Assembly: GCF_032884065.1 (NCBI RefSeq)
Contig: NC_088868.1
Span: 5,715,626 to 5,779,625, forward strand
DNA length: 64,000 nt
From: Artemia franciscana
Taxonomy: Eukaryota > Arthropoda > Branchiopoda > Anostraca > Artemiidae
Reading direction: 5' to 3'
Positions 1 to 64,000 of the stretch are shown in pieces (position 1 is the stretch's first letter; every line of letters starts with the position of its first letter). The notes under the pieces were generated by a model. It saw only the letters and a program-made list of their open reading frames with translations. It ran no database searches and was not told where the DNA came from. Position numbers and translations under genes: made by a program.

Positions 1-773
1 TGCCAGATCAGATTCAGCATACTGCCAGATCAGCTGAATCTGTCAAATGAAGAGGTTTATGAATGAAAAGAAAAAGAATTTAAATATAAAAAATAACGAC
101 TGCAAGCCTGAGAAGACTGTGTTAGAGCATCTAAGCCAAGAAAAACAAAGATCTTTGGACAACTCTTTCCTTTTAAATTAATTCTTTTGATTTTGAAATA
201 AATCCCACCACCACTCCTCTCTGTGTTGACTACTTGAAAAAATCACTTTATACATCAGACATCATCAAGGTTTTTTTTTTCTTTTACTAAATAGCAGGTG
301 AAGAGGACACACTTTCAATCACCATATACTACAAAAACCTTTCCATTAAAACAAAAAAAAAACCTTTCCAGCCATGAAAGACCACCAGAGGAAGCCTCAG
401 GAAATCTTAATGTGTCCTTGATGTGGCATTGATAACGTCTCAAACAACGTTTTATCAGTAGCTTCATATTTTGCTACAACTATCCTGTTACATACACTAT
501 AAGCATATTTAAAACTCACTAGCTTTAACCTTAAATTATTTATTCCCATTTACATTTAACTTGACTGAATGAAAAATATTCCCAATATGGAAATTTTCTT
601 TTCCTTTAAAAAATGTTTTCTAGAGAAATAAAACGCAAGGCCTTCACAAGGCCTTGCGCATTCAACATGAAAACATGACCCCGAAAAATGAATTGGCTGT
701 TTTTGATTGTTTATTCCTCATTGCGCAGATTGTGCAGACCTTTTTTATTTTGTTCTGAGCTTTTATTAGCAAA
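1..773. other. AT-rich stretch without a recognisable gene
   Basis: No exon-like frame with splice borders is visible. The missing N-terminal GGT exon was looked for here and not found. The stretch ends where the first family A repeat begins. Confidence 0.5.
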
Positions 774-1632
774 TCAAGCAGTTCGTGGTAACAAACTGTA
801 AGTAAGTAGCGAATCAGGTCAATAATAAACGAATCCTAAAAATTGAAATTTGGATACCAATGGATAAATCAAAAGAATTCAATTTTTATGTTGACTTTAA
901 ATATATAAGTTTTAACAAGTGTAGTCCTACTCATCAAAAGTTACGAGCCTGAGAAATTTTGCCTTATTTTTAAAAAAAGGGGGAAACAACCCCTGAAAGT
1001 CATAAAATCATAATGGAAATCGCATCATTAGATGCAGATTATCAGAAAACCCTGCTGTAGAGGTTAAAGCTCGTATCTGCAAAAATGTGGAATTTCGTAT
1101 GTTTTGCCAGATGAATGATCACAGATGGGTCTTACCGACCCAGTCGTCCTAGAATGTTGCGAGAGGGCATATTCAAGCGGAAATTAAAAATTTTAGAGCT
1201 ATTTTTAAGCAACCAAAAAATTGGAGGGCAACTAGGTCCCCTCTAAAGCTCGTTTTTTTCCAAAAGTCACGGAATCAAAATTTTGACGTACTCAATCTGT
1301 TCAGCATAGTCGAAAAATAATAACCATGTCTTTGAGGGCGACTTAATCCCCCACAACACGCAGGAGAAGTGCTGCGAGTTATGAGCTTTGCCCATTGTTA
1401 TATACAGTATTGGTTACTGGGAAGTATACACGAGTTTTCAGGGGATATTTTTCCTGATCGGGGAGTATCAGAGGGGATTACGCGGGAGTATCTTTCAATG
1501 AAGGAATTTTTTATGGGGGAAGAGAATTTTCCATGAAGGGGCGCCAGACTTCCCAACATTATTTAAAAAACGATCAGAAATTAAATAAAAAAACGAGTTT
1601 TTTCAACTGAAAGTAAGGAGCAACATTTGTTC
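774..1632 (+). repeat. Family A repeat (terminal hairpin element), diverged copy
   Basis: The copy begins with TCAAGCAGTTCGTGGTAAC, a decayed form of the family's terminal hairpin, in which CAGTTCGT pairs with ACGAACTG around a GGTA loop. It then follows the same order of blocks as the copies at 6531 and 22215: an AAAGTTACGAGCCTGAGAAA block, an AAAATGTGGAATTT block, a GGAGGGCAACTAGG block, and finally AACTGAAAGTAAGGAGC. It lacks the later modules seen in the longest copy. No coding capacity is seen. Confidence 0.75.
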
Positions 1633-2730
1633 TGTTGAATCTTCAGGCTGTCACCCAGAAAACTGCTAGTAAAATTAAATTACACAACCCAACCAGTAAA
1701 AAAAAATTAAAAATTTTTTCCTAATACAAGACGGAGAGAAAGAGCTAGAGAGAGTTCTTAGAAGACATTTGCGACCTTAGACTAAGCATGCAATGTTCAA
1801 ACTAGAGTCATCCATTGTCATCTAGAACTGTCCAGGATAGCCATAAACACATCTATAAAGCCACAAATAAAAGAACGAATTACGTGCAAACCTTCTATCT
1901 CATTATCAAAGTTTGCTGTGCATTGCACCTGAGATGAGAGAATTTCTAAAAAAAAAGTCAAAAAATCATGATGTTGCGCTTCTTTTTCTAATATTAGCCT
2001 GCGTTTTGCATAGTAATCTATAAATTAAAACAGATGTTCGAATACGAATAAATGAGGTCCCAGTAGTACGTAGCTGATCTACAGATATTTCACCCTCGGT
2101 TGGGGTTTGTGGTTGAGGGTAAATCAGCCGATACTAATCATAGTACCCTGCCTATAATTATTTTCTAATTAATAAAAAAATATATAGAAATATATTTACT
2201 TTCAGGAAATTCCATTTAAACGTGAAAAATTTAAAACTTGTGTACTTTGTAAACAGTCAAATCTGAATGAGTAAAAATCAAACTCGGTCTGAATTGAGAA
2301 CACTAACAAGCCTCTGCTTTGACCACTCAGGCCTAGAAATAATTCTTAATAGACAAAAGTGTCTCCTATCTGCATGAGTGAAACCAACGTTTCCCCGAAA
2401 AATTGAAAATAATATAAATATGAAAATAATCAATATTTAATAAATATAAAAATATAGATATAAAAATAATAAATAAATTACTTTCTAATCATAGTGATAG
2501 TTTATCTTTTGGTGAAACAAAACATGCAATAATATAAAAATAATATAAAAATACTATAAAAATAATAAAAAAATAATAAAATGTAAAAATAATAATAATA
2601 GATATAAAAATAGGAAAAATTGAAAATAATAAATCATGGATATTTAAAATAATATCCATTTTTTATGTTCTATACAGCTTTTGGTTGATACAGGTATATT
2701 GTAAGTAAATTATGACTCAGCTCATTGTAC
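1633..2730. other. AT-rich intergenic or intronic DNA, including A/T low-complexity
   Basis: The stretch from about 2395 to 2680 consists of (AAATAAT)-like low-complexity sequence. The rest shows no exon. If the upstream GGT exon lies outside the window, this is intron. Confidence 0.4.
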
Positions 2731-2741
2731 CTTTTTTTCAG

Positions 2742-2962
2742 AGATATCCTTTTAAAAGGTGGCAATGCTGTTGACGCAGCAATAACCACAACACTGTGCA
2801 TAGGTGTTGTAAATACTCACAGTGCTGGGCTAGGGGGAGGCTTCTTAGCAGTTGTGTGGAATGCTACAAAACAAGAATCATATGCTGTTGATGCAAGAGA
2901 AGCTGCACCTGCTGCTGCTACAGAAGACATGTTCAGTGGCAATAGCAGCTTGTCTCAAAAAG
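2742..2962 (+). CDS. GGT: Gamma-glutamyltransferase, exon A (first exon in window)
   Basis: GGT is a membrane-anchored, extracellular N-terminal-nucleophile hydrolase. It cleaves the gamma-glutamyl bond of glutathione and related peptides and transfers it to water or an acceptor. This exon follows a pyrimidine-rich acceptor ending in AG at 2741 and starts with the third base of an Arg codon. Residues 1-73 begin DILLKGGNAVDAA, the GGT large-subunit signature, followed by HSAGLGGGF and AVDAREAAP. Arg52 in AVDAR corresponds to the substrate-binding Arg107 of human GGT1. NAT (40-42) and NSS (67-69) are possible N-glycosylation sites. The exon ends in phase 1 at a GTAGGC donor. The TTG at 2725 is intronic and is not a start codon. 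The N-terminal anchor exon is missing. Confidence 0.93.
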
Positions 2963-3111
2963 GTAGGCTGCTTAGAACTCTTAACTATCTGGATTATTTT
3001 CTCAATAGGCTAGAATAAGCTAAAGATCATACATCCAAAAGTTTGGAAAAAATAATTCTTAACTTAATAATTGCGAGTTTTGCTTCAAAAAAAATATTAA
3101 AAAAGGTTTTA

Positions 3112-3146
3112 AGCAATAACAGTAGCTTATCCCAAAAAGGTAAACT
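3112..3146 (+). pseudogene. Partial duplicate of GGT exon A 3' end plus splice donor
   Basis: This segment repeats the last ~25 bases of exon A and its donor (exon end CAAAAAG|GTAGGCT; here CAAAAAG|GTAAACT) with a 3-base insertion and a few substitutions. It lies 150 bp into the following intron. There is no acceptor or open frame in front of it, so it is probably non-functional, although the donor consensus is intact. Confidence 0.6.
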
Positions 3147-3200
3147 AATTATTTTACCTAATTTATACTTTAGTTTATACTTTACGCTACTTTACAAAAA

Positions 3201-3462
3201 CCACAAACAAGAAGCACAATAGGGAATTTCTCAAAACAATGGGAAACCAATTAGAATGAACTCAGTCCTGGTTGAACTTCGCTGAGGTAAGGAAAAATTT
3301 TCATTTTAGTTTTATTGATTTTATTCTGTTGTGTTTTTTCTTCTTATACATATTTGTAATACTGAGGACGACCTTTGGACATAGGGACGAAATGCTCATT
3401 CTAATTTGTTTCCCACTGTCTTGAGAAATTCCCTATTGTTCTTCTTGTTTACGGTGTTTGTG
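3201..3462. repeat. Fold-back element with ~62-bp inverted arms
   Basis: The left arm at 3201-3262 and the right arm at 3393-3462 are near-perfect reverse complements. A shared core is AATAGGGAATTTCTCAA on the left, with its complement TTGAGAAATTCCCTATT on the right. The spacer is about 130 bp. The form fits a small non-autonomous fold-back or MITE-like element. No clear target duplication was resolved. Confidence 0.75.
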
Positions 3463-6400
3463 ATGGTAAGACAGTGTGGTCTTCGTCGCTATTTACACTA
3501 CAATTACTTTAAACTATTATTTTTCCTAGGATTCCACTACGCGATAGTCCAGTGACCTTAAGTTTAACAACCCTGCCTATAGTATCGTAAATCCAGATTT
3601 TACCTTAAGAACTAACTAAAAATACTTTTTTAAGTTTAAGTATGGAATTTACTTTGGTTAAAGTAGATGTTTCTGCTTTTTTCTTACATTGGAATTAAAA
3701 AAATTCATTAAACTTGCAAGAATAAGCTCCAGGATAAAAGCCAACAAGTCAGTTGAAGGGCCAAGCCCACAGGTCACAGCTTATCTTAAATAAAACAAAG
3801 CTTAATTAAGAAGCCCAGTTAATATGAGAATCCGAACAAAAAAAAAATAAATTGAATTAAAATAGACCACTAAAAATTACAACGAGACGAAACTACCCAA
3901 TACATGAAGGGGGTTGCCCCTTTCCCCCAGCAGGCTCTGTGCTAAATTTTTATTGAGGTTTAAAAATACTTTTTACTTGGATTTAATGGCCCTTGCATTT
4001 GAGCAGTGATTACTAATGAATAAGGACAAAAGTAAAAAATTTAGTGTGGAGAGCGAGGGACTGAGGAGGAGATAACCCTTCCCCTAAAATGTGTCTTCAC
4101 TACTTTCATTAAAAATACATTTCATAATTATTTTATTTCCCTAAAATTAGTTGATCTCCCCCCCCCCCATTTCTCAGAAAACACATTCTTCCATATGTGT
4201 CCATATAACTGTTTAAGACTCAGGACCACTGCTAGTTGCAATTTTTTCCTTCATTGCTGGATATAGGTCCTTAGTTGGGAAAAATATAAGTATTAAATAT
4301 TAGCTTCCAAAATTATATCCATTATATATAATTACTATTGAAATCTGGAGATCTCTTTCAGGTACTGTAATTTTTGTAAACATTAAAGGATATTAAAAGA
4401 TATTAATTAAAAGATATTAAGAAATACTCAGTGGCAGCAGCGTTTTAGAGTGGCAGCTCTCGTCTCAAGTAATATAGTACACTGATCAAAGAGAATCGAC
4501 GAATTTGTTAATTTAATCAATTTAATCGATTAATCAATTCAATTAATCAGTTTAGTCAATTTGACTAATTTGTCAAAAAGACTTGAAATATTGAATTTCA
4601 TAAAAGTTAATGATTAAATCTTGCAAGCTATAATTCCCTGAAAATTCAACCCTACGATAATTTTTCCAGTACAGGCTTACAGTTTTACAGGCTTATAGTA
4701 TACAGTACGACAATACAGACAGTGCAGTATGGACTCAAGCTATTTTCTCCAAGTTATTCACTGTATAAGTAAAAGGAGGCTGTGAGCTATTTTGATCGTA
4801 AATTTGATGTGTGTCATCCTCATGCCTCAAATTAATGGCCCATTTAGATAACTCTAATCCCAAAAAATTAATAAAGTAATTAATACTTAATTAACTTATT
4901 AATGCTATAATTAATAGTATTATTAATACTATTAATATTAATTAATTAATAAATAATAATTATTAAATAAATATATAATAATTATAAATATATAATAAAA
5001 CAATAATTAAATAATTAATTGAATTAAATTAATAAATAATAATTAATTAAATATTTATTAATACGAATTAAGTAATTAATACTTAATTGATTAATATAGT
5101 AATTAATGCTTGTCCATTGTTAAGAAAAAACCCAAGCTTATTCAATTACACCGGTTGAAACAACTGAGGCACTTGGGAGATCGATAGAATATATATAATT
5201 TGGGCTGTATATTTGCATATTAGGCGGGGATTGGGGTTAAATATGGCGGGCTTCCATGCAAAATATAACCTAACCTAATCAAAATACCAACTAAATATTT
5301 AATGAAAATATAACTACAATTTAGTTTTCCACTGAGCCGAAGCTAATTCTCTTCGAGTACAGACAGCAATAAACTGGTTATTGTCTGATATTTCAGATCC
5401 AAATTCTTGGCACTTTCTGACTAATATCAAGTATACAGTAATTTAATAGCTATAATTTAATTTATTAATTTAATTTAATTGAATAGACCCCATTAAATAT
5501 TACACCCATAATAACGTGTCCAGGACAAAAACTTTGAAAATGCATTAAAAGTTTGTTTATATTCATTTTTGCTACGTCATTAGGTGTCGAAAAACATTTA
5601 GGGGGGGGGGTGTCAAACCCACTCCCCCTCCTCCTGGAAACGGTCTTGTAAAGCAATTATAACACTTCAACAGCCCAATTAATTGACAGCCCAATTAAAT
5701 AACTTATATTGTTCAATTTTAACAGATAATAATTAAACAAGATAAAATGTAAATTACAAAAAGCTTAACACCATGTGATAAAAAAACAATCATGTAGTAA
5801 AATTCTATAGCAGTATTTTCTCTACTAGTTTATCTCTGAACAATGCAAAATGCTTGTAATAAAAATTTTACATTTTTAGGTAAATAATGAGAAGAAAAAT
5901 GATTTTTTTTTTTTTAATTAGCTGTTGGTGTTTCAAAAATCTGATTCCGGGACCATGGATTAAATATAAAAGTGTAACAACTGATAATAATGAATACACA
6001 GAAAATTAATTAGAATCAACCCTTGTGGCGCGAAGTGCAATTTGATCGAGAAGTAGATTAAGAGTAATCTATTTTTAACTTTTAAATAGACGTCTATTAT
6101 TTATTTATTTTCTAATCTAAACAAAACAACAAAAACAAAGAGTACTACTACTAACCACTCTCTACTGTACAAACCGGCTGAAGCCAGCACGTTCTCCAAG
6201 CTACGTTCGCTCCTCTTAGTGCGTTCCATCCTAGTGTCCTCTTTTTTACGTTCCATCCTAGTGTGTTTAAAGCCTCTTTCTTTACACCTTCCCAAAAAGT
6301 TTCAATTTCCCTTAAATCCTTCCTTACGACCTCCTCCTACCAATTAAGTGGGGTTAAAGGGGTCAAATACCCTCAAGCCCTTATTTTTTTTTTTTAATGT

Positions 6401-6530
6401 CTCTTTTATGTTTTCATAAAAAGTGATTTTCATTTCACCCTTGGTGGTTGGCTGACCAGGACGATCTTTTCCAATTTGTCATCTTACATCTGTAGAATGT
6501 GTTCTAGCCATCTCAAACTTTCTCTTATTA
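3463..6530. other. AT-rich GGT intron without recognised genes
   Basis: The interval 4860-5110 is an extreme TTAAT/ATTAATA low-complexity tract. The interval 5185-5280 resembles one arm of the inverted repeat at 14790-15345 and may be another copy of that family. No exon is seen. Confidence 0.4.
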
Positions 6531-8106
6531 TCAAACAGTTCGTGGTAACGAACTGTAGCGACCCGGCTCAGTAGTAACCAAAACTCTAAAAAATGGAATT
6601 TTGGTACCAATAGCTACATCAAAAGGATTGCATTTTAATGCTGATTTTAAATATATAAATTTCATCAAGTTTAGTCTTACCCATCAAAAGTTAAGAGCCT
6701 GAGAAAATTTGCGTTATTTTAGAAAATAGGGGGAAACACCCCGTAAAAGTCATAGAATCTTAACGAAAATCACACCATCATATTCAGCGTATCAGAGAAC
6801 CCTACTGTAGAAGTTTCAAGCTCCTATCTACAAAAATGTGGAATTTTATATTTTTTGCCAGAAGGCAGATCACGGATGCGTGTTTATTTATTTTTTTTTT
6901 CTTTTTTTTATTTTTTTTTTCAGGGGTGATCGTATCGACCCAGTCGTCCTAGAATGGTGCAAGAGAGCTCATTCTAACGGAAATGAAAAGTTCTAGTGCC
7001 CATTTTAAGTGACCAAAAAAATTGGAGGGCACCTAGGCCCCCTCCCACGCTAATTATTTTCCCAAAGTCAACGGATCAAAATTCTTAGATTGCCATTTTA
7101 TTCAGCGTAGTCGAAAAACCTTATAACTATGTCTTTGGGGACGACTTACTCCCCCACAGTCCCCGTGGGAGGGGTTACAAGTTCAAAACTTTGCCCAGTG
7201 CTTACATATAGTAATGGTTATTGGGAAGTGTACAGGCGTTTTCAGGAGGATTTTTTGATTGGAGTCAGGGGTTGAGAAGAGGGGAATATGCTGGGGGAAC
7301 TTTCCATCGAGGAATTTGTCATGGGGGAAGAAAATTTCCATGAAGGGAGCGCAGGATTTACTAGCATTACTTAAAAAAAAAACAATGAAAAAGTTTTTTT
7401 TCAGCTGGAAGTAAGCAGCAGCATTAAAACTTAAAACGAACATAAATTATTACCCATATGAGGGGCTCACCTCCTCCTAATACCTCGCTCTTTACGTCAA
7501 AGTATTTTTAGTAATTTCAACTATTTATTCTGCGGCTTTTGTGATTCAGGGGTCATTCTTAATGAATTGGGACAAAATTTAAGCTTTAGTGTAAAGAGCG
7601 AGGTACTGACGAGGGGGTGAACCCCCTCATATATGTAATAAAAACATAGGAATACAAAAGTTCTTTACGTAAGCTAATTTATAAGTTACGTATATCTTTT
7701 ACTTATAAAAAGATTCGTAAAAAATTAAAAGTTAGTTGCCGTTTTAATTAACCGAAAATCGGAGGGCAACTAGGCTTCCTCCCCCGCTCTTTTTTTCTGA
7801 AAACCATTCGATCAAAATTATGAGAAAACCATTTAGCCAAAAAAAAATAAATATACAAATTTCGTTTTAATTATTCCTCTGCGGAGAGCCAAAATCAAAA
7901 CATGCATTGATTTAAAAACGTTCAGAAATTAAATAAAAAAACAAGTTTTTTAAATGAAAGTAAGGAGCGACATTAAAACTTAAAACGAACAGAAATTACT
8001 CCGTATATGAAAGGGGCTTTTCCTTCTCAACGCCCCGCTCTTTATGCTAAAGTTTGACTCTTTCTCTTAACTCTACATTTTAAAACAGTAAAAAGTCTTT
8101 AATTTA
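6531..8106 (+). repeat. Family A repeat, longest copy
   Basis: The copy starts with TCAAACAGTTCGTGGTAACG, the intact terminal hairpin, preceded by A. It continues through the shared block order, then into modules that repeat the AACTGAAAGTAAGGAGC / AACTTAAAACGAACAG motif (about 7400 and 7955). Between these modules, blocks ending in ATATGAGGGG and CCCCCTCATAT are inverted relative to each other, so the element contains internal fold-backs. There is no coding frame. Family B sequence abuts its 3' end. Confidence 0.85.
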
Positions 8107-8107
8107 A

Positions 8108-8272
8108 TGTGGTCTGATTCCTGATACGCCTGACAAATTTCATCGTCCTAGCTTAGCTGGAAGTGCCTAAACTACCAAATCCAAGACAGACAGACCGACA
8201 GACAGACCGACCGACAGACCGACAGAATTTGCGATACCGATATGTCTCTTGATAGATATCTAGTGCCATCAA
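8108..8272 (-). repeat. Family B repeat (GGTCTGTC element), 5'-end fragment
   Basis: Read on the minus strand, this is the start of the element seen at 10975 and 48751. It contains the ATGGCAC start, a run of GGTCTGTC octamers, TTTAGGCACTTCCAGC, then GGCGTATCAGG. On the plus strand the octamer run appears as repeated GACAGACCGACAGAC at about 8185-8225. Confidence 0.7.
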
Positions 8273-8284
8273 AAAGGGAAAATT

Positions 8285-9717
8285 GCAAGTTGTGATACAA
8301 ATTCTAAAGCGAGTCCGCAGTCTTAATACTAATAAGATTTCTTCATTTCGAACTTTTCTACAAAAAAATCATGAAATGTCCTTTTCAGTCCAAAACGACT
8401 GTCATTGAACAGAGCTGAAAGTGCCAAATTAAGCGAAAAAAGTATAAAACAACAATCTAAAAATGCTTTACTTTTATACTGTTAAAAGTCTTCTTAAATG
8501 GTTAACATTTACCGTACCATAACTCCTATATTGTTTCGTGTTTTCAGTAAAGCGTTAGTTTTCTGTAATCCTACAAACACAGGGAAATATCACCAGTTGA
8601 TTTATTTGCACTACTTTTATTTATATATGTTAGATAGACTGGGAAGTAATTATTTCTGTTCGTTTTAACTTTCAACTTCGCTCTTTACTTCCCTCGGAAA
8701 AACTGTTTTCTAAAATTAATTATGCTTAGACATTAATGTACTGTTAAGAATGCATGTAAATTGAACTTTAAAAAGGGTTGGCCTTTTAATATTTTTGTTA
8801 AAAATATATTATGTTAAAAATATACTATGTTAAAAATTTTAGGTTAAAATTTATAATAAAAATTAGTTTTGATAGGCGTCAAAGTTTGTCTCTGAGGCAG
8901 GATTTCACGGCTCCTGAATAAAAAAAAATCTTTGTGCCGGTAAAGGTTCTGTTCAGCTTTGTTTTGAAAAAAAAACGGTTTCTCTTGCGAAAAAAAACGG
9001 TTTTGAAAAAAAAAACGGTTTTGTGAAATTTTTCACAAAATAAAAATGTTTCCCTATTTTTGCCCTAATTAATCTTTTGTTATATAGAAAATAAAGGAAT
9101 CTTTTATTTTATTCTTAGAGGTTTTTACTTTTAATCGTTTTTACCGGCTGGGGTTGAATTTTAGACGCTGTTTGGTCGTTCTAGGTCTAAACTTATCCTA
9201 ACAATTCCGTTTTGAAACCTCCTGTTAAACGCTGGTTAGCATATTAGATGTTAAATACTGAACATTATATTAGACAAAGAAATCTGTATTGTCTTTCAAA
9301 ACATAATGTACCTTCTCCCGGTATAAATCAGGTTAACAGTGCTGGATTTTTCCGAGCTTCCTGCTTAACGTTCAATATCATAAAAGACGTTCAATGCCGA
9401 CGTTCTATGAGTAATTAAATTTTACTGTCTTTTCAAGACACGATTTATGTTCTCCTGGCAAATTTTTTTGTTATGCCATTTAATTTACAAAATCCTCTCG
9501 TTAAATGTTCAGTGTGCCGAGTTCAGTTTACCCGTACCATTTAACCAAACATTTGGAAAACTATAGATTCTGTGACTATTTTTGCTCTATGACTATATAC
9601 CTTAGTTCTTCTGCCCTAGGAATGACACATGGACGGAGGGGGGGGGGTTATTGCCAGGTTTGCTTCTCACTCAATTGGACTATTTGTCTTGGCCTTTTCT
9701 ACAATTAGCCATGGCTT
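8285..9717. other. GGT intron, no gene seen
   Basis: Short A-tracts occur at 8920-9030 and a decayed copy of the 176-bp repeat unit may be present at about 9400-9480. No exon-like frame is supported. Confidence 0.35.
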
Positions 9718-10080
9718 GATGCCCACAACCATTCCATTTTGAACATAGACTAAGTAGTTAGTACTGTCTATTCAAGACACAATTTGTTTTCTCCTGACAT
9801 AACTTAAAATAACAGTGGTAGCTTTTCTAGATTTTCCTTCTCAGCGTTCAGCATCATAAAAGACGTTTAAGGTTCTATAAAACGTTCTGTTTTGATGCCC
9901 ACAACTATTCCATTTTAAACATTAAAGACTAAGTAGTATGTACCGTCTATTCAAGACACAATTTATTTTCTCCTGGCATTACTTAGCATAACAGTGGTAA
10001 ATTTTCTAGAGCCTCCTACTAAGCGTTCGGTATCACAAAAGACGTTTAAGGTTCTATAAAACGTTCTGTAAAACATGCTA
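9718..10080. repeat. Two tandem copies of a ~176-bp unit
   Basis: GATGCCCACAACCATTCC at about 9718 recurs as GATGCCCACAACTATTCC at about 9893. Each is followed by a CTATTCAAGACACAATTT block, an AACAGTGGTA block and an AAGACGTTTAAGGTTC block in the same order. A third, more diverged version may lie at about 9400-9480. Confidence 0.7.
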
Positions 10081-10525
10081 AACGTTCTAGAAAAAAGAAG
10101 TGCTCTTTATTTTTGATCGGATATCTTTTCCTTTTATAAATTGTAAAAGGGAATATTATCTTATGACTAAAATACAAAATCAAAATAATCAATCCTGGTC
10201 AAATGCAGCAAAGCTAAGAAAGCCAGCGAGGAATAAATTGGTAGCAGATGATTATTAGTTACGCTTTAATAAGTAAATATAATTTAAACTTCGCTTAAAA
10301 GCTCCTTCTAAACATTCAGTATCATGATAGATTTTCAATAAGTTAAATTTTCAAGAAGGAAAAGTAGTTTTCATTGTCTAATCAAGATAAAACTTACCAT
10401 CCCCGTAGAACACTCAGTTTAGGAGTGCTGAATTTAGCTCTACTATGAAAGCTGAGTAAATATTTTCTAGGAGGCTTTAAAAATTCATTTGAGATAGAAT
10501 TTAACTCAGTATCTCTCTTACTTAG

Positions 10526-10718
10526 GTGGTTTGGCTTCAGCTGTACCTGGAGAATTGAGAGGGCTCTGGGCCCTTCACAGCACAAGTGGAAGCTTACCTT
10601 GGCGAGAATTAGTCTTACCAGTTGCAGAACTAGCAAATAATGGAAGTAGAGTTAATGCTCACTTGGCGAACGCACTTAGGGAACAAAAGGAAAGGATACT
10701 TAATGAACCAACCATGAG
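10526..10718 (+). CDS. GGT: Gamma-glutamyltransferase, exon B
   Basis: The exon opens after a TTACTTAG acceptor. Its first two bases complete the split Gly of exon A, giving QKGGLASAVPGELRG, a GGT large-subunit motif (human: GGLSVAVPGEIRG). Residues 75-137 continue through GSLPWRELVLPVAELA, matching the family's LPW-L--P-I-LA pattern, and LANALREQKERIL. NGS (37-39 of the exon frame) is a possible glycosylation site. The exon ends in phase 2 inside a Ser codon at an AG|GTTTGC donor. A decayed duplicate of this exon lies at 13393-13506. Confidence 0.93.
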
Positions 10719-10974
10719 GTTTGCTTTCCGTTACTCCTTTACTTTTCAGTCTCTTCACTTTCTTTTACTTTCCTTTCCTTAACTAGTGATTGCTAAAAAA
10801 AATTATGTAAAGCAAAGAACCACAATATAAAGTAACACCAAAAATCCAAAGTAGGAAAATCCACTATAAAATTAAATAGCCATTAAGAAATAGTTTTAAA
10901 CAATTATAGTTATTAAAATGTCCAAAAATATATCTGTTGTGATTTTTTGGAAAAAATGGGTTTTTATGGCACTT

Positions 10975-12861
10975 GGTATTAACCAAGTGACATATAGCAA
11001 TCGCAAATTCTGTCGGTCTGTCGGTCTGTCTGTCGGTTCCGGTTTTGCTACTTTAGGCACTTTCAGGTAAGGTAGGACGATGCAATTTGGCAGGCGTATC
11101 AGGGACTGGACCAGATTAAATTAGAAAAAGTGTTTCCGATTTGACCATCTGGGGGGGGGAGTGGGGGCCCGTTAATTAAAAAAAAATAGAAAAATTGAAG
11201 TATTTTTAACTTACGAACGGTTGATCAGATCTTAATGAGATTTGATGTTTGGAAGGATATCATGTCTCAGAGCTGTTATTTTATATCCCGGTCGGATCTG
11301 GTGACATTGGAGGGGGGAGGGGGGAGGGGGAAACATAAAATATTGGGAAACACTTAGAGCGGAGGGATCGCGATGAAACTTGGTGGTGAAAATAAGCACA
11401 AGTCCTAGATACATAATTGAAATAATCGGAACGGATCCGCTGTCTTTGGGGTAGTTGGGGGGGGGGGGGGTATTTCTAAAAAATGAGAATAAATCAGGTA
11501 TTTTTAATTTACGAACGGGTGATCGGATCTCAATGAAATTTGATATTTAGAAGGATATCGTGTCTCAAAGCTCTTATTTTAAATCCCGACCGGATCTGGT
11601 GACATTGGGGGGAGTTTGGGGTGGGGGAACCTACAATCATAGAAAACGCTTAGATTGGAGGGATCAGGATGAAACTTGGTGGTAAAAATAACAAGAAGTC
11701 TTAGATACGTGATTTACATAATTGGAATAGATCCGCTCTATTGGTGGGGGAGTTAATTCTGAAAAATTAGAAAAAATGACGTATTTTTAACTTACGAAGG
11801 GGTGATCGGATCTTCATTAGACTTCATATTTAGAAGGATCTCATAACTCAGATCTCTTTTTTTAAATCTCAACCGGATCCAGCGTCATTGGGGGGGGGGC
11901 AGTTGGGGAGGACCGGAGATCTTGGAAAATATTTAAAGCGGAGAGATCAGGATGAAACTGGATGGGCAGAATAAAAACCTGTCTAAGATACGTGACTGAC
12001 ATAACCGGTTCGGATCTGCTCTCTTTGGTGGAGTTGGTGGGGGGGAGTTGCTAATTTTGAAAATTTAGGTATTTGTAACTTACGAAAGGGAGACCAGATC
12101 TTAATGAAATTTAATATTTAGAAGGATCTTTTACTTTAAAACTCTAATTTTAAATTCCGACCAGATCCTTTGGGGGGAGTTGGAGGTGGAAACCAGAATT
12201 CTTGGAAAACGTGAAAATTGGGGTATTTTATCTTATGAATAGGTGATCGGATCTTAATGAAATTTGATATTCAGAAGGAATTCATGGCTCAGAGCTCTTG
12301 TTTCAAATCCCGGCCAGATCTTTTGACATTGGGGGAGTTGGAGGGGGAAATCTTGGAAAACACTTTAAGGGGAGGAATTGGGATGAAGCTTGGTGGGTAG
12401 AATAAGCAAATGTCCTTGATACGTGATTAACGTAATCGTACTGGATTCGTTCTCTTTGGAGGAGTTGGGGGGAGGGTTTAGTGATTTGGCGAGTTTGGTG
12501 CTTCCGGAAGTGCTAGGACGATGAAAATATGTAGGCGTGTCAGGGAGCTGCACAAATTGACTTGATAAAGTCGTTTCCCCAGATTTGACCATCTGGGGGG
12601 CTAAAGGGAGAGGAAAAATTTGAAAAAATGAGATATTTATAACTAAGGAGTGGGTGATCGGATCTTAATGAATTTTGATATTTAGAAGCACATCGTGACT
12701 CAGAGCTCTTATTTTAAATCCTGACCGGCATTAAGCCTCTGATTTTCTTTTTAAATCAATCTATTGATTCTTAAAATTTTGCTAGAGCTCATACCATATG
12801 AGCTCTTGGCTCTTAGCTCTTCTTGCCTCGTCACAAGTGCCATATGAGCTCTTAGCTCTTG
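10975..12861 (+). repeat. Family B repeat, near full-length (~1.9 kb)
   Basis: It starts TGGCACTTGGTATTAACCAA, itself a short hairpin with CCAAGTG, then GGTCTGTC octamers and TTTAGGCACTTTCAGG. The body consists of roughly six diverged modules. Each holds GATCGGATCTTAATGA, TTGATATTTAGAAGGA, a G-rich run, and GATCAGGATGAAACTTG. It ends CACAAGTGCCATATGAGCTC plus CTTAGCTCTTG. CAAGTGCCA at the end is the complement of TGGCACTTG at the start, giving short terminal inverted repeats. The same start and end occur in the copy at 48751-50580. It lies inside the GGT intron and has no recognisable protein. Confidence 0.8.
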
Positions 12862-13392
12862 TTTTCTTGGTCATAATGTAAATCAGACTAAAAAATTACT
12901 AAAAATAAATAATAATATTTATATTGAAGTTTTCTCGGAGGTGAATTTGAATTCAAAATGAATGTACATTACTTTAAGGTAATAAGAAATTATGTAAAGC
13001 AAAGAGCCGCAATAACCAGTAACGAAGAAATTCAAAGCATCAACCCTGAAGATCAATTCTTTTGGTAAAAATTGATCTTTTTATTTGTCCGAATGCAGAT
13101 AAAATATTAAATGTTAAAAATGAACAACAATGTTTATATTGATTTTTTTTCAGATATGAAATTGAATTTTATTTAATCAGCTCTTCTTTAGCTTGCTCTA
13201 AATCTTGGTTTTTCTAACAGCGACAAATTTACAACTGGTCGTACATTACAATATCTACACTGGTAAAAGATTTACAGAAAAAAAAAATTTGAGAGGAATC
13301 TAAAAAGTGTTCTAATCTTCGACTGCAAACATTCAAAAGAATTTTATTTGAAAAAGAAATGAAAGTTGTTTCTGTTGGAGGAATTCTGTTGG

Positions 13393-13506
13393 AGCTTAGG
13401 GATGGAGGCTTAGCATTACCTGTTGCAGAGCTAGTACAAATGGAAGATGGAAGTGAGCTCATGCTCACTTTGTAAATGCTCTTAGAGAACAGAAGGAAAG
13501 AAAATC
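13393..13506 (+). pseudogene. Decayed duplicate of GGT exon B
   Basis: The segment aligns to the second half of exon B: GTTGCAGAGCTAGTACAAAT against exon GTTGCAGAACTAGCAAATAA, then TGGAAG, ATGCTCACTTTG, and AGAGAACAGAAGGAAAG. It carries indels that break the frame and an in-frame stop (TGTAAATGC). It has neither a convincing acceptor nor a donor. It sits 2.7 kb downstream of exon B and just before a (AT)n tract, and is an exon-duplication relic. Confidence 0.8.
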
Positions 13507-13558
13507 CAAAAAAAAACAAAAACATTTGATGGAGGGAAAACCATTTTTAGTGATGGAA

Positions 13559-13688
<130 letters not shown>

Positions 13689-13994
13689 TATATTCAGTTT
13701 TCTTATTGAATAATTTATTAGTTTATGTTACTAATTTATTCATAATTTTTAATGACAACTAATAAAATAACCAATATTGTGATAGTTGGAATTTTGTCTT
13801 GTAATAAATAATTATGACCTTAAACTTGATTTAGGATGTGTTCATTTTGAATTTCCAAAAGCTTTTATGCTGGTACTTATATTTTGCTTTATATCTACTT
13901 CTTGTAAATTATGAAAAAAACTGAGAACCCCTGTTCTAGGCAATAAGTATTATTTTTTCTATATTATAATATTCTGTCTTTTTTCTCGTTTCAG

Positions 13995-14192
13995 CGTGTT
14001 CATTAATCCAAAAACCGGTACAGTTTGGCAAGAGGGTGATATTATAAAGCGACCTAAACTGGCCCAAACTTTAGAGAAAATTGCTGAACAAGGGGCCAAT
14101 GTCCTTTACGATGGGGAATTAACTGCCGGTTTTGTTCAAGATATACAAGACAAAAATGGTATCATAACAATAGAGGACATGAACAACTATAC
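13995..14192 (+). CDS. GGT: Gamma-glutamyltransferase, exon C
   Basis: The exon follows a CTCGTTTCAG acceptor. Its first base completes the split Ser138; residues 139-203 then read VFINPKTGTVWQEGD, followed by a KIAEQGANVLYDGELTA segment. The latter is the family's GA--FY-G-LTA motif, and the exon closes with GIITIEDMNNY, equivalent to human GIVTAEDLNNY. It encodes part of the large subunit scaffold around the active site. It ends in phase 2 at AC|GTAAGT, a strong donor. The GTG at 13996 is an internal Val, not a start. Confidence 0.93.
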
Positions 14193-14789
14193 GTAAGTTG
14201 TTTGAGTCTATTCATTCGTTTACCATTTTGGATTTTTTTTCTTTTTTTACAGAGCAAATTTATTAAAAAAACAATATTTATACCATCTCATAGCCACCAT
14301 ACCCATTGGGATTGTTAATGAAAGTTGTTTCCATCTTTACAATCAATCATATTTAGAAGCTTTAGTTGCGAAAAGAAACAAACTTAATTTTGATTTCATA
14401 GAAGGCAGTGTTTTCACCCACTCTTAAAACTGGTTAACTTTTCTTCCAGCCTTATGCCCTCTGGTTGTAAAATTTACGTTTGCTTTACTTGCATTTTACA
14501 TTTTATATTGTGGTCCCCTAAAACTAAGAAACAAACATGCTTTTTGAGCATTCCCAGGTCCACACACTATGCCTTATTAAATTCCTAGTTTCATAACAGT
14601 ACTATGTAAAATGCATCCAAACCGAACAAGTTAAGACAAGTAATCATACTCAGTTTCTGCGTATTGTCAAATTTAAATATGTAGAAAAAATACATCCAAA
14701 AATATATTTGCTTTTTAAAATTTAATATTACTAAAAGAATGTAAGACACAGTAGTGTCATTTTATGAAAATTTAGGAGAGGCAGGGGGC
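14193..14789. other. GGT intron, no gene seen
   Basis: This is AT-rich intronic sequence with no supported feature. Confidence 0.4.
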
Positions 14790-15345
14790 TAAATTTGCTA
14801 TCAATATCTTGGGGGGCAATTTTTCTTGGTAGCTTCCTTGATAATTATTCAGAACACACTCAAGTTCTTCATCTGAATGTAAGATCTGAGAAAGCCGGTC
14901 TTATAGCAACAAAGACAAGTGACATGTGACAGAATGCATTGGAATGATATAATCTGGGCTATATAGTTACATATTAGGGGGTGGGGTAGAGCATAGTGGG
15001 TCTGCATGGAAGATGTGTTAGCTACAGGTCTGCATGCAAGATGTGTTAGCTAAAATTATTCTGAATATTATGAAGCAATAATTGTTTTCTAACTTCATTC
15101 TATCGAAATACTTTACCCCCACTCCCCTAATGCGTCAATATATAGATCGAATTATGTAAGTCCAATGCATTCTGTCACCTCTCACTTGTCTTTTTGGCTA
15201 TGAAACCAGTTTTCTCAGATCTTACATTCAAATCAAGAACTGAAGTGTGTTCTAAATTATTAAAAAGTAGCATTGTCTTTCTTATGATTTCTGTGAAACT
15301 ACGAAAAGAGACATCTTTCAATAAAAATAACTCCCCCTCCCTAAA
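14790..15345. repeat. Large imperfect inverted repeat (arms ~140-190 bp)
   Basis: The left arm runs from about 14790 to 14985 and the right arm from about 15105 to 15345. Shared blocks include GACAGAATGCATTGGA on the left, with TCCAATGCATTCTGTC on the right, and GAATGTAAGATCTGAGAAA, with TTTCTCAGATCTTACATTC. The spacer of roughly 120 bp contains a short direct repeat of TCTGCATG-AAGATGTGTTAGCTA. Plus- and minus-strand open frames over 15175-15439 fall in this repeat and are not genes. Confidence 0.8.
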
Positions 15346-16028
15346 AAATAAAAGTATTTTTAGCAATAAAAGAGAAGGGGACTCTCAAATGAAGATGAAA
15401 ACCAACATGGTTTTTTTCAGATTAACTTTTCCAGATTAAGGTTCAATTGATTCATTTGTATAGCTATGGGGTGGGTCTGGTGGGTATATCAACCCTAAAT
15501 GTAAATAACCTATTATTTTTATAGATGCAAATTAAATTAACTTTTCAGGCTGTCACAGGTTCATGTGGTAAAACATTGGGACTTAGGGACCTCTTTTTAG
15601 TCGAAAAAGAGACCTCTCTAGGGACCATTCTGGACGCAAAATGGACCTCAAAACTAAGTTTTCAGAAAGCTTTTGAAAGAAAACAGTGACACAACACCAA
15701 ATGACACTTGGATAAGGGGAAAAAATGCGAATGATTATTTGCAGACATTTCTCCATGATCAGAGGCCAAGTGATAATTAAGAAAAACACCACCCGAGAAT
15801 CATCACGTCACGGAGGAGCTTTTTTATTCTTTTTTTTTCTGAACGCTTTACTTTTGAATACAAACAATCAGATAAATATGGTAAAAGAGATAAGGGTACG
15901 GAACTAGAACACACAACCTATTTGTTCCCCTTTTTCTGCACTGCCTTCTGCTGGAACAGAGATGTGATCAGCAGCAGTTTCTTTGCTCTAACTGCTGCTT
16001 GACACTTTCAAGAGTCCTATCTATCCAT
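15346..16028. other. GGT intron, no gene seen
   Basis: No feature is supported beyond short A/T runs. Confidence 0.35.
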
Positions 16029-16112
16029 GACCTGCACTATCTGTGTGTCGACTATCAAGACCTGCACTAGCTGTGTCTCGACTATCCTGACCTGCACTAG
16101 GTGTGTCTCGAC
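16029..16112. repeat. Three tandem copies of a ~30-bp unit
   Basis: GACCTGCACTA-CTGTGTSTCGACTATC is repeated three times with one or two changes per copy. Confidence 0.85.
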
Positions 16113-16125
16113 CATTTTCTTATTT

Positions 16126-16416
16126 TCAATGCTTTTTTTCACCTAAGAGCATGGACGGTTTTGCCGGTTCGCCGCTCTTCATGGAAGACGCTGCTGAGAG
16201 ACGAAGCTTATTCGGCATTAGCTTCATGGTAATATTCTTCTTCCGTTCAGCAGTTCTGTCGAGCTGCAATAAAGCGTAAGTACAGTAGAAAGAAGACGGA
16301 TCTCCCGGAACGGCTCTATACCATTCTTTCATTTGGTGTACTGTCACATCTTTTCTCGTCAAACCAAGTCTCATTGAATTTTCACTTTCCTGTTCACTTT
16401 CCTGTTTCCTGTTCAA
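16126..16416 (-). CDS. Unrecognised 96-codon ORF, possibly a retrocopy or exon
   Basis: An open frame on the minus strand encodes a basic, mixed-composition protein. An internal Met begins MRLGLTRKDVTVHQMKEWYR, and the middle reads VPGDPSSFYCTYALLQLD. Unlike most chance frames here it is not low in complexity and is not part of a recognised repeat family. The stop is followed by the 30-bp triplicated unit. I do not recognise the product, and no poly(A) tract or splice borders establish its origin. It may be a fragment of a transposon ORF or of a host gene, or chance. It lies antisense inside a GGT intron. Confidence 0.3.
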   Translation of the reverse strand: MNRKQESEQESENSMRLGLTRKDVTVHQMKEWYRAVPGDPSSFYCTYALLQLDRTAERKKNITMKLMPNKLRLSAASSMKSGEPAKPSMLLGEKKH

Positions 16417-16439
16417 ACTGAAGCTTCAAACCCTAAACC

Positions 16440-17370
16440 TTAAAAAAAAGAAGAAAGAAGAAAAAAAGAAGAAGAAAGAAGTAAAAAATACATAGGCTGT
16501 TACAGGAAATGTATTTCAATAAAAAAGGGCTCTAGGAAGTAGTCTAGTTGTTGAGAAATGTACTTAAGCTCAAAATCGTACAAGAAACCTAGTTTTAACA
16601 CCGTCTCCTTCGTATTTTGTGCTTGGAGCTATTCTCTTATTTTTTTCTTTATATGTAACAGTGACACCCAGTAAAGAGTTTTCTAAGTACTTAACAAAGC
16701 AAATCAAGGCCTGCCGCCTCTTACCCTATTGACTCCAGAGGCAAAGGGGGTCACTCCTATTCGTTGCTAGTCTTTCTGCTCTATCCAGACAATAACGCTG
16801 TAACCTATGTAACAACAAGTTTTGTCTCTCTTAGACAAGCCAAAACAGATTCCAAGAATATGAATCGAAACAAAAATACAGAAAACCGTATACTCACAGG
16901 CAATGGCAGCCTTCAGTATACGGAGCTTTAACCAAAGCAAGATTAAGGGACAAATAGGGACCTTCACTTGACTTTAGGGAATTTGTGGTAGCCCTTCCTT
17001 TTCGATAGTTGATCCCCCTCCAAATGATAAGAAGACCTTCCAAAACAGAATCCAAGAGCTAACGGCAGCTCCAAGTCTGTGCATGTTCCATGTCCATCGC
17101 AAATTATGCAAACTTTAACCCTTTACACCCTCCTATCAAGTTCAAATCAGCATTTATTATGCATCATAAATTTTACCTGTATTGAAAGGAGAATGGGTCT
17201 TTAGAAAAGAAGATATCAATTTTTGGGGGATTTTCTCAAGTTTTAAAATGAAGCCCTTCTTTTTCTCTATCAATTTAAGATTTTCAATTTCCGCTGGAAG
17301 AAAATGTTAAATGTTTCTGCTATCAAAATTACTATTATTTTCATATCGGTCAAGGTAATTTTAAACTTTT
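16440..17370. other. GGT intron, no gene seen
   Basis: The interval 16443-16487 is a purine-rich GAA/AAG tract. The rest shows nothing I can support. Confidence 0.35.
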
Positions 17371-17870
17371 GTTTCAAAACGAAAAGGTAGATAACGAAGT
17401 AAAAAATGTTTCAGAATCAGCTAATTGTAAGCACCGATTCTCAAGCCTAGACCAAGAAACAGTCGGTAATTTATAAACATGAAACTAAAACCTGAAAAAA
17501 ATGTAGATAAATAAGAATAAGAAGTTTCTGCGACAATAAAAAAAAAAACAATCATTCGGAAACTTACACGGAAAGGTAGATAATTGATCATTGAAAAAAC
17601 AGTAAGTAAGTTTCAAAAACAAAACTGAAACCTAGACGAGAATATAAATAAATAACAAAGACTTAACCGTAAAGATAGGTAAAAAGTACAAAAGAAAGAG
17701 TTCGTAAAGTATAAACACAAAACTAAGACCTAGACGAAAAGGTAGATAAATGAACATAAGAAAAAACAGTTTGTAAACTGTAAACACTGATTTTGAAACC
17801 TGGAGAGAAAGATTGATAAATGGTCATAAGCAGACAGTTGGTACATCAGAAACACAAAATTGCACATTCT
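17371..17870. repeat. Degenerate tandem repeat, period roughly 80-90 bp
   Basis: Blocks of the form GTAGATAAAT-AACATAAGAAA, AACAGTTTGTAAA, TAAACACAAAACTAA and ACCTAGACGA recur several times in order with substantial divergence. Confidence 0.5.
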
Positions 17871-17879
17871 GTTGAAAAC

Positions 17880-19208
17880 TAGATGAAAGTTACGCCCCAC
17901 TTCTCAACTTATAAGTACCAAACTCGGATTCTTGCCTATAAAAGATGTATTAAAACAAACATTTTGAGATAATTGTTTCTCAAAAGTGCTTAAACCAAAC
18001 GATATAAAATAGAAATCTTGGGAAAAAAGTAACTGCTTTACCTTTATTAAATGGAACAAATTACCAAACTGATTCGAGACCTAGGCAAGAAAAGATCATT
18101 GCCCTCAAAAGCTCATCATCCTTGAGGCTGATAAGTATATCAAGATTTACGAGTGTATTAAAATCGCCCTCTCTATCGCCCTCCTATTTGGCCTGCATTT
18201 GAAAGGCCCTGTATTACCATCAAAAAAAAAAAAAAGATCATGAAACTCGAAGCAAATTATATTTCACGATGCGGGATAAATAATAAGTTTTTCAAATAAT
18301 TAAAAACGCTTATTTTAAGTGTGCATTGCTGGATGAGATTTATTAATATCTGTATTATTATGTAATATATACTTTGTAATATAAAAAACTAATACCTGTA
18401 AATGTCTAGGGTTATAATTTATTGAATTTAATCAAGATACTTCTCTGTTAGAGTGATTTTACACTACGGACGTGAGCTACTTTCTATGCAGGTATATTTT
18501 ATTCAAATATTTAATATATAGAGAGGGCTCGGCAAAGAAAATTCAATCGGTCCCTGCGCCTATTAAATCTAGTCCTGCCCTATGGAATGCAATTGAAAAA
18601 AACCATTACAGGGTAATTAAACTATTTGACTTACGCATTAGCCACGTATAATTATATAGTAATCAATTAAATACACGGTTGTTCCATTGTGTTTGTGTCT
18701 TTTACGAGAGAAACATGGATTCAAAACGGGTTGTAGGAATTTCATAATCTCTTTGAAATGCTTATGACTTTGTAATCACTTATCAGCTCCATGATAGGAG
18801 GGGGGGGGGAAATACTTTTGACTCAGTTATAAGATTTTTATCGTCTGGTTTTAAAAAAAAAATTACTAACAAGACTAATAAATGCCTCCGTTTAAAACTA
18901 CATTCAAGTATCAAAATATTTCAAAGGCTTAAATCTACAGAAATAATTTGACAAAAAAACTAGTATTTCAAAAAACCTGCCTTCGGTTCTTCCCTAAATT
19001 TTCTCTGTATTAATATTTTTCGTTAACATTTAAAAATGGATTTGACAACCATAAGGTATTAGATATAAAATCTTGATAGATTGCCGCAATGGGAGTTCAT
19101 CCATATACCATAAGGTATATATAAGATTTTATATACCATAAGGTATATAAAATCTTGAAAGATTACTGCAATCGGAGTTCATCACATGTTTTGTTTTTGC
19201 TCTTGCAG
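17880..19208. other. GGT intron, no gene seen
   Basis: A short repeat ACCATAAGGTATATA occurs near 19100-19150. No exon is seen before the acceptor at 19207-19208. Confidence 0.35.
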
Positions 19209-19470
19209 TGCCATGATACGTGATCCAGTTGAAATTGAAATGTATGGTGGAATGCGTCTATTCAGCTCTCCACTGCCTGGCTCTGGAATTCTTCTATCCT
19301 ACATAGTCAATATCCTAGATGAGTACAAATTAAGCCCAATTAATGCCAAATTGAGCTCAACCTTAGATAGCCAAGTATTAAGCTTACACAGATTAACGGA
19401 AGCCTTCAAGTTTGCATATGCCCAGAGAACAAAGCTTGGTGATGCAGATTTTGAGCCAAGTGCTGCAGAG
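19209..19470 (+). CDS. GGT: Gamma-glutamyltransferase, exon D
   Basis: The exon follows a TTGCTCTTGCAG acceptor and completes Thr204. Residues 205-291 include AMIRDPVEIEMYGGMRLFSS, PLPGSGILLSYIVNIL and LHRLTEAFKFAYAQRTKLGD. The last two match family motifs (human APLSGPVLALILNIL and HRIVEAFRFAYAKRTLLGD). This is the C-terminal half of the large subunit, before the autocleavage site. It ends in phase 0 after SAAE at GAG|GTATGT. The last ~41 bases of the exon plus this donor are the first copy of the tandem array that follows. Confidence 0.94.
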
Positions 19471-20338
19471 GTATGTGTTTTGTTAGTATGTGTTTGTTGG
19501 ATCAACAAAGCTTGGTGATGCAGATTTTGAGCCAAGTGCTGCAGAGGTATGTGTTTTGTTAGTATGTGTTTGTTGGATCAACAAAGCTTGGTGATGCAGA
19601 TTTGAGCCAAGTGCTGCAGAGGTATGTGTTTTGTTAGTATGTGTTTGTTGGATCAACAAAGCTTGGTGATGCAGATTTTGAGCCAAGTGCTGCAGAGGTA
19701 TGTGTTTTGTTAGTATGTGTTTGTTGGATCAACAAAGCTTGGTGATGCAGATTTGAGCCAAGTGCTGCAGAGGTATGTGTTTTGTTAGTATGTGTTTGTT
19801 GGATCAACAAAGCTTGGTGATGCAGATTTTGAGCCAAGTGCTGCAGAGGTATGTGTTTTGTTAGCATGTGTTTGTTGGATCAACAAAGCTTGGTGATGCA
19901 GATTTTGAGCCAAGTGCTGCAGAGGTATGTGTTTTGTTAGTATGTGTTTGTTGGATCAACAAAGCTTGGTGATGCAGATTTTGAGCCAAGTGCTGCAGAG
20001 TTATGTGTTTTGTTAGTATGTGTTTGTTGGATCAACAAAGCTTGGTGATGCAGATTTGAGCCAAGTGCTGCAGAGGTATGTGTTTTGTTAGTATGTGTTT
20101 GTTGGATCAACAAAGCTTGGTGATGCAGATTTTGAGCCAAGTGCTGCAGAGGTATGTGTTTTGTTAGTATGTGTTTGTTGGATCAACAAAGCTTGGTGAT
20201 GCAGATTTTGAGACAAGTGCTGCACAGGTATGTGCTTTGTTAGTATGTGTTTGTTGGATCAACAAAGCTTGGTGATGCAGATTTTGAGCCAAGTGCTGCA
20301 GATGTATGTGTTTTGTTAGTATGTGTTTGTTGGATCAA
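19430..20338 (+). repeat. 76-bp minisatellite made of GGT exon D tail plus 5' splice site (12 copies)
   Basis: Each 75-76 bp unit holds AACAAAGCTTGGTGATGCAG, the rest of the exon D tail (GAGCCAAGTGCTGCAGAG), the donor GTATGTGTTTTG and the first ~30 intron bases ending TTGTTGGATC. Copy starts are near 19430, 19505, 19580, 19657, 19731, 19807, 19884, 19960, 20036, 20110, 20187 and 20263. Some units lose one T (GATTTGAGCC). The donor is changed in copy 8 (GAG|TTATGT) and the flank in copies 11 (CACAG|GTATGT) and 12 (CAGAT|GTATGT). Minus-strand frames across the array are artefacts. Confidence 0.97.
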
Positions 20339-20373
20339 CTACCGATTGAAATCTGCAGTTGATCCTAAGAGTA

Positions 20374-21397
20374 TTAAATAAAAAAAAAAACTAATTTTTT
20401 TAGCTGAAAGTAAGGAGCGACATTAAAACTTAAAACGAACAGAAATTATTCCGTATATGAAATGGGTTGTCCCCTCCGCAATCCCTCGCTCTTTACGCTA
20501 AAGCTTTTAATTGTTTTAAAAAGTAGAATTGTGGTAAAGAGTCAAACTTTTTTGGTCACTTAAGAAGGGCACTAGAACTTTTCATTTCCGTTAGAATGAG
20601 CCCTCTTGCAACATTCTAGGACCACTTGATCGATACGATGACCCCTGGGAAAAAGAAAAAAGAAAAAAACAAAAAAAAACAAACAAATAAACACGCACCC
20701 GTGATTTGTCTTCTGGCAAAAAATACAAAATTCCACATTTTTGTAGATAGGAGCTTGAAACTTCTACAGTTGGGTTCTCTGATACGCTGAATCTGATGGT
20801 GTCATTTTTTTTAAGATTCTACGACTTTTAGGGGATGTTTCCCCCTATTTTCTTAAATAAGGCAAATTTTCTCAGGCTCGTAACTTTTGATGGGTAAGAC
20901 TAAACTTGATGAAACTTATATATTTAAAATCAGCATTAAAATGCAATTCTTTTGATGTAGCTATTGATATCAAAATTCAATTTTTAGAGTTTTGATTACT
21001 ATTGAGCCGGGTCGCTCCTTACTACAGTTCGTTACCACGAACTGTTTGATGATCTCTGGAAAAAAAATAAACACGCACCCGTGATTTGTCTTCTGGCGAA
21101 AAATACGAAATTCCACATTTTTGTAGATAGGAGCTTGAAACTTCTACTGTAGAGTTCTCTGCTACGCTGAATGCGATGGTGTGATTTTCGTTAAGATTCT
21201 AGGACTTTTAGAGGGTGTTTTCCCCTATTTTCCAAAATAAGGCAAATTTTCTCAGGCTCGTAAATTTTGATGAGTAAGACTAAATATGATAAAACTTGTA
21301 TATGTAAAATCAGCAATGAAAATTCTGTTTTTTAGAGTTTTTTCTACTATTGAGCCGGGTCGCTACTTACTACAGTTCGTTACCACGAACTGTTTGA
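20374..21397 (-). repeat. Family A repeat, insertion with identifiable empty site
   Basis: On the minus strand it starts TCAAACAGTTCGTGGTAACG at 21397. An internal second hairpin end lies at 21035-21055, so part of the element is duplicated or nested. The flanks GATCCTAAGAGTA on the left and TAATGCGAAAACCG on the right are contiguous in the related uninterrupted copies at about 21705-21735 and 22155-22180. This fixes the borders, shows insertion between A and T, and shows no target duplication longer than 1-2 bp. Confidence 0.85.
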
Positions 21398-22214
21398 TAA
21401 TGCGAAAACCGAACAATAGAACTGTTTTTGAGGTTATTTTTAACTGAAATTTTATATTTTCCAAATTGTTCATATATCTCTTCATATTCCATTCATGCTA
21501 ACCCAGGGTTCGCTTTGATTTCTCTGGGTCTTTATTGTCGATCGAAGGAGATTTAGGTGATTTTGAATTTTCAGGGTTGGTTTAAATAAAAAAGAAATAA
21601 AACTATTAATTGAAAGTAGGGCAGTTAATTTGCCACTGGGCCAAAAAGGAAAGTTTATTGGGTTAAAGAAAAGTTAAAGATTAGCGTATGTACCGATTGA
21701 AATCTGCAGTTGATCTTAAGAGCATAATGTGAAAACCGAACAATAGAACTGTTTCTGCGGTTATTTTTAACTAAATTTTTTATTTTCCAAATCGTCCTTA
21801 AATCTCCTGATTCCATTCATATTCGCTTATGAATATTAGTAGAACTAGTATGCACATATTAACGTTTGGACACTTTAACGCCCCCCATGATGCCCTTGAA
21901 AGTTGAGCTTGATATGTGTTTGAAAGGTTAGAATGGTTTCACAAGAATGGATTTTCACGTTAAGTTGGAAATTTCAGAGAATACTTAAAGATCAATTAAA
22001 AACAGGTAATATATACGTGTCACTCTTAACAGTACTACCACTGCTACTTTGACTATTATTACTTCTGTCACTAAACTGCTACAACTACTACTTCACTTGT
22101 TTTGTTATCAAACTTGTTTGTGTTTTGTCAGCGTATGCATCGATTGAAATCTGCCGATGATCCTAAGAGTATAATGCGAAAATAAAAAATAGAACTGTTT
22201 TTGCAGTTATTTAA
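21398..22214. repeat. Direct repeats of a ~320-450 bp intron segment
   Basis: CGATTGAAATCTGC, followed by GATCCTAAGAGTATAATG, GAACTGTTTTTGCGG and TTATTTTTAACT, occurs at 20340 (interrupted by the family A insertion), at 21691 and at 22139. These are diverged tandem copies of intron sequence. No exon was found. Confidence 0.7.
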
Positions 22215-23490
22215 AACTCAAATTTTGTATTTTTTGCCAGAATTTGGAATTTTGTATTTTTTGCCAGAAGGCAGATCATGGATGCGTGTTTATTTGTTTG
22301 TTTGTTGTTTTTTTCTCAGGGGTGATCGTACCAACAAAGTAGTCTTAGAATGTTGCGAGAGGGCTCATTCTAACGGAAATGAAAAGTTATAGCGCCCTTT
22401 TTAAGTTACCAAAAAAATTGGAGGGCACCTAGGCCCCCTCCCAAGCTATTTATTTTCCCAAAGACACCGGATCAAAATTTTGAGATAGCCATTTTATTCA
22501 ACATAGTCCAAAAACTTTATAACTATGTCTTTGGGGACGACTTACTCCCCCACAGTCTCCGTGGGAGGGGCTACAAGTTAAAAATTTTGACCAGTGCTTA
22601 CATATAGTAATGGTTATTGGGAAGTGTACAGACGTTTTCAGGGGGATTGTTTTGGTTGGGGGAGAGGTTGAGAAGAGGGAGATATGTGGGAGGAACTTTT
22701 CATGGGAGAAGAAAATTTCCATGAAGGGAGCGCAGGATTTTCTAGCATTATTAAAAAAAAACAATGAAAAATTAAATATAGAAAAGTTTTTTCAACTGGA
22801 AGTAAGGAGCAGTATTAAAACTTAAAACAAACAGAAATTATTACGCATATGAGGGGTTCACCTCATCCTAATTCCTCGGTCTTTGCGCTAAAGTATTTTT
22901 AGTAATTTCAAATATTTATTCTACGGCCTTTGTGATTCAGGGGTCATTCTTAAGGAATTGCGACAAAATTTGAGATTTAGTGTAAATAGCGAGGTACTGA
23001 CGAGGGGGTGAACCCCTTCATATACGTAATAAAAACATTTGAATACAGAAGTTCGTTACGTAAGCTAATTCGTAAGTTATGTATATCTTTTACTAGTAAT
23101 AACGTTCGTAAAAATTAAAAGTTCTAGTTGTCTTTTTAAGTAATCAAAAAATTGGAGGGCAACTAGGCCTCCTCCCCTGCTCCTTTCTTTCTCCAACTCA
23201 TTCGATCGAAACTATGAGGAAGCCATTTAGCCAAAAAAAAATATCCAAATTTTGTTTTAATTATTCATATGCGAAGAGCCAAAATCAAAACATGCATTGA
23301 TTCAAAAACGTTCAGAAATTAAATAAAAACAATTTTTTTTAACTGAAAGTAAGGAGCGATATTAAAACTTAAAATGAACAGAAATTACTTCGTATATGAA
23401 AGGGGCTGTTTCCTCCTTAACGCCCTGCTCTTTACGCTAATTTTTTTTTACTGTTTTAAAAAGTAGAGTTGAGAGAAAGAGTCAAACCGC
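22215..23490 (+). repeat. Family A repeat, long copy lacking the 5' hairpin
   Basis: It begins in the TTTTGTATTTTTTGCCAGAA block, duplicated at its start, and runs through the same module order as the copy at 6531 to the terminal AAAAAGTAGAGTTGAGAGAA block. Identity to the copy at 6531 is visibly high over more than 1 kb. Confidence 0.85.
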
Positions 23491-23814
23491 AGAATATGCA
23501 AATGCTACAGAGCATTTTTTTGTAATTGGAGGGAAGGCATCACTCCACAGTACCGATATTCTGGCCTATTCTAAATGAAGTGAGATTAGAGATTAATATC
23601 TATCCCCTACCTCAAGTCCTCTTATACATTTATCTGAAGGCTCGTGGAAATTTGGAAAGTTTACGTATAAAATCTAGTTTTCGATGAATCACTACCCCCC
23701 CCCACCTAACACTGACTCAACGGCCTCGTAATTATACTTGGAACGTAATTATACATCACTGTATACAATTTTATCGAACATCATACAGATTAACTTAATT
23801 AAATAAAGCTTTCC

Positions 23815-24196
23815 CTCGATATGATAGCCATGGGGAAAAAATAAAGACGTATCTGTGGTCTTCTCTCTCGACAAACAAAACAAAATTTCACATTTTTGTT
23901 GATACGACTAATCTCAACAGTAGCTTTCTCTGATATGGTGAATTTGATTGTGTATTTTTTTCCAAGATGCTCTTTTGGTGGGGGGGGGGGGCTTCCCCTT
24001 TTTTTCATGAAAATAAACCAAATTTTTTTAGGCTTGTAGTTTTTGATGGATAACTTTAAGATTGATTAATCTTATATATTTGAATCGTCATATGAAGCTA
24101 TTTCTTTTTGTATGTGCCGTTATCGAAGCTCCTTTTTTAGAGCTGCTATTACCCCATGCCGCTGTTTATTTACAGTTCTTTACCATGAATTGCTTG
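23815..24196 (-). repeat. Family A repeat, decayed 5' part
   Basis: Reading the minus strand from 24196, a decayed hairpin (TCAAGCAATTCATGGTAAAG) is followed by the characteristic AAGATTAATC, CAAAAACTACAAGCC and AAAAATGTGAAATTT blocks. A G-run interrupts it at 23978-23990. Confidence 0.7.
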
Positions 24197-24199
24197 ATC

Positions 24200-25264
24200 A
24201 AGCTGGTCTACCTTACCATGTTTTAATTAGATAGACCTCAAGAGAACATTGGGAATTTATATTCTTAAATTTTTGAATTAATTCACTAAAAAAAGAGAAA
24301 TGACAATCCTTAAGGAGCTATAAACTTTTTTAAATATTTCAGTGTGAACCAGTAAAATTATCAAATTTTATGTATAGCAAAGGCTGCAACCAGATACTAT
24401 TAGGAGCGGGGTCTTGTATTGAGTTAAACTAGAAGTTTCTACAAACATTAATTGAGAAAAAAAATTTCTTAGTGTAACAAAGAAAAAAATTTGTTACTAT
24501 AGAGTTTATTTCAGAAATGGGATAAACTAGACTTGACAGAAATCAGATAAAACCCAGGTTTAGATTCTTCTCCGTAGGCTCTACTAAACTGAACAGCATA
24601 ATAACCAAGTAGCCCTACCGTTCGATTCGCCCTTCAACTTTGTTTTCGAATGTACAGGTCGTCACTTTAACAATTACTTCCCTGCCTAGAGTAGGTCAAA
24701 AACAGAACTTTTCTGAGTCACTGACAGCACTGACTGCGACAGAAGGAGAATTATATATGAAAATAGGATTGAATCAATTCTAATTATTTCTTTTATTTTC
24801 GATTTTGTAGTACAGTTACATTTTTATTTGTTTCCTTGCTTCCGCATTAAACAAATCTTCATTCCTCTGGATAACCACATTAGTTCAGGAATATACCAGG
24901 GAGGTATATACCAGGGAGGTATATACCAGGGAGGTATGGCGAAGCTTTGGTTTCCGATACATTGCTTCAAACTTTTAAATTTCATCTGTTATTTTTGGAA
25001 CCCCTCCCCCAGAATAAATATATCTGTAATCATATGCTTGCACCATGTTAATTGACTGATTGAGTTGCTGTTGATGATTGAATCTATGTTGATTGAGTTT
25101 TCAAGCGAGCAGCTGCCTTCAACGATTATAAGGACCGGCGCCACCTACATTCAGCGTAAGCATTATGATTAGTAAGAACGGGCAACCCTCCAAAGGCTGA
25201 GGGTAACTTATTACAAGCTACTATTGGTAAATTCACACTATATTAATTGATTCTATCTTTTTAG
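24200..25264. other. GGT intron, no gene; short triplicated 16-mer
   Basis: TATACCAGGGAGGTA is repeated three times at about 24892-24936. Nothing else is supported up to the acceptor TTTTTAG at 25264. Confidence 0.5.
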
Positions 25265-25455
25265 CTAGTCAAGCTGCTTACATCAGAAGAGTTTGCTGCT
25301 GAAACACGAGAAAACATTTCTGACACCCAAACTTTTAATGATCCTAGTTACTATGGTGCTGAAGTCTATCAGCCTGATGATCATGGAACTTCTCATATAT
25401 CTATCATTGATGAATATGGCAACGCTGTTGCTCTTACAGCAACAATTAATCTTTA
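25265..25455 (+). CDS. GGT: Gamma-glutamyltransferase, exon E (autocleavage and nucleophile exon)
   Basis: The exon follows TATCTTTTTAG in phase 0. Residues 292-354 run from LVKLLTSEEFAAETRENISD through VYQPDDHGTSHISIIDEYG to VALTATINL. In DDHGT-SHISI, Thr333 (codon 25388-25390) is the catalytic nucleophile released by autocleavage after Gly332; human has DDGGT at Thr381. The predicted small subunit is residues 333-520, 188 residues, against 189 in human. The next residues ATINLY also match the family (STINLY). The exon ends in phase 2 (TA|GTAAGT). Confidence 0.95.
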
Positions 25456-27165
25456 GTAAGTTATTTTTTTCAAATCTTCCTGTTATAATGAAAAATGTGA
25501 AATAACAGTCAGGTGGCCAAACGAGAGAGAGGTTGATATTGGACGTTTTGGGCGATCAGCAGGCTGCAGAAGGTTTGAGAATTTATAAATCATTTATTCA
25601 GTAGATATATATGCAATAGAATATTCAGTTAGCTAACAAACAAACTTACCTCTAAAAACAGAATTTCATCTTGAATCTAAATATAGCATTTGCTTCCATG
25701 GCAAATTTAATTTTAAGCCCTATGAAGACCTCATAGATGATGCATTTACCGCTTTATATAACTCTGTTAGCATCAATCTGGCTGAAGAAATTTACCTATA
25801 GGCCTAAATTGAATTGATGTTGATAAATTAAAGAATCAACAGTATGAAATTGTGATTATAGGGATAGGTTTGTTTCTGAGCTATCTGAGTACTCCGTTAA
25901 TAGGCTAGGCCTGTAAATATTCACCCTTTGGTCAATTGGAGCATGATGAATCAATATCTGTGGATTATATAATTTTTGAAAAATTAAAATGTAATCAAAT
26001 AGTTGACCTAAGTTTGTTAACCCTTTTATGAAGCAAAAAATAATAAAAAAAAATGTATCTTCTTCAAGGGTCGATATTGTGCTTAAAATTGTTTTTTTCA
26101 GGTATTTCAAGGAAATTTTTAAGGAAATTAAATTCAATTTCTTATTTCTAAAAAGTTGAATCATTTTAGTAAGTAATTTAATATTTAGTAAGTTATTTAT
26201 TTTTAATCTCGCTGTTATAGTGAAAAATATGAAATAACGAAAAATATGAAATAACAGTCAGGTAGCAAAACGTAAGGAAGGCTGATAAAGAAGGTTTTGG
26301 GTGTCCAGCAAGTAGCAGAAGGTTTGTGAATGCCATCTGATGTAAGTCTCCACTCATTCAAAGTCCCTAAAAATAGATCTCGAGTGACAATTTTTTTTAA
26401 TCAATTAAAAAAAAATTCAAACTGTTCCAAAATTACTTAATTACTGGTCAAATTAAAGAAAATTAAATAATGTTCAATATTCGTTTTCCAAAGTTGTTTT
26501 ATCTTGTACCGTTCAATAGTAATTTTTACAAATCAACAAAAAAGATAACATGATTTATAGCGTTTCAGGGATAACCTTGATTCATATTAAAAATTCGCAG
26601 TTATAAGGTGTATGTTTTTAGTGGACTTGTAGGAATTCTGTCTTTCTAAAAAGTAAGTGATCCAGAAATTCTCCAATCCTTTTCGTGTTTGAACTATTAG
26701 CGAAGAAGCAGAGTGATCAAGTTTTTGGCTCATATAATCATAGGTATAATCCAGCATGAATGAGCCTGCCCCGGTAGATCTCTGTGACTTGGTTAAATAG
26801 AAGAAAATCCGTCAAAGCTATCATGTTGTTGCTGATTGAATGGAGTCTGATGCAAGAAATTAATTACTGACGGTAAATCAGTGATTTAGAATATGATGAT
26901 TCTAAAATAATCCAAATATTGAACATGAAACCTTCCCTGTCATCTTCAAATTTTTTTTTAGCCAGGAAAGTTTGGTAAGGTGTAGCTGAATTGAAGATGG
27001 GGATGACAGCAAAATACGAAGATCTCATTGGCTTGAATCTTAGTTCTTTGTAGAGTGTGGCTGACAGAACTCATGATTTTGTCAAGTGAATCAGATGAAT
27101 CTTAACCATATTCTGGTTTCAAATGTTTCTCAGCTGTATAATATGACAAGAAGGCTGATATTCCT
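25456..27165. other. GGT intron with a partial duplication of the exon E donor flank
   Basis: The sequence from the donor onward (TTTAGTAAGTTATTT, then GTGAAATAACAGTCAGG, then GCAGAAGGTTTG) at 25451-25585 recurs at 26183-26326 with divergence and an internal 17-bp doubling of GAAAAATATGAAATAAC. No exon is seen in the interval. Confidence 0.6.
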
Positions 27166-27167
27166 AT

Positions 27168-28090
27168 TACCAAGGTCAGGTAACTATTAAAAGTTCCACA
27201 CTATCCCTCTAGCCCAGCAGTCGCGGAAGAAGTCACTAAGACTTTCCTGAAAACTTCCAGAGAACTTCACATGCGACCAGACTGTATACGAAATCGTGCA
27301 TGACTTAAGAGTGAAATATGTGGCAGCATGTCGTGACGTTTTTTCCAGAATTTGGGGTCTTTACATTTTAATGAATTTTATGGGTGTTGTTGGTCGTACA
27401 ATGACGTGTTCTTGTTTACACCAGTGCACATCACTGTAAGAGCTGTTTTATAAGGTTGGAATTCTGCTAGAAGGAACCGAAAAGGGAATGATCAGTGGGG
27501 AACCACATTATGAAACCCTCTCAATCCATGCCTTAGTTCTTGATGCTATATCTATTTTTTACTGGTAAGCCTTTGAAGATTCTCGCGTCAAATCAGATGA
27601 TTTATCAAGCCTAAGGCTACTATTTTCAAAGAAACTGGAGACTTACTGAATAATTTGAAAAATACAAGAGAGGATACTCCCACTTATGAGAACCTTCGGT
27701 ATCTTAAGGATAAACTCGACACAATATCACCCTGGTTGGAAAGGTTTGAGAATTCCTGTGCCTGCTCAAAAATTCACAGGTCCTGAAAACTGCAAAAAGA
27801 TATTATAATGATTTTGTGGCAATTTTTTCACAGTAGAAGATCTGGAGATCGGGATGGCCATCTTGCCAGAGTTCTCCAAAAACTTCCTTATTTTGTAGCC
27901 TGTGGTCATAATAGACACGAGATTTTCTTGATTGGGTATCTGGCAGAGATGCAAGACTTTACCCAGGGGTATATAGGCATTTTGCTATAGACTGTTCGAT
28001 ATGAAGAGCCGAAATTCCAAATTCAGTTGCATATCGCCTGATCATGCAATGAAATCTGCTATTAATTTGATTAATTTGATAATTAATTTT
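27168..28090 (+). pseudogene. DUF6589-like mobile-element ORF, degraded
   Basis: With several frame changes and stops, the plus strand reads in order TCDQTVYEIVHDLRVKY, GLYILMNFMGVVGRTMT, GMISGEPHYETLSIHALVLD and, near the end, GDRDGHLARVLQKLPYFVAC with YLAEMQDFT. This order and these phrases resemble the DUF6589-type ORFs found in repetitive eukaryotic DNA (pattern FH-LMNFLG--G, then GK-Y-R--RAH-L--A, then a W-LHL-----MLPYF segment). The assignment is from memory of the family. Too many lesions are present for a functional protein. It lies inside the GGT intron, same strand. Confidence 0.5.
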
Positions 28091-28199
28091 GATACTATTA
28101 ATTTAATTCGAAGACGGAGAATTGAATGACAGAGATTACCATGAGTAAATTGGCACTTGTGAAATGGAATGTAACTCTTCTGTTTTGCGGCTCAATCTC

Positions 28200-28515
28200 A
28201 GCTAGATATATAGATAAATAGATACTTTATTTAATATACTTAAAAATAAAAAAACATTAACCCCCAACAGAGGGCAGAGCTCGTAAGGCTGGGTATGTAA
28301 ATAACATAACATACACATAACAAAACATCTCGTGATAATAATAGTAATAATAGCAAAAACCAAAAAAAGTAGCAAGGAAAAACTAAAAAACAAGGAAGAA
28401 AAACAATGAAGGGAGAAAAGAAATGCTGTGCAGGAGGGGCGTGGGAGACATCCCATCGTGGAGACAAAAACAAAACACATCAAGAAAAATATCAAACAAA
28501 CATTAATAAACAAGC
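28200..28515 (-). other. Possible 3' UTR of a retroelement
   Basis: On the minus strand the region ends in TATTAAATAAAGTATCTAT and is preceded by GCCTTACGAGCTCTGCCCTC. This resembles the 3' end of an inserted non-LTR element. No reverse-transcriptase residues are present. Minus-strand frames here look like chance. Confidence 0.25.
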
Positions 28516-28890
28516 TTTAATAATTGCTTCTTAAAATACAGCTGAAATTTATGCGATGGATAAATCTGAATTTTATCATTCAGCTTATATTCATTTTTTT
28601 ATATATATTTTTATTTATTTATATTATTTATTTATATTATATTTAGACATACCACATCAAATTGCTAATAATTGGTTAAATCATGATATTTCTGGGTGGT
28701 TGGACATACGAATCTTTGCGCACGTGAATTCACCTAAGTTTGAACCCTGTGGATTATTCGCCCCTTTTTGCCCTATTTGGATTAATGCATGAATTTTCCG
28801 GTCAATATTTGATCCGAAAATATAACAGTTGCGTATAAAAAATAACTGTTCTAGGGAAATTAAGTCCTCGCAAGCACATGTTAATGCTAA

Positions 28891-29560
<670 letters not shown>

Positions 29561-29564
29561 CCTT

Positions 29565-29622
29565 GAAAGCCAGCGTAGCGCAGGGGACTCAACTTCAAAG
29601 GTCGTAGGTTCATTTAAACCTA
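29565..29622 (+). other. tRNA-like relic (possible SINE head)
   Basis: GCCAGCGTAGCGCAGGGGAC resembles a tRNA D-arm/A box. GTAGGTTCATTTAAACCTAC resembles a T arm but pairs as a 7-bp stem with an enlarged loop, so a functional tRNA is unlikely. Confidence 0.25.
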
Positions 29623-29684
29623 CTTTAATTATTTTTAATTAAATTACTTTAATATTTTATTTTAAAAATGGTTTTGAGGTTCAT

Positions 29685-30680
29685 TTTTGTGCACTCGATG
29701 TTTCAAAAGCTTTTGATTCAATATGCCATAGCCAACTTTGGTATTCTTTACTCCAACTTGGTGCAAATGTGTCTACTATATCTACTCTTCGTTTTTGGTA
29801 TGCTAATTCATATGTTCGACTCAAGTCAGGTGACACCTTCGTTGGTAATATCCCCATCCGTTCTGGTCTTAGGAAAGGAGGAGGCTTATCCCCTTATCTT
29901 TTTAATGCTTGTCTTTATTCTGTTTTGCCACGTATTAATCCATCATGTTTTTAGGCCTAACTAATCTTTCGTATATTGCATATGCAGATGATTTACTTTT
30001 GATCAGCCGCACTAAATCTAGCCTAATTAAGTCGACCCAGCTTGTTTCTAAGTCTTTTGATTAGATCGGCCTCAAACTTAATGCTGAAAAATGTGAATAT
30101 TTAGTTTTTAATGCTAAGCATCAAAGTAGTGATCTTGATTGTGGTTATTTTTCAGTTAAGCTTGTTTCTTCGATTCGGTGGCTTGGTATTAGTATTTGTT
30201 CATCTTTATCGGCTTTTTGATCTTGTGGGCTAAATGATATTAAAAGTAAACTTAAAAAAGGGTACGCGAAAATTGTCCCGAACAGAGGCAGATTTTCACG
30301 AAAGGCTTTATCCAGACTTTATTCTACATATTGCGATCATTCTATATTATTTCTTTCCGGTTTGCGCCCGCTTTTTAATAATCAAGATTTGCAGGGTATA
30401 AGAGTTCTGTATTTTCGTTATTGTAAATATTTATTGTATCTGCCGCGTTCTTATAGAAATCAGAAGATTATAAGAAAGTTTTGTGCCACTGATATTATTT
30501 TTGTTTATAAAAAACTCTATGCTAGATTAGGTGCTTAGGCTTGTCAACGCTTGGGCCCTTACCACCCTTTGATTAGACTGTATTAATTGTATTGTTTGTG
30601 CTATTTTGTTTTTCTTTCCTTAATGTTTTTACTCCGCTTAATGTGTCAATAACAAGCGGGTAACAAATAAATTATTAATT
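29685..30680 (+). pseudogene. Non-LTR retrotransposon reverse transcriptase fragment (CR1-like)
   Basis: The open part reads FCALDVSKAFDSICHSQLWY (RT motif A), then GLRKGGGLSPYLFNACLYS (motif B). After the stop at 29952-29954 and a frame change, it reads YIAYADDLLLISRT (motif C, YADD) and then a post-RT thumb with several stops. It ends near an A/T tail (AACAAATAAATTATTAATTA), 5' truncated and frame-broken. The CR1-like label rests on the motif phrases only. It sits between the two halves of a family B element. Confidence 0.85.
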
Positions 30681-31020
30681 ATTATTTCCTGACTGAGACA
30701 ATTTGTATAAGTTTTTTTCTTGCTCTACCATTTTTAGAATTAATTTTAGTTAGTTTCAAAACCTTCTTTAAAATATCTGGCCTCGACTAACACTTTTACC
30801 AAAAGTGTCAGATTGGATCACGTTTAATGGTGATTGAATTTGGAATTTGCTATAGTATGGGCCAGCAAGCGTAGGAGGAGCTAAATCAAGCGATGGATTT
30901 AAGCCGATCAAAAAAATATATAGCAACCTATTCAGCTTCAGAGGCAGAATTCGTGCGCATTGGTGCATACCATGGTAGCCTAAAAAAAAAACAACTTCAC
31001 AGCGATAACATTGCAAAATG

Positions 31021-31069
31021 TTGGCTCTTCCGACCTTGTCATAAGTGCCATATGAGCTCTTGGCTGTTG
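31021..31069 (+). repeat. Family B repeat, 3' end
   Basis: TTGGCTCTTCCGACCTTGTC and AAGTGCCATATGAGCTCTTG match the terminal sequence of the copies ending at 12861 and 50580. Confidence 0.75.
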
Positions 31070-31174
31070 TATTATTTACGATGCATCAGAAGGATTTGTA
31101 TTACAAGAATTCAATCCTCGGTAAAAAAAAAAAATACAAATACAATCCAAATTTGTTTGGTTTACCCATGTGTG

Positions 31175-31554
31175 TAATGTAGATGATTGGCTGTTTTGAA
31201 AACCCAAGAAATCCTGACGCGTTTTTCATTTGAACCTTCTTTTACGCTAGGCCATCTCAATAGGCCATACAAATCGGTATACAGGCTTTGTATATAAATG
31301 AAAGAGAATCAGTACGGAAATTCTGAACGAGAATCAGTACGAGAATTCAGAAATTATTCTTGAAAGTAATGCTCAAAAAAATATTGTTAAGTGAGGGCAA
31401 CAATTAAAAAAACAATGTCTCTTTGCCCTAAGAGTGTTAAACATAATAAAGCTTCTGAGATGAAACATTTGATGATTGAGGTGTATGGGGTGAAGTCAAA
31501 AATATGCCAATTTTTCTTTTTGCTATTTAAGGATGTATAAATGCACAGTCAAAA
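31175..31554. repeat. Left copy of a flank duplicated around the 54-bp array
   Basis: The interval 31175-31310 (GATTGGCTGTTTTGA, then TTACGCTAGGCCATC, then ATACAAATCGGTATA, then TATATAAATGAAAG) is repeated with divergence at 32275-32395, on the far side of the minisatellite. Confidence 0.6.
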
Positions 31555-32265
31555 ACATTATAGTGCTAGAGCCCAAATATTGGCAAAATTACCTTGAAAA
31601 ACAAAATTAACTTATAGTGCTAGAGCCGAAATATTGACGAAATTACATTGAAAAACAAAATTAACTTATAGTGCTAGAGCCGAAATATTGACGAAATTAC
31701 ATTGAAAAACAAAATTAACTTATAGTGCTGAGCCCAAATATCAACAAAATTACCTTGAAAAACAAAATTAACTTATAGTGCTAAAGCCCAAATATCAGCA
31801 AAATTACCTTGAAAAACAAAGTTAACTTTTAGTGCAAGAGTCCAAATATCAGCAAAATTACCTTGAAAAACATAATTTACTTATAGTGCTAGAGCCCAAA
31901 TATCAGCAAAATTACCATGAAAACAAAATTAATTTATAGTACTAGAGCCCAAATATCAGCAATATTACCTTGAAAAACAAAATGGACTTACAGTGCTAGA
32001 GCCCAAATATCGGCAAAATTACCCTGAAAAACAAAATTAACTAATAGTGCTAGAGCCCAAATATCGGCAAAATTACCTTGAAAAACATAATTAACTTATA
32101 GCGCTAGAGCCCAAATATCGGCAAAATTACCTTGAAAAACAAAATTAACTTATAGTGCTAGAGCCCAAATATCGGCCGAATTACCTTGAAAAACAAAATT
32201 AACTTATAGCGCTAGAGCCCAAATATCGGCAAAATTACCTTAAAAAACAAAATTGACTTAGATTA
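31555..32265. repeat. 54-bp minisatellite, ~13 copies
   Basis: The unit contains CTTATAGTGCTAGAGCCCAA, ATATCGGCAAAATTACCTTG and AAAAACAAAATTAA. Copies differ by a few substitutions; the first three carry ATTGRC in place of ATCGGC. Confidence 0.97.
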
Positions 32266-32395
32266 CCAGTGGTTGATGTCCATGATTGGCTAATTTGACA
32301 AATAAAAAAATCATGACTTGCAATTCGTTTGAGTTTTTTTTATGCTGTATGTATCTTGGTAGGCTATACAGATCGGTATATAAATGAAAGATTAC

Positions 32396-32502
32396 TTTAA
32401 TGACTTTTGTCTTAGAAGATGAACGGAAGCTCTATATAGTAATGTGTTTTTACCCCCCTCCCCTAAAAAAATTAAGATTTTTAAATGGTACGTTTTTTGG
32501 GA

Positions 32503-32558
<56 letters not shown>

Positions 32559-33840
32559 GAAGGCGAAGATTGAAAAAATATTCTTTCCAGAAAAGCTTCA
32601 AACATAACAAAAAGGTTTCGAATAAAATATTTTTGTGAGTGAGGTGAATGAGCTTACGTCTGAAAAGTGTCCTTGTTTGGTAATATGAAAATAGGTGAAG
32701 CCTAAGACCCTCTATGACTATCATCCAAATAATTGTAAAATGAAGCTGGAAAGCTCGAGTTGCTTAAACATCTACTAGAATGTACGCTATTAGCTATACT
32801 TGTCGGCATCTTTATGGTGCCTATGTTTTAGTGTTGGGATTGAAAAAAATTTTTTTTTTAGATTTTTGTATTAAATTTTGCAAGTCAAAGGGTAGGTTTT
32901 ATGGCGTAAGGTCTATTTTAGCCAAGAAGACAGGGTACGTGGAGACTGCCCAAAATAGTGCCATTCGGTATCTATAGTATTCTAAGGTCCTTGCGGACGA
33001 CACATAGGAGTCCGAAAAAATTAATCTTAATGCTAAGGTTTGAATTTTTTTTGTAGCTATTATTAAGGTTAAAAAAAATAATCTGCCAAAAAGCAGACTT
33101 TTTTTAGAAATTTCTTTAAAGAATAAAAAAAATGCCACAGAATTCAGCTTTTCACCCAAACATTATAAAGTATGGAACCTTGTGTTTGCTTTCACCCTTC
33201 TAGGATGAGAGGGGGAAAGCATACGCTAGGATTCCCCCTCTTACCTTCTTTGGGTGCCCTTTTAGCAAGAGGAGTTAACAAAAAACTTTTATCTAGTTTT
33301 ATCCGGGAAAAAATATGTGTTTTAACTAATGTGTTTCCAATCATGACGAGATAAAAGAAAACCAGTTGAAATAAATTAATAAGGAGTACTTATTTAGTAA
33401 ACACGTCAGAAAAAAGTTCAAAATAATAAAATTTTCAATGGGCTGGGAAATTCCATAATTTAGGTACGTTATTTAATCTCCCCTTGCTTGGCCAAGCATC
33501 CGACAGGAAAATGCTATTGTTTTTCTCATTCTGTAGCTGTCATTTGTCAAATTCACGAGCAAGTAGTAGGTACTGAGTGGCGTTTAATTATCTGTTTCCA
33601 GATCACTGTCCTTATTCACAACCTTTTACATCTTCTTGCATACAGAGCTGACTGTACACCTACCATATTAATTATCTAACCCTTAAAGACACAAATATAT
33701 TAAGATTGTCAACTGAAAACTAACTGGAAAAATTCCAGTTAGTTATTTTCATTATTTTAGCTATTATCAATAGCTTATCTTAACTGTTTCACATACTATT
33801 GATTTTCAATAATTCACTCGTTTGTTGCCTAATACTTTGA
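32396..33840. other. GGT intron with a 48-base poly(T) run
   Basis: The interval 32508-32555 is an uninterrupted T-tract, possibly a minus-strand poly(A) tail, though no retroelement body was recognised after it. No gene is seen in the rest. Confidence 0.5.
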
Positions 33841-33848
33841 ACTGTATC

Positions 33849-34565
33849 CAGTGTTTCCACTTTTCTTTTCAAACAATCTGGAAAACATCGGCGATTTTCG
33901 GTAGAAAATGGGTGGATGGCTCTCAGGGTTCGGTAGAATTTTCAGAAGAACTGTTTTTCATTTTGTGTTACGTTTTTGGAGGTGTCTGAGCGATTTGCGA
34001 ATAAAGTACCACATTCTAAAAACTCAGAGAGCGATTCCGGAAAAAAAAGTGGGATTTCGTCGATCAATTTTTGTCAAAGTTGACTCTGTTTCGAGGGGGG
34101 ACTAAGCAGGGGAACTTCAAAAGCAGATTCTTGGTGCATGTTGACACCATTGGTAGACCCTTGTGGTTAGTTTATGAATTGAAATAAACACAAACCTTGT
34201 AGCCCTTGAAGGAGCTTTAAAGATCAATGAAAGAATCTTCGGCTTCAGTTCCCCTTGACCAGAAAATGGCATCGGGGAGGGAACCCTTCCTTGATCATCG
34301 TAAAAGCAGAAAACGTTGGGATTTTGAAAACTCCGTGCGTAAGAAAAGTGTATAATTGCGCCGTCAGCTCCCTTCAAAAAACCCTAAAATAACACAGACA
34401 ACAGCCATATCAAAAAGAAAGAATTACCACTAACACAAAGTAATATTTTCCGGAGATTCAGAGTTTTCTGTAGATTTTTGGTAGTTTCGGGATCTTCTTT
34501 TTTGTTGAGAGATGCATAGGGAACTCGGTAGATCTCCCGAAAAATCGATAGAAGTGGAAACACTG
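33849..34565. mobile_element. Non-autonomous hAT-type DNA transposon (717 bp)
   Basis: The left end CAGTGTTTCCACTT and the right end AAGTGGAAACACTG are perfect 14-bp terminal inverted repeats. They are flanked by perfect 8-bp direct repeats ACTGTATC at 33841-33848 and 34566-34573. An 8-bp target duplication with a CAGTG... terminus is the hAT superfamily signature. The interior encodes no recognisable transposase, so it would need one in trans. The intact ends and flanks suggest a fairly recent insertion. Confidence 0.92.
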
Positions 34566-34789
34566 ACTGTATCTCGATTTTTATAACTGGGATGTGCAGC
34601 TAGTGGTGTTTTACCTATTGATTATTTATGATTATAATCGTTTGTTTTACTAATACTTAATCCTCATGTTTAATAAAATGTGGAAAAGCCTTTAAAAACT
34701 TCTATGAAATAAATTTCATGAACCATAGACACAAATTCGAAAAAGTATATTTGAGGATTTTTAAGTGTTGATAAGTGACAGAGGTTAGA

Positions 34790-36389
34790 TTTGTTAATTA
34801 TGAAAATGAAAAAAAAAGTTTTTTCAACTGAAAGTAAGAAGCAACAGTAAAACTTAAAACGAACAGAAACTATTACATATATTTATTTATTACTTTTTTA
34901 AATATTATTGTTATATTTAGTATTATATTTATTTATTAATTATATATTATTCATTATTATATTTTTTCTTACTAATAAATAATCCTTAAAAATGTGGAAA
35001 AGCCATTAAATACTTAAGTGAAATAAATTTCATGAGCCATAGGCACAAATTTGAAAAAAGTATATTTGAGGAACAAGTTTTTTCAACTGAAAGTAAGAAG
35101 CAACATTAAACCTTAAAATGAACAGAAACTATTACGTATATGAGGGGGTCTGCCCCCTCCTCATCACCTCGCTATTCAACGCAAGTTTTTTGGCACTTTA
35201 AAAAAATTACTTATTGTTGTAATTGAATGACCCTTGTATTTCAGGAGTCGTTATTAAAATTGGCACAATATTTAAACTTTAGCGCAAAGAGCAAGGTGTG
35301 GAGGTTGGGGCAACCCCTCTCATATACGCAATAATTTTAGTTCGTTTTAAGTTTTAATATTGCTCCTGGCTTTCAGTTGAAAAAAAAATGTTTCTACTTA
35401 ATTTCTGATTAAAAAAAAAAAATAATAATAACACTAGGATATTGAGCTCAACCTCCACGGAAAATCACTTTTCCCATGGAAACATCCTCTGGACAATTCA
35501 ATCCTGTTGAAAATTTACCCCAGACAATAAGCCATAACATCTTCACACGTAAAATTGAACCGGTAAAGAGAAAGCAAGACAAAAAAAAATTTCGTATGGG
35601 AATTCTTCCTTTTGCATGGAAAATTCCCCCCTTTCGAAATCCCCTAGCAGAAAATTCGAAATCCCCTCCCCACCCAAAAAATGTATGCACACTTCACAAT
35701 AACAAATACTATACGTATACAATGGGTACACTTTACAATTTAAAGACCTTTTCGCAGCGGCTGAGTGGGGGGGGGTCATAGTATATCCAAAGACATAGTT
35801 ATTCAGCCTTTCAACTATGCTCAGCAAAATGGCTATCTCAAAATTTTGGAAACTGAATTTGTAAGGAGTTTTTGACAAAATGATGTGAGAGGGGGCCTAG
35901 TTGCCTTCCAATATTTTATAAGTTATGAAGGGCGCTAGAACTTTTCATTTCCGTTAGAATTAGTTCTCTCCCGGTGCTCTATGCCCCCTGGGATGATACG
36001 ATCGCCCCTGAAAAAAAAACTAAGAAATAAACACGCACCCGTGATCTTTCTTCAGTCGAAAATTACAAATTCCACATATTTGCAGATAAGGGCTTGAAAC
36101 CTATACAGTAGGGTTCTTTAATGTGCTGAATCTGATGGTGTGATTTTCGTTAGAATTTTGTGACTTTTAGGGGGTCTTTACCCCTCTTTTCAAAAACCAG
36201 ACAAATTTTCTCAGGCTCGTTCGATTTGATGGGTAAGATTAAACTTAACGAAACTTATATATTTAGGATCAACATAATAAGCCAATTCTTTTGATATATC
36301 TATTGGTATCAAAATCCCGTCTTTTAGATTTTGGTTACTATTGAGCCGGGTCGCTCTATATTTAAAGTTTGTCACCACGAACTGTTTGA
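34790..36389 (-). repeat. Family A repeat, long copy
   Basis: Read on the minus strand it starts TCAAACAGTTCGTGGTGACA at 36389. It contains the usual blocks, and inside it an inverted pair around 35097-35160 and 35315-35395 (AACTGAAAGTAAGAAGC against GCTCCTGGCTTTCAGTT). Its 3' portion is partly duplicated at 34670-34870 and 34980-35110 (AAATTTCATGA-CCATAG block twice). Confidence 0.8.
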
Positions 36390-37347
36390 TCAGTCTTCCG
36401 TATTTTTATTTCTCTATTATTATTTTTGATTCAGTGGTTTTTAATTCATAATTTTAGTATATACTTTTTAAAATATTTATTTTTTCGTATTTATAATAGT
36501 TTATATAATTATCTGAATTAATTGGTAAGTAGTGACGTCAACTTTCGCGCAACTGCAAGCTCTTATGAGTTTTTCTCACGGAAGTGTGTAGATTTAATTT
36601 ATTTGCAAGTGTTAAAGGTAAAAACTAAAATAAATATGCTACCGTGTCTATTATCAAGCCCACTTATTTTTCACGGGAGTTTTAGTTTTTTTTTTCTTGG
36701 TTCGAGAAGAAAATTTACTTCAAGAATCATTGTGCTATTTCTAAAGAATAGAAATAGGGTAAGCAAACGCGTTTTGAACGAGCGTTCTTCCATATTTTAA
36801 AGAAATTAGTTGAACTGGATGTAAATACCTTTAGGAATCAGCTCAAATGTCTGAAGGTGTCAATCCTAACTGGTTTTTACAATATTGAAAAGATTTTTAA
36901 TACTTTAATATTGTTTAAATAAATTACAATAATTTAGCCCAAAAAATTTCACACACCCTAGTAAAAGTATAAGAAAGTTACTAAAACTTCTTCGAGTCAT
37001 GGTAGTCTTTTCTTTCAATTATTTCATAACCGATCACTAAATAACTCTGAATTAAATTTTAAATGTTATTAAGGGTTAAAGTTTTCAGTAATAAATTAAA
37101 ATACTTGAATTTTTAATTTCTTAAAAAGCTTAGATATCATTTTCTTTAGGGACGTTGAACACAGAGAGAAATGTTTTAAGAATAGATCTGAACCATATTT
37201 ATCCTCCCCTTCTTGACCCACCACGTTTTTGTTTATATTCGTTGAGAGTTTCAAGTATTGTATTTTTATGATAAATGTTTTCTCTGATTTTTGTTACGTC
37301 TTGATCATTGGTTTAACTGTTCAAAAGTAACAGCTTATTTTTTTTAG
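36390..37347. other. GGT intron, no gene seen
   Basis: AT-rich with no recognised element; it ends at the acceptor TTTTTTTTAG (37347). Confidence 0.4.
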
Positions 37348-37461
37348 GTATTACTAAGAAATCTTTGGTTTGGTGATGATATCAAATCTGCTATCGATGC
37401 AAAACGTATTCATCATCAGATATTTCCGATGAACCTGCAATATGAATCTGGATTCACTCCG
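37348..37461 (+). CDS. GGT: Gamma-glutamyltransferase, exon G
   Basis: A 38-codon phase 0/0 exon (residues 435-472) begins VLLRNLWFGDDIKSAIDAKR, then IHHQIFPMNLQYESGFTP. It matches the small-subunit segment [20 protein letters not shown] in human GGT1, followed by the RLHNQLLP equivalent. The donor is CCG|GTAATC. A 105-bp minisatellite starts only 25 bp after this donor. Confidence 0.93.
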
Positions 37462-37486
37462 GTAATCTATTTATTTTACTATCCTC

Positions 37487-38535
37487 TACTAAGGGGTAGT
37501 GGGGAAAACTTTTCATGGTAGACCTGACAGTAGCAGGTACAAATAGGGGCCTACTGCTGTTAATTTTTGTCACCGTCAAGCTTCTGACCTTACTAAGGGG
37601 TAGTGGGAAAAACCTTTTCATGGTAAACCTGACAGTACAGGTACAAATAGGGGCCTACTGCTGTTAATTTTTGTCACCGTCAAGCCACTGACCGTTCTAA
37701 GGGGTAGTAGGGAAAACCTTTTCAAGGTAGACCTGACAATTGCAGGTACAAATAGGGGCCTACTGCTGTTAATTTTTGTCACCGTCAAACCACTGACCGT
37801 ACTAAGGGGTGGTGGCGAAAAACTTTTCATGTTAGACCTGACAGTAGCAGGTACAAATAGGGGCCTACTGCTGTTAATTTTTCTCACTGTCAAGCCACTG
37901 ACCGTACTAAGGGGTGGTTGGGAAAAACTTTTCATGGTAGACCTGACAGTAGCAGGTACAAATAGGGGTCTATTGCTGTTAATTTTTGTCACCGTAAAAC
38001 GACTGACCGTTCTAAGGGGTAGTAGGGAAAAACTTTTCATGGTAGACCTGACGATAGCAGGTACAAATAGGGGTCTACTGCTGTTAATTTTTGTCACCGT
38101 CAAGCCACTGACCGTACTAAGGGGTGGTGGGGAAAAACTTTTTATGGTAGACCTGACAGTATCAGGTACAAATAGGGGTCTACTGCTGTTAATTTTTGTC
38201 ACCGTCAAGCCACTGACCGTACTAAGGGGTGGTGGGGAAAAACTTTTTATGGTAGACCTGACAGTAGCAGGTACAAATAGGGGTCTACTGCTGTTAATTT
38301 TTGTCACCGTCAAGCGACTGACCGTACTAAGGGATGGTGGGGAAAAACTTTTCATGGTACACCTGACAGTCGCAGGCACAAATAGGGGTCTACTGCTGTT
38401 AATTTGTGTCACCGTCAAGCCACTGACCGTGCTAAGGGGTAGTGGGGAAAAAATTTTATGGTAGATTGACGGTAGCAGGTACGAATAGGGGCCTACTGCT
38501 GGTAATTTTAGTCACCGCCAAGCCACTGACTGTCC
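37487..38535. repeat. 105-bp minisatellite, ~10 copies
   Basis: The unit includes CTAAGGGGTAGTGGGGAAAA, CTTTTCATGGTAGACCTGAC, AGTAGCAGGTACAAATAGGG and GTTAATTTTTGTCACCGTCA. The GGTAC landmark recurs at 37536, 37640, 37745, 37850, 37955, 38060, 38165, 38270, 38375 and ~38478. Because 105 is a multiple of three, long frames stay open on both strands (37618-38418 minus and 37829-38464 plus). These are repeat products, not supported genes. Confidence 0.97.
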
Positions 38536-39739
38536 TGTCCAGTGCCTGGCTGTCAGGAAGGGTATTTTGTGGAATACTCTGCCGAAATTGGATACACTGA
38601 AGGCACTAATGACTAAAAAAGTTATTTCCGAGCTGGGGTTCAAATCCATGGATGTACAAAATGCTGACCAAGATACAAGAAATGATCCCTTGAGGAACAT
38701 TCCAAAGTGGGAGTATAAAACTATCTTGGTAGTGTAAGCTCTGATGATCAAGTGCCAATGGCCAGCAAGTAGTGGGTTACTGGGTGACTCTCACTCTTTT
38801 AAGACTGAGTGTTGCCTTCACAAGTCAGTCTGAAACTTACGGGTGAGGCTCCTGGGATAGGGGTTAATAATGGATGACAACTTTACAATATCAAGCACGG
38901 CTCTTCTACAAAGAGGAGAAACAAAATAGGCGAAATTTATCTAAAAGAAACACGTTTGAGGGGGCATCAATAGTCCAGTAGCTATCGCTCACATATATAT
39001 TTTTTGCATTTGAATGCAATAGGCATTTTCGACCCGAGTCTCGAGTCACTTTTGTGACTTAACCCAAAATATTGTCAGTGACTATATTAGTGGTTATGAT
39101 AATTATAAGTATAAAATTCATGTGATTATAACAATTATAGTTCCACAAATATTTTTTACTTTTCCTCTTTCCTCGATAGTAGTATAGCAATTGACAATTC
39201 TGGAGCACCTGGATCACCCCATCAATTTACACAATTACAAATATGTGATCATAATTGATCATAATTACATATCACAATTACAATTACATTGAATATTAAA
39301 CATTTTGAACATTTTCCATCCCAACATTCAACATGAAAACAGGTCCCTGGAGAACAAATTTTGGTCTCATTATTATACTTTTTCATAATATGAACACGGG
39401 TTCTAGACCCCACCTAGATCACCCCATCAATTTACCCTATTTTTAATTAAATTCACACCATTTTAAATGAAAATTTCTATTATTTTTACAATTTCTCATC
39501 ATGAGGCATAAGATCAAAACATGTCTTGTGAAATCAGAATTTGAGGAATCTGTGAAATAACAGTTTAATTATATTCCGTTTTTCCTATAGTACTTGTATA
39601 TGTAATAATTTAATGTGCTTTAATATTTAGTAGATAATTCGATATCAATATCTAAATAATTGTTATTATCTTTCCATTTATTAGAAAATGAAAACAAAAT
39701 GATTATAACTGTTTAGCTTATTTAACTGTAACTTTTCGC
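38536..39739. other. GGT intron, no firm gene
   Basis: The stretch 38560-38745 has a plus frame reading WNTLPKLDTLKALMTKKVIS, which resembles the C-terminal tail of non-LTR reverse transcriptases but is too short to call. A short repeat CACCCCATCAATTTAC occurs at 39214 and 39420. Confidence 0.35.
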
Positions 39740-39744
39740 CCCAA

Positions 39745-39900
39745 AAATATATGTGCCTGGGGCAAGTGCCCCATGGACAGAGATCCTCTGAACTGCTGTC
39801 AATATCGGGGTTATTTTGAAAAATTACGAAAAACTCACTTGATGTGTAATAAAAAAAAATACGATAAAAAAAATCGATAAAATCGTTACGATAAAAAAAT
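39745..39900. repeat. Dispersed repeat, copy 1 (second at ~45080-45245)
   Basis: GGGGCAAGTGCCCCATGGAC, CAGAGATCCTCTGAAC, TCAATATCGGGGTTATT and GAAAAACTC recur with substitutions at about 45080-45165. The family is unidentified. Confidence 0.55.
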
Positions 39901-40689
39901 CGATAAAAAAGGGATCGATTTTTTTCAATCATTTACTAATGAAATGTTGAAAAAAAAGTAGAAATTCCCACTACTAGAGTTAACCACGGAAACGGAATGC
40001 AACTACAATATTACTTTAGAATTTTTCACCTTCTCAATACCAACCAGTCACAAAATATAGTTATGTTTTTGTATAGGGGCTGCATATATTTGTCCATAAA
40101 ATTGTCTAAACTGCTATATGTACCGCTGATGATTTTTATACTTATTTGGATGAATTCTATTGATTCAGATTTTCACGATTAGTTGTTTATAAATCAAAAT
40201 TTTACAGTAAAATCCTCTTACTTAATGCTAAATCTGAGCCGAACTTCGAATTTTTATTTTCGTGCTCAACAGATATATCGATATTTAAACATTTGAATGG
40301 AATATTTGAAAATATCAAGATTTAAAAAAAACAATAATTAGAAATCTACCACAGCTTGAAACCCTTAGAATTTAAATCACCAATACATAAATAGCAAATA
40401 TATAGTCCAAATTTGTTTCTAAAGTATCTCGACTCAAATACTTAGTTTTAGTTTTCATATACTTAGCATATACTCATACTCATATATTATGTATCTCGAC
40501 TCATATAATTACTTTGAAGCACATACCTACATACATCTTTAGTATAGTTCATATTTTTCTGACGATTTTGGTCTTTATTTAAATATCTTAGGATAAATAG
40601 AAGAGGAAACACTAACTTAGAGCTCCAAACTGACAGGACTAGCCATTATAAACTTTCACTTAAATATTGAGGTAAACATCGACGGCGTA

Positions 40690-41030
40690 ATAAATAGATA
40701 TAAAACTCCCCATTCTTTCTCCTGTCCAATCCCCTCTTAAATGTCTGTTACCACTATGAAATTACTGGGTGTTACCACCTCAAGCGACTTAACATGGGAT
40801 TGCCGTATTAACGATATCATAAAATGTGCAAATTCCGCATTTTCCCTCCTTAAACTCCTTATAAAAATCAAATGCCCTAAATCACATTATTTGAGGATTT
40901 TCCTGTCATTTGTACGCCCAACCCTCGATTGCACCTGTCCTGTTTGGCATCCTGAAATCTCCATTTAATTGTTGGACAAAATTGAGGCAGTCGAAAAAAG
41001 GTGCCTAAGAATTATCTTTAAGGGCCTTAT
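40690..41030 (+). pseudogene. Non-LTR retrotransposon RT C-terminal fragment
   Basis: The frame reads MKLLGVTTSSDLTWDCRIND, later CANSAFSLLKLL and LRIFLSFVRPTLDCTCPVWH. After one stop it continues LDKIEAVEKRCLRIIF. This is the typical post-YADD region of jockey/CR1-type elements (LGV-I---L-W--HI, RP-LEY-CPVWHP, IE-VQKRA-RII). It is 5' truncated and has a premature stop. Confidence 0.85.
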
Positions 41031-41078
41031 ATTTCATTACATTACATTAAGGGCCTTATATTTGATTACATTATATGT

Positions 41079-41790
41079 TTGAAAATTAATGTTAAGAAGA
41101 CTAAGTCACTAAGCCTAGGAATAAGTGAAGATGAAAAGGTGACGTTGGGTAAAGAAAAGATTGATCAGGTGGGCGGCTTCACTTACCTTGGTAGTATTAT
41201 TAGTAAAGACGGTGGGAGCAGTGAAGATTTTAAAAGTAGAATAGCCAAGGCTCGGGGTATTTTTTCACAGTTAAAAAAAGTTTGGAAGAATAGGAAGATA
41301 AGTCTGCAAACCAAGATTATAATATTCGAAGCTAGAGTGATGACAGTGGTCAAATATGGCTCTGAAGCATGGTCACTCAGAAAAGCGGATGAAGATTTAA
41401 TAGATGTTTTCCAGAGAAATTGCCTACGGATGGTTCTCGGTACCTGGCTGACTGACCGTATTTCACACAGTAGGCTTTACGAAAAATGTGGTTCAATCCC
41501 GCTTTCTACGGCTATAATGAAAGAAAGGTTGAGATGGCCACGCTAGGCCACACTCTGCGGATGAAGGATGACAAATTGCCGAAGATTATCCCTTTTGCCA
41601 ACCGTCTGGGGCTACATGGAAAGTAGGTCGTCCTCATTTGGGATGGGAGGATGTCATAAATAAAGATTTAAACGAAATGGGAACTTTCTTGGAGGGTGTA
41701 AAGAGAGAGGTTATATTGGGATGGAGGAGTAGCGTGCGTAGCTGTGTTGGCCTCAGGCGGCTTGGTGCTGCGGTTAGTTGTTAGTAGCAG
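41079..41790 (+). pseudogene. Non-LTR retrotransposon RT C-terminal fragment, second family
   Basis: A 155-codon frame starts MKINVKKTKSLSLGISEDEK and includes FTYLGSIISKDGGSSEDF, SLQTKIIIFEARVMTVVKYG and VFQRNCLRMVLGTWLTDRIS. After a frame change it continues with GHTLRMKDDKLPKI-like residues and ends in a VGLRRLGAA-like tail (41720-41790), followed by a TAG-rich simple end. This C-terminal region is common in LINE-type elements with GSEAW and LRWLGH motifs. It directly follows the fragment at 40690, so one insertion may have landed in or beside the other. Confidence 0.85.
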
Positions 41791-41799
41791 TAGTAGTTG

Positions 41800-43104
41800 T
41801 AGTATATCGAAATTTGAAGAGTGGAAAGATATGTTGCGTTGTTATGAAAAGTAAAATTCTAATTAGTAAATTTTTGAGATTTTGTCAAAGTTGACACTGT
41901 TTATTAAAACACTATTTAAAAAAAGAGATAGTGATTAGTAAGTGCTTTATTGCCTATACTTAAAACCCTAATTTTAAATCTTTTAATGTATTTATATCTC
42001 TTTGTCCCTTTTTTCTTGTAACACCCCCAAAAGAACTAGTATTTAATGATTAATATATATATTTTACGAATGTGCAAGTTGTATCTTTATCCTCATTTCC
42101 AATTCTTCATTACAATCATAATTATTAAGCTATGCCATAAAGTTATGCGACATGCTAAATGGTTTGAACTATACAAATAGCCACAAAGAATGTATGACAC
42201 CAAAAGACAGTTCAAGATCTTTTTTTGACAATAAGCTTAACTCACTCGCTTTAGTGATCAGAAGTGCAAAGGCAACAAAATTATGCAGAAAATATTAAAT
42301 ATTATTTGACAATACAGCTTAACTCTTTTTTTGACAATAAGCTTAACTCACTCGCTTTAGTGATCAGAAGTGCAAAGGTGACAAAATTATACAGAAAATA
42401 TTAAATATTATTTTTGTTTTTTATAGATGGTGAACAACTTTTTATTTTATGACGATGTGGTTTTATAACTTATTATTTTTTGTATCAGTATTTTTATACC
42501 ATTGTAATTTCCACGGATTCATTAGAACTTTAATCCTTGCCAGATTTACGATTAAATTTATGACCATTTCCACTACCTACCTCTGATACATAATTGTCGA
42601 AGCTCCCTTTAAATTGCTGGTATTTGTTTATTTGCAAGTTTATCAAAACAACCTATAATGCACCCCCACCCCCACTAAAGGAAATCCTGGATCCACCCCT
42701 TCCTCTTTAGCATGCCATAGCAATGACTCCAATAAGTTTTGTGTAAGACAAATTTTAGCGCGATTATTTCGGTAGTCCCTCCTCTTCTTTGGGTGCGTTG
42801 CTAGTTCAATTAATGCGATAAAAGAAAATCTTAGCATTATTATGTTTTCATTTTATGGTCCAAAGACAAATCAGGCCACCTATTAAGTCTAAAAAACTAC
42901 GGTTCGACATTTATGTCTATTGATGTTCTGAACTATTTAACTGGGGTATTTAAATAAGAAAAGAGGAAGAAAAAAAGGTAGAGCTTTTTATACCCTAACG
43001 AACATCTACCGCATTTGCAGAGACTCAAACTCAATTTTGTCTGTCCAGGACTTTGAAAATCAACACAACTTCAATAAAACAAGATGGATATCAATCAATG
43101 CAAT
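41800..43104. other. GGT intron with a ~90-bp direct duplication
   Basis: TTTTTTTGACAATAAGCTTA, then ACTCACTCGCTTTAGTGATC, AGAAGTGCAAAGG and AGAAAATATTAAATATTATT occur at 42222-42308 and again at 42324-42414. No gene is seen. Confidence 0.7.
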
Positions 43105-43516
43105 CATTTGGTTTCAAAAATGCGTAACGGATATACTACTTGCAGATACCCATAATCATTTGGTTTCAAAAAGGCGTAACGGATATGCTACTTGCAGATA
43201 CCCATTATCATTTGGTTTCAAAAAGGCGTAACGGATATACTACTTGCAGATACCCATAATCATTTGGTTTCAAAAAGGCGTAACGGATATAGTACTTGCA
43301 GATACCCATTATCATTTGGTTTCAAAAAGGCGTAACGGATATACTACTTGCAGATACCCATAATCATTTGGTTTCAAAAAGGCGTAACGGATATACTACT
43401 TGCAGATACCCATAATCATTTGGTTTCAAAAAGGCGTAACGGATATACTACTTGCAGATACCCATTATCATTTGGTTTCAAAAAGGCGTAACGGATATAC
43501 TACTTGCAGATACCCA
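43105..43516. repeat. 52-bp minisatellite, 8 copies
   Basis: The unit is CATTTGGTTTCAAAAAGGCG, TAACGGATATACTACTTGCA, GATACCCATAAT. Copies are almost identical, which suggests recent expansion. There are no unique spacers, so it is not a CRISPR-type array. Confidence 0.98.
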
Positions 43517-44200
43517 CACTCTTTAAGTTTTAAAACTAGCCTTTACTATGTATTTTGTGAACGATTTGGCCACTTATTGTAACAAAGTGAGTAGTTGACA
43601 CCATTTACTGCTCCCTTGTGGTGATTTACAAAGTGTGCAAAGCCACTGGACAGTGTTTTTTTAAGTTTTTTTTTAGTGTTTATCAGTCTTTTAATGTTTT
43701 ATTTTTCCAACATCACAAATTTAACTGTGAAATGCACTATTTAAACACTTACATCCATTACAAATCTGCACTTACCGTTAATGGAGACTAACATCTTAAA
43801 GAAATGGAGGATATGCAACCTTATCATTGTGGATCAGTGTAGATAGCGTGCATGGATGTAATCTCCATTTAGTCCTTTCTGACACCATCAACTTTGGTAA
43901 TCAATGAAGGCATTAAGTTCAAAATTAATTGGGTACTTATTGGGTATTCAATTAGTGCCCAATTTTGTACTCAATATATGTTAATACCCAATTCCTTATT
44001 CAATACATATTTGGTACGACGACCCTTTGATGTTAGCAAAGACGAATTTACAAGCACTTTTTATTTATGCTTTTTTATAGGTTATATATAATTTTTTTTA
44101 GGTTTTATTTTATATTAGATTTTGTATATTTTTTTATTTATAGTATATTTTGCTTTTATAGAATCTTATTTAGTTTCTAATTAGTATTTCTTTTTTTTAG
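43517..44200. other. GGT intron, no gene seen
   Basis: AT-rich and pyrimidine-rich approaching the last acceptor. Confidence 0.4.
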
Positions 44201-44347
44201 TATTTCGTTGATGAGTTGGAGACTTTTGGTCACAACGTAACTCAGTTTCTTGGTTGGGGTTCAGTTGTCGTTGGACTTTCAAAAGAAAATGACCTGATAT
44301 ATGCAAACTCCGATTTTCGAAAAGGTGGAGATGTTGACGGATACTAG
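44201..44347 (+). CDS. GGT: Gamma-glutamyltransferase, terminal exon H
   Basis: Following a TTTTTTTTAG acceptor in phase 0, 48 codons and TAG encode YFVDELETFGHNVTQFLGWG and the C-terminus ANSDFRKGGDVDGY. This matches the family end (ALETRHHHTQI, then ASDSRKGGEPAGY in human). With it the in-window product is 520 residues; about 50 N-terminal residues are missing. NVT is a possible glycosylation site. Confidence 0.94.
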   Translation, partial: YFVDELETFGHNVTQFLGWGSVVVGLSKENDLIYANSDFRKGGDVDGY

Positions 44348-44475
44348 TCTTAAATGCTGCCTCTGTTAATTTCAATTTTTTTAATATAGTTATTTAAAAG
44401 ACTTGTTTATATGTTTCTGTTCCAATTGTGTGCCAAGTTTCCCAACGCTGTTTTGAATAGACTTACTATTTTTGA

Positions 44476-44515
44476 AATAAAAGCCCTGTATTTACTACCT
44501 GCATTTGAAAATAAA
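44476..44515 (+). terminator. GGT poly(A) signals
   Basis: AATAAA at 44476-44481 and again at 44510-44515, 130-165 bp after the GGT stop codon, are the likely cleavage and polyadenylation signals. Confidence 0.7.
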
Positions 44516-44571
44516 GAAACACATTGCATGCATAGGTAATGTGATCGTATAATAGAATGTAACTTCAAAGG

Positions 44572-44660
44572 TTTGGATGGAGGAGGAGCTTGGGCAGCTG
44601 TGTTTGCCTCAGGCGGCTTGGTACAGAGGTGAGTTGTTAGTAGTACTAGTAACTTCATAA
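44572..44660 (+). repeat. 3' end fragment of the LINE family at 41079
   Basis: GGATGGAGGAGGAGCTTGGG, then TGCCTCAGGCGGCTTGGT and AGTTGTTAGTAGTA match the terminal part of the element at 41720-41790. It is a severely 5'-truncated insertion just past the GGT poly(A) sites. Confidence 0.75.
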
Positions 44661-45499
44661 GTAGTGACAATGCTTTCTTTGTAAGGTTTTATTTTTGAAT
44701 ACTCTCTCTCCTCCTTCTGACTTATATCTAACAATTCCTATTCAGTCACATCAAATTTTCTAAATTTGTAGTAACGGCAATAGCGATTGTGGACTCTCTT
44801 ATGCCCGTGGAAAAATTTTGACTAGAAGCCCTGACTCCCAAAAATTCTGAGGCAAAATTTTGACAACACTTTTATTGATTAACACAATTTTAAATTATTT
44901 GACTAAATTTTTCATTTGTTCAAGTTGGACTTTTCTCACTTTAGCCACTGCAAAATTATTAACTATTGTTCGTTAATTATCTCGTTAGTAGTGATGATGA
45001 AGATATGGGGAAAATGAAAATTGTAGATTCAATTTGCTTATATTTACTGCATGCTGCACCCTCTACTTCATTTTAACATGCGGCAACTGCCCCATACACA
45101 GAGATCCTCTAAACTTCTATCAATATTGGGGTAATTGTTGAAAAATTTTTGAAAAACTCTCATATGCTATCTATCTGCAATAAAAATAAGAGTTTTCACA
45201 AGAATTAGCTAAAATATTATCGAAAAAAAATTTTGCTGTACTATATTATTTTAAATTGAAACAGGCACCGAGTATCGTTAAAAGTACATCGAGAAAGCAA
45301 AGGTGATTCAAGTTTTCCGTGGGCAGGATTTTTATGGTTTACTATATTATACTATTTTATATTGGGGCCTATTTTTTTATACTGGTATATTATATTATAT
45401 TGTATTATCATACTATATTATGTCAATTATTATATTGCTTATATTATGCTATATTATACTGGGTACTATATTATGGGCATTGAGTGCGATCTTCTAATA
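44661..45499. other. Intergenic DNA between GGT and YPEL5
   Basis: It includes copy 2 of the dispersed repeat (about 45080-45245) and a TATTATACTATATT-type low-complexity run (45340-45480). Confidence 0.5.
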
Positions 45500-46495
45500 C
45501 TTGTTCCTTCTAATTTTGTTCCTGGTCACCCTCCTTATAGTAAGAAATATAAAATTTATGACCCAGCTTGAACCTAATGCAAAAAAATTGTCTCCTTTTT
45601 CTTCGTGAGCGCGTTTTATTTGCTAGCAAGAAACCGCTCTTTGTTCCTAGCCGCACACCTTATAGTAAGAAATTCAATATTTGTGACCCATATTGAAACG
45701 AATGGAAAAAATTGTTTACTTTCTCTTCGTTAGCGCGTTCTATTTGATAGTGAGGAAAGTTCATTGTTCCTGGGTGCCCTCCTTGCAGTAGGAATCTTAA
45801 CACTTCTGAATTAGTTTTAACCGAATGTAAAAAAAGTGTATCTTTTTTCTTGGTTAGTGCATTTTATTTGCCAGCGAGAAAGACTTCTTTGTTCCTGTTC
45901 GCCCTCCTTATAGTAAGAAGTTTAGTATTTATGCCCCTTACTGAACCGAGCGCAAAATAGTTTGTACTTTCTCTTCGTTAGCGCGTTTCATTTACTAGTG
46001 AGAAAAATTCATTGTTCCTGGGTGCCCTCCTCGTAGTAAGAATTTTAAAGTTTATGACCCAGCTTTAACTGAATACAATAAGTGTCTCTCTTTTCTTCGT
46101 CAGTGTGATTTATTTGCTAGCGAGAAAGTATTCTTTGTTCCTAGTCACCCTAATTATAGTAAAAAAAAATATTTAGTACCCATATTGAACCAAATGCGAA
46201 AAAGTGTGTATTTTCTCTTCGTTTGCGCGTTTCATTTGCTAGTGAGAAAACGTCCATTATTTCAGAATGCCCTTCTTGCAGTAGGAGTCTTATAATTTAT
46301 TACCCAGCTTGAGCCGAACACAAAAAAAGCGTGTCTTTTTTCTTCGTCAATGTGATTTATTTGCTAGCAAAAAGCGTTCTTTGTTCCTAGTCACCCTCCT
46401 TATAGTAAACAAATTAAAATTTAGCACCCATGTCGAGCTGAATGTAAAAAAGTGTCTATTTTCTCTTCGTTAGCATGTTTCATAATTCATATTTC
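45500..46495. repeat. ~124-bp tandem array, 8 diverged copies
   Basis: A GTTCCTGGTCACCCTCCTTA, TAGTAAG, TTTATGACCCA, TCTTCGTTAGCGCGTTT, TTTGCTAG-GAGAAA pattern repeats with landmarks at 45518, 45643, 45766, 45891, 46014, 46137, ~46259 and 46383. Alternate copies look more alike (GGTCACC against GGGTGCCC types), suggesting an older ~247-bp dimer. Confidence 0.9.
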
Positions 46496-47026
46496 CGAAT
46501 ATCTGTTTCAATTTTCTTTAAAATGGAGAGTTCAGATGATAATTCATGCATTTGAGGAGCCTTTGAAATTGAAGGTACACGAGCACAACCACAAAAATAA
46601 TTAGCACCATAAAATCATCACGATTGCAGAAATTAGCACGACCTTAAGACGGGTAAGACTTTGGCAGGGTTGCCAACTGTAGCAGGTAAGAACTATTTTA
46701 ACACTATTCAACCATATATAGGACTGTTGAGTGTGCCCAGGGCTGCTAAAATGGCAGAGAGTGCTATTACAGTCAAACTTGTGAGTTTAGCACCGAAAAT
46801 CGCTGGGTAGCATCCGAGCATTGGTAATTGTAGTACTTTAGCAGCTTTAAGCCGCGGCAACACTGCTCAAAACAGATAAATAGAAGAAGGGAACGAATAG
46901 CCTAGCCTAATAATAATTCAAAAGGGTTTATAATTGATAATTTTATAGATGTTAGTGTGGTGACGCAGAGGGCAAAAGCTGAGCGCATTTTCTCGACAAG
47001 GACAACCCATCTATGGTGCCATTAAC
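46496..47026 (+). promoter_or_regulatory. Probable YPEL5 promoter and 5' UTR region
   Basis: The interval between the 124-bp array and the YPEL5 ATG is less AT-rich than its surroundings and free of recognised repeats. A TATATA at about 46720 and an acceptor-like TTTTATAG at 46948 are present, but neither the transcription start nor a 5' UTR splice can be decided from sequence. Confidence 0.35.
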
Positions 47027-47135
47027 ATGGGAAGAGTGTTTCTTGAACATTGTGGTGGATCAAAGCTTTTTACTTGTTCTCGTTGCCAAGCTGTTTTGAC
47101 AAATAGAGCTGAATTACTTAGTACTAGGTTTACTG
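47027..47135 (+). CDS. YPEL5: Yippee-like 5 (YPEL5), coding exon 1
   Basis: YPEL5 is a small zinc-binding protein of the Yippee/Mis18 fold. In animals it is reported at centrosomes and spindle and as a partner of the WDR26/GID-CTLH ubiquitin ligase. This exon starts at ATG 47027 ([20 protein letters not shown]) and ends in phase 1 within Gly37 (STRFT|G) at a GTAAGT donor. It supplies the first zinc knuckle, Cys17-Ser-Arg-Cys20. The MGR-F--H-GG start is the same as in human YPEL5, which fixes the start codon. The next exon lies 9.8 kb away. Confidence 0.95.
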
Positions 47136-47299
47136 GTAAGTTACTAGGCTATTCCAGCTATTTACCTATATTGTTTGTGTGATGGAAATATTCTAGTGGC
47201 AGTGGCAGCTCTCTTCTGATACAGTTTCCGACTATACCCCCTAGTTCTGGCAGACTGGTCAAGTTGAAATAGCTTATTTAATGAAGAGTTGTAATTCAG

Positions 47300-47905
47300 G
47301 AGCTTATGCATCATAATAGGTCTGAGAAAATTATATAATCTTCTTGTAAGACCATATTTGGAGTTTGGCTGCCCTGTTACAAATCCTCATTATAAGGTAG
47401 ATGTGGCAGCCCTAGAGAGTGTATAGAGAAGAGCAACTAAGCTTTGTGCCACATACTAACAACTTCCCTACCCCAAATGTCTGTTCCATCCGAAGATACC
47501 TACATTGGTTTACTGGAAGCATAGAGAAGATGTCATTTTTGTCAAGAAAATGCACCAAAATAACATGGCTAACTCCATTTTTTCTCCCTCCCTTGCCACT
47601 ATGACAAGAGGCCACTCAATGAAGCTGCAATAGGAGCCCTCCAGAAATAGAGAGAGGACAAACATTTTCTCAGTATGTGCTGTCCCAACTTAGAAATGTC
47701 TTTCCAATAAGACTGTCACTGGTAAATTGATTAATTCTTTCAAAAATGCAGTTGATTTGGAGTGGAGTAATGCAGAATGGGAGTACCAGTGGGACACCAC
47801 ACCCCATCATACCCAGTAATTGTGTCACCTCATCAATTCAACAGCAAGATATTCTACAGGAGGATGCAGTCCACCTTATCTTGCTGTAAATGCAATTTAA
47901 GGTAA
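47300..47905 (+). pseudogene. Non-LTR retrotransposon C-terminal fragment in the YPEL5 intron
   Basis: Across stops and frame changes it reads LYNLLVRPYLEFGCPVTNPH, YKVDVAALESV, RRATKLC, IPTLVYWKHREDVIFVKKMH, SLATMTRGHSMKL and NSFKNAVDLEWSNAEWEYQW. This is the post-RT region of CR1/jockey-type elements (LVRP-LEYGC-VW-P, IE-VQRRATK). It is 5' truncated, broken, and on the same strand as YPEL5. Confidence 0.8.
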
Positions 47906-48054
47906 AATTTAAGATGCCTTTTTATGCTCTTTTACAAATATAATAATTGATTCTCTCACAAATTCAACTTTAAGCTCGTTTTTGAACTCTTCAAAATGAA
48001 CCCTTGAATTTCTGGTTTTTGGGTATAAAGAATGCTTAAGGCACAGATTTTAAA

Positions 48055-48430
48055 ACATACAAATATAGAAGTTTTTAAATAAGTTAATTTGTAAGTTATG
48101 TATATTTTTACTAATAAAAACATTTCCAAAAATTAATAGTTCTAGTTGCCTTTTCAAGTAAACAAAAATTGGAGGGCAATTAGGCCTCCTCCCCCACTCC
48201 TTTTTTCTCAAAATTGTCTGATCAAAACTATGAAAAAGCCATTTAGCCAAAAAAATAGGCAAATTTTGTTTTAATTATTCATGTGCAGAGAAAGTTAAAG
48301 AGTCAAACTCTAGTATAAAGAGTGGGATGTTGTGGTGGAAACAGCTCCTTTCATAGATGGAGTAATTTCTGTTTGTTTTAAGTTTTAACATCACTCCTTA
48401 CTTTCAATTGAAAACACTTGTTTTTTTTGT
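48055..48430 (+). repeat. Family A repeat fragment
   Basis: It contains ATTGGAGGGCAATTAGGCCT, AAGCCATTTAGCCAAAAAAA and a terminal inverted ACTCCTTACTTTCAATTGA block. It matches the 3' half of the copies at 6531 and 22215. Confidence 0.75.
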
Positions 48431-48750
48431 TTAGTAACTTCTTTAAAGGTTAAATCTCCATTATAGCCCCTATAAGTTGGATTTTTTATTATTAGTTTTG
48501 TATAAGTTTTCTTAATTAGCATGTGATTAGCTTGAACATTTTAGTCATATTGAATGCTAGCAATTTTAACTGTACTGAGAGTCAACAGTGGAGCCTCATC
48601 TTGGGCATGCATTTTATTCTTGAGCCTAAACTTAGAAGATTAGACCTAATCTTGGACAGGGGATCTTTTAGTTAGAACAAAGTATCTGAATCTTGTTGGT
48701 TTGTGATCATCACATCATCTTGTTTTATTGAGTGTTTTTTGCTCATGTTT

Positions 48751-50580
48751 ATGGCACTTGGTATCAAACAAATGACATATACCAATTGCAAATTCTGTTG
48801 GTCTGTCTGTCTGTCTTTCTGTCTTGGTTTTGCTACTTTAGGCACTTCCAGATAAGCTAGAACAATGAAATTTGGCAGGCGTATCATGGACTGGACCAGA
48901 TTAAATTTGAAATAGTCATTTTTGCGATTTGACCGTCTGGGGGAGGGAGTAGGGGGTTGGTAAATCTGAAAAAAATAGAAAAAATTATGTATTTTTAGCT
49001 TACAAAGGAGTGATTGGATTTTCATGAAACTTCATATTTGGAAGTACCTTGTAAATTAGATCTCTTATTTTTAATCTCAACCAGATCCAGCGTAATTGGG
49101 GATGGGGCTGTTCTGGGGGGGGGGGGACCGGAATCTTAGAAAATACTTAAAGTGGTGAGATCAGGATGAAACTGGATGGGAAGAATGAACACAATAAATA
49201 CAAGTCTTAGATACAGGATTGACATAACTGGAACGGATCAGTTCTCTTTGGGGGTATTGGGGGAGGGTTAATTCTTAAAAATTAGAAAAAATAAGGTATT
49301 TTTGACTGACAAAAGGGTGATCCTATCTTAATGAAATTTCATATTTAGAAGGACCTCGTAACTCAGATCTCTTGTTTTAAATACCGACCGGATCCAGTGT
49401 CATTTGGGGGTGGGGAGCGGAAATCTTGGAAAACGCTTTTAAGCCAAGAGATCAGGATGAAACTTGGTGGAAAGAATAAGCACAAGTCCAAGATAGATGA
49501 CTGACATAACTGGATCATATCTGCTCTCTTTGGTGGAGTTGGGGGGGGGGGAGGAGTAATTTGGAAAAATTAGAAAAAATGAGGTATTTGTAACTTGCAA
49601 ACAGATGTGAATGAAATTTGATATCTAGAAGGATCTTGTGCTTTAGAACTTGTAGGGAGTTGGAGGGGGAAACTGGAATTCTTTGAAAATTGAAGTATCT
49701 GACGAATGGGTGATCAGATCTTAATGAAACTTGATATATAGAAGAATCGTATGTCTCAGATGCTCCATTGTCAATTCAAATCGAATCTGGGACATAGAGG
49801 GCTGGAGGGGAGAGACAGAAATCTTGGAAACCAGAAATTTTGGAAAACACTTAGAGTCAAGAGATAGGGGTGAAACTTGATGGGAAGAATAAGCACAAGT
49901 TATTGGTACGAGATTGATATAATTGGTACAGATCTGTTCTCTTTGAGGGAGCTGGGGAACATTAATTTGGAAGAGTCAGAAAATTGAGGTATTTTTAGCT
50001 TAAGTATGGGTGACCAGATTTTAATGAAATTTGATATTTAGAAGGAACTCGTGTCTCAGAGCTCTTATTTCAAATCCGGACCAGATCTTTTGACATTGAA
50101 AGAGTTGGAGAGGGAAACCGGAAATCTTGGAAAACGTTTATAACTGTTGTAGATACGTGATTGGTGTAATTGGACTAGATCTGCTGTCTTTGGGGGAGTT
50201 AGGTGATGGGGGCCCAGTGCTTTGGGGATTTTGGTGCTTTTGGACGTGCTGGGACGATAAAAATTTGTAGGAATTTCAGGGAGCTGCACAAATTGACTTG
50301 ATGAAGTCGTTTTCCCCGATTGGACTGCCTGGGGGCCTAAAGGGAGAGGAAAAATTGAGGCATTCTTAACTTACAAGTAGGGGATCAGATCTTAATGAAT
50401 TTAGATATTTAGAAGGACCTTGTGACTCAGAGCTCTTATTTTGAATCTCGACTGGCATTAAGTCTCTGATTTTTCTTTTAAAGCAATCTATTGATTCTCA
50501 GAATTTTGCCAGAGCTCATACCATATGAGCTTTGGCTCTTCCAACCTTGTCCCAAGTGCCATATGAGCTCTTAGCTCTTG
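48751..50580 (+). repeat. Family B repeat, near full-length (~1.83 kb)
   Basis: It has the same start (ATGGCACTTGGTATC), octamer run, G-rich modules with GATCAGGATGAAAC, and end (CAAGTGCCATATGAGCTCTT) as the copy at 10975-12861. It is also inserted in an intron in the same orientation as the host gene. Confidence 0.8.
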
Positions 50581-50689
50581 TTTTATTTTGCAGCCGCAAT
50601 GGTTTCACCCTCTACCTCCTTATACCACATATTTGTTATTATTATTGTTTTATTGTTAGCAGCTCACCCTTCTAAGTATTACTGCTGTA

Positions 50690-50976
50690 AGTAAGATGAT
50701 ATTAGGTCCTGAAGGTCCAAACTTCAGCCAAGAAGTGTAATGGGAGGCTATGGGCCAATCTTCCTGTGTTTTGCACAGCCTTCCTGCTTGTCTTCCCTAG
50801 ATTTCTCCGGGTACCCACTTAGAGCTGGGTGGAGTCTGGCTGAGCTAACAGAGTCACACCAATGATCCCCGTCCCAAAACAAATAATTGGCCACACTTGG
50901 GATTGAACCTGTGCCCCATGGACAAAAACTTTCAAACCAGTGTACCAGCCACTTGGCCAGGAGTAGTAATACCTAC
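50690..50976 (-). mobile_element. tRNA-derived SINE
   Basis: On the minus strand an A-box-like GGCCAAGTGGCTGGTACACTGG region (50941-50961, first 20 bases quoted elsewhere as GGCCAAGTGGCTGG) and a B-box-like CAGGTTCAATCCC (50898-50912) head a body. The body contains GTGTGACTCTGTTAGCTCAG, AGTGGGTACCCGGAGAAATC and GCTGAAGTTTGGACCTTC. It shares its order and body with the SINE at 55369. Confidence 0.8.
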
Positions 50977-51273
50977 CACATAGCAATAATACTGCTGATA
51001 TACTACTGACTGATTTTGTTTTTTGTGTTTTTTTCTTAAAATAAGTCATATCATGGTAAACATTCCACTTGATGCCTTTTTTATGCTCTTTCTCAATATA
51101 ATAATTGCTTTATTCAAAAATTCAATTTTGAACCTTTTATGGGCCCACAAAAACAATACATTTTTCTTTTATTGATGGCAATAGAAAGGAGATAAATATT
51201 GGTTTAAAATTTGCAAATTTGATCATACTTCCCTTTATTTAATTTTTTAATCTGCAGGCACTGCTTTTTGGCA

Positions 51274-53593
<2,320 letters not shown>

Positions 53594-55368
53594 GGATAAA
53601 CAGTTTTTATGTCAATTATTGCTATGTTTACTGTTTACTGTATGCCTTCTTCTACTGTTAGGCCATAAAATAGTAAAATTAATTTCAAAATTGTTTATCC
53701 AGTTTGATTATGAAAGATCAATGTCTGCGGATTATATAGGGTTAAGGTATCAATGATTCAGCAGTTTTTGTAAAAAAAAAGACTTTTTTTTACTCCAGAA
53801 GACCTCATTTACAGATTTTTGGGTTGAAAAAGGATGGGTTGAAAAGGGATTTCTGATTAAAGCATAAAAAAGCCATCAAGTGTTCACCTAATTCATAGGT
53901 CAGTAATAGAAAGGTCTCCATATTTTCATAAATTTTTGCTACTAATCATAAACATACTGTGTCCTCCTACCATAGATAGATTTAACCTAAGGTAATTGTA
54001 TTGAAGTTACATATTTGTATTTAAATAGGCTAGAATATAATGATAACTTGTGTTTAAGATTAGAAACTGACAAAACGTTTTCCTTCACTGTAGTCAGCCA
54101 ATCTTCTCTAACGTTTTTCCAACCATCAGCCAATCCCATATGATTTCCAATCTATGAACCTTATATACAAGATAAGGACATACTGTTCATATTTGTATCA
54201 GATACATTTTAGTCCACGGTAGTCTTCAGAATTTCTTGTCACCATTTTCTAATATAAAACAAGTAGTCACTTAAAAGGGTCAAAGTGTCATTTGTAATAG
54301 AAGCAATTAGTACATTTGGAAATAGCACAAAAAGATTCATCTAGTGGTGTATTCACCTTCAAACTAGCTAAGTTGTAGAAAAAACTCCAAAATTTGTCAT
54401 CTAAGAATTTTGTGATTGTGCAACTTTTTGTTTTTAAATACCATCAGTAGGAGAGAGAGGGACAAAACTGCAGAGGGGCGATTCCATACATTTGAGCTCT
54501 TGTCTGAAGTTCTTGAGCTAATCCATTCAAAAAATTCCCACTAGATGCCCTTCAGGTAATTCACGTTTGGCACGGGTTTTAAACTTTGGTTAAAAGAGAC
54601 AACCAAGAAAAGAGGTAGCCTAAGGCAATTTTTATATACTTCATGGAAATCCTGACACATGTAATGTTTGTCAAATATTTTCTAAGTTAATATAGCTCTT
54701 GGGCCGTAAGTTAGCAGGATTAGACAAGGTTTAACCTTGCTATTTGTGTGGCAATTTTCATCAGTAAACATCAGGCCATTATCTATGAAAAAATATATTT
54801 TCAATATGGAATAAACATAGGGCAACTCCAGACACTTTTTTAGGGGTGATTCTGGACACTTTTTCTGGTGTCTGTTTTTGCCCTGTACTAACAGAATGTT
54901 TTTTTGTTGTTGCAAGTTGTTGCTTATGAAAATACGAATCAATGGACTTTAAACATATTTTTTTTATCAAGAAATGTGAGGAAATGTCTTAGGAATGATA
55001 ATGCTTATCATAGGGTTGTCACGGGGCAGCCGCATATTGCCACGGTAGCGTGAATTGCTTGGACTAACATGTTCTACAGCTAAAAGTTAAGGTGGCGGTT
55101 TGAAATACATTTTTTGTTTGTGGGGGGAGGACGGAAATCTAACACTTAATTAAAAGAAATGAGTGACTTTCTTTAGAACCTATTAGAAATGCCTCTTAAT
55201 ATCGCTTAAACCTATCTCTAATTGCAACCCCCCATCTGGAGCTGCTAACTAGGGCAGGCTAGCCATATATTGTCATGTTGACTTTAATATGTACAGTCTT
55301 GGTTCAAAGAAACGCGGTATTATCATTAAAAGTTCTCAGACATAGCCCTTAATATGGCTTTATTTATT

Positions 55369-55692
55369 AGCCGTCCTAGCCGAGTCGGTTGGTGCGCTGG
55401 ATTTGGGATCCTTTGTCTGAAAGGACGCGGGTTCAAATCCCAGTGTACCCAATTGTTCAGTTTGGGACGGGAGTCAGTGGCGTGACTCTGTAAGCTTAGC
55501 CAGAGTCGACCCAGCTTTAAATGGGTACCTGGAGAAATCTGGGGAAGGTAAACAGGAAGGGTGTGCGAAAGCACAGGATGGTTGGCCCCCAACCCCCCAT
55601 TGCACTTCCTGGCTGAAGGGCCAAGAAACGGAGATCAGCACCGCTGGTAGGGACTGTAAAGTCTAATGCCGTATCCTTTACCTTTACCTTTA
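55369..55692 (+). mobile_element. tRNA-derived SINE inserted in duplication copy 2
   Basis: The head reads CCGTCCTAGCCGAGTCGGTT (A-box region) and CGCGGGTTCAAATCCCAGTG (B-box at ~55430-55441). The body includes GGGACGGGAGTCAGTGGCGT, AATGGGTACCTGGAGAAATC and TTCCTGGCTGAAGGGCC. The tail is CCTTTACCTTTACCTTTATT. The empty site in copy 1 at about 53065-53075 defines the insertion. A CTTTATT-like target duplication is plausible but short. Confidence 0.9.
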
Positions 55693-56093
55693 TTATCATC
55701 CCTCCCCTCTAGAATTGGTTGCTAGGTCTTTAATTCTTGGTTATTTTTGCATATATTTTATCCTTTTTTAAGTTTTTTTTTTCGCCTTTTGTTTTTTCGT
55801 TTGTTGAGTTTTAAGTGCTTTTTCTGTATTTTAATAATGCTTTGTAATTTTTTTTTTTTGATATTAGTTGTACATACAAAAGTCTGTATCCTGTAGATTT
55901 ATTTTCTTATGGTAAAACTTTGATAGGTAATCGTTTACACAATTTGAGCATCTTGTAGCCCCTTTCGCCTTTATTTCACCCCTGATAGCACATTCAACTT
56001 CCAATAGTGTATTAGACTCTATTACTAAAAAAGTGCTAACAGCAATCCGCAATATCATCTGAAAACACTCTAAAAGCATTACTTAACAAGCTG

Positions 56094-56937
<844 letters not shown>

Positions 56938-57182
56938 GTGCAACTGGAAGAGCTTTTCTGTTTGGGAAAGTTATAAACATTAAGTACAGTGAGGTGCAGG
57001 ATCGGATAATGCTTACTGGTCGTCATATGGTGAGAGACGTATCCTGCAAACGGTGTGATCAGAAACTCGGATGGATGTATGAATTTGCCACCGAAGAACA
57101 ACAAAAATATAAAGAAGGCAAAGTAATTCTCGAGAAGGCACTTGTTAACGAAATCGATGGTATTGATGAAGCTGATGATTAG
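56938..57182 (+). CDS. YPEL5: Yippee-like 5 (YPEL5), coding exon 2
   Basis: Bases 56938-56939 complete Gly37. The frame then reads [40 protein letters not shown] and [20 protein letters not shown], to TAG at 57180-57182. Cys73-Lys-Arg-Cys76 is the second zinc knuckle, and exactly 52 residues separate the two CxxC pairs, the Yippee signature. The product is 117 residues (human 121), with an acidic [10 protein letters not shown]-terminus. The 3' flank is unusual: a second coding frame begins 27 bases after the stop in the same frame. Confidence 0.96.
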
Positions 57183-57209
57183 CTCAAGTTTGTACCTATT
57201 TTCGAAAAT

Positions 57210-57426
57210 ATGAATGTGCCCCCGAAAATGGTTTTAACAGTAAAAAATGTGGACAAATTCAGTAGTGCACGTAAAAACAGTGTTGACTCATCTAGTGAGG
57301 ATGAAAAATCTGTACTTTCTCCAAAAAGTCAAGAATTCAAAGAGGAACCTTTTAGAAGTTGTCTGAATGATAAAGATAGTCAGGAATATGCATTGTCAGA
57401 TGAAAGTATTGCATGGCAACCTAGAG
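57210..57426 (+). CDS. Unrecognised small protein, exon 1 (downstream of YPEL5)
   Basis: An ATG at 57210, or the better-context ATG at 57228 (GAAAATGG), opens a 72-codon frame. Its N-terminus is MVLTVKNVDKFSSARK-like. A Ser/Asp/Glu-rich stretch follows (SVDSSSEDEKSVLSPKSQEF), then DSQEYALSDESIAWQPR. It ends in phase 1 at AGAG|GTAAGC, a good donor. SP and SxDE motifs suggest phosphorylation. I do not recognise the family. It is in the same frame as YPEL5, separated by TAG and nine sense codons, with no room for a separate promoter. Expression would therefore need a bicistronic message, stop readthrough, or a start inside YPEL5 exon 2. Confidence 0.6.
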
Positions 57427-57464
57427 GTAAGCTTTTTTCAATAATTAAAAAAAAATTTTTATAA

Positions 57465-58090
57465 AAAATAAATTTTTAGACAAAAGTAAGGAACTGTATA
57501 CCATATAAACCTAAGACAAAAAAAAAATTCCGCTATTCAAACCTAAAACGAACAGAAATTACTAACAATGAATAAATAAAACAGTTCAATGTAAAAACAG
57601 ATAATATACACGCATGGACCAATATATGGAATATATGGACCAATATGGACCATATGTACAAACACCGAATCTATGATGCTCAATTACACCTGCGCTCCAT
57701 GCGCTCAATCATCGCAATGCAAGATCCTCCCAGCAGAAAATTCTTCCTTCTTCCACTCCCCATCGAAAAAATGTATGCATATTTCCAATAGCAAATAAGC
57801 AGTGGGGAAATTTTATAATTTATAAAACTTTCCCCAGGGGCTTGTAGGGGGTCATTTTATCTCCAAAGACATAGTTGTTGGGACTTTCAACTATGCTGAA
57901 CAAAAAAGGTATCTTAAAATTTTGATGGGGTGATTTTTGGGAAAAACAGGATTGGGAGGGGACCTAGTTGCCCTCCATTTGTTTTGTCTTTTTAAAAGGG
58001 CACTCAAACTTTTCATATTAAGAGACACATTTTATAACATAAAAACCTTTCCCCAGTGGCAGTAGGGGGTTCAAGTTTGAGGGGGATGAT
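57465..58090 (-). repeat. Family A repeat fragment in the intron of the downstream gene
   Basis: It contains TCCAAAGACATAGTTGTTGG, TTGATGGGGTGATTTTTGG and GACCTAGTTGCCCTCCA, matching the minus-orientation copies at 20374 and 34790. A truncated motif AACCTAAAACGAACAGAAAT lies at ~57540. Confidence 0.7.
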
Positions 58091-58710
58091 TTTCGAAATA
58101 GGTACAGAATTAGGCACAGGGTAGATACAGAATTAAGAACTTAATAGTTCTTAGCCCAATAGTAAATGAAACTCTAAAATACGGTATTTTTATGCCAATA
58201 AACAATTGTCAACGGCATCTATGTTATTTCCAGAGTTATTGCAGCTGAGTTTTATTGTTTGCTATTAATGGGATAAGACTATTGTATTGCTTTGAGGTTA
58301 TCTTCACATTGATTGATACCCTCTAATAATACATTTATAGTTAAATTTTTATGAGAGATTTTCTTTAGTCCATAGAATATGACTTTCTCTCTGGGTATTT
58401 TCATTAAAGCCATCTTTTTTTAAGAAGACTGGCTCGCAATCTATATTATAAAAGTTGTATAGCGCCATATTTGTTACATTCATTAAGGTGCTGATTTTTC
58501 ACAGAACAAGCAGAAGAGGGGAAGGAACCCCCTGGAAGCGCCGTACTTTACCTGCCGGTATTCAGTAACACGTAAATTGCGGGGAATAGGTGAGGGGGTC
58601 CTTACGTTTCCCTTGTTCCTGGGTAATTTCAGTAACTTGGGTATTTGTTCAGTGCTCTGTGCGTGCACTTGAGATTGATATTTTTGGATTATTATTAACC
58701 TGTCTTACAG

Positions 58711-58781
58711 GTAGCGACTTGGGCTTTCTAGTGAACTGTGCTCCACCCTTGGCCATTCTGATTGGACTTCTTATCCTGTGA
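58711..58781 (+). CDS. Unrecognised small protein, exon 2 (hydrophobic tail)
   Basis: The exon follows ATTATTAACCTGTCTTACAG, an acceptor with a branch-point-like TTAAC. Its GT completes the Gly split by the 57426 donor, and the frame continues SDLGFLVNCAPPLAILIGLL-IL to TGA at 58779-58781. The joined product is 95 residues. Its last ~20 residues are strongly hydrophobic with nothing after them, the layout of a tail-anchored membrane protein with a cytosolic acidic N-terminal domain. The phase match and tail support this join, but no transcript evidence exists here and no AATAAA follows closely. Confidence 0.5.
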
Positions 58782-58854
58782 CGCTACTGCCTGACTACTC
58801 TGCCCACTGATTCTGTTTAGACTCTAAGCAATTTTATTCCCATACGCACCTGCA

Positions 58855-59760
58855 TCCGGCATGTGCTCTAGGGAGAAAGCCGAGGAAGTTGTTTACAATC
58901 CAATTATAAACTTTATGACTCGTGCAGTCAAAGTAGGGAATAAAAGTGATGACGTTGTGGTCAAAACTGTTCAGTATTATAAGGAGGATGCTCTAGCGAA
59001 AGCCAAAGAATTGATTTGGCCTCTTGCTGGAACGTTGACGCATGCGTCAGCTCAATCGCAAATCGCACTGGGGGCTATGCTGGTATAGAAGAGAATTTTG
59101 ATATTTTAAGTTTTGAGTATGAACAGATTGGTGTTAGATTTAACCCAGAAAAACGTCAAGTTGTTGTAGTAGGAAAGTCGACCGGTCGTTCATCTGCTGA
59201 AAATTTTTGCCTTGGATCGCATCTTTCAAAGCCTTCGTCTAGTATTACTTACCTTGGTTTGCCAATTGCCTCTAGTTTAAAGCATTCTAGGACCCTACTG
59301 CTTGAGTTTTTAAGTGAAAGACTGCGAAGGACGTATGGACTTCTTGTTTAATGTAAATCCAGGTATGAGCAGGCAATTTTAGGAAGGATATACAATGCGT
59401 CTGATGTGCCCCATCTACTAGCATTAGCACCCTTTTGGGAACTTTTTAGTTAAAATGAAAAAAAAACTATTCACCGACTGTTTTCCCGTTCTGAAGTTCC
59501 TTTTAGGTATCCCTCTCTGGAAGAGCAATCGACGACTTTTGTTTAGTTTTGGTATAGCACAACTATTTGTAGTCATTGAAGAGCACCGGCCTCGCTTTAT
59601 GAATACGCTAGATCGTGACAACAGTTTACTGAGTGCTTTTTATTGTGAGATTTAAGTGTGAATCTATCTTTTCTTTTTCCTTTTTTTTTGTCTTTACTCC
59701 GTGTTAGCATTATATGTATCTTTTGGGAAATAAAATATTAGCAGTGATAATAAAAAAAAG
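58855..59760 (+). pseudogene. Internally deleted non-LTR retrotransposon
   Basis: The first part (58861-59030) reads CSREKAEEVVYNPIINFMTR, then VVVKTVQYYKEDALAKAKEL, which looks like upstream retroelement ORF sequence. It then switches abruptly to a post-YADD region (from ~59070): IGVRFNPEKRQVVVV, SSSITYLGLPIASSLKHSR. The YADD motif and most of the RT are missing. Frame changes follow (FSRSEVPFRYPSLEEQ in one frame at 59470-59530). The element ends with AATAAAATATTAGC and a TGATAATAAAAAAAA tail at ~59760. Confidence 0.75.
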
Positions 59761-61394
59761 GATCGGCTTTTTTGTGCTGATTTCATACACATCAATTTTA
59801 TTGTGTTCGATGTTACTCACAAAAAGCTAGGAGCCTGAGAAAATTCTGCCTGGTTTTCGAAATGGGGAAGTACCCCCAAAGTAAAGCGAACTCTCTCTTA
59901 GAGTTAATTCTGTATACACTCTTTATCTCTCCCTCCTTAACTATCCGAAATATTTCTAAGGTCTAAAGAAATTTCGCTGTCTTAGGTAAATTCCCTGTTG
60001 TTTTACACTTCTAGTATTTTCATTAGGGCTATGGGAATTTGCCTCTCAGATTTTCTGTAGTTAGGGAGGGAGGGAGATGCCTCAAAAGGTGTATTTTTAA
60101 AACCAATACATCCCGACTCTTATTGAGCCTTCAAATAAAAAAAAGTTCTAAGAGAGAGACGAGGGAAGGGTGAAGTGGAAATCAATATAGGACTTTAATT
60201 TAATCCCTCGTGATTTCTTGGAATATTTCTGGTCTACCATGTTATTATAAAAGTAAAGATTGATATTAAGTCCAAAATGAGCCGAATTTACTCTGTATTG
60301 GAGGGGGAACCCTCCTTCCTCATCCCCACCTCCACTTCAGGGTCGCTGAAACTTTGGAAGGTGCTCATTACATTAGAAACTGATAGTTCTAGTCCTTTTT
60401 TTATAAGTCGAAAGTGGTTGGAGACCAAACAGCCGCGGTGGTGGTATTTTCCACCAGGGGGTATTTCCGGATGGGTGTTTTTTACAGGGGGTAATTTATA
60501 GGGGGAAGGGGTAAACGCCTGCTCCTAAAATATGTGCGCTGTTTCTTTCTTTTCTTGGCCTTAGACTATTTTTCTAGACTTTTTTCTTATTACAATATGA
60601 TTCAGTCAGCCAAAATGCTAATATTGTTCCAAAGAACTTTCAGTGAAAGAAAGAGGATGCTAAAGAGCGTATTTTCAGCTCTTGAGATGGGAGTAAAAAA
60701 ATGTGCTTTTGGTCCTAATTATCCGAATCGTTTTGATTGTAACTGCTTTCGTTGGGTATCTTGAACAGTTCTTTGAATTAGTGAGGATTCTCCCCACCCC
60801 TGACGGGACCTGTTCTTTATTATTGATGTAATAAGTGGTAGGATTTCGATGATCGCTGAAACTCAACCAGTGGCTAGACCCCTAGTGACCCCCTAGTAGA
60901 CCCCTAGTGCTCTTTGAAGGTTGCAGCAACTGGGATCATGTTATTCTTTAATTGGAATTCCACAACTTCAGATATAAGTGTTATGGGCAAGATACAATGA
61001 TAGAACAATCTAGTGAATACTCCTTTTTAAGAATATCTGTGATGATGTAATAAAAAAAAGATAAAACAAGACTCAAAAGATCATGTGGCATTTTATTTTA
61101 GCAGTAAATGTTAAATAAAACACAGAAAAGAAAAATATGCTGTAACTCTAGTTATTATTCGCAACCAAAATTAATTGAGATCCAATAATTTTGGATCTCA
61201 ATTAATTTGAGATTAATCTAGAATTAATTTCAATTAATCAACTCTTCCTAACAGTTACTGAAGCTGTGAACAACAGAATAAATAAAACAATTTATAAATA
61301 TAAACAATTTTATAAATATAAAATTGTTTATAACAATTTATAAAACAATAAAATAAATAAATAAAAACAATTAGCTATTTATGCTGATTCCCAT
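59761..61394. other. Intergenic DNA with repeat scraps
   Basis: A short family A block (GAGCCTGAGAAAATTCTGCC) lies at ~59830. The interval 61160-61370 is AATTAAT/TAAAACAAT low-complexity sequence with palindromic ATTAATT motifs. No gene is supported. The frame at 60277-60501 (plus) looks like chance. Confidence 0.4.
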
Positions 61395-61605
61395 GTTGCC
61401 AGTCAAAACGTACAAGCCTGAACAAATTTGCGTGATATTCAAAACGGGGGGGGGGGAGAACATCCCCAAAAAGTCAAGGAGTTTCAATAAAAATCGGACT
61501 TTTAGATTCAGCCTATAAGAGAACGTTACTTTAGATATTTCAAGCTCTTGTCTGAAAACATGTGAAATTTTGTAATTTTTAAGCAAAGATCACTAAGATA
61601 GTATC
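61395..61605 (+). repeat. Family A repeat fragment
   Basis: It contains AAGCCTGAACAAATTTGCGT, CATCCCCAAAAAGTCAAGGA and a TTTCAAGCTCTTGTCTGAAAA block in family order, diverged. Confidence 0.7.
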
Positions 61606-61839
61606 CCTATTCTGCTTTTAAGCGCCTAGGAACCCCTACCCTTTTCTTCCTTAATGGCTTAAGATCATGAAGGTTTAACTGCAATCATCTCAGTGCTGTC
61701 ATCTACATAACCAAAGTCCTAGAGGAAATAACCAATCTCCGAAAATTGTAGTGACTATAACCGGTCAGGTATCCATTTTATAATGTAATGGTACTTAACA
61801 CATTAGTTTTCGAGTACTGGGGCTTGCGCATGAGTTTGG

Positions 61840-62570
61840 GTCCCGAGTTCCCCTCCAAGGCCCAAAGCCCCTTACCAAGTCCCCAAGCCCCTCACCAGGG
61901 CCAGAAGTTCCCTTCCAGACCCCTCAGTCCCATTTTAGGGCCTCAATGCCCCCTACAAGTTTTGCTCCTCATTGTTTTTTGTTTTTTCTTGGTTTTTATG
62001 AATTTGTCTGGATTTTAAGAGGTGGGCCTTAATTTTTACAGTTTGTGCTTGATTTTTTGTATTCTTCGGGATTTCTATGTGTTGGTCATAATGTTGTAGG
62101 GGTTGGCCATGATTTCTACAGTTTGGTTTTGATTTCTCTGGTTTGGTCTGGATTTCTAGGGTTATCCCTGATTTTTATAAATCTGTCTGAATTTCTATGC
62201 GTTCATAATGATTTTCCCTGAATGCCTGTGCATTGATTATGATTTCTATAAATTTTTTCCGGATTTCTATGTATTGATTATGATTTTTATGAATTCGTCG
62301 GGATTTCTATGTATTGGTCATGAGTTTTTAGAGGTTAGCCTTGATTTTTACAATTTAGTCTAGATTTTTATGGTTTGGTCTTAATTTCTATGGTTTGATC
62401 TGGATTTATAGGGTTGATCCTGATTTCTACGGTTTGGGCTTGATTTTTATGAATTCGTAAGGAATTCTAGTATTGGTCGTGATTTTTTAGAGATTGACCA
62501 TGATTTCTATGGTTTGGTGGATTTGTAGGGTTGACCCTGGTGAATTCGTCTGGATTGCAATGTATTGGTT
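61840..62570. repeat. Degenerate short-period repeats before the (TA)n tract
   Basis: The interval 61840-61960 is C-rich with repeated CCCCAAG/CCCCTYACCA motifs. From 61990 on, GATTTCTATGGTTTGGTCT-like words recur every ~17-30 bases with drift, an old, decayed minisatellite. Confidence 0.6.
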
Positions 62571-62571
62571 A

Positions 62572-62717
<146 letters not shown>

Positions 62718-64000
62718 CCAGTTTTAACTTATAAATTTTCAAAAACTATTGGGCAAATTATTTTTAATTATAATTTAATACTAAAAAAACTAGATAGTGA
62801 TATAAATTGGAAACCGGTTTGTAATTGTAAGCAACTTGGCCCATTTGTAAATCCTATTTACAAACATGTTATAACAGGGGACTTGTCAATAATAAAGCAT
62901 GATGATCTTCAAATTATAATGAATAAAGGGGCTAATTTCCGTCTTTCTCATCATCTGAAACCATCGAGTGTTCTTGATGGCTTGGAAAATGATTTTGATT
63001 TATTTATTGATAAGTGGTGTAAGAAAGAGAATAAAAATAGAGAGAGTTTTCAAAGTTGGAAGAATTTAATTATTAGTAGAGTAAGAAATAAAATATATTC
63101 TAACTTAAAAAATAGTAACACTAAATCATTATTTTATAATGCGAAGATTAAACAAGCAATTGCTAATCTAAAGAATGAATTTGTAATTGTGCCAGTGGAT
63201 AAAGCTAATAATAATTTTGCTATAATTTGTCAGAAGCTGTATTGTGATATCTTAAAAAGGGAGCTATGCACAACTAATGTTTATGAAAAGGTAAATATAG
63301 AGGATGAGAATTTAATTGAAAAGACTGAAGAAATACTTTTTAAAAATTTTAATATTAAAATAAATGACAATGATAAAAAGTTCCCTTTCCTATATTGGAC
63401 AGTAAAATTTCATAAGAATCCCCCTAAACCACGGTTTATTGCTGGAGCAGCTAAATGTCCAACCCGCATTGCTGCTACTGACCTCTCTTTAATTTTAAAG
63501 GAAATTGTAAATAAACTTAAAACCTATTGTTCTGGTATTAAAAAATTTTCGAATTTTAATCCATATTGGAGTGTTAATAATTCACTGCAGGTGATAGATT
63601 CTTTAACAATGGTTTCAGCTAAAAGAATTGAGTCTTTCGATTTTGCGACAATGTATACTAATTTATCACTTAATTTAGTGTTTGATAATTTAAAAACTGT
63701 TATAAAGAAATCTTTCCTCTTATCTAGTAAAAGGTTCTTAAAAATAGACAGTTATAATAAAAAAGCTATATGGACAAACTGCTTTAATACTACAGTTAAC
63801 TTGAGATGTTACAGCTTGGATATGATTTTTGAGTTATTGGAATTTGTTTTATACAATACTTATATAAGATTTGGGGGTGATTTGTACAAGCAAATTATGG
63901 GAATTCCCATGGGGGGGAATGCCAGCCCATTTATAGCTGACTTGTTTTTAAGTCAACTAGAATATAAATATATGATGGATAAGAATAATCCAATTAATTT
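62718..64000 (+). CDS. Penelope-like retroelement reverse transcriptase, partial
   Basis: A single open frame of ~427 codons runs to the window end without a stop. In order it reads [66 protein letters not shown] (PLE RT core), [13 protein letters not shown] (motif A, catalytic Asp) and [20 protein letters not shown] (motif B). Motif C lies beyond the window. The phrases CNC, HVITGDL and VPVDKA-NN resemble the Naiad/Neptune-type Penelope-like elements of invertebrates, where a GIY-YIG endonuclease can precede the RT. Here sequence before CNC is cut off by a (TA)n tract, so the endonuclease is lost, lies downstream, or was never present. The copy looks intact where visible. Confidence 0.9.

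Follow-up and report, generated by a model that had tools for sequence, protein, structure and literature searches.

A coding-like frame directly behind YPEL5 in Artemia franciscana: candidate first exon of a GPATCH2L-like gene and a repeat-derived hydrophobic tail

The open frame which lies directly behind YPEL5 in Artemia franciscana is very probably a genuine coding exon, as judged by its base composition, length and splice donor. With modest confidence we consider it to be the first coding exon of a separate same-strand GPATCH2L-like gene, whose next exons would be the candidates e2, e3 and e4 located downstream. A small tail-anchored protein which had been proposed to be encoded by this frame is very probably not real.

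YPEL5 and the frame behind it

The window, meaning the whole stretch of 64,000 nucleotides which was analyzed (C6:5715626-5779625; GC 34.2%), contains the following features around the YPEL5 stop codon:

47027-47135, plus strand: YPEL5 coding exon 1, with a phase-1 donor and a match to human YPEL5
56938-57182, plus strand: YPEL5 coding exon 2, ending in TAG at 57180-57182
57210-57426, plus strand: coding frame behind YPEL5, open from 57183, with ATGs at 57210 and 57228 and a phase-1 donor after 57426
57462-57472, plus strand: in-frame TAA (57462-57464) and AATAAA (57467), which would close an unspliced product of 84 residues and its message

YPEL5 (yippee-like 5) is a subunit of the WDR26-CTLH ubiquitin ligase, and its fly relative is presumably CG15309. 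The Artemia gene was found to be intact, with the two exons joining to give 117 codons and TAG. The product carried a full-length Yippee domain (Pfam PF03226, E 3.5e-12) and was closest to human YPEL5 (phmmer against chain 8qbn_Y, E 2.8e-58, residues 1-114), while a search of the organism's own genome, covering 1,270,528,402 bases in 6468 contigs, returned only its own two exons at E up to 0.001. The YPEL5 donor ranked 9 among 3277 GT sites and the acceptor 210 among 3671 AG sites, using splice-site weights which were textbook-like values entered by hand and not trained on the Artemia franciscana genome.

Upstream of YPEL5, exons of a gamma-glutamyltransferase gene (PF01019) were observed on the plus strand as five open frames at 2716-29445, together with an RVT_1 fragment at 29643-29954. 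At 37604-38511 a tandemly repetitive stretch, built on a unit of about 33 residues, had open frames of 286 and 297 codons on its two strands, and a 97-codon open frame without a Pfam match, ranked 9 of 82 for coding character, lay directly before YPEL5 exon 1 at 46002-46295. An ATG located 14 bases 5' of the YPEL5 ATG, in a different frame and with T at -3, opens a 28-codon frame (47013-47099) which overlaps the YPEL5 start and which, if transcribed, is a possible regulatory uORF.

As the preliminary description had reported, the YPEL5 TAG is followed by nine sense codons (27 bases) and then, in the same frame, by an ATG at 57210 which opens an acidic, serine-rich ORF; a second in-frame ATG was present at 57228, and 93 codons were open behind the TAG, up to 57464. 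The phase-1 donor into which this ORF had been said to run was also found, at 57426 (AGAG/GTAAGC, 7.27 bits), where it ranked sixth among the 3277 GT sites of the window. When the window's 82 open frames of 75 or more codons were ranked by position-specific base composition with a model trained on YPEL5, the frame behind YPEL5 was placed fourth; the third place of YPEL5 itself is circular because the model was trained on it. The ten best frames included four gamma-glutamyltransferase exons, one RVT_1 frame and one frame of YPEL5 exon 2, and three others (41022, 58983 and 46002) had no match above the Pfam cut-off.

The same features were then sought behind the 22,517 stops present in 210 kb. 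The sample was drawn from 21 loci of the same genome, read on both strands (210,000 bases in total, minus the last 700 bases per strand, with the neighboring loci L003-L007 included), and the coding model was trained on 501 codons of YPEL5 and gamma-glutamyltransferase exons with the frame behind YPEL5 left out. At least 81 open codons were found behind 231 stops, and among these only one was equally coding-like, three had a donor scoring 7 bits or more and none had both. The coding character of the exon and its single match in the genome are direct observations. No homologue of the frame was found in Pfam, the PDB, viral contigs or the rest of the organism's own genome, and a search of that genome for a second copy of the 57210-57426 exon, in which three candidates were scored in all, returned none. 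Relatives were sought by searching YPEL5 against the genome and viral contigs and the joined frame against the viral contigs, and none was confirmed. A literature search returned no paper linking YPEL5 with the terms bicistronic, Artemia or tail-anchored.

A likeness between the frame start and the Mff motif (Mff/Tango11) was dropped, Pfam giving no match up to E 10. We also rejected trans-splicing, or use of another acceptor immediately 5' of the ATG, the AG sites at 57183 and 57189 ranking 2035 and 2772 among 3671, and a GPI anchor, no signal peptide being seen on inspection by eye. Structured RNA was rejected as well, with no Rfam match at gathering score between 46500 and 64000.

The proposed tail exon and the surrounding repeat

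Three repeat features were located on the 3' side of donor 57426:

57720-58040, plus strand: abundant interspersed repeat in the intron, matched up to about 25 times within about 273 kb (window and sampled loci)
58603-58777, plus strand: block 1 of a retroelement-like repeat, 88% identical to C32 (locus L026) over 175 bases, with acceptor 58711 and nearly all of 58711-58781 inside
58868-59062, plus strand: block 2 of the same repeat, 86% identical to C32 (locus L026) over 195 bases

The preliminary description had joined donor 57426 to a phase-matched hydrophobic exon at 58711-58781. The join, the phase and the hydrophobicity were reproduced, giving a 95-residue product of pI 4.85 with a top 19-residue Kyte-Doolittle mean of 2.21 at its C-terminus, but the exon proved to lie in a dispersed repeat and outside the open frame of that repeat. 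Acceptor 58711 scored 3.44 bits (rank 128 of 3671 AG sites). Within 57480-64000 there were 361 AG sites, 15 of which, 58711 included, scored at least 3.4 bits, and 13 scored higher than 58711; a hydrophobic tail was obtained from two of these 15 best sites (58711 and 61939). The tail exon is no better than chance.

A protein search of the organism's own genome matched query residues 79-104 to C32 at 69% identity (E 0.0963), and at the DNA level the two blocks matched L026 with E values of 1.8e-60 (58603-58777) and 3.5e-63 (58868-59062). The blocks are adjacent in L026 and 90 bases apart in the window, and acceptor 58711 is common to both copies except for one base. A single 82-residue open frame spans both blocks in L026, and this is not the hydrophobic frame. 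Counted from 58711, the two copies share 18 of 22 residues when read in the open frame and 15 of 21 when read in the hydrophobic one. The third frame, which contains stops, also keeps 18 of 22, so that the coding frame cannot be chosen from these counts alone. No further copies of the 58603-59062 repeat were found in about 273 kb (window and sampled loci), so it is not abundant. Its retroelement-like, or non-LTR-retrotransposon-like, nature was judged by eye; Pfam named no domain in it, and a single below-cut-off match on the C32 copy was taken as chance. The repeat nature of the tail and the frame mismatch were themselves observed. On this sequence comparison 58603-59062 reads as dispersed sequence and not as a gene-specific exon, whether or not it is a retroelement, and the hydrophobic tail as an out-of-frame reading of it.

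The 95-residue tail-anchored protein and the membrane-tethered YPEL5 of about 222 residues which readthrough had been suggested to produce are both left without support, because both need exon 58711-58781, whose tail is read out of frame from a repeat also found on C32. The single C-terminal transmembrane segment derives from this repeat and not from an exon of the gene's own. The result removes a probably false membrane-tethered form of YPEL5, and the case illustrates how a splice acceptor inside repeated DNA can pass for that of a tail exon.

Candidate exons downstream

The coordinates of the downstream candidates continue the numbering of the window beyond 64000:

76600-76785 (C6:5792225-5792410, L004:3226-3411), same strand as YPEL5: exon candidate e2, GPATCH2-like
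81226-81479 (C6:5796851-5797104, L004:7852-8105), same strand as YPEL5: exon candidate e3, GPATCH2-like
from 90779 (C6:5806404, L005:7405), end not fixed, same strand as YPEL5: exon candidate e4

In the model which we favor, the first coding exon at 57210-57426 would start a gene 27 bases behind the YPEL5 stop, donor 57426 would join acceptor 76600, and the retroelement-like repeat with the hydrophobic tail would lie in the first intron and be absent from the product. The candidates e2-e4 are located 19-34 kb downstream of the YPEL5-adjacent frame, on the same strand, with GT-AG junctions in phases 1, 1 and 0. As an initial exon before e2, 57210-57426 scored 30.7 bits and was the best of three phase-1 candidates (next 9.7) and the best of eight initial exons of all phases between the YPEL5 stop and e2 (next 24.1, phase 2). 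The same-strand e2-e4 set would be a better partner for donor 57426 than 58711. Phase agreement by itself, however, is expected by chance in 1 of 3 cases. When 203 phase-1 exon candidates between 57470 and 93000 were scored, e3 (81226) was fourth and e2 (76600) sixth, and some of the higher scorers came from mobile-element-like frames. The first and second belonged by eye to one long Penelope-like frame (63403 and 63451), the third was 70655 and the fifth, 70862, had the same end as 70655. At 62544-64151, extending into L003, a long open frame was noted which looks Penelope-like by eye and is coded in part by a TA repeat, and a similar frame was present on the minus strand at 86483-87961 in the extended numbering.

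The candidates were compared with human GPATCH2 and GPATCH2L sequences entered by hand, using 2000 shuffles for each of five queries against two targets; one query was the YPEL5-adjacent exon without its start. For e3 the p values were 0.001 with GPATCH2 and 0.0075 with GPATCH2L, for e2 0.0035 and 0.23, and for e4 0.076 and 0.067, while the YPEL5-adjacent exon was not significantly similar to either (0.55 and 0.26). Collinear short blocks shared with these human sequences were found in e2-e4 (RRKRRCKRMAID; DEGRQ-GDDEFSDW), and the second of these, formed across the intron when e3 and e4 are joined, showed one difference in 13 places from the hand-entered human string. Given hand-entered human sequences, the exons downstream, with their phases and their likeness to GPATCH2/GPATCH2L, are in part shown.

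With respect to features expected of the family, scaffold C6 differed from GPATCH2/GPATCH2L in having neither a G-patch nor a recognizable family start. The start, which we take to be MxELVHDL, was not found in 40-93 kb; tblastn with the hand-entered GPATCH2 against 153 kb gave chance-level matches only, Pfam and the PDB gave no match for e2-e4, and the joined gene model had none in the PDB at E up to 1. The G-patch domain (PF01585) had 24 matches in the genome, none on C6, and none was found by motif in the 153 kb. Its absence from C6 excludes a complete GPATCH2 here, barring a break in the assembly or a missed domain. GPATCH2L is not known to carry a G-patch and would fit this absence. Among the 24 matches, five lay on C7 and two on C1603, and pairs of equal score suggest duplicated or haplotype copies.

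Expression route, alternative readings and known systems

A gene which starts 27 bases past the YPEL5 stop would share its message with YPEL5 or have it started within the YPEL5 gene. The GPATCH2L-like message would be either dicistronic with YPEL5 or produced from a promoter or alternative first exon inside that gene. Of eight ATGs from the YPEL5 start to 57210, one had a purine at -3, and the ATGs at 57210 and 57228 both had A at this position. Reinitiation, an internal promoter or an alternative first exon would each be in keeping with such good start contexts behind a spacer of 27 bases.

Stop readthrough, by which the frame would lengthen YPEL5 at its C-terminus and either end unspliced at 57464 or be spliced to another exon, is unlikely, although the frame is in register, coding-like and free of stops for 93 codons. 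Abundant readthrough has been proposed for insects and crustaceans, with more than 600 readthrough stops estimated in mosquito and more than 900 in fly (PMC5100048, in part), and readthrough is plausible for this clade. The YPEL5 stop context, however, is weak: in UAG CUC AAG the UAG C is present, and neither UGA-CUAG nor CARYYA, the motifs given for efficient readthrough in the cited part of PMC4132726, occurs. RNA folds around the stop were ordinary (z -0.02 and -0.34), the frame has start codons of its own with A at -3 already nine codons in, and the downstream gene model is better. Distinctly unlikely is a separate short protein, a second cistron of 84 residues without a membrane tail, ending unspliced at TAA 57462-57464 with AATAAA 57467 closing the message. 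The good start contexts and the proximity of TAA and AATAAA behind the donor would agree with it, but few donors in the window are stronger than that one and AATAAA is common in AT-rich DNA, six AATAAA or ATTAAA being present in 57001-59400.

We consider it very unlikely that 57426 joins 58711 and that a mobile-element fragment has become the new hydrophobic tail of a small protein or, via readthrough, of YPEL5. The phase-matched join, the acceptor score and the tail hydrophobicity agree with such an exonized repeat, but the out-of-frame reading, the 13 higher-scoring AG sites and the second hydrophobic tail among the 15 best sites stand against it. The least probable reading is a chance or decaying frame without a product; the lack of a homologue is in its favor, but length, composition and donor together were matched by none of the 22,517 stops. 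The gene model behind YPEL5 is the simplest reading. The two frames run on in one register through the TAG, so that occasional readthrough of a message encoding both YPEL5 and the GPATCH2L-like protein is conceivable, and would produce a YPEL5 fusion coupling a CTLH-ligase subunit to its partner, which we regard as quite improbable.

The Artemia protein resembles human YPEL5 in keeping G2, R3 and F5 at its N-terminus, residues reported to enter WDR26 (PMC7616709, in part); it has 117 codons against 121 in human, and no sign of a membrane form was seen in its sequence. The same passage places the human C-terminus in a WDR26 groove and reports that HA-tagged YPEL5-HA, the tagged end not being named there, still binds WDR26, for which reason an extension of YPEL5 may be structurally conceivable. 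As in Drosophila readthrough extensions, an in-frame coding-like frame follows the stop. The fly extensions described in the cited part of PMC3840789 include eight in which transmembrane segments are predicted, one being spliced, as well as an extended CTLH subunit, RanBPM, whereas here the hydrophobic segment is repeat-derived, the stop context is weak and the frame has its own start codons. In Drosophila, 159 dicistronic gene pairs have been described (PMC4528330, in part), and a title cited there states that a second cistron is well translated if the first lacks in-frame AUGs. The Artemia arrangement differs in being known from sequence alone and in that YPEL5 holds three internal in-frame ATGs. 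If the message is shared, Artemia would offer a crustacean example of neighboring genes separated by 27 bases and lying in one frame, where dicistronic translation could be distinguished from readthrough; as in the Drosophila pairs, two coding frames lie on the same strand, here with a 27-base spacer.
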